DNA of 64,000 bases from Natronorubrum halalkaliphilum. Its GTDB lineage: Archaea > Halobacteriota > Halobacteria > Halobacteriales > Natrialbaceae. Shown piece by piece: positions 1-64,000 of this stretch. How positions within the stretch are numbered: the stretch's first letter is position 1; every line of letters starts with the position of its first letter. The position numbers and the translations under genes are program-made. Where the stretch lies: NCBI RefSeq assembly GCF_009834785.1, contig NZ_WUYX01000060.1, forward strand, positions 1 through 64,000. The letters run 5' to 3'. The notes beneath the pieces were generated by a model, which saw nothing but the letters and a program-made list of their open reading frames with translations, made no database searches and was not told where the DNA came from.

Positions 1-58
1 CTGAGGTCGAAAAGTCGTCTCTAACGCCGTAAAATTGTAGATCAGCAACCCCACCCCG

Positions 59-571
59 ATGCCGTCTTGCGTTCAACAAGGCAAATCGACATCGAGGCTG
101 ACCCCCGAGCGTGTCGCACGCATTCGGGAAGACCCCGTGCTGGAAGACGCGGGTGTCCTCGGGAACGTCGAAGCCGAGCGACTCGACGAACTGTCCCGGC
201 GGGCGGTCGCGACCACGCGAAAGCGGCTGGACAGGGACGTCCAGACCGGCCTCGAGTACGCGTCTTCGACGGGACTCGCCGGGGATAGCGTTCGTCCCGG
301 CGAAGATATCGCCGACCTCGATGCGCTGTCGATCCCGGGTCGTTCGACCGAAACGGTCGAACGGCGTCGTCGCGCCGTCGGTCGCGCCCTGGCCTATCTG
401 CGAGACGAGCAGCGGGCACGACGGTCCGATTTCGTGGAGGCGCTGTACGCGGAGTGTCCCGCCGGCTACGAGACGACCGACGGCTGGTGGCGCTGTCTCA
501 AATCCGGGCTCAAACAGGTCGACGCAGTCGACGGTGGCGACGGAGCGCGCGTCTGGCGGTACCGTAAATAA
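59..571 (+). CDS. Hypothetical protein with C-terminal winged-helix-like module
   Basis: A 170-residue soluble protein with no signal peptide or membrane segment. It is Arg/Asp/Glu-rich and probably helical through residues 15-60 and 95-125. The C-terminal 50 residues contain the pattern SDFVEALY, PAGYE, DGWW and WRYRK. I recall similar SDFV...PAGY...WW modules from haloarchaeal plasmid and proviral proteins, so a small DNA-binding domain is possible; that is recollection and not shown by the sequence. The start is the first ATG of the frame and could be a few codons off. Base composition and codon use match the neighbours. Confidence 0.6.
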   Translation: MPSCVQQGKSTSRLTPERVARIREDPVLEDAGVLGNVEAERLDELSRRAVATTRKRLDRDVQTGLEYASSTGLAGDSVRPGEDIADLDALSIPGRSTETVERRRRAVGRALAYLRDEQRARRSDFVEALYAECPAGYETTDGWWRCLKSGLKQVDAVDGGDGARVWRYRK

Positions 572-593
572 GTCGCTCGGTTACGAAGACCAA

Positions 594-791
594 TCAGCTG
601 AGCACCACGATCAGCCCGCCTTCGAATATCAGGAACAGTCCGGCCCCCTTAAATAGCGAATGTCCCAGCTCACTGAGATCCGATCTGTCGAACATTCCGA
701 ACAGGAGGAGCCAGAATATGGCGTCGCGGAATAGATAGACGATCACACCGCTGACGACCAGAAGACTGCCAACGAATAGGGTCACGTCCAT
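594..791 (-). CDS. Small two-helix membrane protein
   Basis: A 65-residue protein made almost wholly of two hydrophobic stretches (about residues 3-33 and 47-64), joined by a short polar loop containing FDRSDLSELGHSLF. It has no catalytic motif and I do not recognise the family. It converges with the gene ending at 571, leaving 22 bases between the stops. Reading frame and composition fit a real haloarchaeal membrane peptide, but the small size keeps confidence moderate. Confidence 0.55.
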   Translation of the reverse strand: MDVTLFVGSLLVVSGVIVYLFRDAIFWLLLFGMFDRSDLSELGHSLFKGAGLFLIFEGGLIVVLS

Positions 792-919
792 AGCTGCCGA
801 TCAGCGCCGGCCCAGTTAGCTAATGACTCCATACCGATCGTTCGGTAACGGTTTCCCGCCGACGGCGATCCAGGCGACTGGCCGCTCAGCGGCGTAGTGA
901 CAACTGCACCTATTTACAA

Positions 920-946
920 CTGATCGCACGACAACTGTGCGATCAG
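920..946. promoter_or_regulatory. Perfect 10-bp inverted repeat, possible operator or hairpin
   Basis: CTGATCGCAC (920-929) and GTGCGATCAG (937-946) are exact reverse complements around a 7-base spacer. The site lies in the divergent spacer, about 120 bases before the TATA-like box of the ferritin-like gene and about 130 bases before the start of the small membrane protein. It could bind a dimeric regulator or be the end of a decayed insertion sequence; the sequence does not decide. Confidence 0.5.
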
Positions 947-1064
947 GTGTCCAGTGGCTCGCAGTGGCTACGATAGCTGTGCGGAGCGCCGGCCACGTTA
1001 TCGCTGACGCGGGACCCGAACGGAAGCGACACGGCCAGAACGTGTCGGTATCGAGTAGGGACGA

Positions 1065-1072
1065 TTAAGTAT
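1065..1072 (+). promoter_or_regulatory. TATA-like box of the ferritin-like gene
   Basis: TTAAGTAT is centred about 26 bases before the ATG at 1094. This is the distance expected if transcription starts at or next to the start codon (leaderless mRNA), and it supports that ATG. Confidence 0.55.
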
Positions 1073-1093
1073 CAGCGGCCCCGACGACGTGGT

Positions 1094-1588
1094 ATGAGTT
1101 TGGGACAGCGTGTCTCGAGCGACCACCAACTCGCTCGACTCCTCCAGATCGGCGTGGTACTGGAGGAGGTCGTCGAGTCACGCGCCGCCCACCACCTCGA
1201 AACCCTGCCGCCATCCGAGCAGGCTGCAGTCGACGAGGCGGTGCGAGAGTTGCTTACGGAGGCAGCCGAAGAGTCGGCCGAGCACCGCGAGCGGCTCGAG
1301 GCGCTGATCGACGATCTCGACGCGGAAACGGTCGCTTACGAGGAAATTAACGCATTGGTCGACGCCCAGTACGGCCCGCCGGAAGATACCGACGGTGTAC
1401 TCTACGATCAGTTGGCAAACGAGGAGACGGCCTACAAGTTCTACGACGACCTGATCGACGCGATCGAGGCGTCCGACGCCGAGTACGCCATCGATCGGGA
1501 TCGGCTGCTCGAAACGCTGTACGACATTCGCGAAGAGGAGAAAGAGGGCGTCGAAGAGGTAACGGAGATCATGGAGCACAGAGCATGA
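1094..1588 (+). CDS. Ferritin-like / rubrerythrin-type helical protein
   Basis: A 164-residue all-helical acidic protein. Helices carry spaced Glu and His residues: LEEVVESRAAHH at 23-34, EESAEHRERLEALIDD near 58-73, and ANEETAYKFYDDLIDAIE around 106-123. This looks like the four-helix ferritin-like superfamily, where such residues bind a di-metal centre, but the exact ligand set is not certain by eye. It would act in the cytoplasm in metal storage or redox protection. Its stop overlaps the next small ORF by ATGA, and a DtxR-like regulator follows, so the pair may respond to metal or oxidative stress. Confidence 0.6.
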   Translation: MSLGQRVSSDHQLARLLQIGVVLEEVVESRAAHHLETLPPSEQAAVDEAVRELLTEAAEESAEHRERLEALIDDLDAETVAYEEINALVDAQYGPPEDTDGVLYDQLANEETAYKFYDDLIDAIEASDAEYAIDRDRLLETLYDIREEEKEGVEEVTEIMEHRA

Positions 1589-1782
1589 GCAGGCCGCTTT
1601 ACGAAGGATCTGACTCGAACGGCACCGGGTTTCTGACCGGAATTCGACGAGCGCAAGCCCGTACTCATACGGGTACGGGTACGGGTACGGGTACGGGTAC
1701 AAGTACGAGTACGGGTCCCCGGGACCGAACGCACCGGGGAACGAACACCGCGACAAACGGTCACGACGGAGGGAGGCCATGA
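1585..1782 (+). CDS. Small repeat-containing ORF bridging ferritin-like and DtxR genes
   Basis: A 65-codon ORF whose ATG overlaps the stop of the preceding gene (ATGA at 1585) and whose stop overlaps the ATG of the next gene (ATGA at 1779). Both overlaps are the classic translational-coupling arrangement. The product would be Thr/Gly/Arg-rich with a Thr-Gly run coded by hexamer repeats, and it is basic, unlike haloarchaeal proteins in general. It may be a translated spacer that couples the two real genes, not a functional protein. No domain is recognisable. Confidence 0.35.
   Translation: MSRPLYEGSDSNGTGFLTGIRRAQARTHTGTGTGTGTGTSTSTGPRDRTHRGTNTATNGHDGGRP
1668..1715 (+). repeat. TACGGG hexanucleotide tandem repeat
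   Basis: Five perfect TACGGG units run from 1668 to 1697. They are followed by TACAAG, TACGAG and TACGGG to 1715, giving eight units in 48 bases. The unit length is a multiple of three, so gain or loss of units keeps the bridging ORF and its coupling intact. Confidence 0.9.
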
Positions 1783-2213
1783 ATACCGCAGATCAATATC
1801 TCAAGGCAATCTATCTCGCACAACGAATCGAAGAGGGACCCGCATCGACCGGCACGCTCGCGGACTTACTCGAGGTCAGTCCGGCAAGCGTCAACGAGAT
1901 GATCGGCAAACTCGAGGAACGGGAACTCGTCGAACACGAGAAGTACAAGGGTGCGAGCCTGACCGACGAGGGGATCGAGCGGGCCCACAACGCTCTCCAG
2001 ACCTACTGTATCATCGAGCGGTTTCTCGCGAACGTCCTCGAGGTCGAGGAGTTTCGCGACGAGGCCCGCGCCCTGGAGAGCGTCATCGACGACACGGTCG
2101 CCGACCGTCTCGATACGATCATCGATCGACCCGCGGAGTGTCCCGACTGTTTCGACGCCGAGCAGGACTACTGCGAGCATCTCGAGGTTGGCCCCGACGG
2201 CTGTGCGGACTGA
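1779..2213 (+). CDS. DtxR/SirR-family transcriptional regulator with altered metal site
   Basis: A 144-residue regulator. The N-terminal winged helix (about 1-62) matches the DtxR/MntR family, with SPASVNEMIGKLEERELVEHEKYKG as recognition helix and wing. The dimerisation helices follow (66-115). Aligning by eye with MntR, the usual ligands appear replaced: Gln6, Lys9, Tyr76, Arg97 and Ser101 stand where Asp, Glu, His, Glu and His are expected; only Glu100 remains. The C-terminus carries Cys121, Cys124, Cys132 and His134, a possible alternative metal site. It lies in one transcription unit with the ferritin-like gene. Family assignment is secure; the ligand is not. Confidence 0.85.
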   Translation: MNTADQYLKAIYLAQRIEEGPASTGTLADLLEVSPASVNEMIGKLEERELVEHEKYKGASLTDEGIERAHNALQTYCIIERFLANVLEVEEFRDEARALESVIDDTVADRLDTIIDRPAECPDCFDAEQDYCEHLEVGPDGCAD

Positions 2214-2300
2214 ACTGTCGGCTCGAACGGTCCCTGTCCCAGTTCCAGTCCCGAAACGCATCTTTTCCGTCGATTCCGCTCTCAAGCGCGACGACGACTG

Positions 2301-2382
2301 ATACGGATTGCTGTAACTATGTACCGCCGATCACCGACCCCGTCCCTGGTGATCGGCGGTAGTTGACTACAGTAAACCGTAT
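2301..2382 (+). repeat. 82-bp palindromic intergenic element, copy 1
   Basis: The ends are ATACGG and CCGTAT. The layout is a 22-nt flank, 13-nt arm ACCGCCGATCACC, 12-nt loop GACCCCGTCCCT, perfect 13-nt complementary arm and 22-nt flank. Flank order is B-core-A, inverted relative to copies 2-4. It sits between the 3' ends of the DtxR-like and phospholipase D-like genes. The same base (G) lies on both outer sides. Confidence 0.9.
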
Positions 2383-2464
2383 GATACGAGCTACTGTACC
2401 GAGTTCGCGGTGCAACCACGGCGACTGTGGGTGTGCCGGTACTGACGGACGGGAGACCGTCTGA

Positions 2465-4288
2465 CTACTGCGGGTCGCCAAAGTGGACGTACCGACGGCC
2501 GACGAGCGCTGCGAGCGCGAGCGCGACGACGACGGTGACACTCAGTCCGTACGGGAGCGTCCACGGGCCGCCGTCGCCCTCCCAGTCGTCCTCGAAGACG
2601 GCGGCGTAGTAGGCTGCGATCTCCTCGCCGTGCAACGCCAGGAGGACCTCACGGTTGTTCGTGAACGCGTTCTCGTTCCAGTTTGCACTTCCGACGACGG
2701 CGGTCTCCCGATCGATAACGACGCCTTTCGCGTGGATCTTCTCGAATCGATCTGTCTCGTCGACGAGGGCGACCTCGAGCGGGAGCGATTCGTCGGCAGC
2801 CAGCCGTTCGAGGTCGTCCGCCAGCGCGTCGTTTTCGTCTTCGTGATACCAGGTGGAATCGAGCAAAATCGTCACATCGACGCCGCGGTGAGCCGCGTCG
2901 ACCGACGCCTCGAGAACCGACACGTCGCCGTCGATGCTGGCTTGTTTGATGAGGAGGTCGTCCTCGGCCGCGGCTATCAGTTCGACCAGTCGCTCCTCGG
3001 CGTTGTCCGGGGCGACGAGCAGTTCCGCGGAGTCGACGGGCAGGGTCGCCGGTTCGTGTTCGGCGGGGAACGAACGAGACGGCGTCGCCGCGCTGTCGTC
3101 GTCAACGAACGAGGTATTCGCCCGGAACGCCGCGCCCGACTGGGTATCCCACCCCTCGTGATCGGCGCGGAACACCGACGCGAGGTCGGCCGCGAGCGCT
3201 TCGTCTTCGAGGCGAACGCCCCAGCCGCGACTCGAGGCGCCGCCAATACCCGACGGCTTCCAGTTCTCGCTGGTGACCAGCACCAGGTCGTCGGCGACCG
3301 CGTACTTCGGGTGATGGTACCGGTAGCGAGCGCCCTCGCCGCCGGTGACGCGAACGTCGACCCCGCCGTCTTCGAGTCGTTCGAGAACCGGCTCGGTCGT
3401 TTCAGGAGTGCCGCCGACGGGGCCGGATTCGAGAATGACTGCGACGTCGACCCCGCGGTCGGCCGCCTCGAGGAGGACGCTCGCGGCCTCGCTGGAGGTG
3501 AAGGTGTAGCCCGCAAGCAGGAGTCGGTCGTCGGCCTGGCGGATCGTTTCGACGGGGACCTCCGGAGCGTCCGGGAGGACGAACGCCGTGGCCTCGTTGA
3601 CCTCGCTGCTCGAGACCGGGAGACAGGTCGCGCCTCGCGGGTGCCAGTCCCCGGTCGCGGGCGTCGTCGTTGTGGTTTCGTCGGCCCCGTTTCCGTTTGT
3701 CTCCGCGTCGTTGTCTCCGTTCCCGTCTTGGGTCCCGTCACGGTCTCCGTTAGCCCGGAACCACCGCTCCGCAAGCGGTGCACGCTCGTAGGAAACCGCA
3801 TCGACCGTCGTCGATCCGTTCCGTAGTTCGAGATCATCGCCGTCGACGGCGAGTCGCAGGCTTCCCTCGAGTTCGAGGACCGGCTCGTCGGTCAATCCCT
3901 TGGTGACGTTCGGGCTGGTGCTCAACGCGACTCGCCCGGAGACTGTCTCGTTCGGCAGGGCGGCGGTCCTGTGACCGTCAGTTATCGTCCAGTTCTCGAG
4001 GCGGGTTTCGGGGGGCGTCGCGAGGACCAGATACTCGCCGACGTTGTCGTGGACAGTGGGGTTCGGATAGAGCTCGACGATTCGGGATGCGGTGGCCTCA
4101 TCGGTTAGGCCGGGCCGGCCCTGCAAGCCTGCGGGACAGTCGAGCGCATCGGCGGCCCCTCGAGCGGACGCCGGTGTCGAGGAAGCGTCGGCGAGCACGC
4201 GCTCACCGGCCACGAATCCAAGCGTCGCCCCGCTAGCGACGAGGGTGACGACGACCAGCGCGACGAGACCAATTCGTCGGAGGGGCAT
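2465..4288 (-). CDS. Secreted or membrane-anchored phospholipase D-like protein
   Basis: About 607 residues. A hydrophobic N-terminal segment (IGLVALVVVTLVASGATLGF) acts as signal or anchor. Next comes a region resembling a lamin-tail domain (VGEYLVLATP..., ENWTI). Two PLD catalytic cores follow, each with HxK(x4)D: HPKYAVAD with downstream SENW, and HAKGVVID with downstream GSANWNE. A C-terminal membrane helix (SVTVVVALALAALV) and a short basic tail end the protein, so the catalytic part probably faces outside. The substrate (phospholipid or nucleic acid) is unknown. The frame opens at 4357, but the Met at 4288 starts directly before the signal helix and is preferred. Copies 1 and 2 of the 82-bp element bracket the gene. 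Confidence 0.8.
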   Translation of the reverse strand: MPLRRIGLVALVVVTLVASGATLGFVAGERVLADASSTPASARGAADALDCPAGLQGRPGLTDEATASRIVELYPNPTVHDNVGEYLVLATPPETRLENWTITDGHRTAALPNETVSGRVALSTSPNVTKGLTDEPVLELEGSLRLAVDGDDLELRNGSTTVDAVSYERAPLAERWFRANGDRDGTQDGNGDNDAETNGNGADETTTTTPATGDWHPRGATCLPVSSSEVNEATAFVLPDAPEVPVETIRQADDRLLLAGYTFTSSEAASVLLEAADRGVDVAVILESGPVGGTPETTEPVLERLEDGGVDVRVTGGEGARYRYHHPKYAVADDLVLVTSENWKPSGIGGASSRGWGVRLEDEALAADLASVFRADHEGWDTQSGAAFRANTSFVDDDSAATPSRSFPAEHEPATLPVDSAELLVAPDNAEERLVELIAAAEDDLLIKQASIDGDVSVLEASVDAAHRGVDVTILLDSTWYHEDENDALADDLERLAADESLPLEVALVDETDRFEKIHAKGVVIDRETAVVGSANWNENAFTNNREVLLALHGEEIAAYYAAVFEDDWEGDGGPWTLPYGLSVTVVVALALAALVGRRYVHFGDPQ

Positions 4289-4420
4289 CGGCCGGTCTGG
4301 CCGCGCCTTCGGACATAAAGCCTCGGCTGGTCGTCCGCGGCGTCGGTCGGGGTTCAATGAAGCGACGATCCTTCGCGTCGCTACCAGCTGTCACCGTCGA
4401 GAACGTTCGAAAAAGGCGTC

Positions 4421-4502
4421 ATACGGTTTACTGTAGTCAATTACCGCCGATCACCAGAGCCGGAGTCGGTGATCGGCGGTAAATAGCTACAGCAATCCGT
4501 AT
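4421..4502 (+). repeat. 82-bp palindromic intergenic element, copy 2
   Basis: Same 22-13-12-13-22 layout as copy 1, with arms ACCGCCGATCACC and GGTGATCGGCGGT. The loop is AGAGCCGGAGTC, which reads in reverse complement as a variant (9 of 12) of the loop in copies 1, 3 and 4. Flank order is A-core-B. The outer bases on both sides are C. It lies between the start of the PLD-like gene and the 3' end of the HEAT-repeat gene. Confidence 0.9.
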
Positions 4503-4512
4503 CAGAAACCGC

Positions 4513-5880
4513 TCAGGTCGCCGGCTCGAGGCTCACCTTCTCTGCTTCGGCCTGCACGAGATACGCGCGGTCGTCGCCGTATTCGGCGACGATTTCGAGG
4601 GCCTCGGCCGTGCCGATCTGGTTGAGCGCCCACGCGGCGCTGGCGCGGACGCGGTCTTCGTCGTCATCCTCGAGAACATCGGCGAGGGGCTCGATGGCGC
4701 GAGTGTCGCCGATCAGTCCCAGCGCGCGAGCGGCCCAGCTGCGGACGTCGGGGTTGTCCTCGACCAGCTGGTTGGCGATCGGCTGGACGGCCGCCTCGGC
4801 CCCAATTTCGCCGAGCGCTCTGAACGCCGGTTTCTGGAGATTCGGATTGGAGTCGACGTAGTCCAGCAGGGTCTCGACGACTTCGTCGTCTTCGATGCCG
4901 ATCTTTCCGAGAATGCGCATCGCCGGCTGATCTCGCCGGTTTGCCTTCTGGAGCATCGCATCGGTGGCCTCCTCGGGACCCATGCGCTCGAGGGCCTCCA
5001 TGCAGTGTTCCTCCATGAAGTCCGAATCGAACGTTTCGAGGGCCAACAGGATCATGTCGACGTTGCCGCGTTTCTCGTGGACCTTGAGCGCGTGCCACTC
5101 CGGCGGGAAGTCCTTGACGTGGTCGAGGACGTCGTAGTAGCCCTCGCGGCGGAGCTGTTCGCGGATTTCGAGGTCGGTCCACTCCGTGGCGTCGTCGATG
5201 CCGGTCTCGAGGTCGTCGGTCGCCTCGAGCAGACCGGCGATGGTCTCGGCGTCGTCGTCGGCGCCGAGTTCGGCGGCGTCGACGGCGTCGGCCGCCTCGT
5301 CGAGGGTCGCATCGAGCTGATCGGGAACGTCGTCGCCTTCGTCGACCAGGGCGACGGAGCTACCGAGCAGGCCATTCAGATCGTCGAGGAATCCCTCGAC
5401 GACTTCGATCAGTTCGGCCTTGCCCTCCTCGGTCCAGCGGGTGCCCGTGATCGTTCCGCTGGCGCCGTCGATTTCGTCGATGACGTCTTCGCCGTAGGGG
5501 CCGCGTTGGTCTTCCAGGTCGGACTCGAGGTCCGAAACGTCGCTCTCGATGTCGTCGTAGCGATCCTGCAGTTCCTCTTCGGGCGTGATCTCGTCTTCCT
5601 CGTCCTCGTCCTCGTCCTCGTCGTCGTCTTCGGTTTCCGGGGGGTCCGGAATTTCGATCGTCTCGAGTTCCTCCCGGAACGATTCGATGTCCGCCTCGAC
5701 GACGTCCAGGTCGTCCTCGGTCTCGGCCGCCTCGAGGTCGGACTCGAGTGTGTCGACGTCGTCTTCGAACGCCTCGAGCGCCTCGCGGATGGCCTCGAGA
5801 TCGATCGGGTCCGGTTCCGGTTCCGCTTCCTCGTCGGTCGGGTCGTCCGCTCCGTCAGCGGCTGCCTCGTCATCGCTCAT
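4513..5880 (-). CDS. HEAT-repeat protein with acidic N-terminal coiled region
   Basis: 455 residues. The N-terminal half is very acidic and probably coiled-coil (about 25-150, with a long Asp/Glu run near 95-105). From about residue 265 come HEAT/PBS-lyase-type repeats with the signature GEIG or GLIG, VRSWAARALG, and VRASAAWALNQIG. Such repeats form helical scaffolds for protein-protein contacts in the cytoplasm; no catalytic residues are visible. The stop lies 10 bases from repeat copy 2. The partner is unknown. A phycocyanobilin-lyase role is not implied, since the repeat type is shared by many scaffolds. Confidence 0.75.
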   Translation of the reverse strand: MSDDEAAADGADDPTDEEAEPEPDPIDLEAIREALEAFEDDVDTLESDLEAAETEDDLDVVEADIESFREELETIEIPDPPETEDDDEDEDEDEEDEITPEEELQDRYDDIESDVSDLESDLEDQRGPYGEDVIDEIDGASGTITGTRWTEEGKAELIEVVEGFLDDLNGLLGSSVALVDEGDDVPDQLDATLDEAADAVDAAELGADDDAETIAGLLEATDDLETGIDDATEWTDLEIREQLRREGYYDVLDHVKDFPPEWHALKVHEKRGNVDMILLALETFDSDFMEEHCMEALERMGPEEATDAMLQKANRRDQPAMRILGKIGIEDDEVVETLLDYVDSNPNLQKPAFRALGEIGAEAAVQPIANQLVEDNPDVRSWAARALGLIGDTRAIEPLADVLEDDDEDRVRASAAWALNQIGTAEALEIVAEYGDDRAYLVQAEAEKVSLEPAT

Positions 5881-5952
5881 GGTACCACCTTGATCTGGAG
5901 ATAACGCGGACGCGTGGCAGTGTACATACGTTACGGTCGTCCCAGGAAGGCC

Positions 5953-6678
5953 CTAAGCGTTTCCATGCAGTTCGGCTTCCGTGCGCCGTTCGCGTTCACC
6001 CCAGTAGAACCACGGGCTGAGCAACATGTAGGCGATGCCGAGGGTCAACAGCGCGTAGGGGAACGTCCGGCCGGCGAAAGTAGGGACGAGAATCGCGAGC
6101 GCGTGAACGACGCCCATGATGCCGGCGTCTCGAGCCAGCAGGTCGGGGTACTGAACGCGCGAGACCATCAGGTAACAGAACGCGCCCGTGACCGCGAGGA
6201 CGAGCCACGGCTGGGTTTCGCCGGCAAGGATCGCCGCGCCGAGGATCGTCGCCGCGAGCGTGGTCTGGATACCTTCGGTGTAGTCGCCGGAGACGTCGTA
6301 CGCCGTGTACATGCCCAGCCGAGTGACGGCCATCGCGACGAACAGCGCACAGACGCCCGTGACGAGGAGCAGTTCGCCGGTCACGGCGTCGAACCCGATC
6401 TCGAGGCCGTCGGTGACGACGACGAACGCGAGGACGGCGGGCGCGACGGCGAAGGAGGCGACGTCGGCAAGCGAATCAAGATAGGGGCCGGCGTCGGTGC
6501 CGCCGTAGCGGCGGGCGAGGATACCGTCTAAGCCGTCAGCGATGGCCGCGAGCAGGATGAGTCGGGCGGCGAGACCGATGTCGACGAACGCGATAACGAC
6601 CGCGACGAACCCCAGTCCAGCGTTGGCGATCGTCACTGCGTCGGCGATGCCGAGTCGCCCGACGAACCGGGGAAGCAT
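5953..6678 (-). CDS. pssA: CDP-alcohol phosphatidyltransferase, archaetidylserine synthase type
   Basis: 241 residues with about six to eight membrane helices. The CDP-alcohol transferase signature DxxDGxxAR...GxxxDxxxD is complete (DGLDGILAR, then GPYLDSLAD). This family swaps CMP of a CDP-lipid for an alcohol; in archaea the N-terminal position and length fit archaetidylserine synthase, making a polar lipid precursor at the membrane. The choice of serine over inositol or glycerol rests on overall resemblance (MLPRFVGRLGIADAVTIANA start) and is less sure than the family. A second, more divergent member is encoded at 14848-15627. Confidence 0.8.
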   Translation of the reverse strand: MLPRFVGRLGIADAVTIANAGLGFVAVVIAFVDIGLAARLILLAAIADGLDGILARRYGGTDAGPYLDSLADVASFAVAPAVLAFVVVTDGLEIGFDAVTGELLLVTGVCALFVAMAVTRLGMYTAYDVSGDYTEGIQTTLAATILGAAILAGETQPWLVLAVTGAFCYLMVSRVQYPDLLARDAGIMGVVHALAILVPTFAGRTFPYALLTLGIAYMLLSPWFYWGERERRTEAELHGNA

Positions 6679-6796
6679 ACTCGCGGATTCGACGGGGAGC
6701 TACCTTACGTGTTTTCGTTTCGTCACGCGGTCGACGCGAACGGGTTTCGACGATCGAACCGGGGCGGTTATATCGCGACTGTCCCAACCCGTTCGT

Positions 6797-7234
6797 ATGA
6801 ACCGGCGCGTCTATCTCGCCGCCGTCGGAACCTCGATTTCCGCCGGACTGGCGGGCTGTTCGACCGTCCGTAGCGTGTTCGACGACGAGCCGTGTCGCGG
6901 CGACGAATGCACGATCGGAATGAGCCGCAACGAGTTCCTCCCCGCGGAGTACGAAGCGAGCGTCGGCGAGTCCGTCGTCTGGAAGAATACGAGCGGCGCG
7001 GACCACACCGTCACGGCGATCGAGGAAAGCATGCCCGACGGCGCGACGTACTTCGCGACGGGCGGATACGACGACGAGGAGACCGCCCGCGAGGCCTGGC
7101 ACGACCACACCGGCGGACGCCTCGGCCCTCGAGCGACGTTCGAACACACCTTCGAAATCCCCGGTCGGTACGATTACATCTGCGAACCGCACGTCAAGGG
7201 CGGCATGATCGGAACGGTCGTCGTCACCGAGTGA
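6797..7234 (+). CDS. Halocyanin-like blue copper lipoprotein
   Basis: 145 residues. It starts with MNRR and a hydrophobic stretch ending in LAGC, a Tat-type signal with lipobox (Cys21), so the protein is lipid-anchored outside the membrane. The plastocyanin fold shows the type 1 copper ligands: His in GADHTV near residue 71, then Cys, His and Met in YICEPHVKGGM. It would shuttle electrons between respiratory partners. The frame is open upstream to 6542, but the TATA-like TTATAT at 6768-6773 lies 26 bases before this ATG and the signal peptide begins here. Confidence 0.85.
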   Translation: MNRRVYLAAVGTSISAGLAGCSTVRSVFDDEPCRGDECTIGMSRNEFLPAEYEASVGESVVWKNTSGADHTVTAIEESMPDGATYFATGGYDDEETAREAWHDHTGGRLGPRATFEHTFEIPGRYDYICEPHVKGGMIGTVVVTE

Positions 7235-7390
7235 ATCCATTCGATCGGTAACCGTTGGCGGCGAGTTCGATGTTCTTCGACGGCGGTTCGGGCCAACCTA
7301 GATCCGAATGCCGGCCGTCGATAACAGGCACGTAAAATAACTCTGACTCGAGTTGTTTTTGAGAAGTGTGTGTTTTCAGACAGTTATTGA

Positions 7391-7473
7391 TAGGGTAACG
7401 AATCGGCAACTCACGCCCCTGTACCCATATATTCTCGGGAGTTACCCTAATTGTTGGCTAGGGTGTGACACAC
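7391..7473 (+). promoter_or_regulatory. Inverted repeats upstream of PEP carboxykinase
   Basis: TAGGGTAAC (7391-7399) and GTTACCCTA (7441-7449) are exact reverse complements 41 bases apart. A third TAGGGT begins at 7459, and GTGTGACACAC (7463-7473) is a perfect palindrome around a central A. All lie just upstream of the TTTATAC box (7494-7500) of the PEP carboxykinase gene. The arrangement suggests binding sites for one or more regulators of gluconeogenesis. It is inference from symmetry only. Confidence 0.45.
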
Positions 7474-7525
7474 AGTGATCATAATCCTCCATGTTTATAC
7501 CTCAGGATGATGGTGAATCACGTAT

Positions 7526-9043
7526 ATGTCCGAAACCGGGGCGGAGTCCCGTCCGCTGGTCCGACAGTTTCCCGATCCAACAACCGCGTCGAACGTTCGG
7601 TACAACCCGTCGCTCGCGGAGCTTCGCGATCTCGCGGCCGACGACGAGACGACGACCGAGTTCGGGTCGCCGTCGTACGTCAGCGAGTATCGATCTCGGA
7701 GCGCCGATCGGACGAAAAACACCGTCGACGACGAGTTCACCGACCGTGACCACGAACTGGTCGACGAAGCGATCGATCTCGCCGCCGATCGCGAGATGCT
7801 CTGTGTCGACCGGCTCATGGGACGTCACTCCGAGGCTACCTTCTGCTGTCGGCTCTTCGTTCCCGTCGAGTACGCCCGAATCGCGCTGTCGTGGGCGAAG
7901 CTGTTCGAGCCGACCGACGGACGCGACCCCGACCTCTACACCGTTCAGGTACCCGACTACGACGAAACGGCGATCCGCGTACTGCCGGACGAAAACGTGA
8001 CGACCGTACTGGGCAGCGACTACACCGGCGAGGCCAAGAAGTCGTTCCTGCGGCTGTTCATGTTCAATCTCAAACAGCAGGGCGGCCTCGGTCTCCACGC
8101 CGGCAGCAAGCGCGTCCGCGTCCGCGACGCCGACGGCGACGGCGAACTGCAGACCGTCGGTCAGGTGTTCATGGGTCTCTCGGCGACCGGCAAGTCGACG
8201 CTAACCTCCCACGGCTGCTGGCTCGAGGGCCCCGAAGACGCCGCGATGTTACAGGACGACGTCTGTGGCCTCCTGCCGGACGGCTCGGTACCCGGCAGCG
8301 AGGGCAAGGGGCTGTTCATCAAGACCATCGGCCTCGACGAGGCGGAACAGCCCGAACTGTACGAGGCCGCGACCGACGACTCCGCGATCCTCGAGAACGT
8401 CGCCGTCGACGACGACGGCACGGTCGACTTCGATGAGGACCGGTACACCTCGAACTCCCGGGCGATCGTCCAGCGCGAGTGCCTCGAGAGCGCCGACGAG
8501 GGGATCGACCTCGAGCGGATGGATCAGGTCTTTTTCATCACCCGCAATCCGCTGATGCCGCCGGTCGCGAAACTCGACGACGAGCAGGCCGCCGTCGCGT
8601 TCATGCTCGGCGAGTCGATCGAGACCAGCGCCGGCGATCCGTCCAGAGCCGGCGAATCGATCCGCGTCGTCGGCACGAACCCGTTCATCATCGGGCCCGA
8701 GGGCGAGGAGGGGAACATCTTTCAGGACCTCATCGACGAACTCAACGTCGAGTGTTACGTCATCAATACGGGGTATCTCGGCCAGCAGTCCGCGGATATC
8801 GGCGTCGAAGAATCCGTGACGATTCTCACCGAAGCCGCCCGCGAGACGATCGAGTGGACCGACGACGATCGAACCGGGCTGACGATCCCCGACTCCGTCC
8901 CCGGCCTCGATATCGAGGCCTACTACGTTCCGGACCACGTCGAGAACTACGACGAGGCAGTCGCGGACCTGCGAGCCGAACGTCGCGAGTATCTGGCGCA
9001 GTTCGACGAACTCCGCGACGAGATCCTCGACGCGGTCTACTGA
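7526..9043 (+). CDS. pckA: Phosphoenolpyruvate carboxykinase (ATP)
   Basis: 505 residues. The enzyme converts oxaloacetate and ATP to phosphoenolpyruvate, CO2 and ADP at the entry to gluconeogenesis. Visible family marks: the P-loop GLSATGKSTL near residue 216, the metal-binding LQDDVCGL about 30 residues later, the TRNPLMPPVA segment, and the expected length for the ATP-dependent form, although the N-terminal third is divergent. The ATG follows TTTATAC (7494-7500) by about 26-29 bases. The gene stands alone, with inverted repeats upstream that may serve carbon-source control. Confidence 0.92.
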   Translation: MSETGAESRPLVRQFPDPTTASNVRYNPSLAELRDLAADDETTTEFGSPSYVSEYRSRSADRTKNTVDDEFTDRDHELVDEAIDLAADREMLCVDRLMGRHSEATFCCRLFVPVEYARIALSWAKLFEPTDGRDPDLYTVQVPDYDETAIRVLPDENVTTVLGSDYTGEAKKSFLRLFMFNLKQQGGLGLHAGSKRVRVRDADGDGELQTVGQVFMGLSATGKSTLTSHGCWLEGPEDAAMLQDDVCGLLPDGSVPGSEGKGLFIKTIGLDEAEQPELYEAATDDSAILENVAVDDDGTVDFDEDRYTSNSRAIVQRECLESADEGIDLERMDQVFFITRNPLMPPVAKLDDEQAAVAFMLGESIETSAGDPSRAGESIRVVGTNPFIIGPEGEEGNIFQDLIDELNVECYVINTGYLGQQSADIGVEESVTILTEAARETIEWTDDDRTGLTIPDSVPGLDIEAYYVPDHVENYDEAVADLRAERREYLAQFDELRDEILDAVY

Positions 9044-9263
9044 GACGAATCGTCGTCGCGTGATACCGGGAATCGATCGAACGAAACCGTCGATCCCCAG
9101 TACTGAACGCCAACGGATCGTATGAGGACTCGAGAGGGTAGGCGACGGGCGTGATCTGCCGACGCTCGAGTGACTGGTCGCGGTTCGAAACGACCGTTCG
9201 GATCGGTAGACTGTCAGTACGCCAATCGATGTATATATTTACTCAGCAACGAGTAGTCTAGTT

Positions 9264-9593
9264 ATGCTCTGGCAGGATCTGATCTTCGTCTTCGGGAGTC
9301 TGTTGACGGTCGTCTTTCTCACGCCCACCGTTCGAAACGTCGATGCGCGCATTCCGCTCGGTACGAGCGTCCCCAAGATGGCGTTGGGCGTCGTCTACGC
9401 GCTGACGTTCGCCTCCTTGGGGATGACTCTCGCCGCGGTCGGCGTCTTCGGTACCGGAATCATGTGGGCGCTGGTCGCGAGGTACCGCTCACCTGGCGGC
9501 CAGCGGTTCTCACCCGGTCGTCGTGTCGCTCCCGAAACGAACGGACAAGCGACCGCGTCCGGACAGGTCGAGCAGAAGCAGCGACAGGTATAG
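9264..9593 (+). CDS. Small membrane protein, two to three helices
   Basis: 109 residues: a hydrophobic segment at about 3-21 (LIFVFGSLLTVVFLTP), then a pair at about 38-68 (ALGVVYALTFASLGMTLAAVGVFGTGIMWALVA), then a hydrophilic Gln/Arg-rich tail of about 35 residues. No known family is recognised. The strong TATA-like stretch TATATATT (9232-9240) sits about 28 bases before the ATG, which supports expression and this start. Confidence 0.65.
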   Translation: MLWQDLIFVFGSLLTVVFLTPTVRNVDARIPLGTSVPKMALGVVYALTFASLGMTLAAVGVFGTGIMWALVARYRSPGGQRFSPGRRVAPETNGQATASGQVEQKQRQV

Positions 9594-9762
9594 CCGTCTG
9601 GTAGGCGATTCTCATCGCGTCTCGTAGCCTTTCCTTGCAACTATCCGGACCGCGGCTCGAGTGGCCAGAACCTATTAGCGACGGCGACTGTACGCCCCGT
9701 TGAGAGGCAGTACTTGCCGGACGGGAATAGCGTTATGTGTGTGTAGTTCTCACAGGCGGGTA

Positions 9763-9954
9763 ATGAGTCCACAGGTACGCACGCCAACCGCCCGCGTCTG
9801 CGAACGGTGCGATCGAGCCGAACACTGGGATACCACCCTCGAGGCATGGCAACTCGTCCGTAAGGACGGCGAAAAGCAGGTCGGCAACCCACACTGTCTC
9901 CACGAGTGGGATATCAACGGCACGTTCAACCCGGTCGTTCAGAACAAAAGTTAA
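9763..9954 (+). CDS. HEWD family small protein
   Basis: 63 residues with CERC near the N-terminus (residues 13-16) and HCLHEWDINGTFNPV near the C-terminus. The His-Glu-Trp-Asp string is the namesake of the haloarchaeal HEWD family. Its function is unknown; CxxC and a later Cys/His pair could bind zinc. The frame is open upstream to 9700, but the ATG at 9763 gives the compact family form. Confidence 0.75.
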   Translation: MSPQVRTPTARVCERCDRAEHWDTTLEAWQLVRKDGEKQVGNPHCLHEWDINGTFNPVVQNKS

Positions 9955-10016
9955 GCGCCGCCGAGGCGCCCTCCGAGAGTGCGGTTCTTTTTGCTCTCTG
10001 TCCCGTCTGCTCGAGT

Positions 10017-10319
10017 ATGCCGACCGTCTACATCACGGCCCCACCGGATCACGCCGACGAAATCGCGACAGCGGTAGTCGAAGAGCGACTCGCAGCCTGC
10101 GTCAACCGGCTCTCGACCACGTCCACGTATCGCTGGGACGGCGAGATTCACCACGACGAGGAAATCATTTTACTCGCGAAAACGACGGCCGACGCCTACC
10201 CGGAACTCGTCGACCGAGTACGGGAGCTCCACCCCTACGACGTCCCGTGTATCGAGCGCTTCGACGAGAGTGATGTCCTCGAGTCGTTCGCCGAGTGGCG
10301 TGCAGAAAGCGTCGAGTGA
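10017..10319 (+). CDS. cutA: Divalent-cation tolerance protein CutA
   Basis: 100 residues, the normal CutA length. The start PTVYITAPPDHADEIATAVVEERLAACVN matches the family, whose subunits form a ferredoxin-like trimer. The middle TYRWDGEIHHDEEIILLAKT and the C-terminal LHPYDVPCIERF are also typical. CutA was linked to copper and other metal tolerance, but its molecular role remains unsettled. The upstream ORF extension to 9906 overlaps the HEWD gene in another frame and is not part of the protein. Confidence 0.92.
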   Translation: MPTVYITAPPDHADEIATAVVEERLAACVNRLSTTSTYRWDGEIHHDEEIILLAKTTADAYPELVDRVRELHPYDVPCIERFDESDVLESFAEWRAESVE

Positions 10320-10393
10320 GCGCGGGAACCGTCCCGAACCCATCCGCGGTGCGTGAGACCGTCACAGGCGACGACTGCCCGAAAAAGCAACCC

Positions 10394-10399
10394 TTAAAA
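10394..10399 (+). promoter_or_regulatory. TATA-like box of rpl11
   Basis: TTAAAA is centred about 26-27 bases before the ATG at 10423. It fits a leaderless transcript and argues against the in-frame GTG at 10414. Confidence 0.55.
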
Positions 10400-10422
10400 C
10401 TCGCGCACGGGTTGTGACGGGT

Positions 10423-10911
10423 ATGGCTGGAACCATCGAAGTGCTCGTTCCGGGTGGCCAGGCCAACCCTGGCCCGCCGCTCGGTCCCGAGCTCGGACCG
10501 ACACCCGTCGACGTGCAGGCAGTCGTACAGCAGATCAACGATCAGACGGAAGCGTTCGACGGCACGGAAGTGCCCGTCACCGTCGATTACGACGACGACG
10601 GCTCCTTCGAGATCGACGTCGGTGTCCCACCGACGGCGGCGCTCGTCAAGGACGAGGCCGGTTTCGAGACCGGCAGCGGCGAACCCCAGAAGGACTTCGT
10701 CGCCGACCTCTCCGTCGATCAGGTCAAGAAGATCGCCGAGCAGAAACACCCCGACCTGCTCGCCTACGATACGATCAACGCCGCGAAGGAAGTCGTCGGC
10801 ACCTGCGCCTCGATGGGCGTCACCATCGAAGGCGACGACGCTCGAGAGTTCAAGGAGAAGGTCGACGGCGGCGAGTACGACGACGTGCTCCTCGACGGCG
10901 CCGAAGCGTAG
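10423..10911 (+). CDS. rpl11: 50S ribosomal protein L11
   Basis: 162 residues. MAGTIEVLVPGGQANPGPPLGPELGPTPVDVQAVVQQIND is the highly conserved L11 N-terminus, whose Pro-rich segment contacts the GTPase-associated centre of 23S rRNA. The C-terminal RNA-binding domain holds QVKKIAEQKHPDLLAYDTINAAKEVVGTCASMGV. Translation from the GTG at 10414 is possible, but the ATG is favoured by the TATA position and family start. It is separated from L1-L10-L12 by a 6-kb cluster on the opposite strand. Confidence 0.96.
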   Translation: MAGTIEVLVPGGQANPGPPLGPELGPTPVDVQAVVQQINDQTEAFDGTEVPVTVDYDDDGSFEIDVGVPPTAALVKDEAGFETGSGEPQKDFVADLSVDQVKKIAEQKHPDLLAYDTINAAKEVVGTCASMGVTIEGDDAREFKEKVDGGEYDDVLLDGAEA

Positions 10912-10966
10912 TCGTCTCGAACGTCGACACCGGGCGAGACGGTTTTTTCGAGCGTTTCACCGGGAG

Positions 10967-11938
10967 CTACGGCGTTTGTGTTTCTTTGATCCGCGCCAGA
11001 ACGTCCAGATTGTGCGCGACGAAGACGAGGTCGCCGGCCTCGAGTTCGCGGCGACGGCGCTCGAGCCAGCGCGTTCGCTCGTCGGCTTCGAGAGCGTCCG
11101 ACGCAACGTCCGCGAGCGCCTCGTCGATCGTCTCGAGGACGTGCACAACCACCCGTTTCTCGTCGCTAGAGTAACCGCCGTCGGCGGGCACCACGACCCA
11201 GTCCGAGCCGCCGGATGCGAGTACGTCCCAGTCGGATCGCGAAAGCGTCGCCAGCAGCGCCGACCCGGCGCGGCTGCGTCCGCCGTCCCGAATCTCGTCC
11301 ATGTGGCGATGGTATTGGCGTTCGATCCGCTCGTCCAGTCGGTCTCGAGGGGCGAACGTGGTCCCGCCGTTGAACGTGATCGGCGCGTAGCAAACGCCGC
11401 CGTCGACGAGTAGTCCCTCGAGCGCCGGAATCGCGTTCTCGAGGTCGACGATATCGAGTAGTGCGGCCGCAATGACGGCGTCAGCTCGATCATCGATATC
11501 GAGGGCGTCGGCGACCTCGAGGGTGATCTCGAGACGCTGATTCGAGTCCGAAGCCGGTTCGTCCGCGGGTCGCGCGACGAGAGTCGTCGATTTCGGAACG
11601 TCGTCCCCGCCCCCGCCCTCGACCGTCGCCCCGGCGGGCGACTCGAGCCACTCGACATCGTACCCCGTCGACTCGAGGTGCGCGGGAACCAGTTCTCGAG
11701 CCCGTTCGATACTGGCCGCGTCGCGGTCGACGGCGCGGTACGAAACGCGGTCCGGGAGCAGGCTCCAGTCGGCGAGCCGCGCGATCATCGTACCGACGCC
11801 GGCTCCGAGTTCGACGATCCGCACGGGCTCCCCGCGAGCCGAAAGCGCCGTCGCGAACTGCTCGAGGACCCGACGGTTCAGTGCGCGGTCGTCGAGCGTT
11901 CGCTTGGCCTCGAGGTACGGTTGTGCGGACTCGATCAC
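10967..11938 (-). CDS. SAM-dependent methyltransferase of the PTPS/glycosyltransferase cluster
   Basis: 323 residues. Class I methyltransferase motif I is IVELGAGVGTMIARL (about 40-54), followed by an acidic post-I position in YRAVDRDAASIERA and by ADAVIAAALLDIVD later. The N-terminus (LEAKRTLDDRALNRRVLEQF) is helical. A long Arg-rich tail near 300 precedes VAHNLDVLARI. It is last in the minus-strand unit, and its start overlaps the stop of the glycosyltransferase gene by ATGA, so the two are translationally coupled. The acceptor is unknown; the company suggests a glycosylated small molecule or lipid. Confidence 0.8.
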   Translation of the reverse strand: MIESAQPYLEAKRTLDDRALNRRVLEQFATALSARGEPVRIVELGAGVGTMIARLADWSLLPDRVSYRAVDRDAASIERARELVPAHLESTGYDVEWLESPAGATVEGGGGDDVPKSTTLVARPADEPASDSNQRLEITLEVADALDIDDRADAVIAAALLDIVDLENAIPALEGLLVDGGVCYAPITFNGGTTFAPRDRLDERIERQYHRHMDEIRDGGRSRAGSALLATLSRSDWDVLASGGSDWVVVPADGGYSSDEKRVVVHVLETIDEALADVASDALEADERTRWLERRRRELEAGDLVFVAHNLDVLARIKETQTP

Positions 11939-13071
11939 GGCGAGTCACCTCCGTTGGCGTCGTCGGCTTCGTCGAGACGCCGGCCCAGAAACGCCCGTAT
12001 TTCGTCCATCGTTTCCGCCCACGAGGGATGCGCGGCCGCCGTCTCGAGCGCCCGCATCCCGAGCGTTGCGAGCCGATCGCGGTCGGCCGCGAGCGCGCCG
12101 AGTCGGTCCGCGAGCGAGGACGGATCGGTCGGCTCGACGACGACCCCGTTCCGGCCGTCCGCGACGAACTCGCTCGCGCCGCCGACGCTGCCGGCGACCG
12201 GGACGACGCCGTACTCCATCGCCTCGAGATGGACCATTCCGAACCCTTCGTAGCGGGCCGGCACCGCGAGAACGTGCGAACGCTCGAGGATCGACTCGAG
12301 TCTGGCGGTCTCGACCTTGCCGGTGATCGTTACCCGGTCGCCGAGTTCGAGCGCACCGATGCGGTCGCGGACGTCGCGAACGTACGCGGGGTCGGCGTCG
12401 TGTCTGCCGACGACGGTCAGGTGCCAGTCACGACCCGCCTCGTCGATCCGCGCGAGCGCCTCGAGCAGCGTCACGAGGTTCTTTCTCGGGACGAGGGTTC
12501 CGACGAACGCGACCTCCAGCGGGTCCGCGCGAGCGCGCTTCGCGACGGCCTCGCTCGAGAGCGCTGGTTCCTCGTGGCGTCCTGCGGGCGGGGCGACGAG
12601 CGTGGGGAGGTCGGTGTCGACGAGCGCCGTCGTCCGCTCGCGGGTGTAACCGCTCGTACAGATCGCCGCGTCGACCGACTCGAGGTAGCGGCGTTCGCGC
12701 GCCCGCACTGCCGGGTCGTCTTTCGTCGGGTCGGGCGATCGAAGGAGGTGAACCAGCGAGACGATCGTCTCCGGCCCCTCGAGGTGGGGGTTGTGTTGGA
12801 CCAGCGCGGGATGGCAGAGTTCGTCCTGTAAGAGCACGTCGTACGGTCGGTCCAGGCGCTCGCGGATCGACGGGGCGGTGTCGCTATTGGGGCGGGCAGA
12901 GGTCGTTCGGTCGGAAACGACTCCGGCGGGATCGTCCTCGAGCCGCCGAGGGATCGAGATCACGTCGACGTCGTCCCCTCGATCCTCGAGGGCGGAAACG
13001 AGTTGACGGTCGTAGCGGTAGCCGCCCGACGTTTGCTCGAGACCGCCGTAGACGACCAGTCCGATCTTCAT
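11935..13071 (-). CDS. Family 4 glycosyltransferase
   Basis: 378 residues with the GT-B fold. The N-terminus MKIGLVVYGGLEQTSGGYRYDRQLVSAL is the acceptor-side domain. VAFVGTLVPRKNLVTLLEAL (about residues 196-215) starts the donor-side domain, and AVPARYEGFGMVHLEAMEYGVVPVAG holds the E(x7)E nucleotide-sugar motif. The enzyme would transfer a sugar from an NDP-sugar, with retention of configuration, at the cytoplasm or membrane face. It lies 50 bases downstream of the PTPS homologue and overlaps the methyltransferase start. The substrate is not predictable. Confidence 0.85.
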   Translation of the reverse strand: MKIGLVVYGGLEQTSGGYRYDRQLVSALEDRGDDVDVISIPRRLEDDPAGVVSDRTTSARPNSDTAPSIRERLDRPYDVLLQDELCHPALVQHNPHLEGPETIVSLVHLLRSPDPTKDDPAVRARERRYLESVDAAICTSGYTRERTTALVDTDLPTLVAPPAGRHEEPALSSEAVAKRARADPLEVAFVGTLVPRKNLVTLLEALARIDEAGRDWHLTVVGRHDADPAYVRDVRDRIGALELGDRVTITGKVETARLESILERSHVLAVPARYEGFGMVHLEAMEYGVVPVAGSVGGASEFVADGRNGVVVEPTDPSSLADRLGALAADRDRLATLGMRALETAAAHPSWAETMDEIRAFLGRRLDEADDANGGDSP

Positions 13072-13121
13072 TGTGGGTGTGGTTGTCGTTGTGACCGTGA
13101 CTGCGAGTGAGAGCCTGATCC

Positions 13122-13505
13122 TCAGAGCGACCGTTCGTGGGCCACGCGGGCTACGTCGTCCTCTTCGATCTCGATCCTGAGTTTGGTCACTCCCTGGGCT
13201 TCGAGTTCGAGGCGCTCGAGCAGTCGGTCGCCGAAGACGCGCGCGAATCGCTCGGCGCTCGGGTTCGCGCCCTCGAATGCGGGGAGGTCGTTGAGGGTTC
13301 GGTCGCGGTAGAAGTCAGCGAGGTGATCCATCGCGGCGGTCAGATCGTCGATATCGACGAGATACTCGTACTCGTTTAGCTCCGGGCCGCGAACGGTCGC
13401 GTCGATCGTGAACCGATGGGAGTGTGGGTCTCCTTCGGGCCCCGGAGCGGGCACCGTCAGATAGTGCTGGGCGACGACGGTGCGGGAGACGGAGACGGTG
13501 TACAT
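13122..13505 (-). CDS. 6-pyruvoyltetrahydropterin synthase homologue lacking the catalytic cysteine
   Basis: 127 residues of the PTPS/QueD fold. The zinc ligands are present as His14 (AQHYL) and His28/His30 (DPHSHRF). The stretch between them (YLTVPAPGPEGDP) has no cysteine, whereas true PTPS and QueD use a Cys there; the canonical QueD at 33208-33687 has it. The late Glu-rich KLRIEIEEDD segment matches the family's final strand. The protein therefore likely binds a pterin or related ligand but catalyses a different step. It sits between the dehydrogenase (95 bases upstream) and the glycosyltransferase in one transcription unit. Confidence 0.8.
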   Translation of the reverse strand: MYTVSVSRTVVAQHYLTVPAPGPEGDPHSHRFTIDATVRGPELNEYEYLVDIDDLTAAMDHLADFYRDRTLNDLPAFEGANPSAERFARVFGDRLLERLELEAQGVTKLRIEIEEDDVARVAHERSL

Positions 13506-13599
13506 GCTCGAAGCGACGACGGGGAGTGACTAAATTCCGGCCGTGATCTGCAGTTAGTGAGCCAAGCGGGAGTAGCGGCTGGTTGAAGCGGGGAGCGGT

Positions 13600-14613
13600 T
13601 CAGTCGTAGGTCAACAACACCTGAATCGCCTCGTCGGGCCGTTCCTCGAGCAACTCGTAGGCCTCGCCGGCGTCCTCGAGCGGAATCTCGTGGGTGAACA
13701 GCGACGAGACCTCGAGCCGTCGGAGCCAGTCCCAGGCGAGGTTGTGGCGGCGCTCGCGAGACCACCGTCCGGAGAGGCGCGGATCGATCGTGCTCACCTG
13801 ACTGCTTCGGATCTCGATCCGGTCGCGGTGAAAGCGCCCGCCGAGGTCGAGACGCGCCGGCTTCGTGCCGTACCACGAGCCGACGAGCACGCGCCCGTCG
13901 AAACCGGTGGTGGCGATGGCGTCGTTCAACGCGTCGGGATCGCCCGAGAGTTCGTAGGTCAGGTCCGCGCGAGTGCCGGCGATCTCCTCGAAGTCCGCGG
14001 GGAACGCGGCCTCGGCCGGATCGATCGACCGATCCGCGCCGAACGATTCGGAGCGCCACCGCCGCTTCGCGTACGGCTCAAACGTGACGAGCGTCTCGAG
14101 GGGAGTCCGTGCGAGCAGCGCCGTCGTCAACAGGCCGACGGTACCCTGCCCGACGACGGCGGCGTGTTCGCCCAGAAGCGGTTCGCCATCGAGCAGAAAG
14201 GTGACCGCCGTCTCGAGGTTCGCGAACAGGGCGGCTTCCCGCGCCGAGACGCCCGCGGGAATCGTCAGGAGGTCGTCCGGCCGAGCGAGGAAGTGGCTCT
14301 CGTGGCCGTTGTACGCGAAGACCTGCCGCTCGAGCCAGTCGTCGGCGACGTTCTCGCCGACGGCGGTGACCTCGCCGACCGCGGCGTAGCCGTACTGGAG
14401 CGGAAAGGAGAGGTCCCCGTCGAAGGCCTCGAGTTCCTCGTCGGCCGGGAGGTCGGTGGGCGCCTCACCGCGGTAGATCAACCCCTCGGTGCCGGCGCTG
14501 ATCGCCGAGACCGTGGTTCGAACGCGGACTTCTTCCGGCCCGGGGTCGGGAACCGGTCGGGACCTGACGGCGACCGTCTCCGGGCCCGTGAAGTAGAGCG
14601 TGCGCGCGCTCAT
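13600..14613 (-). CDS. Medium-chain dehydrogenase/reductase without zinc cysteines
   Basis: 337 residues. The N-terminal GroES-like domain (RPVPDPGPEEVRVRT) carries SAISAGTEGLIYRG where zinc alcohol dehydrogenases have the catalytic Cys. The protein has no cysteine at all, so neither the catalytic nor the structural zinc site exists. The NAD(P)-binding Rossmann motif is VVGQGTVGLLTTALL. This variant resembles the BchC-like MDR group. It may oxidise or reduce an alcohol on the cluster's product. The frame is open to 14712, but the Met at 14613 begins the family-typical sequence. A strong hairpin lies 150 bases upstream. Confidence 0.8.
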   Translation of the reverse strand: MSARTLYFTGPETVAVRSRPVPDPGPEEVRVRTTVSAISAGTEGLIYRGEAPTDLPADEELEAFDGDLSFPLQYGYAAVGEVTAVGENVADDWLERQVFAYNGHESHFLARPDDLLTIPAGVSAREAALFANLETAVTFLLDGEPLLGEHAAVVGQGTVGLLTTALLARTPLETLVTFEPYAKRRWRSESFGADRSIDPAEAAFPADFEEIAGTRADLTYELSGDPDALNDAIATTGFDGRVLVGSWYGTKPARLDLGGRFHRDRIEIRSSQVSTIDPRLSGRWSRERRHNLAWDWLRRLEVSSLFTHEIPLEDAGEAYELLEERPDEAIQVLLTYD

Positions 14614-14762
14614 CGCTTGGCTCGCCACCGGCGGCGGGAAGACTGGGGGTGTTCGGTTCGATGACGACGGACGTAATCGGTCACGCTGGATCGACGTTCC
14701 ACGGGGGGCCACTTGGTCGTTTGTACGATCGAGGGAAGTACCGCCCCCGTAGAAACGGGTAT

Positions 14763-14803
14763 GCCGTCCGTACGGCTGATCCTAGGGGATCCGTACGGAC
14801 GGC
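14763..14803. promoter_or_regulatory. Very strong hairpin upstream of the dehydrogenase gene
   Basis: GCCGTCCGTACGG (14763-14775) is the exact reverse complement of 14791-14803. Within the 15-base spacer, ATCC and GGAT also pair, leaving a TAGG loop and a CTG bulge, so the total stem is 17 bp. Each arm contains the palindrome CCGTACGG. It lies in the spacer between the CDP-alcohol transferase and dehydrogenase genes on the minus strand. It could be an operator, an RNA-processing signal or an attenuating structure. Confidence 0.6.
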
Positions 14804-14847
14804 GACGAGCCACTGTCGGAGTGGCCCTTGTGCGGAAGAACGACCGA

Positions 14848-15627
14848 TCACGGGCGTGCGGATGGCCCGACGCGGCCGGTCACGGCGAGCCAGTCCCAGC
14901 AGAAGTTGGCGAGAAACGGGACCACCAGAAGGGTTGCGAACGCGCGCGAGACGGTGTCACCGGGGATCGGCAACAGCGCGAGCCAGACCGCGAGCATCGC
15001 CAGCCCTCCGAGCGGCCGGCGAAGCCGGTTCGGAGGGAGGTCGAATACGGGCTTGCTCTGCCGCTCTCGCCACCACTGACCGGCGACGAACAGGTATCGT
15101 GCGACGGCGACGGCGAGAAAGAACCGCGGCAGTGCGCCGTCGACGACGGCGACGAGCGTCCCGACGAGGACGACCAGCCCGTCCGTCTCGACGTCGAGTC
15201 GTGCGCCGAAATCGGTGACGGTGTCAGTCGCTCTGGCGATCGCTCCGTCGACCGCGTCGAACGCCGCTGCGGCGGCGAACAGCGCCGCCGGGACCCACGC
15301 GATTCCCGACGGCGGCTCCGTTCCAACGAAGCCCGCGAGCACGGCGACTGCCGCACCCCGAGCGACGGTCACCCACGTTGCGATTGTGACGGGTCGATTC
15401 GCCGGTCGCCGTGTGCGCTCGAGACCGCCGAGCAGCCGGTAAACGAACGCCGATTCGAGCGTCAGCATCACGCCGACGGCGACGAGGAAACCGGGCGGTG
15501 GACCGTCGGTCCACAGCGACTCGAGGGCGACGACCGCGAGCGCGACCATCGCTGCGTTTCCGGCGCTAATGCGAGCCCACCGCGAGCGCGCCCGCCGACG
15601 AACGGTCAGGACCGAGTCGTCAGTCAT
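14848..15627 (-). CDS. CDP-alcohol phosphatidyltransferase family membrane enzyme
   Basis: 259 residues with about six membrane helices. The catalytic signature DAVDGAIAR, GARLDVETD fits DxxDGxxAR(x8)GxxxDxxxD completely. It would transfer a phospho-alcohol group from a CDP-activated donor. It differs from the archaetidylserine synthase at 5953-6678 by a basic N-terminal tail (VRRRARSRWARI) and a late position of the motif (about residue 128). It probably belongs to the biosynthetic cluster downstream, where it could build or use a lipid carrier. Donor and acceptor are unknown. Confidence 0.8.
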   Translation of the reverse strand: MTDDSVLTVRRRARSRWARISAGNAAMVALAVVALESLWTDGPPPGFLVAVGVMLTLESAFVYRLLGGLERTRRPANRPVTIATWVTVARGAAVAVLAGFVGTEPPSGIAWVPAALFAAAAAFDAVDGAIARATDTVTDFGARLDVETDGLVVLVGTLVAVVDGALPRFFLAVAVARYLFVAGQWWRERQSKPVFDLPPNRLRRPLGGLAMLAVWLALLPIPGDTVSRAFATLLVVPFLANFCWDWLAVTGRVGPSARP

Positions 15628-15741
15628 CGCCGTGTCCCTCCTCGAGGGAGTCTACTCGAGCGGTCTCCCGGGGCCAAAGAGTGCCGAGAGGGGAGAAGAC
15701 GGGTACGGGTGCAGAAGGGGCCTGTAGCAGGGTGTACGCGA

Positions 15742-16116
15742 TCACTCACGGCGATAGAGCACCACCAGTGCGACGAGTAACAGGGCCTGTGCGATCTTAT
15801 CGACGGCCTCGAGTCCCGAGAGGTCACCCACGCCGGCGGGCCGATTGAGCACGTACCAGAGGACGACCTGTGCACCGGTGAACGGAATCCCGAGCAGGTA
15901 GACGAGCCGGCGGCGGTAGTCCAGTACGACGAGCACGACGCCGAGGCCGAAGCCGGCGGTCGCAACGAGAAAGGCACCGCCCATCCAGTGGGGGAGAAAG
16001 CCGAGACCGAGCACCAGGTGGACGGCGGCGGTCACGACCGCCAGTCCGATCCCCACCCAGTGTCGCGTCGAGAGCGGCTCGAGGCCGTCACCGAGTCGGT
16101 CGCTCGAAGCCGTCAT
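15742..16116 (-). CDS. Small four-helix membrane protein of the cluster
   Basis: 124 residues with four hydrophobic stretches (about 20-37, 45-63, 70-88, 101-120), and with HWVGIGLAVVTAAVHLVLG and YRRRLVYLLGIPFTGAQVVLWYVLN as recognisable parts. I recall similar uncharacterised haloarchaeal DUF proteins. It lies 114 bases upstream of the CDP-alcohol transferase gene on the same strand. Its role is unknown. Confidence 0.7.
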   Translation of the reverse strand: MTASSDRLGDGLEPLSTRHWVGIGLAVVTAAVHLVLGLGFLPHWMGGAFLVATAGFGLGVVLVVLDYRRRLVYLLGIPFTGAQVVLWYVLNRPAGVGDLSGLEAVDKIAQALLLVALVVLYRRE

Positions 16117-16167
16117 ACTGGCGTTATCAACAGGGGTCGAAAAACACCTTTCGCCGAAGCGGTCGGC

Positions 16168-16776
16168 CTAAATCTTGTTCGCAGGGGGAACGGTGCGTTC
16201 GTCGGGTTGGGTCGTTCCACCGGACCGGAACAGGACGCGAACCCCAGCGCCGACGCCGAGTGCGCCGGCTACGATGGCGGCGAGGATGGTAGTCGCCACC
16301 GAGACGCCGACGAGGCCGCTGAGGACGCTTCCGACGATGACGCCGGCCCAGAGCTGGTCGCGGCCGAGTCGCGTCGCGATGGATTGGCCGATGGCAACGA
16401 AGCCGAGCACCGTCAGTATCGGCAGTACCGTCGCGCCGATGATGACGACCGGAATTCCGAAGAACGTGCCGAGACTCGTGCCGATGATCAGGTACCCCGT
16501 GGCCGTGATTCCGCTGACGATGAGGAGGCCAGGCAGGCCGATGCAGAGCGAAATGACCGGACTTCGGCGGGACGTTCCGACCGTCTTCGGCCCGTATCCT
16601 TGAGCGAGTCCGAGAAAAACCATCGCGACGACGAGCGTCGCGCCGAACTGGATTCCCGCTCGCTCGAGCGCGCCGAGCGTCTGGTACGTTTCGAAACCGA
16701 CACCGCTGAGCGCGAGCGGTACCACCCACTCAACGGCGGCTATCTCGAACCCCGTATAAAAATCTGCTGGCCACAT
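16168..16776 (-). CDS. Membrane protein with five to six helices, function unknown
   Basis: 202 residues. Hydrophobic stretches run at about 12-28, 44-60, 74-94, 100-130, 141-160 and 163-180. Gly- and Ile-rich helices alternate with short loops, such as GYGPKTVGTSRRSP. No transporter or enzyme motif was found. It is first in the minus-strand run that ends with the methyltransferase, 51 bases before the next gene, so it may be cotranscribed. The start Met is placed by the hydrophobic onset. Confidence 0.65.
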   Translation of the reverse strand: MWPADFYTGFEIAAVEWVVPLALSGVGFETYQTLGALERAGIQFGATLVVAMVFLGLAQGYGPKTVGTSRRSPVISLCIGLPGLLIVSGITATGYLIIGTSLGTFFGIPVVIIGATVLPILTVLGFVAIGQSIATRLGRDQLWAGVIVGSVLSGLVGVSVATTILAAIVAGALGVGAGVRVLFRSGGTTQPDERTVPPANKI

Positions 16777-17115
16777 ATAGCAAGTAGATACTGTCGTGGA
16801 TGATAGTATTTGCGGTTAGCATCACTGAGAGACGGCAACGCTCTCACGAAACTGTCTAGAGTAGTTATCAAAACGAACGACACAGTAATCACAGAGCCGT
16901 CGTCCGATCAGGTGTACAGTGACTTTTGACAGCGAGGGACCGATCTGAAGGCGAGATCCATCCCATTTGCTAGTCAATCACGCGAAAGGCGCCGAGGCGT
17001 GCGCTCGGACCAGTTCGACGGGTTTAAGTTCGGCATGCCACTTCGTTCAAGGGAGACAGGCGTTGCCTGTTTCACTGACCCGTAGGAGCACTCCTGCGTA
17101 CTACGGAGGTGAACG
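16777..17115. other. Divergent intergenic region before the L1 operon
   Basis: No ORF is supported here. The right part is the promoter and structured leader of rpl1. The left part carries, at 16905-16921, a 17-base motif that matches 940-956 with one difference; its context is AT-richer than the genes. Confidence 0.6.
17023..17112 (+). promoter_or_regulatory. Promoter and structured leader of the L1-L10-L12 operon
   Basis: The TATA-like TTTAAG at 17023-17028 predicts a start near 17051 and a leader of about 65 bases. It contains hairpin ACAGGC-GTT-GCCTGT (17056-17070). It also contains stem CCGTAG (17080-17085) with CTACGG (17101-17106), whose right arm touches the Shine-Dalgarno-like GGAGGTGA (17105-17112). 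In archaea L1 is known to repress its own operon by binding an rRNA-like site in the mRNA leader; this leader is a candidate. Confidence 0.5.
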
Positions 17116-17748
17116 ATGGCAGATTCGGATATTGAAACCGCAGTGGCTCGCGCACTCGAGGAGTCGCCCGATCGGAACTTTACCGAGACGGTCGACCTCG
17201 CGATTAACTTGCGCGACCTTGACCTGAACGAACCGTCGAACCGTGTAGATGAGTCTATCGTCCTGCCGTCCGGAACCGGCCAGGAAACCCGTATCGTCGT
17301 TATTGCCGAGGGTGAAACCGCAGTCCGTGCCGAGGAGGCAGCGGACGAGGTCCTCTCGGAAAGCGACGTGGCCGATCTGGACGACGACGAGGCCAAAGAT
17401 ATGGCCGACGAGACGGACTTCTTCATCGCCGAAGAGGCGATGATGCAAGATATCGCCCGGCACCTGGGTACCATTCTCGGTCCCCGGGGGAAGATGCCGG
17501 ACCCGCTCGCGCCCGACGACGACGTCGTCGAGACCGTCAACAGACTCAAGAATACCGTGCAGCTTCGCTCCGGTGACCGCCGAACGTTCCACACGCTCGT
17601 CGGCGCCGAAGATATGGATGCCGAAAAGATCGCCGACAACATCGACGTCATCCTGCGACGACTGCACGCCGACCTCGAGAAGGGCCCACAGAACATCGAT
17701 GCCGTCTACGTAAAGACGACGATGGGGCCGTCTCAGGAGGTGGCCTAG
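17116..17748 (+). CDS. rpl1: 50S ribosomal protein L1
   Basis: 210 residues. It has the two-domain L1 fold with the conserved RNA-binding stretches [17 protein letters not shown] at the N-terminus and [11 protein letters not shown] (about 115-125) in the middle. It forms the L1 stalk of the large subunit and in archaea also represses its own mRNA. GGAGGTGA precedes the ATG by four bases. The stop is followed after one base by the ATG of rpl10, so the two are coupled. Confidence 0.95.
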
Positions 17749-17749
17749 A

Positions 17750-18811
17750 ATGAGCGCACAGGCTGAACGCAAAACCGAGAACCTTCCACAGTGGAAGAAA
17801 GAAGAAGTCGACGAACTCTCGGAGCTCATCGAGAGCTACGAGAGCGTCGGCATCGTCGGTATCACCGGCATTCCGAGCAAACAGCTGCAGGATATGCGTC
17901 GCGACCTGCACGGCACCGCCGAGTTGCGCGTCAGCCGCAACACGCTGCAGGTCCGTGCACTCGAGGACGCCGGACTCGACGACCTCGTCGAGCAGATCGA
18001 GGGCCAGGTTGGACTCGTCGGCACGAACGAAAACCCGTTCTCGCTCTACAAGGAGCTCGAGGCGTCGAAGACGCCCGCTCCGATCAACGAGGGCGAGGTC
18101 GCCCCGAACGACATCGTCATCCCCGAGGGTGACACGGGTGTCGATCCGGGGCCGTTCGTCGGCGAACTCCAGAGCATCGGTGCGAACGCGCGCATCGAAG
18201 ACGGTTCCATCCAGGTAATGGAGGATTCGACGGTCCTCGAGGCCGGCGAAGAGGTCTCTGCGGACCTGTCGAACGTCCTCAACGAGCTGGGTATCGAACC
18301 GAAGGAGGTCGGTCTCGACCTTCGCGCCGTCATCGCCGACGGCGTGCTCTTCGACCCCGAGGACCTCGACATCGACGTCGAGGCCTACGAGAGCGACGTG
18401 GCGACGGCCGCCGCTCGCGCTCGAAACCTCTCGATCAACGCGAGCTACCCGACCGAGGCCACCGCGCCGACGCTCATCGCCAAAGCGACGGGCGAGGCCA
18501 AGAGCCTCGGCCTGCACGCTGCGATCGAGGACGAAGAGCTGATGCCCGACCTCGTCTCCAAGGCCGACGCACAGCTGCGTGCGCTCGCGGCCCAGATCGA
18601 CGACGAGGAAGCCCTGCCTGAGGAACTGCAGGACGTCGACGTGGCTGCCGGCTCGGCAGCCGGCGACGAGGGCGACGGCGAGGACGAATCGGCAGACGAC
18701 CACACCGAAGACGATGCGGAGGCCGACGCTGACGCCGACACCGACGATGACGACGAAGACGACGAAGACGACGGTGACGGCGCATCCGGTCTCGGCGAGA
18801 TGTTCGGATAA
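17750..18811 (+). CDS. rpl10: 50S ribosomal protein L10 (acidic stalk protein P0 homologue)
   Basis: 353 residues, the archaeal P0-like length. The N-terminal rRNA-binding domain shows [39 protein letters not shown] and LRVSRNTL. The middle insertion has [19 protein letters not shown]. The C-terminal helices bind L12 dimers, and the final SGLGEMFG is the stalk tail shared with L12 and used to recruit translation factors. A long Asp/Glu run (about 300-345) precedes it. It is second in the operon. Confidence 0.95.
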
Positions 18812-18835
18812 CGACTCCCAACGGAGGATCTAACA

Positions 18836-19183
18836 ATGGAATACGTATACGCTGCACTCATCCTGAACGAAGCGGACGAAGAGCTCAACGAAGACAACCT
18901 GACGAACGTACTCGACGCTGCCGGCGTCGACGTCGAAGAGTCCCGAGTCAAGGCGCTTGTCGCCGCACTCGAGGACGTCGACATCGACGAGGCAGTCTCG
19001 GAAGCTGCTGCCGTCCCCGCCGGCGGTGCCGCCGCAGGCGGCGCTGCAGCCGGTGGCGCAGCCGACGAGGGTGGCGACGACGAAGAGGTCGAAGAGACCA
19101 GCGACGTCCCGGACACGACGGACGAGGACGACGACGAAGACGACGACGCCGGTGGCGAGGGCCTCGGCGAACTCTTCGGCTAA
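18836..19183 (+). CDS. rpl12: 50S ribosomal protein L12 (P1/P2 type)
   Basis: 115 residues. [26 protein letters not shown] is the dimerisation domain. An Ala/Gly-rich hinge (GGAAAGGAAAGGAA) and an acidic segment lead to the tail GEGLGELFG, nearly the same as the L10 tail. It is the flexible stalk protein that contacts elongation factors. It lies 24 bases after rpl10 and ends the operon. Confidence 0.95.
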
Positions 19184-19321
19184 GTCGCGACGCGACGATT
19201 TCGACCGATCCCATTTTTCTTGGCCGCTGTGTTCGAACAGCGACTGCGCTGTTCCGCTTGCTCTGGCCCCAGGGACAACGCCCTTACCAAAACCTAACAG
19301 CCGGCCGTTCGAGACTCCGGT

Positions 19322-20077
19322 ATGAGCCGATACGTGGGACTCGACTGGGCCGGTTCCGGCTGGGTCGCCGTGATCGACGACGACGACCGCGAGGGAGAGC
19401 ATCCGTACACCGCCGCGTTCTATCCCTCGATCCTGAACGCGTGGCGGGCGAACCGTCCCGCCGAGCGGATCCTCGTAGATATCCCGATCGGACTGGCCGA
19501 GGACGCTCGTCGACAGTGTGACGTCGAGGCTCGAGAAGTACTCGGCGAGAGCCGAAGCAGCGTCTTCTACGCGCCCGTTCGTGACGCGGTCTACGAAGAC
19601 GAGTACGAGACGGCGGGCGACAGGAACGAGGCGGCGACCGGGAATCGCATCTCCACGCAGGCCTACCACATCTGTCCGGCGATCCGGGAAGTCGACGGCT
19701 TGCTCCGCGAACTCGCCGAAGCGCGAGGAACCGTTCGAGAATCGCATCCCGAGGTGTGTTTCGCCGCGCTCGCCGGCGAGTCGGGACTCCCGAAAAAGTC
19801 GACCGAGGCGGGACTCAAGCGGCGACGCGAGTTGCTCGAGGCGGAAGGTGCTGACGCGCTCGACCTCGAGTCGTTCGAACGCGAGCACATCGACGACCGG
19901 CCGGTCCACGCCCGTCGGCTCCGAGCGGGGAATCGGGACGATTTGCTCGACGCGTTCGTCCTCGCCGTGACCGCGCGCGGCGAGACGGTGTCACTACCCC
20001 GGGACCCGCCAACCGATCGGTACGACCTGCGGATGGAGATCGTCGCACCGGCGGGCGTCGAAGCGCTACGGACCTGA
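19322..20077 (+). CDS. DUF429 family protein, predicted RNase H-like fold
   Basis: 251 residues. GLDWAGSGWVAV at the N-terminus and ILVDIPIGLAEDARRQCDVEAR around 50-70 hold the conserved Asp residues of the DUF429 family. Further on are RNRIST-like and AYHICPAIREVD segments and HPEVCFAAL. The family is predicted to be a nuclease of the RNase H-like superfamily, with unknown substrate. It is monocistronic and stands between rpl12 and a permease gene. Confidence 0.8.
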   Translation: MSRYVGLDWAGSGWVAVIDDDDREGEHPYTAAFYPSILNAWRANRPAERILVDIPIGLAEDARRQCDVEAREVLGESRSSVFYAPVRDAVYEDEYETAGDRNEAATGNRISTQAYHICPAIREVDGLLRELAEARGTVRESHPEVCFAALAGESGLPKKSTEAGLKRRRELLEAEGADALDLESFEREHIDDRPVHARRLRAGNRDDLLDAFVLAVTARGETVSLPRDPPTDRYDLRMEIVAPAGVEALRT

Positions 20078-20134
20078 TCCTCGAGCGACGACGGAGCCGC
20101 GAGTTTAACACGGAGGCCGCGGCCAGACAGGCCG

Positions 20135-21376
20135 ATGGCTGTCGCCCCGATCGAGTTCGTCGCCGACCCGTCGGTCTCGCTGCAGTTGTTCGGCTGGATC
20201 CTGGCCGGCTCGCTGCTCGGCAGCGTGAGCGGGCTCGTACCGGGACTGCACGCCAACAACTTCGCCCTCCTGCTCGCCGGCTTCGCGCCGTCGATTCCCG
20301 GGCCGCCGCTGTTCGTCGGCTGCGGGATGCTCGCCGCGGGCGTCGTGCATACCTTTCTCAACGCCGTGCCCGCGATGGCGCTCGGCGTCCCCGACGCGGA
20401 GATGGCCGTGACGGCACTCCCGGCCCACCGGATGGTTCTCGAGGGCCGGGGCTACGAAGCGATCCGGCTCTCGGCGCTCGGGAGCATCCTCGCGGTTCTC
20501 GTCGCGATCCCGCTGGCGCTGCCGATCACGTGGGGTGTGACAGCCGCGTATCCGACGATTCGTTCGAATCTTGCGCTCTTGCTTTCGATGGTCGTCATCG
20601 CACTGGTCGCCTCGGAGCCGACCTGGCGGGCCCGCCTCGGCGGCTGTTGCTCGTTCGCCCTCGCAGCCGGGCTTGGAGTGCTTACGCTCGATCTCGCGAC
20701 CGACGCGCCCCTCGAAGCCGGTGGCATGCTCGCACCGCTTTTCGCCGGACTGTTCGGCGCGCCGGTGTTACTCGACGCGATCGTCGGGAGCGGGATTCCG
20801 CCACAGCGCGATGATGCGATCGAAATGTCCGGACCGCTCGTCGGGGTGACGGCAATCGCCGGTGCGCTCGCGGGTGCGGTCGTCGGCTACATCCCGGGAA
20901 TTTCGGCGGCGATCGCCGCCGTCGCGGTTCTCGTCTTCGTTCCTGGTCGCTCCGGTGATCGTGGCTACATCGTCGCGACCAGCGGCGTCGACACGGCGAA
21001 CACCATCTTTGCGCTCTTCGCGCTGGTTGCTATCGGCCAGCCACGAACCGGCGTGATGGTCGCCTTCGACAGCGTAAACGCACCGCTTGAGCTCCCGATA
21101 TTGCTCGCCGGAATCGTTTTCGCGGGCCTGTTCGGGTTCGTGCTCGTGATCGTCGTCGGCGACGCGTATCTCGAAATTGTCGGTCGAATGCCGTACTGGA
21201 AGATATCGGTCGCCGTGCTCTCACTCCTGCTCGTCCTCTCGTATCTCTTCACGGGTGCCCTCGGTATCGTCGTCTTCGTCGTCGCCGCTGCGATCGGAAT
21301 GGTTCCGGTGCGGTTTCGAGCCCGACGCGTCCATCTGATGGGGGTGCTGATCGGGCCACTGCTGTTCGCTCTCTAA
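20135..21376 (+). CDS. TctA-like multi-pass permease
   Basis: 413 residues with about ten to twelve membrane helices. The start WILAGSLLGSVSGLVPGLHANNFALLLAG matches the tripartite tricarboxylate transporter large subunit (TctA) repeat, where G(x)3GxxPG(x)2 is conserved. A second, inverted-like copy is AGAVVGYIPGISAAIAAVAVLVF near 250-275. No TctB or TctC partner is encoded nearby, as is usual for the archaeal stand-alone form. The substrate is unknown. Confidence 0.8.
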   Translation: MAVAPIEFVADPSVSLQLFGWILAGSLLGSVSGLVPGLHANNFALLLAGFAPSIPGPPLFVGCGMLAAGVVHTFLNAVPAMALGVPDAEMAVTALPAHRMVLEGRGYEAIRLSALGSILAVLVAIPLALPITWGVTAAYPTIRSNLALLLSMVVIALVASEPTWRARLGGCCSFALAAGLGVLTLDLATDAPLEAGGMLAPLFAGLFGAPVLLDAIVGSGIPPQRDDAIEMSGPLVGVTAIAGALAGAVVGYIPGISAAIAAVAVLVFVPGRSGDRGYIVATSGVDTANTIFALFALVAIGQPRTGVMVAFDSVNAPLELPILLAGIVFAGLFGFVLVIVVGDAYLEIVGRMPYWKISVAVLSLLLVLSYLFTGALGIVVFVVAAAIGMVPVRFRARRVHLMGVLIGPLLFAL

Positions 21377-21438
21377 CCGAAGCGCAACGTGAGTTCACTG
21401 CCCCACGGCCAACGAGTGGAACCGGGAACGGATAGCCG

Positions 21439-22278
21439 TCACTCGAGGCTCGAGTCCCGAGCCGCCACCAGTTCCGCGACGCGGTCGCTCGAGACAGGGT
21501 TCGTCGTCTCACCGCCCTCCTTGAGCGCCGTTCCGACGATGACGCCGTCTGCGCCCGACTCGAGGCAGTTGCCGACCGTCTCAGTCGTGACGCCGCTACC
21601 GACGAAGACGGCGGCGCGGTCGTCTACAGCTCGTTCAGTTTCCACCACCGACGAGACCCGTTCGACGTCCTCGAGCGCAGCCTCCGCTCCGGTTCCCCGC
21701 CCCGAGACGATCACGCCGTCGGCTCGGCCGCGCTCGACCGTCTCGAGTGCGGCTTGCTGGATATTGCCTTCGCCGACCGGCGTCGCGTGCTTGACGTGGA
21801 CGTCCGCCAGGATGGACACGTCGGCTTCGAGTCGGTCCCGAAGCCGCAGCGTCTCGTGGGCGCGGCCCTCGAGTACGCCCTGATCGGTCGCCGCGGCGCC
21901 GACGTGGACGTTCACTCGAACGAACGCGGCGTCCGCCGCGGCGGCGATCGAAAGCGCCGCTTCGGCGTCGTTTCTGAGCACGTTGATCCCGACGGGCACG
22001 TCGACGGCGCTCGTCAGGCTCGTCGCGAGCGCGGTCATTTCCGCGACGACGTGGGGCGGGACGTCCTCGGGATAGAACGGCGCGTCACCGAAGTTCTCGA
22101 GGACGATGCCGTCGATACCGTTCGTCTCGAGGCGGCGCGCGTCCTCGAGCAGTCGAGTGTGGAGGGCGTCTCGATCGCCGTCGAAGGCTGGCGCGCCGGG
22201 AAGCGGTGGCAGGTGGATCATCCCGACGACGGGATGGCGCGCGTCGAATCGGTCGAGCAGCGGCGGCGGCGTGGACAT
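21439..22278 (-). CDS. BtpA/SgcQ family TIM-barrel protein
   Basis: 279 residues. HPVVGMIHLPPLPGAPAF near residue 16 is the BtpA family signature. GIDGIVLENFGDAPFYPEDVPPHVVA, VPVGINVLRNDA and DVHVKHATPVG follow along a (beta-alpha)8 barrel, ending with FVGSGVTTETVGNCLESGADGVIVGTALK, a phosphate-binding-like loop. The biochemical role is uncertain; BtpA was linked to photosystem I stability in cyanobacteria, which cannot apply here. It is divergent from the flavin oxidoreductase gene. The Met at 22278 is chosen over 22305 since the family begins there. Confidence 0.85.
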   Translation of the reverse strand: MSTPPPLLDRFDARHPVVGMIHLPPLPGAPAFDGDRDALHTRLLEDARRLETNGIDGIVLENFGDAPFYPEDVPPHVVAEMTALATSLTSAVDVPVGINVLRNDAEAALSIAAAADAAFVRVNVHVGAAATDQGVLEGRAHETLRLRDRLEADVSILADVHVKHATPVGEGNIQQAALETVERGRADGVIVSGRGTGAEAALEDVERVSSVVETERAVDDRAAVFVGSGVTTETVGNCLESGADGVIVGTALKEGGETTNPVSSDRVAELVAARDSSLE

Positions 22279-22406
22279 ACCGACGGTGTCGTCTCGAACG
22301 GACAAAGTCGATGCGACTCGACCTGGCTGAAGCTTGGACTCGAGTCCGAGCCGGCAAAGCCGCCCCGTTCACTGGCCTTTTCTCCCGACCGTCGCAAGTG
22401 ACGTCG

Positions 22407-23495
22407 ATGACCGAACTGTTCTCGCCGCTATCGATGCGCGGCCTCGAGATACCGAATCGGATCGCGGTCTCGCCGATGTGTCAGTACTCCTGCGAGACCG
22501 ACGGGCTCCCGACCGAGTGGCATCGGGTCCACCTCGGCAGTCGCGCCGTCGGCGGCGCGGGCATCGTGATGACCGAGGCGACCGCCGTCGAGCCGCGCGG
22601 TCGGATCACGCCCCACGATCTCGGGATCTGGAGCGACGACCACGCCGAGGCCCTCGAGCCGACGACCGACTTCATTCGCGAGCAGGGTGGAGTGCCGGCG
22701 ATCCAGCTCGCCCACGCGGGTCACAAGGCCAGCAAGACGCGGCCGTGGGACGGTAACGTGCCGATCGCCCCCGATGACGGGGGGTGGGAAGTGCTCTCGC
22801 CGTCGCCCGAGGCCTATCCGCCGTTCGACGGTGAGCGGCCGGCGATGACGAAGGCCGATACGGACGACATAGTGGGTGTGATCGACGCTTATCGGGCCGC
22901 GGCCGAACGCTCGCTCGCGGCGGGATTCGAAATCGCCGAAGTGCACGCGGCTCACGGCTACCTGCTTCACGAATTCCTCTCACCGGCGACGAACCGTCGC
23001 GACGACGAGTACGGCGGCAGCTTCGAGAACCGGACGCGGATCGTCCGCGAGGTCGTCGACGCCGTCCGGGACGTCTGGCCCGACGATAAGCCCGTCTTCG
23101 TCAGAATTTCCGGAACCGACTGGCTCGAGGGGCAAGCGGCGTGGGACATCGATCAGTCCGTTCGGCTGGCGAGCGACCTCGCCGATCTCGGTGTCGATCT
23201 GATCGACGTCAGTTCGGGCGGACTCCACCCGGACCAGCAGGTCGCTGCCGGTCCGAACTTCCAGGTGCCGCTGGCGGAGGCTGTCCGCGAGGGGACGAAC
23301 GTCGCCGTCGGTGCCGTCGGCGGTATTACCGAGCCCGAACAGGCCGATGCGCTGGTTCGAAACGGGCGAGCCGACCTCGTCCTCGTCGGTCGCGAGTTCC
23401 TCCGGGACCCGTACTTCGGCGTCCGGGCTGCGGAGGAACTCGAGTCCGAGTCGGCCGATGCATGGCCGATCCAGTATCGGCGGGCCGTCCGGTAA
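22407..23495 (+). CDS. NADH:flavin oxidoreductase, Old Yellow Enzyme family
   Basis: 362 residues. LFSPLSMRGLEIPNRIAVSPMCQY at the start, HLGSRAVGGAGIVMTEATAVEPRGRI, QLAHAGHKAS, and HAAHGYLLHEFLSPATNRRDDEYGG are all family landmarks of the YqjM-like (class II) enzymes. These bind FMN and reduce activated C=C bonds with NAD(P)H. The C-terminal AVGGITEPEQADALV and GREFLRDPY complete the barrel. The true start is the ATG at 22407; the longer frame upstream lies in the divergent promoter. Confidence 0.9.
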   Translation: MTELFSPLSMRGLEIPNRIAVSPMCQYSCETDGLPTEWHRVHLGSRAVGGAGIVMTEATAVEPRGRITPHDLGIWSDDHAEALEPTTDFIREQGGVPAIQLAHAGHKASKTRPWDGNVPIAPDDGGWEVLSPSPEAYPPFDGERPAMTKADTDDIVGVIDAYRAAAERSLAAGFEIAEVHAAHGYLLHEFLSPATNRRDDEYGGSFENRTRIVREVVDAVRDVWPDDKPVFVRISGTDWLEGQAAWDIDQSVRLASDLADLGVDLIDVSSGGLHPDQQVAAGPNFQVPLAEAVREGTNVAVGAVGGITEPEQADALVRNGRADLVLVGREFLRDPYFGVRAAEELESESADAWPIQYRRAVR

Positions 23496-23616
23496 CGGCC
23501 CGAACTGACCAGGACTCTGAATTTAAACTACCGAACATGGTCGCCTCATCTCCCAGTCGGTGGGAACGGGCTACACCCTTCAATTGTCGTCGTTTATTAC
23601 TATTCTACGAGAACAG

Positions 23617-24084
23617 ATGACTGATTCCACTCACAGTCGACGCACTATGCTGAAGCTCACGGGCGCCGCAGCGGCAACCGCACTCGTCGCCGGATGTTCC
23701 GACGACGACGATAATGGCAACGGAAACGGGAACGGCAACGGCGGCTTCAACATGGAAGCCGGCGAAACGATCGAACTCAACGGCCTGATCGGCGGCTGGG
23801 AAGGGATTTCGCCGGACGAAATCGCAGGCGAAGAGAATCCAACGCTCATCCTCGAGGACGGCGAGGACTACGAGATTGGCTGGCCAGAGGGCGACGGCAA
23901 CGATCACAACATCGAGATCTGGGACGAAAACGACGAACTCGTCGAGGACTACCAGACCGATACGACCACCGATACGGAACCCGGTGACGACCAGATGATC
24001 GACATCACGGCCACCGAAGAGATGGCCTACTACGTCTGCGAACCCCACGACAACGCGATGCGCGGCGAAATCCAGGTCGAGTAA
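23617..24084 (+). CDS. Cupredoxin-like lipoprotein with Tat signal
   Basis: 155 residues. SRRTMLKLTGAAAATALVAGC gives a twin-arginine signal with lipobox Cys, then a Gly/Asn linker. The cupredoxin domain has His in DHNIEIWD and Cys-His-Met in YVCEPHDNAM, candidate copper ligands. It would be anchored on the outer face of the membrane in electron transfer. The same domain, with matching ENPTL, HN and CEPH positions, ends the protein at 37956-38957. TTTATTA at 23589-23595 lies about 25 bases before this ATG, which fixes the start. Confidence 0.8.
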   Translation: MTDSTHSRRTMLKLTGAAAATALVAGCSDDDDNGNGNGNGNGGFNMEAGETIELNGLIGGWEGISPDEIAGEENPTLILEDGEDYEIGWPEGDGNDHNIEIWDENDELVEDYQTDTTTDTEPGDDQMIDITATEEMAYYVCEPHDNAMRGEIQVE

Positions 24085-24217
24085 TCCCGACGCGCTACGT
24101 CTACGCACCCACCCCACCGAAGACGCCCCACCGCTCCCATAGCATCGTTTCACGCACCCATCGCATCCGACGAGCGGCTTCGGGTGGCTACGGTCTCAGC
24201 CACTCGGCATCGTTCGG

Positions 24218-25375
24218 TCAGTCGTCCACCGCTGGCATATTCTCCCCCTCCTGCATTCGTCCGTCGATCTGGAACGCGTCGTTACGAGACGTATGTACAC
24301 GCTGTGGGTAGGGGATCGTAATTCCTTCCCGATCGAACGCGCTCGTAATCGCTTCAACCACGTCCGTTCGTGCGGTGAGTTGGCGGCGCATCGTCGGATC
24401 GGCGATCCAGACCCGACACTCGAGCAAGATCGCCGATTCGCCGAATCCCTTCGTGACCACCTGTGGAGCCGGCGCGGTTTTAATAGACTCGAGGTCGCTG
24501 ACGGCGTCGACGATGACCGACCGAGCGTGCGCCGGATCGTCCTCGTAATCGATACCGACGTCGATTTCGACACGGAGCTGGTCGTTCTGCGAGTAGTTGG
24601 TCAGCGGACTGTTTGTCACCTCGTCGTTGGGGATCAGCACGTGTCTGTCGTCGAAGGTCTGTATCTTGGTGGTGAAGATCGTCACGTCGGTGACGATGCC
24701 GGAGGTGTCTTCGACCGCGATCCAGTCGCCGACGTAGAACGGGCGCGAGAACAGCAGGATGAAGCCGGCGAGCATCGCCGTCAGCGTCTCGCGGGCCGTC
24801 AGCGCCACGATCGCGGTAATCGCGCCCGCACCGATGAAGATGTTCGTGAGATCGATTCCCCAGAGGGTCAGAATGACCGTCGCTGCAAAGGCGACGATGG
24901 CGACGTCTGCGACGTGGTAGGCAACTTCACTCTGGTGTTTCGTGACCGCTCGGGTCTGGGCGAGCTTGTCGATCGACCGGTTGATGAATCTGATCGCGAG
25001 GTAGGCGGTCAGGACGATCGCTCCCGTAACGAGTTGTTGGGCGGCGAGCCACCGATCGATCGCCATCGTCGAGAGGGTGTACTCGAGGACGTACGTGACG
25101 TGCCAGATCACGCTGAAGGCGTAGACGCCGGCGATGACGACGGCCCCGAGAAGGACGACGGAGCTAGCTTCGGCGAGTTGCGTTCCGTACCGTCGACGGA
25201 GGAGTTCCTGGAACCGGGAGGTCCAGCTGAGAGTCGCGACGACGAAGACGGCCAGCAGCAGAGTTGCAAGCAGTTGCAGTTCGGTCGTCGCGAGATACGT
25301 CTCCTGGATCCAGGGAACCGGATCCGGTCGAAGCGGCGATTCCTGCGAGAGCGACGTGACGACGGGCCAGAGCAT
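24218..25375 (-). CDS. Mechanosensitive ion channel, MscS family
   Basis: About 385 residues. Membrane helices lie at roughly 25-50, 70-100 and 110-140, with a further pore-lining helix near 165-200. The MscS domain follows: GAGAITAIVALTARETLTAMLAGFILLFSRPFYVGDWIAVEDTSGIVTDVTIFTTKIQTFD, where the beta-barrel begins, then VLIPNDEVTNSPLTNYS. The cytoplasmic C-terminal part ends with EGITIPYPQRVH. It would open on hypo-osmotic shock. The start at 25375 drops an 18-residue basic extension of the frame. Confidence 0.88.
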   Translation of the reverse strand: MLWPVVTSLSQESPLRPDPVPWIQETYLATTELQLLATLLLAVFVVATLSWTSRFQELLRRRYGTQLAEASSVVLLGAVVIAGVYAFSVIWHVTYVLEYTLSTMAIDRWLAAQQLVTGAIVLTAYLAIRFINRSIDKLAQTRAVTKHQSEVAYHVADVAIVAFAATVILTLWGIDLTNIFIGAGAITAIVALTARETLTAMLAGFILLFSRPFYVGDWIAVEDTSGIVTDVTIFTTKIQTFDDRHVLIPNDEVTNSPLTNYSQNDQLRVEIDVGIDYEDDPAHARSVIVDAVSDLESIKTAPAPQVVTKGFGESAILLECRVWIADPTMRRQLTARTDVVEAITSAFDREGITIPYPQRVHTSRNDAFQIDGRMQEGENMPAVDD

Positions 25376-25581
25376 TCGGCGTCGGTGATACCAACGCAGT
25401 CTATTTGAGCCAAAGCCCGGCAGACGCAACCCGGTCGGTTGGTTTCATGCGGGTTGCTGCAACGATTTACCGTCGTCGCCAGTACCGGGGTCGACGATCG
25501 GTAGGAATCGACTATAGCGGTTCGTCTCAGTTCGCTCCCGTTACTCGGTGTTCCGTACCCGTTCTCTTTGCTCGTCGCTCA

Positions 25582-26148
25582 TCACTCGTCGGTCCACTTG
25601 ATCGAACAACCCTGGGACGGCTGCCACTCGAGATCGACCGACTCGCCGGCGAGGACCGCGTCGATGGCTTCGCGGATGTGGTACCGCGACGGCTCGTCGT
25701 CGGGGTTGAGCGCGTCGTCGAGACGGCCCTGATAGACCAGCTGAAACTCCTTGCCGTTGGCCGACTCGAACAGGAACGGATCCGGCGTACAGACCGCGCC
25801 GTACGTTCGGGCGACGTGCTGGTTCTCATCGCGCAGGTAGGCGTCGTACTGAATCGTTCCGTCGTCGACGTACTCGCGCATCGCCTCGAGTGAGTCCTCC
25901 GGATACTCCTCGGCGTCGTTCGGATTGATCCCGACGACCGCGACGTCGTCGTACTCGGCGGCCAGTTCGTTCAGCAGGTCGAACTTCGCCTTGGCGTACG
26001 GACAGTGATTACACGTAAAGACGAGCAAGAGCGCCTCGTTGTCGGCGAACGAGTCGAGCGTGTACGATTCCCCGTCTGCGCCCTCGAGTTCGAATTCGGG
26101 GGCGGCGTCGCCGGCCGTGAGTTCAGTGTCGGATTCCTCGAGTACCAT
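25582..26148 (-). CDS. Thioredoxin-fold peroxiredoxin/AhpC-TSA-like protein
   Basis: 188 residues. GDAAPEFELEGADGESYTLDSF is the usual start of AhpC/TSA proteins. LLLVFTCNHCPYAKAKFDLLNEL contains a CxxC motif (Cys-Asn-His-Cys) at the redox position, followed by VAVVGINPNDAEEYPEDSLEAM. The late CTPDPFLFE has the cis-Pro loop. A C-terminal tail QPSQGCSIKW has one more Cys. This matches the thioredoxin family often found in haloarchaea; the electron donor is unknown. The ATG at 26148 is chosen, since the upstream frame codes for nothing recognisable. Confidence 0.85.
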   Translation of the reverse strand: MVLEESDTELTAGDAAPEFELEGADGESYTLDSFADNEALLLVFTCNHCPYAKAKFDLLNELAAEYDDVAVVGINPNDAEEYPEDSLEAMREYVDDGTIQYDAYLRDENQHVARTYGAVCTPDPFLFESANGKEFQLVYQGRLDDALNPDDEPSRYHIREAIDAVLAGESVDLEWQPSQGCSIKWTDE

Positions 26149-26368
26149 AACCGACGGTTTTCGACCGGGTCCCTTAACTGCCGCGTTCGATTGCGAGGCA
26201 GCGTCGCTCTCGATCAGTAGGTTCTCGCTGCGGCGAGCCGCGAGTGTTGTAGCCGTTCGCTCCCGGTAGTCGCTCCCGGTCTTTGGGGGGTTTTCGCGAG
26301 CGTGGGTGAACCCGATCGGAAAACCGGCGCGCCCTACATATTTGTACCCCCCGCGATATCGATGTGGT

Positions 26369-26983
26369 ATGAAGACGCTCGAGGTCACCGACGAACAGTA
26401 CGCGGTCATCCAGCAGCTCCGCGAGGAAATCTCCGGACAGGTCGTCGGAAAGTACGGCTTCGTCCGCGAACGCGACGCCGTCCAGTTCCTGATCGACACC
26501 CTCGACGGCGATACGGATCCCGACATCGATATCGATATCGACCCCGATGCTGATCTCGATTTCTCGGCGACCGACGACGTCGCCGCGTCCGTCGGAGCCG
26601 CGATCAACGGCGAGTCGGACCCGAACGAACTCGAGGAGGTTTCCTATATCGAAGACGATTCGGTCGACGAGTCTGCGGCGGACGAAGCCGAGTCGGAGCC
26701 GGATATCGACGATTCGGTTGACGACGCCACAGCCGATGACGAGACGACGGGTGCGGACGGCGATCCCGATTCGGACTCGGACACAGACTCGGAGGATGGC
26801 GGCGAGGCCGACGACGACGACATGCTCGACGAGATGATGAGCCTGCTCGAAACCCACGACGACAAGTGGGGCGAATCGTCGTCGGCGGACTATCGGTACA
26901 GCGTCGAACTGCCCGACGGCTCGACCGAACAGGTCCAGACGAAAGACGACGTTCGAGCGCTGCTGTTCAAGAACTACCGGTAG
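26369..26983 (+). CDS. Hypothetical protein with acidic central linker
   Basis: 204 residues. The N-terminal 45 residues (MKTLEVTDEQYAVIQQLREEI) look like a small ribbon-helix-helix or coiled start. A linker of about 110 residues is almost only Asp, Glu, Ser, Thr and Ala. The C-terminus WGESSSADYRYSVELPDGSTEQVQTKDDVRALLFKNYR is a short folded domain. Conserved ends with a disordered acidic middle are common in haloarchaea. I do not recognise its role. The ATG at 26369 follows a promoter-like AT stretch. Confidence 0.7.
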   Translation: MKTLEVTDEQYAVIQQLREEISGQVVGKYGFVRERDAVQFLIDTLDGDTDPDIDIDIDPDADLDFSATDDVAASVGAAINGESDPNELEEVSYIEDDSVDESAADEAESEPDIDDSVDDATADDETTGADGDPDSDSDTDSEDGGEADDDDMLDEMMSLLETHDDKWGESSSADYRYSVELPDGSTEQVQTKDDVRALLFKNYR

Positions 26984-27191
26984 CGCCGTCGGCTCACGAC
27001 CGAACCCGCGATCGGCTCTCGGAACGGGTCAGCAACTGGTCTCGGCGCTGTCTTACAGTCGGGAGCGGCCCGCGTCTCACACTCGTCGGGATCCGTTCTC
27101 CGTTCCGGACGGGTTCCAGTTCGTGACAGTCACCATCTCTATCGATGTAGTTTATGGTAGTACTCGGTGGAGAGTTTCACGAGGGCAAATT

Positions 27192-27305
27192 ATGAGCCGA
27201 GCATACCCGTTTCAACAGGAGGAGGACATCACCTGCCCGGATTGCCAGCGCCAAATTCCGATGCAGTCGCGAATCTGCCCGCGGTGTGAGTCGTCGCTCC
27301 ACTAG
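27192..27305 (+). CDS. Small double-CxxC zinc-ribbon protein
   Basis: A 37-residue protein with CPDC at residues 15-18 and CPRC at 28-31, the two knuckles of a zinc ribbon. The N-terminus is MSRAYPFQQEEDIT. Such tiny zinc-finger proteins are common in haloarchaea; several affect biofilm, stress or regulation, and this one is uncharacterised. The frame extends upstream to 27123, but the ATG at 27192 gives the compact protein. It is the only gene between the linker protein and the Lrp-type regulator. Confidence 0.65.
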   Translation: MSRAYPFQQEEDITCPDCQRQIPMQSRICPRCESSLH

Positions 27306-27379
27306 TCGACGGGTCCGCTCGCGACGACTGACGGGCGAACAACGGTAGACCTTTACTCGCGCTCGCGTTTCGGAGAGAT

Positions 27380-27865
27380 ATGAGCGAACGCGAGGTACTC
27401 GAGTTGCTTCGTGAGAACGCGCGCTATTCGACCGACGATATCGCGCGAATGACCGATCTCGAGAGCCACGAGGTCGACGCAGCAATCGAGGAACTCGAGA
27501 CAGCAGGCGTGGTTCGGGGCTATCAGGCGGTCGTCGACTGGGACAAACTCGAAGACGAGCGCGTCCGCGCCGAGGTCGAGTTGAACGTCCGACTCGACCG
27601 CGAGACGGGCTACGACGATATCGCGGCGCGCCTCGCACGGTTTCCGCAGGTCACGGCCTTGCGGCTGGTCAGCGGCGACTACGACTTCGATATGGAAGTC
27701 GAGGGCGACTCCATCCGCGAGGTCTCCCAGTTCATCAGCGAAAAGGTCGCGCCCGTCCCCGAGATCACCCAGACGGTCACCCACTACGTGATGACCTCCT
27801 ACAAGGAAAACGGGATCGAACTCGGCGACGGCGAAGACGACGACAGACTCTCGTTCTCACCCTGA
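27380..27865 (+). CDS. Lrp/AsnC family transcriptional regulator
   Basis: 161 residues. The N-terminal winged helix is EVLELLRENARYSTDDIARMTDLESHEVDAAIEELETAGVVRGY. The C-terminal RAM domain runs through VRAEVELNVRLDRE and ALRLVSGDYDFDMEVEG, where small ligands such as amino acids bind. Two bases separate its stop from the ATG of the aminotransferase, so the two are coupled and the regulator likely controls it. Confidence 0.9.
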   Translation: MSEREVLELLRENARYSTDDIARMTDLESHEVDAAIEELETAGVVRGYQAVVDWDKLEDERVRAEVELNVRLDRETGYDDIAARLARFPQVTALRLVSGDYDFDMEVEGDSIREVSQFISEKVAPVPEITQTVTHYVMTSYKENGIELGDGEDDDRLSFSP

Positions 27866-27867
27866 TC

Positions 27868-29025
27868 ATGACGTTCGAACTCTCCGAGCGCGTCCAGACG
27901 GTGCCGCCGTCGGGAATCCGCCGATTTTTCGAAATCGCCGAAGAGCGCGACGACGTCATCTCGCTGGGTGTCGGCGAACCCGACTTCGCGACGCCGTGGG
28001 CGGCCCGCGACGCCGCGATTGCCTCCCTCGAGCAGGGCAAAACGTCCTACACGGCAAACCGGGGCAAGCGCGAACTCCGCGAAGCGATCGCGGCGTACGT
28101 CGGCGACCGATTCGATCTCGGGTACGCCCCCGACGAGGAGATCATCGTCACCGCGGGCGCGAGCGAGGCGGTCGACCTAGCGTTCCGGGCGTTCGTGGAC
28201 CCCGGCGACACGGCCGCCATCGCCCAGCCGTCGTACATCTCCTACGAACCGGGCGTGATCTTCGCGGGCGGCGAGGTCTTGTCGGTCCCGACGACGCGTG
28301 AAGACGACTTTCGGCTCACGGCGGACGGACTCGAGCAAGCGGGTGCCGACGAGGCGGACATGCTCGTCCTCTGTTACCCCAACAACCCGACGGGGGCGAT
28401 CATGACCGAAGCCGATCTCGAGCCGATCGCCGAGTTCGCCCGCGAGCACGACCTGACGGTCCTCTCGGACGAGATTTACGCGGAACTCACCTACGAGGGC
28501 GAACACACCTCCATCGCAACGCTCGAAGGCATGCGCGAACGAACCATCGTCTTCAACGGCTTCTCGAAGGCCCACGCGATGACCGGCCTCCGACTGGGCT
28601 ACGCGCTCGGCCCCCCAGAAGCCATCGGCGCGATGAACAAGATCCATCAGTACACGATGCTGTCGGCACCGACGACGGCCCAGTACGCGGCTCTCGAGGC
28701 GCTGGAGTCCTGCGAGAACGACGTCCGGGAGATGGTGGCTCAGTACGATCGGCGACGCCAATTCGTCCTCTCGCGATTCCGCGAGATCGGCATGGACGTA
28801 TTCGAGGCCAATGGGGCGTTTTACTGCTTCCCGGAGGTTCCCGAGGGGTTCACCGCCGAGGAGTTCGCCGAGGAAGTGCTCCGCGAGCAGGGCGTCGCCG
28901 TCGTTCCGGGAGACGTCTTCGGCGAGGGCGGAGAGGGTCACCTTCGAGTGTCGTACGCGACAGGGCTTGAGGACCTTCGAAAAGCGCTGGCCCGAATCGA
29001 GGCGTTCGTCGAGGAACACGCCTGA
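27868..29025 (+). CDS. Pyridoxal-phosphate aminotransferase, class I
   Basis: 385 residues. PPSGIRRFFEIAEERDDVISLGVGEPDFATP is the family start; TAGASEAVDLAFRAF, CYPNNPTGAIM and FNGFSKAHAMTGLRLGYALG follow. The Lys in GFSK binds pyridoxal phosphate, and the C-terminal Arg in HLRVSYA binds the substrate carboxylate. It is of the aspartate/aromatic aminotransferase type; the exact substrate is unknown. It is cotranscribed with the Lrp-type regulator. The last base of its stop codon is the first base of repeat copy 3. Confidence 0.92.
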   Translation: MTFELSERVQTVPPSGIRRFFEIAEERDDVISLGVGEPDFATPWAARDAAIASLEQGKTSYTANRGKRELREAIAAYVGDRFDLGYAPDEEIIVTAGASEAVDLAFRAFVDPGDTAAIAQPSYISYEPGVIFAGGEVLSVPTTREDDFRLTADGLEQAGADEADMLVLCYPNNPTGAIMTEADLEPIAEFAREHDLTVLSDEIYAELTYEGEHTSIATLEGMRERTIVFNGFSKAHAMTGLRLGYALGPPEAIGAMNKIHQYTMLSAPTTAQYAALEALESCENDVREMVAQYDRRRQFVLSRFREIGMDVFEANGAFYCFPEVPEGFTAEEFAEEVLREQGVAVVPGDVFGEGGEGHLRVSYATGLEDLRKALARIEAFVEEHA

Positions 29026-29106
29026 GACGGTTTACTGTAGTCAATTACCGCCGATCACCGACCCCGTCCCTGGTGATCGGCGGTAACTAGTTACACCAAT
29101 CCGTAT
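29025..29106 (+). repeat. 82-bp palindromic intergenic element, copy 3
   Basis: Flank order is A-core-B, with arms ACCGCCGATCACC/GGTGATCGGCGGT and loop GACCCCGTCCCT, so the core is in the opposite orientation relative to its flanks from copies 1 and 2. The left end reads AGACGG in place of ATACGG. It begins on the last base of the aminotransferase stop codon. The outer bases are G on both sides. The position would suit a transcription terminator. Confidence 0.9.
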
Positions 29107-29241
29107 GGACGATCGCTTTCCGGGTGCCATACCGCGTGTGTTCGCGCGTTTTTGCGTGCGTTCGAGCCCCCAGTTGTTCAGGAACCGGTGCGCTCGACTA
29201 CTGAATTCGAACTAACCTACTCGAGGGGACCCGCTTTTCGG

Positions 29242-29664
29242 TCAGTATCCAATCGGTCCGCCGGCCCGTCTCCGGAGGCGATCACCGGCGATACCCCCGA
29301 CGTACCCCATGACCATCATGAGGGGGATGTAGGCAATGAGATCCAGCAACGCCAACGTCACCGCGACGAATATCGTGTTCGGATCGGTTACGGGACCGCC
29401 GGTCAGTAACACTCGGTACAGAACGATGAGCAGATACAGCGGAACGATAGCAACGACCACGCCGAGGAATCCGTTGTTGGCGTGGGTATCGTAGAATCCG
29501 CTTCTCGCAACTGCGACGCCGCCGGCGACGAACGCGATCGGCAGGATCCACGCCGGTCTGTCGAGGACGAATATAGCCACGGCGCTGAGAACGACCGTCG
29601 CCGCTGCCGCCCACAGAACGGGTCGCAATTCGTACTCGAAGTCGGGACTCGGACGTTCTTTCAT
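29242..29664 (-). CDS. Membrane protein, four helices, function unknown
   Basis: 140 residues with hydrophobic segments at about 16-33, 36-54, 67-87 and 96-125. The last loop is Arg-rich (GDRLRRRAG). I recall a DUF5518-like group with a Gly-rich helix such as MVMGYVGGIAGD, but the assignment is tentative. It converges with the aminotransferase, with repeat copy 3 between the stops. Confidence 0.65.
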   Translation of the reverse strand: MKERPSPDFEYELRPVLWAAAATVVLSAVAIFVLDRPAWILPIAFVAGGVAVARSGFYDTHANNGFLGVVVAIVPLYLLIVLYRVLLTGGPVTDPNTIFVAVTLALLDLIAYIPLMMVMGYVGGIAGDRLRRRAGGPIGY

Positions 29665-29764
29665 GTGTTCTCTACTCGCACGATAGTTCTTACATCTATT
29701 ATATGTTCCTCACGACAGAAAGCACGGCCGACAGTATAACTTCGACCGGACCGTACGACGTTCC

Positions 29765-30991
29765 ATGTTTGACGACCCCTCGAGCGACCGCGACCCCGCG
29801 TTTCGATTCGACTACGACCCGGCGACGATCAGATTCGGCTCCGGCTGTGTCGCCGATCTCGAGGCCGAACTCGAGAGCGAAGGCCTCGAGAACGCGCTGG
29901 TCGTCTGTGGCTCGACGGTCGGGAGTACACCCGCGGTCATCGACCCGGTCACAGACGGCCTCGGCGACCGACTCGCGGGTGTATTCGACGAAACCACGCC
30001 CGAAAAACGCCTGGGGACGGCGTTCGACGGGCTCGAGCGTCTCGAGGCCGAAACCGCGGACGCGCTCGTGAGCCTCGGCGGCGGCAGCAGCCTCGACGTC
30101 GCGAAGGTCATCAGTGCGCTCGCGGCGAGCGACCGTTCGGCCGAAGACGTAGCGAGCGAGTTCGCCGAGCGCAACACGATCACCGTCCCGGAGGAGGGGC
30201 TCGTGCCGATCGTCGCGATTCCGACGACGCTGGCCGGTGCGGACCTCTCGATGGGCGCCGGCGTCACGGCCGCTCCTGACTCCGGACTGGTCGACAACGG
30301 GGTCAGCGGCGGGCTCTCCGATCCGGGACTCATGCCCGCGGCGGCCGTCTACGATCCCGAACTCGTTGCAACCACGCCCGAACCGATTCTCACGGGGTCG
30401 GCCATGAACGGCTTCGATAAGGGCCTCGAAGCGCTCTACGCCGGCAACGCGACGCCGGTGACCGACGCGACGGCCGGACACGGAGTGGAGAAACTCGAGG
30501 ACGGCCTCCGCGCGTTCGGGGAGGGAGACCGCGAGATCGATACCTACGAGACGATTTTGGAAGGGATCGTACTGGTCCAGTACGGTATCTCGCGGCCCGA
30601 CGAGACGATGCTCTCGATCATCCACGCGTTCGGACACGGGCTGACGCGCACGTACGACGTCCAGCAGGGGGCCGCCCACGCCGTCGTCGTCACCTACGTT
30701 CTCGAGTACCTGTTCGAACAGGACACGGTGGACACGCGAGCGGGGATGCTCGCGAACGCGCTTGGAGTCGACGACGCGGCGGATCACGGTGCTGCGGTCG
30801 TCGAAGCAGTGGGCGAGATACGGGACGCGCTCGGTCTTCCCTCCCGACTGCGCGACGTCGACGGCCCCGAACCCGACGAGTTTACGGCGGTTGCGGAATC
30901 GATCCTCGCCGATCCGTTCATGGCGAACGCACCGCCGGGGCTGGATCCGTCGGTCGCGGAGATCGAAGGGATTCTCGAGGAAGCGTGGTAG
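29765..30991 (+). CDS. Iron-containing alcohol dehydrogenase family protein
   Basis: 408 residues. IRFGSGCVADLEAELE is the start of the Fe-ADH fold. GGGSSLDVAKVI (about residues 104-115) is the NAD(P)-binding loop. IPTTLAGADLSMGAG, the region NGFDKGLEALY, and the His residues in IHAFGHGLTRTYDVQQGAAHAVV match the metal-ligand region. The enzyme probably uses NAD(P)H with a divalent metal on an alcohol or aldehyde; the substrate is not known. The spacer before it has promoter-like AT stretches. Confidence 0.88.
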   Translation: MFDDPSSDRDPAFRFDYDPATIRFGSGCVADLEAELESEGLENALVVCGSTVGSTPAVIDPVTDGLGDRLAGVFDETTPEKRLGTAFDGLERLEAETADALVSLGGGSSLDVAKVISALAASDRSAEDVASEFAERNTITVPEEGLVPIVAIPTTLAGADLSMGAGVTAAPDSGLVDNGVSGGLSDPGLMPAAAVYDPELVATTPEPILTGSAMNGFDKGLEALYAGNATPVTDATAGHGVEKLEDGLRAFGEGDREIDTYETILEGIVLVQYGISRPDETMLSIIHAFGHGLTRTYDVQQGAAHAVVVTYVLEYLFEQDTVDTRAGMLANALGVDDAADHGAAVVEAVGEIRDALGLPSRLRDVDGPEPDEFTAVAESILADPFMANAPPGLDPSVAEIEGILEEAW

Positions 30992-31063
30992 GGTTCGAGA
31001 CATCGTCGGTTCACTGGTTCGGCCCCTCGAGTCCGGAGAACCGAGCGGCGACGACGTGTCGGG

Positions 31064-31519
31064 TCACTGCTCGAGGTCGGCCGCCGCCGGCGGTTCGACG
31101 CCGCGCCGCGGCGGACGGACACCGTCGTGCATCGGTGAGAGGAGCCAGACGGCGTATATCGCGACGACCGTTCCACACGCCGCGAGGACGAAGACGGCTG
31201 TCGTTTCTGCGATGTGGATGATTCGGAGCAGTGACAGCCCGAGGCCGCCGAAGAAGAAGCTGATGGCGAAATTTCGGATTCGTTCGGAGACGGCCGAAAG
31301 GAGTTGTCGACGCCAGTAGACGGCGTAGCAGAACCCACAGAGCGTGCCGAGAACGACGGCGACCGGGTGCTCAGCCGGGTTCGGAATCCCCGTTTCAGTC
31401 GAGAGCAGGAAGAGGAACACCGGAAGACAGAGGACGATTCCGACGAGTTCGCCGCGACGACCGTCGGGCACCGCCCATCCGTCGTCGTCGCGGAACCACT
31501 CGAGGAACGGAACGGCCAT
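31064..31519 (-). CDS. Membrane protein, four helices, function unknown
   Basis: 151 residues with hydrophobic stretches at about 27-44, 51-68, 86-105 and 112-132. The N-terminus MAVPFLEWFRDDDGWAVPDGRRGELVGI is amphipathic and the C-terminus Pro-rich. I do not recognise a motif, though its layout suits a small integral membrane protein. It converges with the Fe-ADH gene. It is upstream of nothing obvious on its own strand. Confidence 0.6.
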   Translation of the reverse strand: MAVPFLEWFRDDDGWAVPDGRRGELVGIVLCLPVFLFLLSTETGIPNPAEHPVAVVLGTLCGFCYAVYWRRQLLSAVSERIRNFAISFFFGGLGLSLLRIIHIAETTAVFVLAACGTVVAIYAVWLLSPMHDGVRPPRRGVEPPAAADLEQ

Positions 31520-31662
31520 GAACGGTCTGTTTCATGTTGAATGAATTGAAACTTTTGTTTCGTCGGCTCTCGCGAGCCGCCAGTGTCGGAAGAGTCATCG
31601 AGAGAATCGATTTTCCCCGGATCGGACGGCACCCGAATATCGCCGTCGTGGCGCTCGAGCGG

Positions 31663-32400
31663 CTATGTTCCGTCGGCGTACGACGGCCGCTCGGCGTACT
31701 CGATCGGATCGCGAACGCCAATATTCTGGAACGCCTGCAGGCGGAACGCACACGCATCGCAGGTCCCGCAGGCGGGTTCGTTCTCGCGGTAACAGCTCCA
31801 GGTGTGTTCGTAGGGTACCTCGAGTTCCACACCTCGCTCGGCGATATCGGTCTTCGACCACTCGACGAACGGCGCTTCGATCGCGAGTTCCGTCTCCGGC
31901 TTCGTTCCGACGTCGACCACCCTTTCGAAGGCCTTGAAGAACTCGGGCCGACAGTCGGGATACCCCGAGAAATCCTCGCTGTGTGCGCCGATGAAAACCG
32001 CCTCGCAGTCGTTGGCCTCCGCGTAGGAGACCGCCATCGAGAGCAGGTTCGCGTTCCGGAACGGGACGTACGACGACGGGATTTCGTCGCTCGCCAAGTC
32101 CGCGTCGTCGACGTCCATTTCGTCGTCGGTGAGACTCGAGTCGCCGATGGCCGAGAGATGGCCGGTCTCGACCTGCAGGAAGTTCGCTGCGTCGAACTCG
32201 TCAGCGAGTCGGCGGGCGCACTCGAGTTCGCGATTCTCGGTGCGCTGGCCGTAGGAGGTGTGCAGGGCGTAGATTTCGTAGCCGCGTTCGCGGGCCACCG
32301 CGGCGGCGGTGGCGCTGTCCATTCCGCCCGATAGGAGGACAACGGCGCGTTTGGAAGTCGATTCGTCGGTCGCGGATTCGGACATCGTATCGTCGGTCAT
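31663..32400 (-). CDS. queC: 7-cyano-7-deazaguanine synthase QueC
   Basis: 245 residues. VVLLSGGMDSATAAA is the PP-loop that binds ATP, and ALHTSYGQRT the following strand. VPFRNANLLSMA and EHTWSCYRENEPACGTCDAC hold the C-terminal zinc site (four Cys within 15 residues). QueC converts 7-carboxy-7-deazaguanine and ammonia to preQ0 in the route to archaeosine at tRNA position 15. It is the last gene of queD-queE-queC, 29 bases after queE. Translation may begin five codons downstream, at a second Met. Confidence 0.95.
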   Translation of the reverse strand: MTDDTMSESATDESTSKRAVVLLSGGMDSATAAAVARERGYEIYALHTSYGQRTENRELECARRLADEFDAANFLQVETGHLSAIGDSSLTDDEMDVDDADLASDEIPSSYVPFRNANLLSMAVSYAEANDCEAVFIGAHSEDFSGYPDCRPEFFKAFERVVDVGTKPETELAIEAPFVEWSKTDIAERGVELEVPYEHTWSCYRENEPACGTCDACAFRLQAFQNIGVRDPIEYAERPSYADGT

Positions 32401-32429
32401 CGTGTGATCTGAATGGGCAGTCGCAGTCG

Positions 32430-33206
32430 CTACGTCTCGGGTGCGTCGTTCCAGAGGTCGACGTGCAGCCGTGGTGTGTATCGGAAGCCGTGGTCCATCG
32501 CCAACCGCGCGACGCGGTTGCGGGTCTCCTCGAGGCGCGCTTGCGTGGCTCCCTCGGGCATAAGCAGGACGTCGTCGTCACGGATCCGCGCGTCAGTCAT
32601 CTCGCGAAGTTCCGCCAACAACTCCAGAATCTCCGGCACGTCCTCGTCGTCGGTGACGACGAACTTCAGCTGGAACTCGTAGCTCTCGACGAGGCGGGAG
32701 AGCGCCTCGAGATCGATCCGGTCGTTCTCGTGGCGTTGTGCCCACTCGCCGTCACCCTTCGGATCGCGCTCGGGCGTCGGCGTACTGCTCTCGAGTTTCG
32801 GACTGATCGAGGCGAGATCGATCGGCGCGTCGCGATGGATCGTCCCGTTGGTCTCGACGGTGGTGTGATACCCCCGCTCGTCGAGCGCCTCGAGCAACTC
32901 GACGCTTTCCTCGTGAATCAGCGGTTCGCCGCCGGTGAGGACGACGTGTTCCGCGTTCTCGTGGGATTCGATCGTCGCGATGATCTCCTCGAGATCCTGC
33001 CAAGCGTGGGTCGGCTCCCAGGAGGTGTGATAGGAGTCACAGAACCAACAGCGAAGGTTACAGCCGCTCGTACGGACGAACACCGATGGAACGCCGGCGA
33101 GCGTTCCCTCGCCTTGCAGCGAGTAGAATAGTTCGTTAATCGGGAGCCCCTTGCCCGCAGCGTCGTCGTCGGTCTCCTCTCGATCGACAGAGTCGGAGAC
33201 GGGCAT
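32430..33206 (-). CDS. queE: 7-carboxy-7-deazaguanine synthase QueE
   Basis: 258 residues. It is a radical SAM enzyme with SGCNLRCWFCDSYHTSWEP, the shortened CxxxCxxC cluster loop typical of QueE. GLPINELFYSLQGEGTLAGVPSVFVRTSGC precedes it, and VLTGGEPLIHEE binds SAM. It rearranges carboxytetrahydropterin to carboxydeazaguanine. The ATG at 33206 lies one base after the queD stop (TGA A ATG), which is preferred over the Met at 33227 inside queD. Confidence 0.95.
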   Translation of the reverse strand: MPVSDSVDREETDDDAAGKGLPINELFYSLQGEGTLAGVPSVFVRTSGCNLRCWFCDSYHTSWEPTHAWQDLEEIIATIESHENAEHVVLTGGEPLIHEESVELLEALDERGYHTTVETNGTIHRDAPIDLASISPKLESSTPTPERDPKGDGEWAQRHENDRIDLEALSRLVESYEFQLKFVVTDDEDVPEILELLAELREMTDARIRDDDVLLMPEGATQARLEETRNRVARLAMDHGFRYTPRLHVDLWNDAPET

Positions 33207-33207
33207 T

Positions 33208-33687
33208 TCAGAACCGGCCCCCGCCACAGAGTTCGCTGGTTTCGTTGACCTGAACCGCGACGTCGGTGACGGTTTCGGGAAGTGCGTCCGCGAGTTTTCG
33301 CTCCAGAATGACGCTCATCACCTCCGCCGTCGGCGGCTGCTCGAGAACGATGACCGCGTCGTCGTCACCCGCCGCTTCGAACGCCTCGACGAGGGGGTCG
33401 CCGGCCTCGAGCAGGAACATGTGATCCCACTCGTCTATTACCTCGGTAATATCGCCTTTGTCGGCGACCCACCCCGCTTCGGTCAGGTCGCCGGTGACGG
33501 TAACGGCGACCTCGTAGTTGTGGCCGTGGGGACGCGAACACTTCCCGTCGTGGTGAAGTAATCGGTGACCCGCACTGATTCTGATCGGTCGATCACGGCC
33601 GACGTGGAGGACGCGCTCGGTCCCGATAACCGCGTCAGCGCCGTCCTCAGAGACCCCGCGTTCGGCACCATCGATTCGGTTAGTCAT
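33208..33687 (-). CDS. queD: 6-carboxytetrahydropterin synthase QueD
   Basis: 159 residues. Zinc ligands are His41 (SAGHRL) and His54/His56 (PHGHNY). The catalytic Cys50 lies between them in DGKCSRPHGH, as expected for QueD. VNETSELCGGGRF closes the domain. It turns dihydroneopterin triphosphate into carboxytetrahydropterin, the first committed step to archaeosine. It is the first gene of the operon. CCTTAAGTA on the minus strand (about 33709-33717) is centred about 25 bases before the ATG. Confidence 0.95.
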   Translation of the reverse strand: MTNRIDGAERGVSEDGADAVIGTERVLHVGRDRPIRISAGHRLLHHDGKCSRPHGHNYEVAVTVTGDLTEAGWVADKGDITEVIDEWDHMFLLEAGDPLVEAFEAAGDDDAVIVLEQPPTAEVMSVILERKLADALPETVTDVAVQVNETSELCGGGRF

Positions 33688-33695
33688 ACTCAGGG

Positions 33696-33717
33696 ATTCT
33701 TCTGAGAATACTTAAGG
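33696..33717 (-). promoter_or_regulatory. queD promoter with inverted repeat
   Basis: The minus-strand TATA-like box CCTTAAGTA (33709-33717) lies about 25 bases before the queD ATG. Just downstream, ATTCT-TCTG-AGAAT (33696-33709) is an inverted repeat over the expected transcription start, where a repressor could block RNA polymerase. Confidence 0.45.
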
Positions 33718-33830
33718 ATGACCGACTGGCGGTAGCAAGAAGGGAGTCGACGCTACGTGTGGGAACATCTGGCAAGGAGTACTGTACGTTCCCGCCCGGA
33801 AGTGGAAGCGTTGAGCCTGCTCCCAGTCTG

Positions 33831-33912
33831 ATACGGTTTACTGTAGTCAATGACCGCTGATCACCGACCCCGTTCCTGGTGATCGGCGGTACATAGTTAC
33901 AGCAATCCGTAT
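33831..33912 (+). repeat. 82-bp palindromic intergenic element, copy 4
   Basis: Flank order is A-core-B like copy 3. The left arm is ACCGCTGATCACC, with one change that leaves a G-T pair; the loop is GACCCCGTTCCT. The element ends in CCGTAT and is bounded by G on both sides. It lies in the divided spacer between queD and the helix-turn-helix gene. Confidence 0.9.
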
Positions 33913-34015
33913 GAAAGCACTGTTTGAAGACGTTGCAACTCGAGTTCGCGTTCCGGTCCGTCGACGACAGTGAGAATCCTGTCGCTGCAACAACACGGTC
34001 ACCGCCGCAGCCGGC

Positions 34016-34372
34016 TCAGTCTTTCAACTGGTCTTCCAGCCGGTTTTTCGCCTCGGTTCGACGTTTGCGTGAGAACTCCGGTTCGCCGTCCGAAAAGTCG
34101 ATTTCGATCTCGTCGAGCGTCCGACGATAAATGTTCGTTCGTCGTCCCTCTTCGGAGAGCTGACGCCCCTCGCAGGTCAACAATCCGGCATCGACGAGTT
34201 CCTCGATCCGTCGATAGCACGTCGCGATCGGGATCTCGATGTCCTCGCTGAGCGCTTGCGCTGATTTCGGCGTTCCCGCGGCGCAGAGGATCTCTGCGCT
34301 GTACTTGCTCCCGAGTGCTGAGAGGACCATCGTCGAGTCCGACTCGGTGTTCTCCGTCCAACTCTGAGACAT
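34016..34372 (-). CDS. Winged-helix transcriptional regulator (ArsR/TrmB-like)
   Basis: 118 residues. MVLSALGSKYSAEILCAAGTPKSAQALSEDIEIPIATCYRRIEELVDAGLLTCEGRQ is a winged-helix DNA-binding domain of the haloarchaeal ArsR-like kind. The C-terminal 40 residues, starting EEGRRTNIYRRTLDEIEIDF, form the wing and dimer helix. No metal-binding Cys pair of ArsR is present, so the inducer is unknown. It is divergent from the CinA-like gene. The Met at 34372 is used; a Met two codons earlier is possible. Confidence 0.8.
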   Translation of the reverse strand: MSQSWTENTESDSTMVLSALGSKYSAEILCAAGTPKSAQALSEDIEIPIATCYRRIEELVDAGLLTCEGRQLSEEGRRTNIYRRTLDEIEIDFSDGEPEFSRKRRTEAKNRLEDQLKD

Positions 34373-34549
34373 TGTCACCTTGTTCTGAATTATCAGAATT
34401 GAATCTTGTGGTTATCTGGCCCGCTCATTTATATGCATATTACTCGAGTGACGCTTTTAGGCATCTAAAGTGCAATGAGGATACATGTCTACCGGAGGTC
34501 GAGGCCGAGTTCTCGATACTCGTTTGACGCCGGGGCCCGAACTCCACGT

Positions 34550-35236
34550 ATGAACGTCGCCGTCGTCACGGTCGGAGACGAACTGCTCGCCGGTCGAACG
34601 ACGAACACCAACGCCACCTGGCTCTGTGAGCGACTCGCGGAGCGTGGCGTCTCCGTCGAACGCGTCACGACGGTTCCGGATCGGATCACCGACATCGCCC
34701 GCGTCGTCAACGAGTATCGCGCCGAGTACGACGCCGTCATCGTCACCGGCGGCCTCGGCCCGACGCACGACGACGTGACGATGGAGGGTGTCGCGGCCGC
34801 ACTGGGACGCTCGCTCGAGGAGCACAGCGGGGCGCTCGCCTGGCTCGAGGACGACGGCTACTCGCGGGCCGACCTGACCGAGGGGACGGCCGACCTGCCC
34901 GCGGGTGCACGGGCGCTGCACAACGAGACTGGGGTCGCCCCCGGCGCGGCCCTCGAAGGCGTCTACGTACTGCCCGGCGTCCCATCTGAGATGCGGGCGA
35001 TGTTCGAGTCGATCGAGGACGAGTTTTCGGGAGCCGAAACCTACCGCGAGGCGGTCGTTGCCGATGAGCCGGAAAGCGCACTGCTCGACCGCATCGCGGT
35101 GGTTCGCGAGCGATTCGCCGTCGCCGTCGGGAGTTACCCGGGCGAGTCAGTTCGGCTGGAGCTCGAGAGCCCGGACGAGGAAGCCGTTACGGACGCCGCC
35201 GCGTGGCTCCGCGAGCGCGTCGAGACGCCCGAGTAG
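34550..35236 (+). CDS. Molybdopterin-binding domain protein, CinA N-terminal type
   Basis: 228 residues. MNVAVVTVGDELLAGRTTNTNATWLCERLAERGVSVERVTTVPD is the start of the MoCF-like domain found in CinA and MogA. DAVIVTGGLGPTHDDVTMEGVAAALGR is its core. YVLPGVPSEMRAMFE is typical of stand-alone archaeal forms. It lacks the C-terminal nicotinamide-mononucleotide deamidase domain of full CinA. The role may be in cofactor or nucleotide metabolism. The ATG at 34550 is the first in a plausible position. Confidence 0.85.
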   Translation: MNVAVVTVGDELLAGRTTNTNATWLCERLAERGVSVERVTTVPDRITDIARVVNEYRAEYDAVIVTGGLGPTHDDVTMEGVAAALGRSLEEHSGALAWLEDDGYSRADLTEGTADLPAGARALHNETGVAPGAALEGVYVLPGVPSEMRAMFESIEDEFSGAETYREAVVADEPESALLDRIAVVRERFAVAVGSYPGESVRLELESPDEEAVTDAAAWLRERVETPE

Positions 35237-35313
35237 CGGTGACCCGCGAGCGCGACGATGCGGCGACTGCAGCGGTTCCGACGGCCCGCGCCGACGACCC
35301 TGGCGACGACAGA

Positions 35314-35439
35314 CTACCGATAGAGATAGACCAGCCAGACGATCGCTACGAGAAGGCTCAGGGCCAGCACGCCCCAGCCGGCGAGTTCCATCGGGAGTTC
35401 CGGTTCCGCTTCGAGAACGGCGTACGTCAGTTCGTTCAT
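35314..35439 (-). CDS. 41-residue single-helix membrane protein
   Basis: The minus strand from the ATG at 35439 reads MNELTYAVLEAEPELP, then one strong hydrophobic helix (WGVLALSLLVAIVWLVYLY), then Arg and stop: 41 residues. Strand-specific third-position GC and the clean helix suggest a real gene. It is convergent with the CinA-like gene and divergent from the NAD-kinase-like gene. I do not know its function. Confidence 0.5.
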   Translation of the reverse strand: MNELTYAVLEAEPELPMELAGWGVLALSLLVAIVWLVYLYR

Positions 35440-35554
35440 GTTCGGCGGTCTGTCGCCGTCCCTCTTAATCTTTCAGAAAGTCTGCTCGACGATCGGCGTC
35501 TTCGTCGCCCAGAAACACCACACGGCTTTTGGACCGGCTCTCCGTACTTCCGTC

Positions 35555-36691
35555 ATGGAGTCTCTCGGCGTCGTCGTCAACCCGATCGCCGGCATGGGCG
35601 GCCGGGTGGGGCTGAAGGGAACCGATGGGAAACTCGAGGAGGCGCGCCAGCGCGGAGCCGAACCGCGAGCGCCCGACCGCGCGCTGGAAGCGCTCCGAGC
35701 ACTGTTCCGACGCGAACCCGACCTGACCGTCTACACGGCCGCAAACGTCCTCGGCGAACGCGCGGTCCGCGATGCCGGCTACGAGCCCGTCGTCGTCTAC
35801 GAGCCGGCAACGGAATCCGACTCTAAATCCGAATCAAATCCCGAGTCCGAACCGGAGCCCGCAACCGCCGAAACGACCGCAGCCGATACGCGAGCGGCCG
35901 TCCGGGCCTTTCTCGAGCACGATGTCGATCTCGTCCTATTCGTCGGCGGCGACGGCACCGCGGTCGACGTTGCGGAAACCCTCGAGGCGAAACGCGAGGA
36001 CGATGCGGAGCCAACGCCGATGCTCGGCGTGCCAGCCGGCGTCAAAATATACTCGTCCGTGTTCGCCGTGACGCCCGCCGACGCCGGCCGGATCGTCGCC
36101 GAGTTCGATCGCGTCACGTCCCGCGAAGTCAACGACATCGACGAAGCGGCCTATCGCGACGGGGAGGTTCGCACGGAACTCAAGGCCATCGCTACGGTAC
36201 CCGTCGCGTCCGACGTCCAGTCGAGTAAGCAGGTCTCGAGCGGCACCGTCGATTCGCTGGCTGCGGGATTCGCGCGCGAAATCGATCGCGATCGAACCTT
36301 TGTCTTCGGTCCCGGCGGCACCGTCGGGGCGATCGAAACGGAACTGGGGGTCGATCCCTCGCCGCTCGGCGTCGACGTCTGGCGGGACGGGGACCTGCTT
36401 GCCCGCGACGCCTCAGAAAGCGAGATTCTCGACGTACTCGAGGAGCCGGTAACGATCGTCGTCTCACCGATCGGGGGCCAGGGATTCGTTTTCGGTCGCG
36501 GAAACCACCAGATTTCGCCGGCGGTGATCCGTCGTGCCGACGAGATAGAGATCGTCGCTTCGGGGGCGAAATTAGACGGTATCGACTCGTTGCGCGTCGA
36601 TACCGACGACGAGACGATCGACGAGGAACTCTGTGGCTGGACGCAGGTTCGGACGGGACGGTTCACTACCCGTCTGGTGAAGGTTGTATAA
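35555..36691 (+). CDS. ATP-NAD kinase family protein
   Basis: 378 residues. LGVVVNPIAGMGGRVGLKGTDG is the N-terminus of archaeal NAD-kinase-like proteins, and VLFVGGDGTAVDVAETL carries the GGDGT motif that binds ATP phosphates. GVKIYSSVFAVTPADAGRIV and FVFGPGGTVGAIETELG follow. The family phosphorylates NAD or a related substrate; the long form has an unconfirmed specificity. An Asp/Glu/Ser-rich insertion sits at about 89-110. The frame is open to 35438, but the ATG at 35555 matches the family start. Confidence 0.85.
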   Translation: MESLGVVVNPIAGMGGRVGLKGTDGKLEEARQRGAEPRAPDRALEALRALFRREPDLTVYTAANVLGERAVRDAGYEPVVVYEPATESDSKSESNPESEPEPATAETTAADTRAAVRAFLEHDVDLVLFVGGDGTAVDVAETLEAKREDDAEPTPMLGVPAGVKIYSSVFAVTPADAGRIVAEFDRVTSREVNDIDEAAYRDGEVRTELKAIATVPVASDVQSSKQVSSGTVDSLAAGFAREIDRDRTFVFGPGGTVGAIETELGVDPSPLGVDVWRDGDLLARDASESEILDVLEEPVTIVVSPIGGQGFVFGRGNHQISPAVIRRADEIEIVASGAKLDGIDSLRVDTDDETIDEELCGWTQVRTGRFTTRLVKVV

Positions 36692-36794
36692 GGGCAAGGA
36701 CAGATGTTGTCTCGTAATCAACCATATAACTATCTCGGTCAGACATAATGGCCATATAGTCAAGATTAAGGTCGGTCCTACCGAAGAGAGCGAT

Positions 36795-37826
36795 ATGGAA
36801 ACGCGGAAAGTGCAACGATTGGGTCCGTCGACGCTCGCCATGACCCTCCCGGCCGAATGGGCGAGCGAACACAACGTCGAAAAGGGGGACGAAGTCTCCC
36901 TGCGCACCAGCGGCAAAGGAACGCTGACCGTCATGCCCGAATCCGCGAATTCGGAAGAGACGGAAGCCATCATTCATGCAGACGATCTCGACGCCAACGC
37001 CGTCGAACGCGCGATCGTCGCTCAGTACGTCCTCGGGCGACGCGTCATCCGCATCGATACCGAAGACGGCGCTCTCGAATCGGATCACATCAACGCGGTC
37101 TACCAGGCCGAAACCCAGCTGATGGGACTCGGCGTCATCGAAGAGACCCCCGAAAGCATCTCGATTCGCTGTTCGGTCGATCCCGAAGACTTCACGCTCG
37201 ATAACTTACTCGAGCGCCTCGAGCGGACGGGACAGACGATGCGCGGCGAGGGGATCAAGGCACTGGCCCACGGCAACCCGGATCTAGCTCAGCGAGCCCT
37301 GAACCGAGAGCGCCAGGCGAACAAGATCTTCGTCCTCCTGTTGCGCCTCATCTTTACGGCCTACCAGAACCCGAACCTCGCTCGCGCTGTCGACCTCAAC
37401 AGCGGCTTCCCGCTGATCGGCTACCGCTCGATCGCCAAGAACCTCGAGCTGACGGCGGATAACGCCGAGGATATCGCCGATATCGTCATCGAGACCGAGG
37501 GGCACACGCTCGACGTCGACAGTTCGGTGATGCGTGACATCCGCGAACTGAACGAGTCGGTCGACGAGATCACCTCCATCGCCGTCGAAGCGGCCGTCGA
37601 ACGCGATTACGACAAATCCAATCAGGTTCGATCGCTGTTCCACGAAATCTCCGATCGTGAAAAGGAAATCCTGGCTGAACTGCCGGAGATGGCCAACGAG
37701 GATCTGCTCCGCGTCCGCGAAGTGCTCGTCAGCCTGCAACAGACCGCCCAGTACGCGATGCGAAACGCCGAAATCGCGGCGAACCTCGCGCTGAACGAGG
37801 AGTCCGAACACACGACAATCAACTGA
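36795..37826 (+). CDS. AbrB/SpoVT-PhoU fusion regulator
   Basis: 343 residues. METRKVQRLGPSTLAMTLPAEWASEHNVEKGDEVSL is an AbrB-type swapped-hairpin DNA-binding domain. The rest is helical with two PhoU-like bundles (for example RQANKIFVLLLRLIFTAYQNP and a repeat from about 240). Such fusions are typical of archaeal phosphate-uptake regulators, and bacterial PhoU binds the Pst system. No pst genes are nearby. A TTAAGG box about 28 bases before the ATG is weak but in place. Confidence 0.88.
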   Translation: METRKVQRLGPSTLAMTLPAEWASEHNVEKGDEVSLRTSGKGTLTVMPESANSEETEAIIHADDLDANAVERAIVAQYVLGRRVIRIDTEDGALESDHINAVYQAETQLMGLGVIEETPESISIRCSVDPEDFTLDNLLERLERTGQTMRGEGIKALAHGNPDLAQRALNRERQANKIFVLLLRLIFTAYQNPNLARAVDLNSGFPLIGYRSIAKNLELTADNAEDIADIVIETEGHTLDVDSSVMRDIRELNESVDEITSIAVEAAVERDYDKSNQVRSLFHEISDREKEILAELPEMANEDLLRVREVLVSLQQTAQYAMRNAEIAANLALNEESEHTTIN

Positions 37827-37955
37827 AACGGACTGCGGTCGAGGGGTACCGATCTGCGAACGCGCGACGTTCGTTTTTTATTTTCAGTTTCTCGACGGTC
37901 TCGGCCCGAACGACGTCTCGAAAGCGTCGATACCTGGGCCGAAGAATCTGGAACG

Positions 37956-38957
37956 TTAGTTTTTGTCCCGGACGTCGATGTCGCCGACCATAGTTTGTGC
38001 GTGCGGTTCGCAGACGTAGTTGTCCATCGCCGCGGTTGCGTCGACGGTAAGCGAGGCGGATTCGCCCTCCCCTTCGATGAGTTCGGTTTCAGCGAGTCCG
38101 TCGTCGGCTTCGTCGCGGATCTTGAGGTTGTGGGGCATCCCGTCGGCGTTTCGCCACTCGATCGTATACTCGCGGCCCTCGAAGAGCAGGAGTGTCGGGT
38201 TCTCGATGTCCTCGATCGGTGCCGGTTCGACGCCGACCCAGCTGGCGATCTCTCCGTCGAGGACGATCTCGTCGACGTCTTCCCAGTCGGTCGGCTCGAG
38301 CGCCTGTTCGCGAGCCGAGTGGTCGTCGCTCGCACTGTCGTCTTCGTGTTCATCGGGAACCTCGCCGTCTGCACAGAGATCGCGGCTCCCCCACTGTGAA
38401 ATCATTCCGTACCACTCGCCGTCGATCTCGACGCCGTTTACGAACGCCGATTCAGTACCAGTCTCGGTACCGTCGTCGTACGCGATCGAAAATCGGAGTT
38501 CCACGACGGTCGTCACGTCGCCCACGACATCCTCGTCGAGTTCGGTTCGGGCGTCGTCCGAGTACGGTTCGACACACTCACAGGAGATATCCTCGATATC
38601 GGTGTCGACCCACTCGAGTTGTGCTACGTCGCCGTTCTCGAGATCAGCAGCGATGTCCGCCTCGTCGAGAGCGTCCTCGTCCTCGTCCTTGTCTCCGTCC
38701 TCGAAGTGGGAGTACGGATAGGACGACGCAGCGGTTTCGAAGTCGCCGTCGCCGAGTGCAGCGATGAGCGCTTCTCCGACGGTACACGCGGCCTGGTCGG
38801 CGTCGGCTTCGTTACTACTCGGGCCGGTATCGCCGGACGCTGCAGTACCGTCGTCACTTCCGGACTCGAGCGTGTCCAGACAGCCGGCGATGGGGGCAAC
38901 GAAACTGGAGGCTGCGACTGCTTTCAGCAACTGCCGTCGGACGGGGCCGTTGGGCAT
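37956..38957 (-). CDS. Tat lipoprotein with C-terminal cupredoxin-like domain
   Basis: 333 residues. RRQLLKAVAASSFVAPIAGC is a twin-arginine signal with lipobox Cys. An Asp/Glu/Ser-rich linker and a middle domain of about 100 residues follow, with Cys-rich DISCECVEP. The last 110 residues carry the cupredoxin pattern: ENPTLLLFEGREYTIEW, PHNLKIRDE and YVCEPHAQTM. This domain is homologous to the stand-alone protein at 23617-24084. The middle domain is unknown. TATTATATT on the minus strand near 38980-38990 lies about 27 bases before the ATG. Confidence 0.8.
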   Translation of the reverse strand: MPNGPVRRQLLKAVAASSFVAPIAGCLDTLESGSDDGTAASGDTGPSSNEADADQAACTVGEALIAALGDGDFETAASSYPYSHFEDGDKDEDEDALDEADIAADLENGDVAQLEWVDTDIEDISCECVEPYSDDARTELDEDVVGDVTTVVELRFSIAYDDGTETGTESAFVNGVEIDGEWYGMISQWGSRDLCADGEVPDEHEDDSASDDHSAREQALEPTDWEDVDEIVLDGEIASWVGVEPAPIEDIENPTLLLFEGREYTIEWRNADGMPHNLKIRDEADDGLAETELIEGEGESASLTVDATAAMDNYVCEPHAQTMVGDIDVRDKN

Positions 38958-39087
38958 ACACGATACTGACTTGACGGGAATATAATACAGTTATGGAGAA
39001 CTTCAAATATACTAACCTGCGACCGGAGATGGACGAGGGGCTTTCGATTCGAAACTATAATCGGACGGGATAACGCAGATACGGCCG

Positions 39088-40377
39088 ATGCGCGATCTCC
39101 TCCGGCGGGTTATCGCCCAGTTCGCTGTCGATCGACAGGTGCTGGCGCTCGCGTTCGCGCGGATGGCCGACGGCATCGGCAACTCGTTTCTGATCGTCGT
39201 TATTCCGCTCTACATCGCGAGCGACGTCGTTGGCGGGGCGACGTTCGGGCTCGAGGAGGCGATGGTGATCGGCGTCATCCTCTCGCTGTTCGGCTTTCTC
39301 AACAGCAGCTTTCAGCCGTTTACGGGCCGGCTCTCGGACCGGACCGGAAAACGCAAACCGTTCATTCTGATCGGACTCGGCGGACTCGCGGTGACGAATC
39401 TCTCCTACGTCTTCGCGGAGTCGTACCTCGCTCTGGTCGTTATCCGCGCCCTTCAGGGCGTCAGCGTCGCGTTCATCGTCCCGGCGTCGGTCGCCCTCGT
39501 CAACGAACTCGCGACGAGTCAGGACCGCGGGGGGAACATGGGCGTCTACAATACGTTTCGACTGATCGGGTTCGGTGCCGGACCGGCGGTCGCCGGAACC
39601 ATCGTCACCCTCGGGCCGTACGCGCTCCCCGGCGGGGCGACGATCACCGGGTTCGATGCGGCGTTCTACATCGCCACGATCACCGCGGTGACGAGTTACC
39701 TGCTCGTGACCGTCCTGATCTCGGATCCCGACAGGACGGCGGAAAACGCGGGCGCGGACCTCTCGATTCCGATCTGGGATACCACGGGGTCGAAGCTGTT
39801 CGATCCGATCTTCACGCTCGGTGTCGCCTCGCTGTTTATGGCGACGGCGATCGCGCTGTTTGCGACGATCCAGCCGCAAGTCAACGCCCGCCTCGAGCAG
39901 GGTGCAACCTGGTTCGGACTCCAGTTTGCGGCTTTTATTATCGCTCAGATTCTGTTACAGACCCCGATCGGTCGGGCGTGTGACCAGTACGGCCGACGGC
40001 CGTTCATCGTCGGCGGGATGTTCCTGCTGGTGCCGTCGACGCTCGTCCAGGGGTTCATCACGTCCTCGGAACTGATGTTCGGCGCTCGTCTGTTCCAGGG
40101 CGTCGCCGGTGCGATGGTGTTCGCGCCGTCGCTCGCCCTGGCCGGCGATCTCGCCGGCGAGGGTGAGTCCGGGTCGAAGCTGTCGGTGCTCACGATGGCC
40201 TTCGGCTTCGGGATTGCCATCGGACCGCTCTCCTCGGGCGCGCTCGTCGGCTACGGTTTCGAAGTACCCTTCGTCTTCGGCACCGCGCTCGCCGCCCTCG
40301 GGGCGATCCTCGTGTACACGCAGATCGAGGAGACCCTCGAGGCGACGAGACCGGTGCCGGTCGTCGGCGGTGACTGA
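39088..40377 (+). CDS. Major facilitator superfamily transporter
   Basis: 429 residues with twelve hydrophobic segments. The MFS loop 2-3 motif appears as GRLSDRTGKRKPFILIG, its second-half counterpart as GRACDQYGRRPFIVGG. RALQGVSVAFIVPASVALVNEL and RLFQGVAGAMVFAPSLALAGD are matching helices in the two halves. The substrate, perhaps a drug or metabolite, is not predictable. It starts in a divergent promoter region with the Tat lipoprotein gene. Confidence 0.9.
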   Translation: MRDLLRRVIAQFAVDRQVLALAFARMADGIGNSFLIVVIPLYIASDVVGGATFGLEEAMVIGVILSLFGFLNSSFQPFTGRLSDRTGKRKPFILIGLGGLAVTNLSYVFAESYLALVVIRALQGVSVAFIVPASVALVNELATSQDRGGNMGVYNTFRLIGFGAGPAVAGTIVTLGPYALPGGATITGFDAAFYIATITAVTSYLLVTVLISDPDRTAENAGADLSIPIWDTTGSKLFDPIFTLGVASLFMATAIALFATIQPQVNARLEQGATWFGLQFAAFIIAQILLQTPIGRACDQYGRRPFIVGGMFLLVPSTLVQGFITSSELMFGARLFQGVAGAMVFAPSLALAGDLAGEGESGSKLSVLTMAFGFGIAIGPLSSGALVGYGFEVPFVFGTALAALGAILVYTQIEETLEATRPVPVVGGD

Positions 40378-40586
40378 CCGGGTCCCATTGTTGCCGGCGG
40401 ATAGCGGTGTACGGGTTCGCCGCCAGCGCTCGCGAAACCGGCGGTTCGGGCTCGAGCGTCGGCGTTCGGACTCGAGGTCGATCGGGAACCGGCAACCGGT
40501 AACCAGCTACCGGGTGCCGACCCCCCGTCGAGGCGAGCGACGCCGGGACGCAACGCAAAAGTAGCGGATCCGCATACGCTTCGACA

Positions 40587-41090
40587 ATGACGCTCTCGGA
40601 GGAGGCCACGGAACGGTTGGCAGATGTAGTGGAACTACAGCCGACGAAGAACTCGGAGCTCCAGGACCGGTGGAGCATGGAGAGCGGCAGCGAGGTCCAC
40701 CAGTATCTCGAGAACGAACTGGGCGATTACTACTACCGGGACGACAACAGCCTGATCCGCGCGACGGCCGAAGCGGCCGACCTCGTCGACGTCGAACCAG
40801 GTATCGAGAGCCATCCCGACGACGACGGCGTTCCGTCGCGAATTCGCGTGCCTGAACTCCAATCGCAGATCGTCGCGGTACTGGCCGGCCCCAAAGAAGA
40901 GTCCGAGAGTGTCGTTTCGGTGTTGCACAAACTCCGAGACGAGTTTGACGTCGATCCCGAGTCCGAAGCCGTCCGCTCCGGACTTCAGAGTCTCCGACGC
41001 AAGGGCGTCGTCGAGGTCGAGTACCGCACCGTTCCGACGTTCCGACTCACCGTCGAGCGCGAGGACCTCGAGGTCGACATCTCCGACTGA
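40587..41090 (+). CDS. DUF5797 family winged-helix protein
   Basis: 167 residues. The form MTLSEEATERLADVVELQPTKNSELQDRWSMESGSEVHQYLE, with paired winged-helix regions ending LRRKGVVEVEYRTVPTFRLT, matches the haloarchaeal DUF5797 family as I recall it. Its function is unknown; it could bind DNA. It lies between the MFS and the prolyl-tRNA synthetase genes. Confidence 0.75.
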   Translation: MTLSEEATERLADVVELQPTKNSELQDRWSMESGSEVHQYLENELGDYYYRDDNSLIRATAEAADLVDVEPGIESHPDDDGVPSRIRVPELQSQIVAVLAGPKEESESVVSVLHKLRDEFDVDPESEAVRSGLQSLRRKGVVEVEYRTVPTFRLTVEREDLEVDISD

Positions 41091-41140
41091 TCCCCAGTTA
41101 CCCCAATCTATTTCCCGTCGGCTTTCGACATGTGAGTTGC

Positions 41141-41212
41141 ATGTCTCGAACTGTACGGCTCAGCAACCGCGGGTCCGGCGCGGCCCGCGGCTGGGTTCCG
41201 CGACGATCGTAA
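41141..41212 (+). CDS. Possible 23-residue leader peptide before prolyl-tRNA synthetase
   Basis: A short ORF begins ATGTCTCGAACTGTACGGCT and ends at TAA 41210-41212. It codes for an Arg-rich 23-residue peptide with a single Pro. It overlaps the first hairpin of the leader. Placement suits an attenuation-like leader peptide, but composition is atypical for a haloarchaeal protein and Pro codons are few. It may be chance. Confidence 0.2.
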   Translation: MSRTVRLSNRGSGAARGWVPRRS

Positions 41213-41278
41213 CGACAGTACTGGTTCTCCTCGAGTAGTCAACCGGTTGGTCCCAAACGCCCACAGCGACTGCTGTGG
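41167..41278 (+). promoter_or_regulatory. Two hairpins upstream of the bacterial-type prolyl-tRNA synthetase
   Basis: Hairpin 1 is CCGCGGGTC (41167-41175) with GGCCCGCGG (41182-41190), nine pairs including one G-T, loop of six. Hairpin 2 is CCACAGC (41261-41267) with GCTGTGG (41272-41278), seven perfect pairs, loop GACT. They lie 33-144 bases before the ATG. They could regulate the synthetase mRNA, but no T-box consensus is visible. Confidence 0.4.
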
Positions 41279-41310
41279 TGGCGAGAGGCGAAGTAACGAG
41301 GGTGATCTCG

Positions 41311-42573
41311 ATGCGACGTAGCGAGACGCTCCTATTCACGAGTCGCGACGCGGACAGCCACGAAAACGAGACCGTCGCACGGACGTTACGGGCCGGTCTC
41401 ATCCGCCAATTTGGCAGCGGGCTCTACGGCTTTACCCCCACGGGACAGCGCGTCCGCGAGAACGTCGTCTCCGTAGTCCAGCGAGAGATGGATGCCATCG
41501 GCGGCCAGCGAATCGGCCTCCCCTCGCTAAACGCCAGTGAGGTCTGGCGACGGAGCGGTCGCTGGGAAAGCTTCGAGGGAGAGATGTTCACCGTCGAGAA
41601 CCGCGACGGGAAACGGATGTGTCTGGCGCCCTCCCACGAGGAGGGCGTCGCACACCTCGTCGACGGGATCGTTCGCTCCTACGACGACCTCCCCCTGTTG
41701 CTGTATCAAGTCGAGACCAAGTATCGCGACGACCACGCACGAAACGGCCTCGTTCGGACGAAAGAGTTCACGATGAAAGATGCCTACAGCCTCCACGCGA
41801 GCCGCGACTCGCTCGCCGAGTACTACGACGGCGTTCGCGAGGCCTACGTCCGGATCTTCGACGCGCTCGACCTCGAGTTCGCCATCACGACGGCCGCCAA
41901 CAGCATCATGGGCGGCTCGAGTTCGGAGGAGTTCGTCGCAGTCGCCGACGAGGGGACCGTCGCCCTTCGGTGGTGTCCTGCCACGGATTGCCGGTTCGGC
42001 GTCACCGACGAGTCACCCCGCAGCGACCTGTCGGCCGGCGACGCCTGTCCCGACTGCGGGCGTCGGCTCGAGGCCGGCGAGGGAATCGAGATCGGCCACG
42101 TCTTCGAACTCGGGACGCGCTACTCCGAACCGATGGATCTGACGATCGACACGGCCGACGGCGGCGAGCGGGACGTGGTGATGGGAAGCTACGGCATCGG
42201 TATCGAACGACTCGTTCACACCCTCGTTGAACAGCACGGCGACGAAGACGGCTGTCGCTGGCCCGACACCGCTGTCGGCACCGTCGGCCCCTTCGACATC
42301 GCGATCGTTCCCCTCGAGTATGACGGTGACCTTCGCGAGGTGGCCGATCAGTTGTACGAGCGTCTCGAGGGCGACGTGCTCCTGTTCGACGACACCGACC
42401 GGACGATCGGCGAACGGTTCGCCGAAAGCGATCTGCTGGGTGTGCCCTGGAAGGTCATCCTCGGGAACCGTTACCGCGAGACAGGAGAGGTTGAACTCGA
42501 GTCGCGAACGGGGGATACCCGGGACGCGTCGCCTGCGGAGGTTCCAGGGATCGTCGGCTCGTCAACGAAGTAA
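41311..42573 (+). CDS. Bacterial-type prolyl-tRNA synthetase, reduced insertion domain
   Basis: 420 residues, class II synthetase. Motif 1 region: GSGLYGFTPTGQRVRENV. Motif 2: VETKYRDDHARNGLVRTKEFTMKDAYSLH. GGSSSEEFVAVADEGT, CPDCGRRLEAGEGIEIGHVFELGTRYSEPM and motif 3 GSYGIGIERLVH are of the bacterial ProRS type. The long bacterial insertion domain of about 180 residues is missing, with a short segment around RWCPATDC in its place. A C-terminal anticodon domain follows (DIAIVPLEYD...). Archaea usually use a different ProRS type, so this may be a laterally acquired or second copy. The start at 41311 fits the family better than the Met at 41275. Confidence 0.85.
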   Translation: MRRSETLLFTSRDADSHENETVARTLRAGLIRQFGSGLYGFTPTGQRVRENVVSVVQREMDAIGGQRIGLPSLNASEVWRRSGRWESFEGEMFTVENRDGKRMCLAPSHEEGVAHLVDGIVRSYDDLPLLLYQVETKYRDDHARNGLVRTKEFTMKDAYSLHASRDSLAEYYDGVREAYVRIFDALDLEFAITTAANSIMGGSSSEEFVAVADEGTVALRWCPATDCRFGVTDESPRSDLSAGDACPDCGRRLEAGEGIEIGHVFELGTRYSEPMDLTIDTADGGERDVVMGSYGIGIERLVHTLVEQHGDEDGCRWPDTAVGTVGPFDIAIVPLEYDGDLREVADQLYERLEGDVLLFDDTDRTIGERFAESDLLGVPWKVILGNRYRETGEVELESRTGDTRDASPAEVPGIVGSSTK

Positions 42574-42679
42574 CGAAACCTGAGCAGGCATCGACGGCCT
42601 CGAGAGCCGTTTTATGCACTCTCACCCGTTATTTGAGGGTCACGTAGCTATTTGTGTAGTCGTTACGACTCAACGTCGC

Positions 42680-43186
42680 ATGTTCCCCGAAACGCTCGAG
42701 ACCGACTTGCTCGTCCGAGGACGGTTCGATCACGATCGCGTGGACGGCTACGAACTGTAAGCCACGAGCAACTGAGCGGCGCAGAAGACAGCTGAAACGA
42801 CCGCGAAGCGCCGCAGTATGCTATTACGATCGGCGACAAGCTTGCGAGCTACACCGAGTTGTTCCTCGAGTGGGTCCGGGAAACGGGACGGATCGGGTTC
42901 GTACTCGGCAAGCCATACTGGATGGGGAACAGCTACGCGGGCGAGTGTGCGATCGCACCGACTGGGCTCGCATTCGATCGTCTCGAGATCGAGGTCGTCG
43001 CGATCAGCAATGAGGGGAAACGGCCGCTGGCGGGGGATAGAGACGTTCACCGAGGATATCGGAAGGCAGAACCACGACCGTCTTCGAAGCTGGGCGCCGA
43101 TCGGTGACGAGATTGTTGATCACCAGCGGTACACCATCACGCGGACGGGAACGGAGTTTCCCCACGGGAGAAAAGAGGCCAAATGA
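42680..43186 (+). pseudogene. Decayed gene with frameshifts, family unknown
   Basis: Three coding-like stretches lie on the plus strand. 42680-42760 reads MFPETLETDLLVRGRF to a stop. About 42796-43025 is in another frame and has strong third-position GC (KLASYTELFLEWVRE, GFVLGKPYWMGNSYAGECA). About 43030-43186 returns to the first frame (TFTEDIGRQNHDRLRSWAPI, GDEIVDHQRYTITRTGTEF). Together they look like one gene of about 150 codons broken by an early stop and a second frameshift. I do not recognise the family. The minus ORF over the same bases shows no comparable codon bias. Confidence 0.45.
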
Positions 43187-43189
43187 GCG

Positions 43190-44248
43190 TCACTCGTTCG
43201 TCGGCTCGAGCCCGGGTCGCCGTCGCCGCCGTCGATCCTCGAGGAGTCGTCGACAGCGCGTTCCCGGCCCGCCCTCGATCGGCCACCCCTGCGTCCGCCA
43301 GACCGGCGGCTCGGGCTCGAACTCGGGGCAGTTCCCGGAACACTCGGCGGCCGTTTGACACCGCCCTTTCGCACCGCAGTAGGGGCGCAACTGGCTGCCG
43401 TCTCGAGCGCGCAACTCGAAGTGACGGCAGTCGGGACGCATGGTATCGACGAACGAGCGCCAGCCGCGTTCGTAGGCGCGTTCGGCGATGGCGAGGCGCG
43501 TCTCGGCTTTCGTTTCCGGATCGACGTACTCGAACCGAGCCGCGGACCCGTCTCGCTCGCCGCCGGCGGGTCGCTCGAGAATGCGCGTTCCGGGCTCCTC
43601 GACCGCGAGCGTTCGAGGGTACCACTCGACCGACCCCTCGAGGGATTCGGGCTCGAGCGCGAGGATTCCCGCCTCGACGGGCAGCCCCTCGAACAGCGCG
43701 GGTTCGACGGCGTCGCCCGTCTCGCGGGTGGCCACCCAGACCTCGTCGGCCAGCCCCACCGCGACGTCGTACTCGAGTTGCGAGCCGAGCGCGCGGGCCG
43801 CGCTGCCGTCGAGATCCGGCTTGTTCTCGATCGCGACGATTCGTTCGAGCCAGTCGGGATAGGGCCACTTTCGGCGGATCTCGATGCGATTACTGTTCTT
43901 TCGGGTCTCGAGGATGTCACGGTCGTCGGCCCGATGAATCGCCTCGCGGACGTAGCGCCACGGGTAGCCGGGATCCGGGAGACAATCGCGGTAGTACGAC
44001 CATTCGTCGGGGGCGTTCCGGACGATGTGGAGGAGGTCGCCATCGAGTCGATCCGCGCCGAATTTCGCTCGTTCGAGGAGGGCGTCGGGGTCGCACTCGA
44101 GGACGATGGTATCCCATCGGCGTCGTTTGGTGCCGAGTTGGCGAGCGACGAGGACGGCAGCGTCGCCGGCCGATCCGTCGGGCGACCACTCGCGTTCAGC
44201 CCAGCGACAGGTCCGGAGTTCGAATCCGAACTCGGCAGTGTGGTCCAC
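43190..44248 (-). CDS. DUF5787 family protein
   Basis: 352 residues from a GTG start. Recognisable parts: FGFELRTCRWAEREWSPD, DTIVLECDPDALLERAKFG, WPYPDWLERIVAIENKPDLDGSAARALGSQLEYDVAVGLADEVWVATRE, and C-terminal CRHFELRARDGSQLRPYCGAKGRCQTAAECSGNCPEF with five Cys and one His. The central IENKPD region resembles a PD-(D/E)xK nuclease core (Glu-x-Lys next to Asp), so a nuclease role is possible; this is inference. GTG at 44248 is preferred because TTTTAC (minus, 44272-44277) is about 26 bases upstream, which gives a leaderless start. Confidence 0.75.
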   Translation of the reverse strand: MDHTAEFGFELRTCRWAEREWSPDGSAGDAAVLVARQLGTKRRRWDTIVLECDPDALLERAKFGADRLDGDLLHIVRNAPDEWSYYRDCLPDPGYPWRYVREAIHRADDRDILETRKNSNRIEIRRKWPYPDWLERIVAIENKPDLDGSAARALGSQLEYDVAVGLADEVWVATRETGDAVEPALFEGLPVEAGILALEPESLEGSVEWYPRTLAVEEPGTRILERPAGGERDGSAARFEYVDPETKAETRLAIAERAYERGWRSFVDTMRPDCRHFELRARDGSQLRPYCGAKGRCQTAAECSGNCPEFEPEPPVWRTQGWPIEGGPGTRCRRLLEDRRRRRRPGLEPTNE

Positions 44249-44419
44249 GGAAGACGTTCGTAGCGAGCGAGTAAAAGCGCTACTCGATAGGTCGTGGTCG
44301 ACCCCCAACCGGGGCGGGTTGCCATCGTAGCCACTGACAGGCAGTGGATACTTGAGCGGACGATAGCTGGGGGTCTGTGGTACACAGGCTCGGTTAGGAC
44401 GATAGTCGAGCGACCTGCG

Positions 44420-45175
44420 TCAATCGTCCACCGAAACAGGCGTGTCTGCGGGACCTACAGTCGTCGTTTCCATTTTCGTGGGTAGCGTTCCAGCGATCGA
44501 GCGTCCGAGGAACCGGCAACTAACGAGTCCGACGAAAAAGAGCATCGGCGGGACCGCGACCGCGCCGAGGACCGTCAGGAGGGCCGCCGCGACGAGGATC
44601 GGAACCACCAGCGCCACGACCTGGAACGCGGCCATCGCGAGGAAGTAGTCGCCACTCGAGACGACGGGCCACAACGCCCTCCGGTCGAACGACGCGCGAA
44701 TCGATCCCGTCGCCGCGTACTGTGCTAACGCCGCCGGCAGGACGTAATAAAGCAGCAGTGTCGCGCCGATAATACTGAACGCGAACAGAGCAGCGAGCAG
44801 CGCTGCGATGGCGCTAAGTCCCCAGATTAGGTCCTCGTTTCCGCCGACCAGCGGTGCCAGCCCGGCGAGCCCGTAGTAGCCACCCACGCCGACTGCAAAC
44901 GCCAGCACGGCCCCAGCCAGCAGCGGGACGAGCAGATACGCGAGGGCGATCGCCAAACCGGCTGTACCCGTCGCGAGGAGCGATCCCCAGTCGTCGAATG
45001 CGGGGAGTTCGTCCGCGCCACGGAGAGCCGTCTCGAGGGTGCGAACGTAGTAGCCGACGAGCGCGACCAGTGGAACGACGAGAATCGCGCCGAGGACGAG
45101 GGCGCTGCCGATGAGCGTCCGCTTGCGCCAACCGCTGCGGCCCGGCGACGAACGCGCGTCCTCGACGGGGTGCAT
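44420..45175 (-). CDS. DUF4013-like membrane protein
   Basis: 251 residues. Six hydrophobic segments follow a basic start. The loop ALRGADELPAFDDWGSLLATG is characteristic of the DUF4013 group, and SFDRRALWPVVSSGDYFLAMAAFQ appears between later helices. The function is unknown. The start used is the Met at 45175; the frame goes seven codons further, to 45196. It is separated from repeat copy 5 by about 135 bases. Confidence 0.75.
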   Translation of the reverse strand: MHPVEDARSSPGRSGWRKRTLIGSALVLGAILVVPLVALVGYYVRTLETALRGADELPAFDDWGSLLATGTAGLAIALAYLLVPLLAGAVLAFAVGVGGYYGLAGLAPLVGGNEDLIWGLSAIAALLAALFAFSIIGATLLLYYVLPAALAQYAATGSIRASFDRRALWPVVSSGDYFLAMAAFQVVALVVPILVAAALLTVLGAVAVPPMLFFVGLVSCRFLGRSIAGTLPTKMETTTVGPADTPVSVDD

Positions 45176-45483
45176 CTGTGTCGGCCGTACGGTCACGCGG
45201 TCACCCGATAAAGTTGCTGGCGGCGACCGAGACCCGTCCGACTATCGAGCGAGATTGGAAACCCCATCGGAGACCGCCGAAGAGCCGATCTCGTCGGAGA
45301 GACGGAGTCATACGGTTTGCTGTAACGATGTACCGGTGGGACCGCAAGCCATCCTGCGGTCCCAGCGGAAATGACTGAGAGCAGACAGTATCAAACGACG
45401 CGACGCCGTAAATCGACAGTCGATACGCTGTGGGATGGCGTTCGTCGCGAATCGACTCCGACTGCAAGACGAGCGTCGGCGGC
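45176..45483. other. Intergenic region with repeat copy 5
   Basis: This spacer of about 300 bases upstream of the DUF4013-like gene contains the divergent repeat copy 5 in its middle. No ORF with good coding signs is present. The right end is the 3' end of the Nudix gene, transcribed leftwards. Confidence 0.6.
45310..45391 (+). repeat. 82-bp palindromic intergenic element, copy 5 (divergent stem)
   Basis: The length is exactly 82 and the left flank (ATACGGTTTGCTGTAACGAT) matches flank B of copy 1 closely. The core is different in sequence: arms ACCGGTGGGACCG and CGGTCCCAGCGGA pair at 11 of 13 positions, around CAAGCCATCCTG. The right flank ends CAGTAT and is degenerate. The bounding bases are C on both sides. 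Pairing is kept although the sequence has changed. Confidence 0.75.
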
Positions 45484-45921
45484 CTACTCTTCTGCCTCCT
45501 GCTCGTGTTCGTCTAAGAATCCGTGAGCCTGCTCGAGTATTTCGCGCGGACCGTCCTGTGTGACGGTGTTTACCGCCTGTTCGTAGTCGCGCCACTGGAG
45601 GTCGCGGTGTTCGTTTGAGAGTTCCGCGCTCGCTTCGAACGATTTCGCAATAAAGAGGTGAACGGTCTTGTGGATCGTCGTGCCGTTCGCCTCGAAGACG
45701 TAGTTGTAGTCCTCGCGAAAGCCGTCGAGTAGTCGGAACTGATCGATACCTGCCTCTTCCTTTATTTCGCGGATCGCCGTCTGTTGTAGCTCTTCATCTC
45801 CTTCGACACCGCCCTTGGGGAACTCCCAATCGCCTGGGCGGCTCTTGAGTAGAAGATACTCGCGCCGGCCCCGCGTATCGCGGAAGAGGATCGCGCCTGC
45901 GCTCGTAGCTTCGACTGCCAT
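45484..45921 (-). CDS. Nudix hydrolase, diadenosine tetraphosphatase type
   Basis: 145 residues. The Nudix box is GGVEGDEELQQTAIREIKEEAGI (about 38-60), matching G(x5)E(x7)REUxEExGU. SAGAILFRDTRGRREYLLLKSRPGDWEFPKGG is the N-terminal sheet of the asymmetric bis(5'-nucleosyl)-tetraphosphatase subgroup. It would hydrolyse Ap4A or a related nucleotide in the cytoplasm. The upstream frame extends to 46059; the start at 45921 fits the family. Confidence 0.88.
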   Translation of the reverse strand: MAVEATSAGAILFRDTRGRREYLLLKSRPGDWEFPKGGVEGDEELQQTAIREIKEEAGIDQFRLLDGFREDYNYVFEANGTTIHKTVHLFIAKSFEASAELSNEHRDLQWRDYEQAVNTVTQDGPREILEQAHGFLDEHEQEAEE

Positions 45922-46107
45922 TAAGTGGATTAATAGATGCGACGTTAAGAGAATATCGGACTGTTCGTCCAGTCTATACGGAATTTGCCGTACCGATTGC
46001 GACGACAGTACCGGTCGAAACCCGAAATACGTTCCTTGAAGCCGGATTCGCGGCCCCATCTCAGCAAGCTTTTACGCCCCGGCCGTTGACGATTGGACAA
46101 TACATCC

Positions 46108-46443
46108 ATGACCTTCGTTACCCGGCTCACGCTGCAGAGCGGCGATCGAGCCGCCCTCGACGGCATTGTCGAAGACATCAAAGAAAACGCCGAGCGCAAG
46201 GGTGCCGCCCTGAAAGGTCCCCACTCCCACCCGCCCGAGAAGCTCTCGGTCCCCCAGCAGTGTCGGCTTCACGCGGACGACGACCGCCAGTTTTCCTCGT
46301 GGAACTACACGGTCTTCACCCGCGAACTCGAGATTCACGGTCACGATAATCTCGCGCGCAACATCGCCCAGCAGAGTTTCCCGGATTCGGTCCACATCGA
46401 GGCGGAAGTCGAGCAGATCCACGGCGCGGGTCGTGGGAACTGA
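46108..46443 (+). CDS. Ribosomal protein S10-like (uS10/mL48 family) protein
   Basis: 111 residues. MTFVTRLTLQSGDRAALDGIVEDIKENAERKGAALKGPHSHPPEKLSVPQQCRL follows the S10 fold, where residues around KGPHSHPPEK match the S10 loop. The later YTVFTRELEIHGHDNLARNI also fits. It is longer or more divergent than standard archaeal S10, so it is most likely a paralogue of unknown role. The Met at 46108 is preferred over the five-residue longer one. Confidence 0.75.
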   Translation: MTFVTRLTLQSGDRAALDGIVEDIKENAERKGAALKGPHSHPPEKLSVPQQCRLHADDDRQFSSWNYTVFTRELEIHGHDNLARNIAQQSFPDSVHIEAEVEQIHGAGRGN

Positions 46444-46535
46444 CTCTTCGCTCTCTCGTTGTGTCTGTTAGCTGATACACGACGTACGCCGCCGCGGTCG
46501 GTACCATTTTCACCACCCGAGACGAGAGTCAGGGT

Positions 46536-47816
46536 ATGAGTACGGACGACTTGATCTCGGTTCGCCGAGATCTTCACCGCAGACCCGAACCCGCCTGGCG
46601 AGAGTTTTACACGACCGCACGAATCGTCGAAGAACTCGAGGCGCGCCTGGGCGACGATCTCGACGAACTCCACATCGGCCCCGACGCTATCGCGGGCGAC
46701 CACCGGATGGCCGTCCCCGGCGACGCCGAACTGACCGCGTGGTACGAGCAGGCCCGCGAGGCTGGAGCGGACGAGGAGATCCTCGAATCGCTCGAGGGCG
46801 GTTACACGGGTGCGGTGGCGGTCCTCGAACGCGGCGAGGGACCGACGGTCGGGCTCCGAGTCGATATCGACGGCCTCCCGCGTGCGGAGAGCGAGGATCC
46901 CGACCACGTTCCCGCCGCGGAAGGCTTCCGCTCAGAACACGAGGGCGCGATGCACGCCTGCGGTCACGACGCCCACGCAACCATCGGGATCGGCGTGCTC
47001 GAGCAGGTCGCGGAGAGCGACTTTTCGGGAACGCTGAAGGTGTTCTTCCAGCCCGCCGAGGAGGTCGTCGGCGGTGGGAAATCGATGGCCAAGGGGGAAC
47101 ACATACAGGACGTCGACTATCTGCTCGCGGCTCACATCGGACTCGACCACCCGACCGGCGAAGTCGTGGCGGGCATCGACGGCTTCCTCGCGGTCAAACA
47201 CCTCGAGGCGGAGTTCACCGGCGAACCCGCTCACGCGGGCGGCCACCCCGAGCAAGGCCGCAACGCCGTCCAGGCGATGGCGACGGCCGTGCAAAACCTC
47301 TACGGGATTCCGCGGCACAACGACGGCAAAACGCGGGTCAACGCGGGGATCGCGGAAGGTGGCAGCGCCGCTAACGTCATCCCGGAAGAGGCGCGCATTC
47401 TCGCCGAAGTTCGCGGTGAAACGACCGAACTGATGGAGTACATGGACTCCAAGGCGCGCCACGTGATTCGGAGCGCCGCCGACATGCACGAGTGCGAGGT
47501 CGAGTTCGGGACGGGTGCGGAGGCTCCGAGCGCGACGAGCGACCAGGAACTCGTCTCGATCGTCGCCGACGTCGCGGGGGCGACCGCCGGCGTCGAAAGC
47601 GTCCTCGAGCGCGACGAACTCGGCGGCAGCGAGGACGCGACCTTCCTGATGCAGACGGTCCAGGAAAACGGCGGGAAAGCCTGTTACGTCGGCGTCGGCA
47701 CGGACCATCCCGGCGGCCACCACACCGCAACCTTCGACGTGGACGAGCCGAGTATCGGCCACGGCATCGACGTCCTCGCCGGTGCGATCGATCGGATCAG
47801 CCACGAACAGAGCTGA
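46536..47816 (+). CDS. M20 family amidohydrolase
   Basis: 426 residues. RRDLHRRPEPAWREFYTTARIVEEL is the start of the amidohydrolase family. HACGHDAHATIGIGVLEQ (about 144-161) gives metal ligands, FFQPAEEVVGGGKSM the catalytic Glu pair, and FTGEPAHAGGHPEQGRNAVQAMATAV the lid domain. The C-terminal YVGVGTDHPGGHHTATFDVDE brings the last His. The enzyme cleaves N-acyl amino acids or similar amides with two metal ions. It is monocistronic. Confidence 0.9.
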   Translation: MSTDDLISVRRDLHRRPEPAWREFYTTARIVEELEARLGDDLDELHIGPDAIAGDHRMAVPGDAELTAWYEQAREAGADEEILESLEGGYTGAVAVLERGEGPTVGLRVDIDGLPRAESEDPDHVPAAEGFRSEHEGAMHACGHDAHATIGIGVLEQVAESDFSGTLKVFFQPAEEVVGGGKSMAKGEHIQDVDYLLAAHIGLDHPTGEVVAGIDGFLAVKHLEAEFTGEPAHAGGHPEQGRNAVQAMATAVQNLYGIPRHNDGKTRVNAGIAEGGSAANVIPEEARILAEVRGETTELMEYMDSKARHVIRSAADMHECEVEFGTGAEAPSATSDQELVSIVADVAGATAGVESVLERDELGGSEDATFLMQTVQENGGKACYVGVGTDHPGGHHTATFDVDEPSIGHGIDVLAGAIDRISHEQS

Positions 47817-47944
47817 TCGGCCCGTTTTGCGATGAGGCTCGGTGTCGGCAGGATCCGTAGCCGATTCCTCCGCGGACACGCAGACGTGACAGTGAAGCGA
47901 TTATATACGATGAGGCTGTAGTCGGGAGCAACTCGGTCGACCCC

Positions 47945-49192
47945 ATGCGAGGATCCTCCACCCGCCGCGTCCGATTCGGACTCTGGGCCCGTATGCTCGT
48001 GGCCAGCACGATCTTGCTCGCCGCGTTACTAATCCTGCTCGTCGTCGAGTTCCTGTTCGTTATGCTGCTCGGGGGACTCGTCTACTGGGCCGCACTCGGG
48101 ACGGTTCTCCCCGCCCTCGGCTCGGTCCCGACGCTCGCAGCGATCGTCGGCGTCGCTTGCTATCTCGCGGTGCTTTTCGCGGGCTTCCACGCGTTCCGGG
48201 TGGCTCACAGGGACGACCTCGAGTACGACATCGATACCGTCGCGTCGGAACTGGGAACGGCGCTCGAGTCCGTTCGTCGACGGCTGAGTCCTCGAGCACT
48301 CGTCGGGATCGGCGGCGTGCTGCTCGCACTCGTCGTCGCGAGTCGTTGGCTCGTCGAGTCGGTGGGCGTCGAACTGTATATCCTGCCCCTTCCGGTCGTC
48401 GCGAGCCTGGTCGTCGTCGGGTCGCACTTCGTACATACCGTTCGGTCCGAACTGACCGGCGACGTCGCCGTGCTTCGCACGCTCGACGACTCGGTCGACC
48501 TCTCGGACGATCTCGAACGGGATCCTGAACTCGCGGACGTTCGTCGCCGCGTCGACCGACTGGCACAGCAGGCCGGGGTCCCGACGCCGACGGTCAAAAT
48601 CGCCGTGACGCGAACGCCCACGGCGCTCACGGTTGGCTACCGGCCCGCGACGTCGACGATCATCCTTTCCCGCGGGTTGGTCAAAGAACTCGATTCCCGA
48701 GAGCTCGAGGCAGTACTGGCCCACGAACTCGCACACGTCGCCAATCGCGACGCTGCGGTCATGTCGGTGATGACCGTTCCGGCGGCGAAAGCCGAGGCGT
48801 TCATCGAGCGGTACGACGGCGGCGGCTACCTCGAACTGCTCGCGTTCGCGCTGCAGGCCCTTTCGCGCTGGTGTGTGATCGTCGTCGCTCGTTACCGGGA
48901 GTACGCCGCCGACGACGGGGCCGTCGCGATTACAGGCGATTCGACGGCGCTTGCGAGCGCGCTCGAGACGCTCGACCGGTCGGTCGCCAGGCGACCCGTG
49001 CGTGATCTGCGACGCCACCGCACCGCGGCCGCGTTCTCGATCGTGCCGCCGCCGTGGGAGGAACACCGATTTTTCAACCGCTCGAGGCGATTCGTGGCGC
49101 GACGGCTACTCGGAACGCATCCACCAACAAAAAAGCGGATCGAACGGCTGCGATTCGAGACGCCGGATTCGGCGGCGGCCGGCGATCAGTAG
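47945..49192 (+). CDS. HtpX-like M48 membrane metalloprotease
   Basis: 415 residues. Four N-terminal helices in pairs (about 18-60, 65-85, 115-150) precede a cytoplasmic domain with VLAHELAHVANRDAAVM, the HExxH zinc site, and YREYAADDGAVAITGDSTALASALETL, the third ligand region (Glu). The family degrades damaged membrane proteins. The C-terminus TKKRIERLRFE is typical. The gene overlaps the convergent DUF4397 gene by seven bases at the 3' end. Confidence 0.9.
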   Translation: MRGSSTRRVRFGLWARMLVASTILLAALLILLVVEFLFVMLLGGLVYWAALGTVLPALGSVPTLAAIVGVACYLAVLFAGFHAFRVAHRDDLEYDIDTVASELGTALESVRRRLSPRALVGIGGVLLALVVASRWLVESVGVELYILPLPVVASLVVVGSHFVHTVRSELTGDVAVLRTLDDSVDLSDDLERDPELADVRRRVDRLAQQAGVPTPTVKIAVTRTPTALTVGYRPATSTIILSRGLVKELDSRELEAVLAHELAHVANRDAAVMSVMTVPAAKAEAFIERYDGGGYLELLAFALQALSRWCVIVVARYREYAADDGAVAITGDSTALASALETLDRSVARRPVRDLRRHRTAAAFSIVPPPWEEHRFFNRSRRFVARRLLGTHPPTKKRIERLRFETPDSAAAGDQ

Positions 49193-50106
49193 CCGTCGTC
49201 TTCGTCGGCGTGTTCGTCGTCGTGCTTGTCGTCCTCGTAATCGTCGTCGTGCTTGTCGTCCTCGTAATCGTCGTCGTGCTTGTCGTCGTCCATCTCACCG
49301 TCGTGTTCGTCCATCTCGTTATCGACGACGACTTCGAGGTCGAACGGCTCGTCAGCGGGAGCCGTCTCGGGCTCGAGGTAGCCGACCGCGAAGGCCGAGT
49401 AAACGGTTCCGGCGACGGGTTCGACGTCGAACGTCGCGACGACGTCGCCGTCGTTGTCCTCGGTCGCGGGGCGGACCTCGAGGGTGTACGCGTCAGGGGG
49501 AACCTCGACGGCCGCGGCGTCGCCGAAGGCGGCGTCCTCGAACAGCACCGTCTCGCCGTCGCCCGCGGTGACGTCGACGGCGGGGGCGTCGGGCGAGGCG
49601 TGGACGAGGCGGACCCGCGCGTTCTCGCCGGGGTCGCTCAAGTCGTCCTCGAGGACGGCCGGCGCGAACGGCTGGTTCTCCTCGGCGAGTTCGCCCAGAG
49701 CGGCGATCGTGAAGTCGCCGTCGCCGACCTCGATTGCGTCGTCGAAGACGACGGTGTCGGCGTCGCCCGCGGCCGTGATCATCACGTCGTACGTCTCGGG
49801 TGGAAGCTCGAGGTAGTCGCTGACCGCGCGGTAGGGGACGTCCTCGAGGACGGGGTCGCCGTCGACCCAGACGTCGACGTTCGGCGCGTCGGGGGAGAGG
49901 TGAGCGACCCGGACGCCCGCCTGGTGGTCGTCCATCTCGTCGGCGTATTCGTCGTCGCTGTGCTCGTCATCGTCGTATCCGTTGTCGGCGTGGTCGCCCG
50001 TATCGTCGTCCGCTGCGTCGTCGCCGCCCAAGCAACCCGCAACTGCGATGACCCCGGTCGTGCCGATCAGTGACAGTGCACGTCGGCGTGTGTGGTTTTC
50101 TACCAT
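49186..50106 (-). CDS. DUF4397 domain protein with Tat lipoprotein signal and acidic repeats
   Basis: 306 residues. RRRALSLIGTTGVIAVAGC is the twin-arginine signal and lipobox. The linker is Asp/Glu/His-rich. Two DUF4397-type repeats follow: RVAHLSPDAPNVDVWVDGDPVLEDVPYRAVSDYLELPPETYDVMI and RLVHASPDAPAVDV. DUF4397 is an extracellular beta domain of unknown function. The C-terminal tail is DDKHDDDYE repeated, coded by a 27-base tandem repeat. The region upstream (50107-50311) is AT-rich, with promoter-like sequence. Confidence 0.85.
   Translation of the reverse strand: MVENHTRRRALSLIGTTGVIAVAGCLGGDDAADDDTGDHADNGYDDDEHSDDEYADEMDDHQAGVRVAHLSPDAPNVDVWVDGDPVLEDVPYRAVSDYLELPPETYDVMITAAGDADTVVFDDAIEVGDGDFTIAALGELAEENQPFAPAVLEDDLSDPGENARVRLVHASPDAPAVDVTAGDGETVLFEDAAFGDAAAVEVPPDAYTLEVRPATEDNDGDVVATFDVEPVAGTVYSAFAVGYLEPETAPADEPFDLEVVVDNEMDEHDGEMDDDKHDDDYEDDKHDDDYEDDKHDDEHADEDDGY
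49216..49287 (-). repeat. 27-bp tandem repeat in DUF4397 tail
   Basis: Units at 49216-49242 and 49243-49269 are the same, and a third partial unit runs to 49287. In the minus frame they code for DDKHDDDYE-like repeats. The unit of 27 is divisible by three, so copy number can change without frameshift. Confidence 0.85.
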
Positions 50107-50311
50107 CAACACGATACAAGCAGACGACAGAAATAGCGATATGCCCTAACTGAGTAGGTTTTTGGCCAAAATGTATTTATGTCATGAGTTGATTGATATC
50201 GGAATACAGCCCGAAGGTGATTTTAATTGTCATTTTCGAGGGACAACGCGATCGGGCCAGTGTCGTGAACGCGCAAGACCACAGAGTAAAATTTCTGTGT
50301 GAATTTCGGCG

Positions 50312-51718
50312 TTAGTACTTCGGCTCCGCTCCGGTCGTCTCGTAGACGGTCTCCATCAGTTCGTCGCGTCGATCCTGCCACCCTGCGAGCCCTTCGGGGC
50401 TGGTGGGGTACTGCTCGTAGTGAGCCAGCAGGTCGTCGGCACAGCGCTTGGTCTGGTAGAGGTTCCAGATGGTGCCCCAGTGGCCGCGGCTCTTGATCAG
50501 CGACTCGAGTTTGAGTTTCAGGCCGATATCTGTACTCCCCGAGTAGAGCGCCTCGGCGAGTTTGTCGCCGGGCATGGCCGCGAGCAGCCCCATCAGATCG
50601 TCGACGTCGACCGCCGTCGAAAGGATGTTGTAGACGTCCAGCGCGGCGTAGCGGGCCCCGAAGTGGTCCATCACGCGCTCGTTGTACTCCCAGAAGGTTG
50701 CCTCGCTGTAGTCGCCCGTCTCGAGTGCTTCGATCGCCTGATCGGCGGCGTACTTGCCGGCGTAAGCGGCCCCGGCGATGCCGCCGCCGGTGGTGGGGTT
50801 GACGTGGCCCGCGGCGTCGCCGACGGCCATGTAGCCCGGGTGGACGGCCGAGTCGTAGGGCCGACGCGTTGGAAGCGCAGCGCCGAGTTTATCTTCGACT
50901 TTAGCACCCGCGAACTCGGGACGGTTCTCGAGGTCGCGTTTGAGGTCCTCAACGAGCTGCATCGGCTCCTCGGTCATCTGGAAACCTAGACCGGCGTTGA
51001 TCTCGGTGTCAGTGCGCGGGAAGTACCAGAGGTAACCCGCCGCGCGCTCGGTGGGCTTGAACACCAGCGCGTCGTCCCACTCGACCGGCTCCTCGACGTG
51101 GACGATCTCGCGGTAGGCCGAACAGAAGTGCGAGTAGTTGACGTTCGTATCGAACGTGGAGTCGGAGAAGTCGACGTTGTCCTGGAGGATCGAGAGCGAG
51201 CCCGCAGCGTCGATGACGATGTCGGCCTCGTACGTGATCGGATCGCCCTTTCGGATCGCTTCGACGCCCGTCACGCGGCCGTCGTCGGCCTGCGTGACGT
51301 TCTTGACGACGGTGTCGTAGTGAAACTCGACGCCGGTATCGCCCGCCCCGCCGATGATTCGGCGGCCGTACTCCCAGCGGTCGATGACGGCTAACTCGCC
51401 GGGGACGGGGATCTCGAGGACGGTGTCCTCTTGGGGAATCTCGAAGCGGCCGTGGTCGACGCCCGTGTTCGTAAATGCGGGCTCGAGTTTCGACTTGGGA
51501 ATCGCATCGGGGAAGGCGTCTGCACCCTTCAACGCGTCCCCGCAGGCGATATGACCGGCTTCGTGCTCGGTCTTGCGCTCGAGAACGACGGCATCGTATC
51601 CCTCCCGGGCGACGGTCGCTGCGGCGTAACATCCGGCAGTCCCGGCACCGACGACGACCACGTCCGGCGACCGGCGGTCGGACGAGGTGGTGGCCGTCGA
51701 CTGCTCCTGCGTGCTCAT
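50312..51718 (-). CDS. Geranylgeranyl reductase family flavoprotein
   Basis: 468 residues. PDVVVVGAGTAGCYAAATVAREGYDAVVLERK is the FAD-binding Rossmann motif. ACGDALKGADAFPDAIPKSKLEPAF follows, and GYMAVGDAAGHVNPTTGGGIAGAAYAGKYAADQAIEAL is the second FAD motif. YLWYFPRTDTEINAGLGFQ is typical of archaeal geranylgeranyl reductases, which saturate the isoprenoid chains of archaeol lipids or menaquinone. A 2Fe-2S ferredoxin is encoded divergently and could be its electron donor. The start at 51718 is the Met just before STQEQSTATTSSD. Confidence 0.88.
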   Translation of the reverse strand: MSTQEQSTATTSSDRRSPDVVVVGAGTAGCYAAATVAREGYDAVVLERKTEHEAGHIACGDALKGADAFPDAIPKSKLEPAFTNTGVDHGRFEIPQEDTVLEIPVPGELAVIDRWEYGRRIIGGAGDTGVEFHYDTVVKNVTQADDGRVTGVEAIRKGDPITYEADIVIDAAGSLSILQDNVDFSDSTFDTNVNYSHFCSAYREIVHVEEPVEWDDALVFKPTERAAGYLWYFPRTDTEINAGLGFQMTEEPMQLVEDLKRDLENRPEFAGAKVEDKLGAALPTRRPYDSAVHPGYMAVGDAAGHVNPTTGGGIAGAAYAGKYAADQAIEALETGDYSEATFWEYNERVMDHFGARYAALDVYNILSTAVDVDDLMGLLAAMPGDKLAEALYSGSTDIGLKLKLESLIKSRGHWGTIWNLYQTKRCADDLLAHYEQYPTSPEGLAGWQDRRDELMETVYETTGAEPKY

Positions 51719-51933
51719 ATCAACTGTGTGGACCCCACGGGAAGAAAACGTTTTATGTGTTATTTGTGGGATCGGCGAGGGCACAATCGTGCTCCGCCGG
51801 TCGATTTCGACGTGATCGGCGACGTGCTCGAGGAGTGCAGCCGTTCTGACGGGTCCTCTCACGGTATTTTCGTTGCTTCTGTCACGACAAATGTGAATAA
51901 AGAGTTTTAGTGAGGTCTTTCGTAGCAGCCTGT

Positions 51934-52275
51934 ATGACAGAGTACACGATCGAATTCGTCGGGACGGGTGAGACGATCACCTGTACCGACAAGGAGACGA
52001 TTCTCAGTCGCTGTCTCGAGGAGGGTATCGCCCAGGAGTACTCGTGTCGCGTCGGGATGTGTCTGGCCTGCTCGGCCGAGATTCTCGAGGGCGAGGTTAC
52101 CCAGCCCGCGGCGCGGGGACTGACCGAGGAAGAAGCCGAGAACTATGCGCTTACGTGTATGGCTCGGCCGCAGTCGGATCTGAAACTCGACCGCGGGAAG
52201 TACCCGCCAAGCATCGAGAGCGATCTGGAGGGCGAGATCGGTGAAGCGGGCGGGGCTGCGGCTGCGGATGACTGA
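51934..52275 (+). CDS. 2Fe-2S ferredoxin
   Basis: 113 residues. The plant-type cluster is coordinated by Cys in YSCRVGMCLACSAE (C-x4-C-x2-C) and the distal Cys in YALTCMARPQ. ETILSRCLEEGIAQE precedes it. The C-terminal tail is acidic, ending in Ala/Asp. It transfers electrons at low potential. It stands divergent from the geranylgeranyl reductase gene. The start at 51934 is eight codons after the first Met of the frame, with family-typical MTEYTIEFVG. Confidence 0.9.
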   Translation: MTEYTIEFVGTGETITCTDKETILSRCLEEGIAQEYSCRVGMCLACSAEILEGEVTQPAARGLTEEEAENYALTCMARPQSDLKLDRGKYPPSIESDLEGEIGEAGGAAAADD

Positions 52276-52432
52276 GTTGTGGCCGTTCAACGACCAGTTG
52301 TAACCAGCCGATCCGTAACCGACTAGCTAGCCGCTTCTGTCGTCGTTGGACGCGCCCCTCGAGTGCGTAATCAGGACGATTCCCGACCCGTCGTGGCCGA
52401 ACGTGACCTATCCTGGGGCAGGAACACACTCA

Positions 52433-53362
52433 TCACGCCACGCGGTTTTTCAGCGACTCGCCCGCCCGGAACCGGCGAACGTTTTCGCGGACCAACTCGG
52501 CGATATCGTGGTGGTAGCGGTTCGTCGCGGACCCGCGGTGTGGCGTCACGATGACGTTTTCGAACCCCCAGAGCGGCGACGACGCGGGGAGGGGCTCCTG
52601 CTCGAAGACGTCCAGTGCAGCGCCGGCGATGGTTTCCGCCTCCAGGGCCGTTATCAGCGCCCCTTCGTCGACGAGCGGTCCTCGAGCCACGTTGAGCAGG
52701 TACGCGTCCGACCGCATCGCATCGAGAATGTCCGCGTCGATCATCCCCTCCGTCGCCGGCGTGTGCGGGGCCGCGAGCGCGACGAACCGCGCGTCGGCGA
52801 CGGCAGCCTCGAGCGCACCGGGGTCGTAGAGTTTCGAGACGGATGGGACGGGATCATCCGAGCGACGAACGCCAACGACGTCCATGCCGAGCGCGTCGGC
52901 CCGTTTCGCGATTCCCTGGCCGACGGTTCCGAGCCCGACGACACAGAGTCGTTCGCCCGAAATCGTAAATGGGCGCTCGTAGGCCGGGTCGTGCCACTCT
53001 CGATCCCGTTGCCGATCCCGATAGGTGTGGAGCAGTCGCGCCAGTGAGAGCATGTATCCGACGGCGAGTTCGCCGACGGTGTCGCCGTGGATGCCGGAGC
53101 TGTTGGTCAGCGGAACGCCGACGTCCTCGTAGGCGTCGGTATCGAACGCGTCGTACCCCGCGCGAATGCAGTGGACCCAGCCCGCCTCGAGGAATTCCGG
53201 GCGCGGTTCGAACGACGCGACGGCGTCCGCTTCGGTGTAGGGTTCGCCGTCGCCGACGAGTTCGACGCGAACCTCGAGGTCGTCGAACGCCTCGAGAAAC
53301 GCCGTCTCCGGCAGCTTCGTTCCGACTGATTCGTGTAGACACAATCGCTCGAGTGTAGCCAT
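52433..53362 (-). CDS. D-2-hydroxyacid dehydrogenase
   Basis: 309 residues. The NAD-binding motif is CVVGLGTVGQGIAKRADALGMDVVGVRRS. The catalytic Arg lies in LLNVARGPLVDEGAL, the Glu in DVFEQEPLP and the His in NVIVTPHRGSATNRYHHD. LTNSSGIHGDTVGELAVGYMLSLARLL ends the substrate domain. It reduces a 2-keto acid with NAD(P)H or the reverse; the exact acid is unknown. It is a single gene convergent with the ferredoxin gene. Confidence 0.88.
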   Translation of the reverse strand: MATLERLCLHESVGTKLPETAFLEAFDDLEVRVELVGDGEPYTEADAVASFEPRPEFLEAGWVHCIRAGYDAFDTDAYEDVGVPLTNSSGIHGDTVGELAVGYMLSLARLLHTYRDRQRDREWHDPAYERPFTISGERLCVVGLGTVGQGIAKRADALGMDVVGVRRSDDPVPSVSKLYDPGALEAAVADARFVALAAPHTPATEGMIDADILDAMRSDAYLLNVARGPLVDEGALITALEAETIAGAALDVFEQEPLPASSPLWGFENVIVTPHRGSATNRYHHDIAELVRENVRRFRAGESLKNRVA

Positions 53363-53573
53363 CTATCTCTCACGACTGGCGTCGTCCGCAAGAACGTTTT
53401 CGGGAGCCGTCGGCCATAGCGTGCAAGCGCGACTCGAGTCGGTTGCAGGTTACCAGTTGGCAGTTGCTGTCAGGTATCGCGCTGAAAACGCCGGTGATGG
53501 TGAAAATGGACTCCTCCCGATGGTCTCCTCCGCCTCCGTAGATCGCAAACCGCGTCAGCGTCCCGAGCGCCGA

Positions 53574-54737
53574 TCAGTCGACGAAGTCGATGTCGTCGCC
53601 CTGTGCGGGCGCTTCGGGTTGGACGGCTTCGCCGTCCGGTCGGCCGTAGATCTGTGGCGACTCGACGCCGGTGACGACGATCATCGTCCGCATGCTGCCC
53701 TCGAGGCTCTCGTCGATCGAGGTCCCCCAGATGATGCGCGCGTCGGGGTCGATCCGGTCGTAGATCTCTTCGACGACGCCTTCGGCTTCCTCGATGGCCA
53801 TGTCGTTGCCGCCGGTGACGTTGACCAGCGCGGAGCTCGCGCCCGAGATATCGACGTCGAGCAGCGGCGAGCGCAGCGCGGTTTTGACCGAGTCTTCGGC
53901 CTTGGCTTCGGAGTCGGCTTCGCCAAGCCCGATCATGGCGACGCCGCCCCGTTCCATGACGGTTCGAACGTCGGCGAAGTCCAGGTTGACGAGGCCGGGT
54001 TTCGTGATGAGTTCCGTGATGCCCTTGACCGAGCGCATCAGGACCTCGTCACTGACCTTGAACGCCTGGCGGACGGGCAGTTTGCCGACCGAATCGAGCA
54101 GGCGGTCGTTCGGGACGACGATGACGGTATCGGAGACGTCACGAAGCCGCTCGAGGCCGGCTTCGGCGTTCGTGCGTCGAACCTCTCCCTCCGCGGTAAA
54201 CGGCGTCGTGACGATCGAAATCGTCAGGGCGCCGGCCTCGCGGGCGGCTTTGGCGACGACCGGAGCCGAACCGGTTCCGGTTCCGCCGCCGAGTCCGGCC
54301 GTGACGAAGACCATATCGGAGCCGTCGATGGCGTCGTAGATGTCCTGCTGGCTCTCGAGGGCGGCTTCCTCGCCGACCTGGGGAAGCGAACCGGCACCGC
54401 GGCCGCCGGTCTTCTCCTCGCCCATGAGGATCTTGGTGTCGGCTTCGATCTCGACGAGGTGTTGGACGTCGGTGTTGGCGGCGACGAGTTTCGCGCCGTG
54501 GATACCCTCCTCGTGCATGCGGTTGATAGTGTTGCCGCCGGCACCGCCACAGCCGACGACGGTAATGTCTGTCTGGAGGTCCTGAAGGACGTCTTCCAGT
54601 TCGTCGTCGGTCATCGTTCCCGTTCGGTTGCTTGCGTCGTCTCCGCTCGGCGACTGTTGTGGTTGGCCCTCGTCCGGGACCGCCGACGGCTCCCCGTCTT
54701 CGGCCTCGTCGATGGCGTCGTCGATAATGGAGTCCAT
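53574..54737 (-). CDS. ftsZ: Cell division protein FtsZ (FtsZ1 type)
   Basis: 387 residues. [15 protein letters not shown] is the nucleotide-binding start, [15 protein letters not shown] the tubulin signature, and [17 protein letters not shown] the T7 region with catalytic residues in the neighbouring subunit. The N-terminal extension [13 protein letters not shown] fits the FtsZ1 paralogue of haloarchaea, where two FtsZ proteins share division work. FtsZ1 places the ring. The long plus-strand ORF over this gene is a shadow. Confidence 0.95.
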
Positions 54738-54891
54738 TCTTGGCCGTGTCTAAAAGATGGAGCATAATTACCTTTCCCCTACACGTCAGACGACTGTCTG
54801 ACACGGTAGGGGCGGCTTACTGTCACTCGAGTTGTGCGACGAAACCCGACACAGGACGTCGATACCCACCATTACCATGCGTTCGCTCGAA

Positions 54892-56244
54892 TTATATCGG
54901 GAAGCGATCCGTTTGTTCGCGCTGAACTCTCTCGGGACTGATGGTTTCGCCGTCGACGGTAACGGACTTGCCGTTTGCGAGCGCGCCGAACTTCGGGCCT
55001 TCGGGAACGCCGGTCGTGCGGGCCAGTTCGGGGTCGAAAGCCGTCTGCTCGGCGACGACAGCGTCGTCTTCGACCGTTACCGTTTCGTACTTTTCCTCGA
55101 GGACCGTTGCCAGTTCGGAGATAATTGACTCCCGCGCGTCGGGCGCGCCGTCGTCGGGACCGGGGTCGGAGCCGGGAACTGCGACCGCCGACCCGACGCG
55201 ACTGCCGCCGTTTTCGGTCGCGAAGGCGACGGTGTGACCGTCGAAAATAGCTCGCACGCGCTCGGGATCGATACCCTCGGCGGCGTCGACCAGGTCCGTC
55301 GGCAGATCGACGACGGCGAACGACCGCTCGTCGCGGTCGCCGAACCGGGTTCCGTCGTCGATGGTTCCCAGTTCGGACTCGACGGCGTCGACGAGGTCGA
55401 GCGGTTGATCGTCCACCTCGCGAAGCCAGGTCTCGCTAACGACTCGGTACCCAGACTCCTCGAGCGTCGTTTCGAGTACCGGCCACTCGCCGTCGATCAC
55501 GGCGATTTCGGTGCCGCTCTTCTCGAAGGCGGCCTCGAACACCTCCCGGTGGGCCGTCGGGTGCCCCATCGCCTCGAGGCCCCAGTCGGCCGCGATGTGG
55601 CCGACGGCCCACGAGGTTTCCCGGACGATCCGCTCGAATCGCGGGGCGTAGTGGTTGCCGCCGAAGCCGACGACCTGTTTGGGTCGGTGCGGGCTGGCGT
55701 CCCGAAATTCGAGGATCGCGCGGGCGACGGCCGTGGCTCCGTCGGGGTCGTCCCACTGCTCGTCGCCGCTGCCGAGTTCGGCGAACAGCGACGGACAGCC
55801 GACGTCGGTGGGGCCGTGGTGGGTACACTCCATCCCGACGTCGTACGCCTCGGGCGCGTACTCGTCGAAGGCCTCGAGCAGCCGTGCGAGGGCGTTCGGA
55901 CACGCCTCGGCGACGGCGTCGTCGTCACCGCCGAACTCGGCCGGGCCGAAGTTTCCCGTGAAGTGGCCCGTTAGCAGCGCCCCCGTATCGCCCGAATGGC
56001 GCGAGGCGAAGACGAGCAGGTCGGGGTCGCCGTCGAAGGCGTCGACGGGCCGCTCGAGTTCGAGGTGCAGGTCGTCGAAGGAACGCAGTTCGGCGCGGTC
56101 GGTTCGGTAGACGGTGCCACCGCCCGCCGACGCGGGCCGGGAGTCGTCGTCGACGGCCTCCCAGTCGGCGAGTTCGCGGAGTTGATCGCAGATGTGGACC
56201 GACGCGCGGTCGGCCCGGCTCTCGACGATAGCGAGGTCGGTCAT
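54892..56244 (-). CDS. dtdA: D-aminoacyl-tRNA deacylase (archaeal Dtd2/GEK1 type)
   Basis: 450 residues. DLAIVESRADRASVHICDQLRE starts it, followed by LLVFASRHSGDTGALLTGHFTGNFG, ECTHHGPTDVGCPSLFAELGSGDEQW and VGFGGNHYAPRFERIVRETSWAVGHI, all conserved in the archaeal deacylase that removes D-amino acids from tRNA. The His-rich segments hold the zinc site. The C-terminal 150 residues are longer than the core and less conserved. The Met at 56244 is the family start; the upstream frame to 56523 is not part of it. Confidence 0.92.
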   Translation of the reverse strand: MTDLAIVESRADRASVHICDQLRELADWEAVDDDSRPASAGGGTVYRTDRAELRSFDDLHLELERPVDAFDGDPDLLVFASRHSGDTGALLTGHFTGNFGPAEFGGDDDAVAEACPNALARLLEAFDEYAPEAYDVGMECTHHGPTDVGCPSLFAELGSGDEQWDDPDGATAVARAILEFRDASPHRPKQVVGFGGNHYAPRFERIVRETSWAVGHIAADWGLEAMGHPTAHREVFEAAFEKSGTEIAVIDGEWPVLETTLEESGYRVVSETWLREVDDQPLDLVDAVESELGTIDDGTRFGDRDERSFAVVDLPTDLVDAAEGIDPERVRAIFDGHTVAFATENGGSRVGSAVAVPGSDPGPDDGAPDARESIISELATVLEEKYETVTVEDDAVVAEQTAFDPELARTTGVPEGPKFGALANGKSVTVDGETISPERVQREQTDRFPI

Positions 56245-56423
56245 ACTCGAGTGGGTGGGCCGGGAACCGGTAACGTCGTCGGTTCGTCGGCGAGCGCGGG
56301 CCCGCGCCCGCGCCTTGAGTCGAACCATCGGCTCACGGGTGTTAAAGCCGTGGCGAGGGCCACCGTCGCTTTTTCCGGGATAGAAGTGGTACCAATCACC
56401 ATTACTGGCAGCCCCAGGATCAC

Positions 56424-58943
56424 ATGGACAATTCATCCTCGGAACGGAACGGCGATCCGGAGGGACCGGACGAACCGGACGAATCGGATCCGGGCCCGTC
56501 GCCGACCGACGACGTTTCGCCACCGGCGCTCAGTCTCGACGTTCGGCGGCTGACCGACCTCGTCAGCGATCACGCCGTCTCGCTGCTCGACCAGGACGGT
56601 CGCGTCGTCAGCTGGAACGAGGGTGTAACAGAGCTGTTGGGCTACAGCCAGGGCGACGTTCTCGGGGCCCACTACCGCGTCTTCTTCCCCGCCGAAACCC
56701 GCGAGATCGGCCGTCCAGAAGAGCTACTCGAGCGAGCGCGAACGACCGGACGGGCCGAAGACGAAGGGTGGCGTCTCAGAAGCGACGACGGACGGATCTG
56801 GGTTCGCGAGATACTCGTCCCGATTCGGGACGACGGCGTCGGCGAGTTCGGGGGCGGTGAGGATTCCGATCACAATGGCCACGATCAGACTGCCGATCTG
56901 CGGGGATACGCGAGGCTCCTTCACGACCGCACCGAGGAACACGAACGCGAGCAACGGCTCCGCGAAGAACAGGCGTTCACTGAGAGCGTCTTCAGCGCAC
57001 AGCCGGACATCGTCTACGCGTTCGATACCGAGGGGAACTTCCTCGAGTGGAACGATCGAGTGCCGGAGGTGACCGGGTACGCGGAATCGGAGTTGGCCGA
57101 GATGCGCCCCCTCGAGTTCGTCGTTCCCGAACACCGCGATCGGATCGCCGACGCCGTCCAGCGAATCCTGGACGAAGACGACTACGTCGCCGTCGAGGCC
57201 GACCTGCTAACGAAAGACGGCACGCGGATCCCCTACGAGTTCAACAACGCCCGAATGACCGATGCGGACGGCTCGACGCTCGGGCTTACCGGCGTCGGCC
57301 GCGACATCAGCGAGCGCAAGGCCCGCGAACGAGAGCTTCGCGAGGAAAAGGCGCTCACCGAGAGCATCTTCGAGGCTCAGCCGGACGTGCTCTATGCCTA
57401 CGACACGGACGGAAACCTGATCCACTGGAACGAGCGGTTCGAGCAGCTCACCGGCTACGACGGGGACGAACTCGAGGGCATGAGTCCCCTCGAGTTCATC
57501 GCGCCGGCCGATCGCGACCACATCGGTGACGCGATCGGTCGAATCCTCTCGGAGGGTGAACGAGTCACCGCCGAAGGGAGAGTGTTGACGAAAGACGGCA
57601 CCCACATCCCCTACGAGTTCAACAGCGCTCGAATCACCGACGATACCGGGACTGTCCTCGGCTTTACCGGCGTCGGCCGCGACATCAGCGAACGTAAGGC
57701 CCGCGAACGTGAGCTCGAGCGCCTCGAACGGCTCAACGCGACGATCCGAACGATAGACGAAACGATGGTTGCAGCGGAAACTCGCAACGAGATCGAAACC
57801 GCGATCGTCGAAGCGTTCGCGGCCGAGGACGCGTATCGGTTCGCGATACTGGGTCACGGAGAGACCGCGATGACGACCGAACGACGGCCGCGGGAGCCAC
57901 GAGCGGTGGCGGGAATCGACGCGACGGCGGCCGGATCCATCCTCGAATCGTTCTGCGAACCGCCGACCGAACGGCCGGGACGCTCGCCGTCGGAAGAGGG
58001 ATCCGTTCAGTGCTATCACCGTCTTCGCGAGAGTTCGGTCGACGACTGGCGGACCGACGCCCGCAGCCACGACTACGGTTCCGTTGCGGCCGTTCCGATC
58101 ACGGCGAGCGGCCGAACGTTCGGGCTGCTCGTCGTCGCCGCCGAGGAGCCGACGGCGTTCGCCGAGCGCGAGCGAGAGGTGTTACAGGAGTTCGGAGGAA
58201 CTATCGGTCATGCGATCAACGCGATGGCGATCCGCCGACTCCTTTATCTGGACACCGTCGTCGAACTCGAGTTCGAATCGACGGATCGTCAGGACGTCTG
58301 CATCGATCTCTCGGCCTGGACAGGCTCTCGACTGACGTTCGATCACGTGCTCCCGGTCACCGACGAAACGTTCGTTTATTACGTTACCATCACCGACGCG
58401 GGTCCGGAACGGGTTCGATCGTTCGTCACCGATCACCCCGCGGTCAGGGAGGTCCGCCGCATCGACGCCGTCGAGAACGGACACCACTGGGAGCTCACGA
58501 TCCACGGCTCCACGATCATCAGTCTGCTCGCGGATTACGGCGCTCGAATGCGCTCGCAGATCATCACCGACGGCGTCTCGAGCACCGTCGTCCAGCTCAG
58601 TCCCGACGTCGAGGTGCGCGACCTCGTCGATGCGGTCACGTCGGCCTACCCCGACACGCGACTGGTCTCGAAACATACCGTCGAGCGGTCGGTCGAGACT
58701 CGCGGTGACTTCCGACGGCAGGTCCAAGACGAGTTGACCGAAAAGCAGCGAACGGCGCTCGAGGCGGCCTACTACGGCGGTTACTTCGAGTGGCCGACGC
58801 GAAACAGCGACGCCAGCGAAATCGCCGATCAGCTCGGGATCGCTCGCCAGACCTTTCACCAGCATCTCCGGGTCGCACAGGAGAAACTCCTGACAGCCTA
58901 CTTCGAAGAGGGGAGACAGTCGGAAACTGAACAGGATGGGTGA
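56424..58943 (+). CDS. Bat-type PAS-GAF-HTH transcriptional regulator
   Basis: 839 residues. Three PAS domains at about 42-160, 182-300 and 305-428 each contain a YAFD/YAYD- or WNE-type core; PAS2 and PAS3 are close duplicates, both ending TGVGRDISERKARERE. A GAF-like domain is at about 435-595, then a bacterioopsin-activator domain and a C-terminal HTH (LTEKQRTALEAAYYGGYFEW, QTFHQHLRVAQEKLL). Such proteins sense light, oxygen or redox and bind DNA; the ligand here is unknown. It is divergent from the deacylase gene. Confidence 0.88.
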   Translation: MDNSSSERNGDPEGPDEPDESDPGPSPTDDVSPPALSLDVRRLTDLVSDHAVSLLDQDGRVVSWNEGVTELLGYSQGDVLGAHYRVFFPAETREIGRPEELLERARTTGRAEDEGWRLRSDDGRIWVREILVPIRDDGVGEFGGGEDSDHNGHDQTADLRGYARLLHDRTEEHEREQRLREEQAFTESVFSAQPDIVYAFDTEGNFLEWNDRVPEVTGYAESELAEMRPLEFVVPEHRDRIADAVQRILDEDDYVAVEADLLTKDGTRIPYEFNNARMTDADGSTLGLTGVGRDISERKARERELREEKALTESIFEAQPDVLYAYDTDGNLIHWNERFEQLTGYDGDELEGMSPLEFIAPADRDHIGDAIGRILSEGERVTAEGRVLTKDGTHIPYEFNSARITDDTGTVLGFTGVGRDISERKARERELERLERLNATIRTIDETMVAAETRNEIETAIVEAFAAEDAYRFAILGHGETAMTTERRPREPRAVAGIDATAAGSILESFCEPPTERPGRSPSEEGSVQCYHRLRESSVDDWRTDARSHDYGSVAAVPITASGRTFGLLVVAAEEPTAFAEREREVLQEFGGTIGHAINAMAIRRLLYLDTVVELEFESTDRQDVCIDLSAWTGSRLTFDHVLPVTDETFVYYVTITDAGPERVRSFVTDHPAVREVRRIDAVENGHHWELTIHGSTIISLLADYGARMRSQIITDGVSSTVVQLSPDVEVRDLVDAVTSAYPDTRLVSKHTVERSVETRGDFRRQVQDELTEKQRTALEAAYYGGYFEWPTRNSDASEIADQLGIARQTFHQHLRVAQEKLLTAYFEEGRQSETEQDG

Positions 58944-59029
58944 CTGTCACAATTCCGTCGAAATACCCCTCAGTCATACCAGAGCACGCTGGTACACATC
59001 TTTCCCCCGCCGGTCGTCTCTAGCAATCA

Positions 59030-60376
59030 ATGAGTTCGCGCCTCGACACAGAACAGACGACTACTGCGTTCGACATTCTCGCCACCCCCAAGCGGCGATA
59101 CCTGCTTGCGGCCCTCTCCGAACGGACGGGGCCGCTCTCGCTCGAGACGCTCGCAGTCGAGGTTGCTGTCACGGAACACGGGACGCCGATCGTCACCGAC
59201 GAACAGGTTCGCAACGCCCATATCGAGCTTCTTCACTGTCACGTCCCGCGACTGCTCGATGAGGGGCTGTTGACCGCGGTCGATACTGGGAGTGAGAGTG
59301 AGAGCGAGAGCGGGGCTGAAGATGGGGCCGAAACCGAAACCGAGAGCGAGAGCGATACCGACGGCGCGCGAACCATCGCCCTCGCCGACCACCCCATTCT
59401 CGAGGCCGAGTGGGTCTCTCGGCTCCTCGACGAACTCGCTGCCGGGGCGACCAGCCGGGAAGCGACACTGAACCGAACGCTCGAGGCGCTGCAGCCCGCA
59501 CGTCGCCGGACCAGTTGCGCGATCCTTGCGAGGCAACGAGAGCCACTCGCGGTCGCCGACCTCGCCGCGATGCTTGCGGCCCGGACGGCGGATGCGGATA
59601 CTCGACTCGTCGATCTCGCCCAATCCGACTGGAAGCCGTTCGCCACGCGACTCGTCCACAACGATCTGCCCGCGCTCGCGGAGGCTGGCCTCGTCGAATA
59701 TGATCGCTCGAGCCAGACCGTTTCGATCGCCCCCGATGCGCCGCAGTGGCGATCGGACTGGCTCGCCGCGAGCCCGCTCGGAGAGATCGGCGCGATGCTC
59801 GAGACGTCCAGAGAACTGGCGGACGCCGAGACGGCCGGACTCGCTTCCGACGACACGGCCGACGACGCGACCAGTTCGGGCGCGTGCTGGACGATCGAGG
59901 GACAAGAAAACGTCGTCGCCGCCGGGCAGGATATCGCCGACCACGCCGAGGAGGAACTGTTCGTCACGGTTCCCGACGGCGGCATGATCCAACGGCGCTG
60001 TCTCGAGCGCTGGCGGGCCGCCGCCGAGCGCGGCGTCGACGTCTATATCGGCTCGGAATCGGCCGAAGTACAGGAGACCGTTCAGTCTGCGATTCCCGAG
60101 GCGACAGTCTGCGAACCGCAGTCCGACTGGCTGAACTTCCCAGTCGAGCAACTCCACCACGGGCGCGTCGTGTTCGCCGACCGCGAACGGGTGATGCTCG
60201 TGACGATCGACGACGAAAACGGCGATCTCCGCGCGACGGCGATCACCGGTGAGGGAGCGGAGAATACGCTCGTCAAACTCGTCCGCGAACACGTCGGCCC
60301 GCGGCTCGACCGCCTCGAGTCGCGGCGTGCCGACGGCGAGGCCGTGACCGATCAGGAAACGCCGCTGCCGCTGTGA
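59030..60376 (+). CDS. HTH regulator with two DUF7344-like domains
   Basis: 448 residues. The first winged helix is AFDILATPKRRYLLAALSERTGPLSLETLAVEVA. A Ser/Glu-rich linker (about 88-113) separates it from a second one (SCAILARQREPLAVADLAAMLAAR). The C-terminal 190 residues (ENVVAAGQDIADHAEEELFVTVPDGGMIQRRCLERWRAAAERGVDVYIGS) resemble an effector domain of TrmB/TbsP-like regulators, with a pseudo-PLD fold. No ligand site is recognised. It lies right after the Bat-type gene (86 bases). Confidence 0.7.
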   Translation: MSSRLDTEQTTTAFDILATPKRRYLLAALSERTGPLSLETLAVEVAVTEHGTPIVTDEQVRNAHIELLHCHVPRLLDEGLLTAVDTGSESESESGAEDGAETETESESDTDGARTIALADHPILEAEWVSRLLDELAAGATSREATLNRTLEALQPARRRTSCAILARQREPLAVADLAAMLAARTADADTRLVDLAQSDWKPFATRLVHNDLPALAEAGLVEYDRSSQTVSIAPDAPQWRSDWLAASPLGEIGAMLETSRELADAETAGLASDDTADDATSSGACWTIEGQENVVAAGQDIADHAEEELFVTVPDGGMIQRRCLERWRAAAERGVDVYIGSESAEVQETVQSAIPEATVCEPQSDWLNFPVEQLHHGRVVFADRERVMLVTIDDENGDLRATAITGEGAENTLVKLVREHVGPRLDRLESRRADGEAVTDQETPLPL

Positions 60377-60431
60377 GCGGGGCGTCGTTGCGAGGCGCGG
60401 AATTGCGTTCGGGAGGCTGCTTTTTGTCGTC

Positions 60432-61376
60432 CTACGGGAAAAGCAAGTACAGGAAGACGACGTAGCCGGCGACCAATCCAGCGCCGTCCAGTCGCGTGAG
60501 TCGGCGGCCGTACCCCATCATGGCAACCAGCACGATGGTAAAGACGACCAGGACGGGTAACTCGAGACGGAGCGTACTCGGGGCGATCTCGATCGGCGTG
60601 ATCAGGGCGACGATCCCCAGTACCGCGAGGATGTTGTAGATGTTCGACCCGACGATGTTCCCGATGGCGAACTCGGTCTCGCCGCGAACGGAACCGACGA
60701 CCGAGGCCGCCAGTTCCGGCAACGAGGTGCCGAGGGCGAGCACGGTCAGTCCGATGAACAGGTCGGAAAAACCGAGCTCCGACAGCAGACCGGTGCCGCC
60801 GGAGACCAGCCACCGCGAGCCGATGACAAGCGCCACCAGTCCGCCGAGGACGAGCGCCACGTCGCGGGCCGCGATCCCGTCTCCGGCGGCCGGGTCGTCG
60901 ACCGTCGGTGCCGGATCGACGTTGACGTAGTAGACCAAATATGCGGTGAAGCCGCCGAGTACCAGCAGGAAGATAGCACCCTCGAGTCGGCCGATCGTGC
61001 CGTCGGCACCGAGGACGACGAGCAGGACCGCCGCGAGGAGCATGAACGGAACGTGGCGGCGCATGACGATCGAACGCACCTGCAGGGGCTTGATGAGCGC
61101 GGAGACGCCGAGGACCAGCCCGATGTTGGCGATGTTCGAGCCGATAACGGCCCCGAGTCCGATATCGGTCGAGACGTTCAGCGCGCCGATGGTCGAGACG
61201 AACAGTTCGGGCGCTGTCGTCGCGAAGGCGATCACAGTCACGCCGACGGTCGCCGCTCGAAGGCCGATTCCCAGTGCGAGCCGTCCGGCGCCGGCGACGA
61301 GCAACTCGGCGCCGGCGTACAGGACGACGACCCCGACCGCGAGGAGAGCGAGGTAGAGCGGGATTCCGGAGAGCAT
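60432..61376 (-). CDS. Calcium/sodium antiporter (CaCA family)
   Basis: 314 residues with about ten membrane helices. The two alpha repeats are FATTAPELFVSTIGALNVSTDIGLGAVIGSNIANIGLVLG and LGTSLPELAASVVGSVRGETEFAIGNIVGSNIYNILAVLG, each with the GxxxPE and GSNI motifs that bind Na+ and Ca2+. An acidic loop of about 20 residues separates the halves. It uses the sodium gradient to export calcium. It converges with the HTH regulator gene and is 83 bases from the UspA gene. Confidence 0.92.
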   Translation of the reverse strand: MLSGIPLYLALLAVGVVVLYAGAELLVAGAGRLALGIGLRAATVGVTVIAFATTAPELFVSTIGALNVSTDIGLGAVIGSNIANIGLVLGVSALIKPLQVRSIVMRRHVPFMLLAAVLLVVLGADGTIGRLEGAIFLLVLGGFTAYLVYYVNVDPAPTVDDPAAGDGIAARDVALVLGGLVALVIGSRWLVSGGTGLLSELGFSDLFIGLTVLALGTSLPELAASVVGSVRGETEFAIGNIVGSNIYNILAVLGIVALITPIEIAPSTLRLELPVLVVFTIVLVAMMGYGRRLTRLDGAGLVAGYVVFLYLLFP

Positions 61377-61459
61377 GCGCGGCGCTACTCGTGACTGCGG
61401 TAAAAGAACCCCGAAAAGGGGCGTCTCTCGGTTCGATACGGAGTCGAGTACCTATCCGT

Positions 61460-61876
61460 TTAACGGACGATCGTCACCGGAACGGGGGCCCGACGGACGA
61501 CGCGCTCGGCGACGCTGCCGAGCAACACGCGACTCGCCCCGGAGCGGCCGCGGCTTCCGACGACGATGTGATCGACGTCGTGGTCCGTCGCGAACGCGAC
61601 GATTTCTCGAGCGGGGTCGCCGACGACGGTCTCCGTCGCGATCGAACCGCGGGCGTCGGCCGCGATTTCGGCTGCATCCGCGAACAGGTCCTCGGCGTCT
61701 TCCCGCCGTGACTCGACCATCGACTCGTAGGCGTAGATCCCGCCCTCGCCGTACGTCGAGAGGTTCGGGTCGATAACGTGTACCGCCGTGATCGTCGCGT
61801 CCGGATACTCGCGAACGGCGTGTTCGAGCGCTGCGCGAGCCGGCTCCGAGTCGTCGATGGGAACGAGAACGTCCAT
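61460..61876 (-). CDS. Universal stress protein UspA
   Basis: 138 residues. [21 protein letters not shown] is the family start, [10 protein letters not shown] follows, and [34 protein letters not shown] is the ATP-binding G-x2-G-x9-G(S/T) C-terminus. UspA proteins act in stress response in the cytoplasm. The frame continues upstream to 61993, but the Met at 61876 begins the family. It is divergent from the shikimate dehydrogenase gene. Confidence 0.93.
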
Positions 61877-62040
61877 ACGGCGTATTCGTTGGTCCGATGG
61901 ATAAGCGCCGGGGCGGGTTCCCGCTCTGCGGTGTCGTCGTCGAAGCCGTGCTGGTGGGGCCACGCCATGGCACAGCACATCATCCCACGCCACACCGCGA
62001 AGTCACACCGATTATGGCGCTGCCGCCTCGAGTGTCTGCC

Positions 62041-62853
62041 ATGGCTATGGACGTCTTCGGGTTGCTCGGCAACCCGGTCGGGCACTCGCTGTCGCCGCCG
62101 ATGCACGAAGCCGCCTACGACGAACTCGATCTCGAGGCGCGGTACGTCACCTTCGAGCCTGAAGTCGACGATCTCGCGGCCGCCGTCGACGGAGCCGACG
62201 CGCTCGGACTAACTGGATTGAACGTGACGATTCCGTTCAAACAGGACGTCCTCGACTGCGTCGACGCCGACGACATGGCGAGTCGAATCGGCGCGGTCAA
62301 CACGATCGATTTCACCGGGACACAGCCGACGGGTCACAACACCGACGCGGCCGGCGCGTTGCGTGCCCTGCGAGAGCACGACGTGGCGCTCGAGGACACG
62401 CGCGCGGTTCTCGTCGGTGCAGGCGGGGCCGGCCGAGCGATCGCTTTCGGCCTCGCGGACGCCGGCGCGACGGTCGAAATCGCCAACCGGACCGAGACGA
62501 CGGCTCACGAACTTGCCGACGACGTTCCGGGGGCGACCGGGTACGGACTCGAGGCCGACGTGCTCGCCGACCGACTCGCGGACGCGGACGTTCTGGTCAA
62601 CGCGACGAGCGTCGGCATGGAGACGGACGAGACGCCGGTGCCAGCCGAGGCGCTCCACGAGGAGCTGGCCGTGCTGGACGCCGTTTATCGGCCCCTCGAG
62701 ACGCGACTGCTGCGAGAGGCGGCGAACGCGGGGGCGACGACCGTCGACGGCGCGTGGATGTTGCTCTATCAGGGCGTCGAAGCCTTCGAGCTGTGGACGG
62801 ACCGAGCAGCCCCGGTCGACGTGATGAACGCGGCGCTTCGGTCCGAGCTGTAA
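62041..62853 (+). CDS. aroE: Shikimate dehydrogenase
   Basis: 270 residues. [24 protein letters not shown] is the substrate site (SLSP), [12 protein letters not shown] has the catalytic Lys, and [11 protein letters not shown] the Asp. [20 protein letters not shown] is the NADP Rossmann motif, followed by NATSVGM. It reduces 3-dehydroshikimate to shikimate in aromatic amino acid synthesis. The Met at 62041 is chosen since GATTATGG at 62009-62016 is about 28 bases before; the Met at 62047 is an alternative. Confidence 0.95.
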
Positions 62854-62932
62854 CCGGCGCCGAGTTCGTCTACGGGCTAATCGCCGATCGTATCAGGCGA
62901 ATTTAAGTGATGGAGCCGACTATATCGAGCTA

Positions 62933-63769
62933 ATGGCAATCCTCCAAAAGCTGAAGTCGCTGCTCGGGTTCGGGGAGTCGGACCCGGAGCGAGGACGCAG
63001 TCGAGAGGTCGGGGTAACGGTCGAACGGGAAGGATCGCAGGAGGGCAGTGCCGAATCCGACCCGACCGAAACGAAGTCGGCGACGGAACCGCCGGCGCCG
63101 TCGAGTTCGACGGCCAGTTCGGAGCCCGCGGGGGGTGAATCGACGTCCGCGTCCGCATCCGACGGCGACGACGCGAACACCGACGCCGACACCGATGCCG
63201 CGGCCGACGAATCGGCCGCTGCCGGCTCGGACGCGGCGGGTTCGACGGGCTCGATGACGGAACCGAGCGCCGATCCCGAGGAGGCAGCCGAACCGGCGGA
63301 GGCGACCGGCCCCGGAACGGAGGCCGCATCGCCCGCGGAGGAACAGACATCCGGCATCGACGAGGACGAGGTCCCGGTCAAAGAGGCAGAGCCGGGTACA
63401 CTCGGGGACGAGATCGACGAGACCGCCGAACCGGACGATGAGCCGTTGGCGGAGCCGGAATCGGAATCGGAGCCGGAATCGGAATCAGAATCAGAGACCG
63501 AAGCGGAAACGGAGCAGGAGCCGGCAACGGACGCGGACGCTGACGCCGACGCGGACACGGCCGAAGACGACTCCGAGGAGGACTCGAGCAACCAGGAACC
63601 GGTCAATTCGATCAAAGGGATCGGCCCCGCCTACGCCGATCGGCTCACCGGTGCGGGCGTCGAGACCGTCGGCGACCTCGCCAGCGCGGACGCGGCCGAA
63701 CTGTCCGAAGCGACCGATATCTCCGAAAAGCGGATTCAGGGCTGGATCGACCGCGCCGAAGTCAGGTGA
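62933..63769 (+). CDS. Helix-hairpin-helix protein with long acidic linker
   Basis: 278 residues. MAILQKLKSLLGFGESDPERG is a short N-terminal amphipathic helix. About 190 residues then consist nearly only of Glu, Ser, Ala, Asp and Thr, and look disordered. The C-terminus SIKGIGPAYADRLTGAGVETVGDLASADAAELSEATDISEKRIQGW is a helix-hairpin-helix domain like those that bind DNA without sequence preference. Codon use is in line with the neighbours. The role is unknown. Confidence 0.8.
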   Translation: MAILQKLKSLLGFGESDPERGRSREVGVTVEREGSQEGSAESDPTETKSATEPPAPSSSTASSEPAGGESTSASASDGDDANTDADTDAAADESAAAGSDAAGSTGSMTEPSADPEEAAEPAEATGPGTEAASPAEEQTSGIDEDEVPVKEAEPGTLGDEIDETAEPDDEPLAEPESESEPESESESETEAETEQEPATDADADADADTAEDDSEEDSSNQEPVNSIKGIGPAYADRLTGAGVETVGDLASADAAELSEATDISEKRIQGWIDRAEVR

Positions 63770-63923
63770 GCGAACGCGTCGTTCGACACCCTACCCACCC
63801 CGACAGCCCCGCCGTCTCGCTGCAGTTTGTTTTGTTCGTTGCATCTCGATTACCCCCGTTTTTGGACCCGGATACTTCCCCGAAACCGCAAGAGGATTAG
63901 TCTCCCCCCACCTTTCGGCAGCT

Positions 63924-64000
63924 ATGAGCGATCCGCGCGTCGTCACCTCGCTCGAGTCGTTTCGAGAGGCGGTCTCCGAGTCCCTCGAGCGGGACGGATC
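63924..64000 (+). CDS. Start of a gene cut by the window end
   Basis: From the ATG at 63924 the frame stays open to the window end, reading MSDPRVVTSLESFREAVSES. About 25 residues are visible, too few for a family. The neighbour shikimate dehydrogenase and a start resembling chorismate-utilising enzymes (anthranilate or aminodeoxychorismate synthase component I) make that a guess only. Confidence 0.4.
   Translation, partial: MSDPRVVTSLESFREAVSESLERDG

Follow-up and report, generated by a model that had tools for sequence, protein, structure and literature searches.

A cysteine-less PTPS homologue with fixed gene partners in haloarchaea and several bacterial groups, and a likely GTP-derived entry point to its pathway

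The seven genes at 10967-16776 of a 64,000-nucleotide stretch of Natronorubrum halalkaliphilum DNA (the window) represent a gene set that is confirmed as a conserved module of haloarchaea and several bacterial groups; what is new is a likely entry point to its pathway. Conservation of the module, co-occurrence and order of its genes, and the residue states of its PTPS and linked cyclohydrolases were observed directly in the compared genomes. With a probability of about 0.6, the window genes are in our reading the haloarchaeal version of a biosynthetic module in which an early intermediate made from GTP is drawn off from riboflavin/F420 synthesis and turned into a dedicated small molecule.

Results

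The locus

All seven minus-strand open reading frames described in the sequence-only reading are present, with product types as it had assigned them (Table 1). Its description of genes in close order holds in part: the intergenic gaps are 50-231 bp, and tight coupling is confined to the glycosyltransferase (GT4) and methyltransferase (MT) genes, which overlap by GTGA rather than the ATGA reported earlier, the GTG start codon of MT overlapping the GT4 stop. The start of the medium-chain dehydrogenase (MDR) was corrected to 14613, the first Met of MSARTLYF, giving a protein of 337 aa. MDR and PTPS are indeed cysteine-free (0 Cys counted in each protein). The seven-gene observation is real, and a chance origin of the locus is excluded because the gene set is conserved in other genomes.

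Table 1. Genes of the module and its flanks in the window.
Feature	Position	Strand	Evidence
SAM-dependent methyltransferase (MT), class I	10967..11938	-	ELGAGVG SAM motif; sub-threshold Methyltransf matches
Family 4 glycosyltransferase (GT4)	11935..13071	-	PF00534 1.8e-35; EX7E motif
Cys-less PTPS homologue	13122..13505	-	PF01242 1.5e-21; active-site residue comparison
Cys-free medium-chain dehydrogenase (MDR)	13600..14613	-	PF00107 (ADH_zinc_N) 1.5e-07; MDR fold
CDP-alcohol phosphatidyltransferase (CDP-AP)	14848..15627	-	PF01066 (CDP-OH_P_transf) 1.2e-13; complete catalytic motif
DUF7475 small membrane protein	15742..16116	-	PF24287 4.5e-09; 4 TM-like segments
202-aa membrane protein	16168..16776	-	4 TM-like segments; presence in subset of relatives
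Left flank, ribosomal protein L11 gene	10414..10911	+	PF00298
Right flank, ribosomal protein L1 gene	17116..17748	+	PF00687

The PTPS homologue

The window PTPS belongs to the PTPS fold family (77.1 bits against PF01242, gathering score 22.4). It shares the T-fold, the Zn His and the pterin-anchor Glu with QueD, PTPS-I and PTPS-III (COG0720), and differs from them in its gene partners and in the loss of catalytic residues: the QueD catalytic Cys (E. coli Cys27) is replaced by Glu and the Asp70-His71 pair (E. coli numbering) by Arg-Asp, while all three Zn His and the anchor Glu are retained. Among the aligned module sequences the anchor Glu is invariant, including 42/42 from haloarchaea. The Cys position holds Glu in 40/42 haloarchaeal sequences and Ala in nearly all bacterial ones. 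The Zn His are present in every haloarchaeal sequence at one site and in all but one at each of the other two; one Zn His is missing from the bacterial group I proteins.

The best PDB match, over the full length, was 3d7j (7.6e-11), the SCO6650 protein of Streptomyces coelicolor, which is thus the closest solved relative. Near-identical Streptomyces genes (up to 98%) stand in the order MDR-PTPS-GT4-MT, as in the window. The two proteins share about 32% identity; in haloarchaeal copies the third Zn His is retained, and Glu stands at the Cys position where SCO6650 has Ala.

The partner enzymes

The MDR has an intact GxGxxG motif, and its fold matched 4oh1 (Z 29.1, rmsd 3.0, 308 aligned). Its best NCBIfam match was BchC, the bacteriochlorophyllide hydroxyethyl dehydrogenase (TIGR01202, 9.7e-20), an identity that we rejected at 70.9 bits, far under the cut-off of 291.25; no chlorophyll genes were seen in the annotated modules. 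Homologues of this MDR are annotated elsewhere as 'zinc-binding alcohol dehydrogenase'. Among the compared PDB chains, MT was structurally closest to 3mgg (Z 15.7, rmsd 3.1, 235 aligned), with general small-molecule methyltransferases ranked below; its predicted model (pLDDT 67.5) is too weak for naming a substrate. In GT4 the EX7E motif lies at 275. CDP-AP, with about 6 TM segments, carries at residue 124 the complete motif D..DG..AR.{8}G...D...D of its family in addition to the PF01066 match.

Distribution in haloarchaea and bacteria

PTPS was found in 37/61 related haloarchaeal genomes. MDR and MT each accompany it in 35/37 of these and occur in 0/24 of the genomes that lack it (Fisher 5e-15 for each), and CDP-AP in 31/37 versus 0/24 (Fisher 1e-11), values that ignore kinship among genomes that are not phylogenetically independent. 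The association persists in genomes in which the PTPS and MDR genes lie apart (G020, G021, G049). The spacing between rpl11 and rpl1 is about 1-1.5 kb in eight relatives without PTPS versus 6.2 kb in the window. Across 42 haloarchaeal loci, GT4 lies directly downstream of PTPS in 32, a DUF7475 gene is near PTPS in 26, and the gene for the 202-aa membrane protein, to which no Pfam family matched, is found in 12. The DUF7475 protein is a probable accessory part of the module; the 202-aa protein is probably peripheral to the pathway.

A genome-contig search with SCO6650 alone as query returned Streptomyces matches only, and phyla beyond were reached through plasmid records and a draw of genomes by phylum. 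The core of MDR, Cys-less PTPS and GT4 is kept together in haloarchaea, Streptomyces and other actinobacteria, rhizobia, Methylosinus and Thiodictyon, and is usually, not always, accompanied by MT and CDP-AP; in some modules GT4 is detached from PTPS or not found nearby. Gene order is shared by the modules of Streptomyces, Microbacterium, Thiodictyon, rhizobia and Methylosinus, and the window has the SCO6650-type layout, in which the gene for the Cys-less PTPS immediately follows that for the Cys-free MDR and precedes those for GT4 and MT. In the bacterial sample, 45/48 Cys-less PTPS copies lie by an MDR versus 0/29 Cys-bearing ones (4e-18). The earlier suggestion of similar gene sets in actinobacteria, which would mean an ancient module, was thus borne out by the gene neighborhoods; the module is common to haloarchaea and several bacterial groups and is not universal, being absent from 24/61 relatives.

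A large actinobacterial group showed only RibD-MDR-PTPS-GT4 by profile search, CDP-AP and MT not being detected; therefore methylation and lipid attachment would not be universal. Three Streptomyces plasmid PTPS genes without MDR have other neighbors and look like orphan paralogues. Some of the rhizobial and Thiodictyon modules also include a cytochrome b561 gene. A literature search for a described cluster of these genes found none in open-access papers, which is weak evidence.

Linked cyclohydrolases

The activities of the GTP cyclohydrolases have been established by others. Bacterial modules carry GTP cyclohydrolase II (GCH II) and haloarchaeal ones often have the unrelated GCH IIa in the corresponding role, although it is linked in only 9/42 haloarchaeal loci. 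The window cluster has no GTP cyclohydrolase, the single GCH IIa of the genome lying at C48:41663-42397; in relatives with two GCH IIa genes, one is within the module in 7/7. Where the module GCH II has Met at the position of E. coli RibA Tyr105, a creatininase-family gene is present in 79/79 loci, which are not independent and represent essentially one Streptomyces lineage; where it has Tyr, a RibD reductase is present and the creatininase absent in 9/9. RibD was detected neither in the tested Streptomyces loci nor in haloarchaeal loci. A creatininase-family enzyme deformylates 2-amino-5-formylamino-6-ribosylamino-pyrimidinone phosphate (AFRPP) in Sinorhizobium and Brucella (PMC9478397).

Discussion

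Since genes for GCH II or IIa, a creatininase-family protein and RibD are linked to the modules, the starting point is likely GTP-derived, and this is the likely pathway entry. Relatives of all three enzyme types of the early riboflavin/F420 pathway (ArfA GCH IIa, ArfB/BrbF formamidase, ArfC/RibD reductase) occur in modules, which differ from that pathway in having PTPS, MDR, GT4, MT and CDP-AP in place of its later enzymes; no lumazine or riboflavin synthase was seen in annotated modules. In the proposed route GTP would be opened to AFRPP or its deformylated form (DARoPP), in the window organism by the household archaeal GCH IIa and elsewhere by a cyclohydrolase encoded in the module. AFRPP would then be deformylated by the creatininase-family enzyme and/or its ribose reduced by the RibD-type reductase, enzymes encoded by the module in bacteria and presumably household ones in the window organism.

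For the product and all chemistry past the pyrimidine we infer the following. The Cys-less PTPS would hold the pyrimidine or pterin-like ring through its conserved Glu and remodel the side chain without the Cys chemistry of PTPS/QueD, in archaea with the help of Zn; MDR would oxidize or reduce that side chain, GT4 and MT would decorate it, and CDP-AP may attach the product to a lipid phosphate. The product would be a glycosylated, often methylated small molecule, possibly lipid-linked; the sequence-only reading had proposed a glycosylated molecule of a pterin-like or lipid-linked kind.

Pterin glycosides are made by a PTPS, a reductase and a glycosyltransferase, a set which the module recalls, and the actinobacterial loci without detected CDP-AP or MT would suit a soluble glycosylated pterin of the biopterin-glucoside or cyanopterin kind. 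In such a pathway PTPS and MDR would stand in for the ordinary PTPS and for sepiapterin reductase, the sugar would come from GT4 and the methyl group from MT, and CDP-AP would be a separate membrane-lipid gene. However, the linked cyclohydrolases are GCH II or IIa and not GCH I, and so do not provide dihydroneopterin triphosphate, on which PTPS normally acts; the catalytic Cys and Asp-His of PTPS are gone, and CDP-AP follows PTPS among the relatives (31/37 versus 0/24). We consider such a product unlikely. Still less probable are two co-traveling units, one for lipid or glycan (CDP-AP, GT4, MT and a flippase-like protein) and one for the pyrimidine or pterin (GCH, creatininase or RibD, PTPS and MDR). 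The modules that lack CDP-AP or MT, and those with GT4 away from PTPS, would fit such a split, but the minimal actinobacterial core still joins GT4 to RibD-MDR-PTPS, and among the 61 genomes MT and CDP-AP never occur without PTPS.

PTPS-III, the FolB replacement, has Glu in place of the Cys, as do the haloarchaeal copies, and these score weakly as QueD, the window PTPS reaching 40.8 bits against TIGR03367 (cut-off 89.25; the canonical QueD of the window also falls below, at 74.8). A folate enzyme of the PTPS-III kind, or a spare QueD for the archaeosine precursor, amid unrelated neighbors is nevertheless very improbable. We rejected both identities: the window already has, at 31663-33687, a Cys-containing QueD with QueC and a radical-SAM QueE-like gene, bacterial module copies carry Ala at the Cys position, the Asp-His pair is lost, and co-occurrence with MDR, MT and CDP-AP is near-perfect.

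The diversion of a GTP-derived riboflavin/F420 intermediate remains our preferred reading. Weighing against it are the low share of haloarchaeal loci with a linked GCH IIa and its absence from the window cluster, the failure to detect RibD in the tested Streptomyces loci and in haloarchaeal ones, the actinobacterial modules reduced by profile to RibD-MDR-PTPS-GT4, and the Zn His missing from bacterial group I PTPS. It is a speculative and rather doubtful extension that the product is a redox cofactor, pterin- or flavin-like and anchored to lipid, that is common to haloarchaea and bacteria, glycosylated, methylated, flipped by an LPG-synthase-like membrane protein and used by cytochrome b561. 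Many genes labeled '6-carboxytetrahydropterin synthase' or 'zinc-binding alcohol dehydrogenase' are probably misannotated. For SCO6650, which had no assigned function when its structure was deposited, constant gene partners are now seen in both archaea and bacteria; the partners of PTPS proteins of its type point to a substrate class, and the pathway is directly testable in Streptomyces. Should the product prove to be membrane-linked, it would represent a lipid or membrane cofactor of a new type.

Composition of the gene cluster

A sequence-only reading had described seven minus-strand genes in close order, and open reading frames together with profile matches confirmed that all seven are present in the order claimed: a methyltransferase (MT), a family 4 glycosyltransferase (GT4), a Cys-less PTPS homologue, a medium-chain dehydrogenase (MDR), a CDP-alcohol phosphatidyltransferase (CDP-AP), a DUF7475 protein and a 202-aa membrane protein. 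The overlap between the GT4 and MT genes reads GTGA, not ATGA as had been proposed, and the start of the MDR gene was corrected. All other genes of the cluster are separated by gaps of 50-231 bp, and a single transcript for the whole cluster is therefore putative.

Coordinates of the cluster and of related features
Feature	Location	Coordinates	Remarks
Seven-gene cluster	Window, minus strand	10967-16776	
MDR gene	Window	14613 (start)	Corrected start
Phosphoenolpyruvate carboxykinase family gene	Window	7526-9043	
L11 gene	Window	10414-10911	Flanks the module on the other side from L1-L10-L12
L1-L10-L12 genes	Window	17116-19183	Split from L11 by the module
Archaeosine precursor set	Window	31663-33687	
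Second PTPS gene	Window	33208-33687	Cys motif KCSRPHGH; adjoins QueC and a radical-SAM QueE-like gene
Household GCH IIa gene	C48 of the source genome	41663	
Module PTPS gene, Haloarcula marismortui pNG700	Sampled locus L170	9066-9439	
Natrarchaeobaculum plasmid genes	Sampled locus L169	7240-10458	

The catalytic motifs of CDP-AP, GT4, MT and MDR are intact. The structural model of MDR (pLDDT 74.8) shows the fold usual for MDR proteins (4oh1: Z 29.1, rmsd 3.0, 308 aligned), and structure comparison of the MT model revealed likeness to small-molecule methyltransferases; neither model names a substrate. An ATP-type phosphoenolpyruvate carboxykinase family protein is encoded near the module.

A second PTPS fills the ordinary role

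The source genome encodes two PTPS proteins. Since the second carries the Cys motif and is located beside QueC and the QueE-like gene, the ordinary QueD role is already filled. Together, QueC, the radical-SAM QueE-like gene and the Cys-containing QueD look like a complete set for the archaeosine precursor. In the cluster PTPS, Glu replaces the Cys and Arg-Asp replaces the catalytic Asp-His pair; the three zinc histidines and the Glu that anchors the pterin are retained. The solved structure that matches this protein best is that of SCO6650 from Streptomyces coelicolor (PDB 3d7j; 7.6e-11).

The module in bacteria

The cluster had been suspected to be an old module common to actinobacteria, and this held: the order MDR-PTPS-GT4-MT recurs in Microbacterium and Streptomyces, and it was found as well in Thiodictyon, Methylosinus, Peteryoungia, Rhizobium, Neorhizobium and Agrobacterium. 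The gene-neighbourhood search across prokaryotes that had been suggested as a check showed the arrangement to be kept in haloarchaea and several bacterial groups. GT4 was absent directly after PTPS in Palleronia and Rhodobacteraceae SC52, many other actinobacteria have RibD-MDR-PTPS-GT4 only, and several rhizobial modules include additional genes for CDP-AP, GTP cyclohydrolase II (GCH II), RibD, a flippase-like membrane protein, a sulfatase and cytochrome b561.

Among the sampled bacterial genes, 45 of the 48 Cys-less PTPS genes adjoin MDR, compared with 0 of the 29 that have the Cys (Fisher 4e-18). On three Streptomyces plasmids (loci L151, L156 and L158) a Cys-less PTPS without MDR was observed beside cupin, MBL-fold, MEKHLA or YbaB genes. 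A joint tree of MDR and PTPS resolved four well-supported groups, in which the haloarchaea branch beside two actinobacterial genomes (L218 and L225) whose module PTPS has the haloarchaeal-type Glu at the Cys position.

Distribution and location in haloarchaea

PTPS was found in 37 of the 61 related haloarchaeal genomes, MDR and MT in 35 each and CDP-AP in 31, and none of the latter three was found in the 24 genomes without PTPS; these counts, and those of loci, are phylogenetically non-independent. PTPS and MDR co-occur even when they are far apart in the genome (G020, G021 and G049). Within 8 kb of PTPS at 42 haloarchaeal loci, the families encountered were MT (38), MDR (36), GT4 (35), CDP-AP (29), DUF7475 (26), the 202-aa protein (12), GCH IIa, the haloarchaeal GTP cyclohydrolase (9), and the creatininase family (3).

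The ribosomal genes L11 and L1 flank the module in the window and in at least ten relatives. The L11-L1 spacing is about 1.0-1.5 kb in eight module-less relatives, as against 6.2 kb in the window. In other relatives the module is located on large replicons recorded as plasmids. The module PTPS on Haloarcula marismortui pNG700 reads as two pieces, which may reflect a broken gene or a sequencing error in the deposited record. On the Natrarchaeobaculum plasmid only GCH IIa and MDR are present, with an IS5 transposase directly downstream; this locus is a decayed module.

Entry point and proposed pathway

Two unrelated GTP cyclohydrolases occupy the same place in the module, GCH II in bacteria and GCH IIa in haloarchaea. 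All seven relatives with two GCH IIa genes have one copy inside the module. In the Streptomyces modules, GCH II has Met aligned to Tyr105 of E. coli RibA, and SCO6655, with Met120, presumably halts the reaction at the formylated product. A creatininase-family gene was present in all 79 GCH II loci with Met, in which RibD was not found; RibD was present in all nine loci with Tyr, in which no creatininase-family gene was found. The creatininase-family protein BrbF of Sinorhizobium and Brucella deformylates AFRPP, the formylated pyrimidine phosphate derived from GTP (PMC9478397). We can only infer the activity of the Streptomyces creatininase-family protein, since its match to ArfB is weak and its matches to MftE and creatininase are stronger. 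GCH IIa yields a formylated product, according to work on the Methanocaldococcus enzyme as cited in PMC8305020.

On the simplest reading the pathway would branch at AFRPP, its deformylated form DARoPP, or the ribityl form. PTPS and MDR would work on the side chain, glycosylation and methylation would follow, and modules with CDP-AP would also attach the product to a lipid phosphate. This last step is the weakest, because a whole actinobacterial group is without CDP-AP by the profiles used, and we regard lipid linkage as less probable than the GTP-derived branch overall, to which we assign a probability of about 0.6. No linked cyclohydrolase was found in the window module, which would rely on the household GCH IIa.
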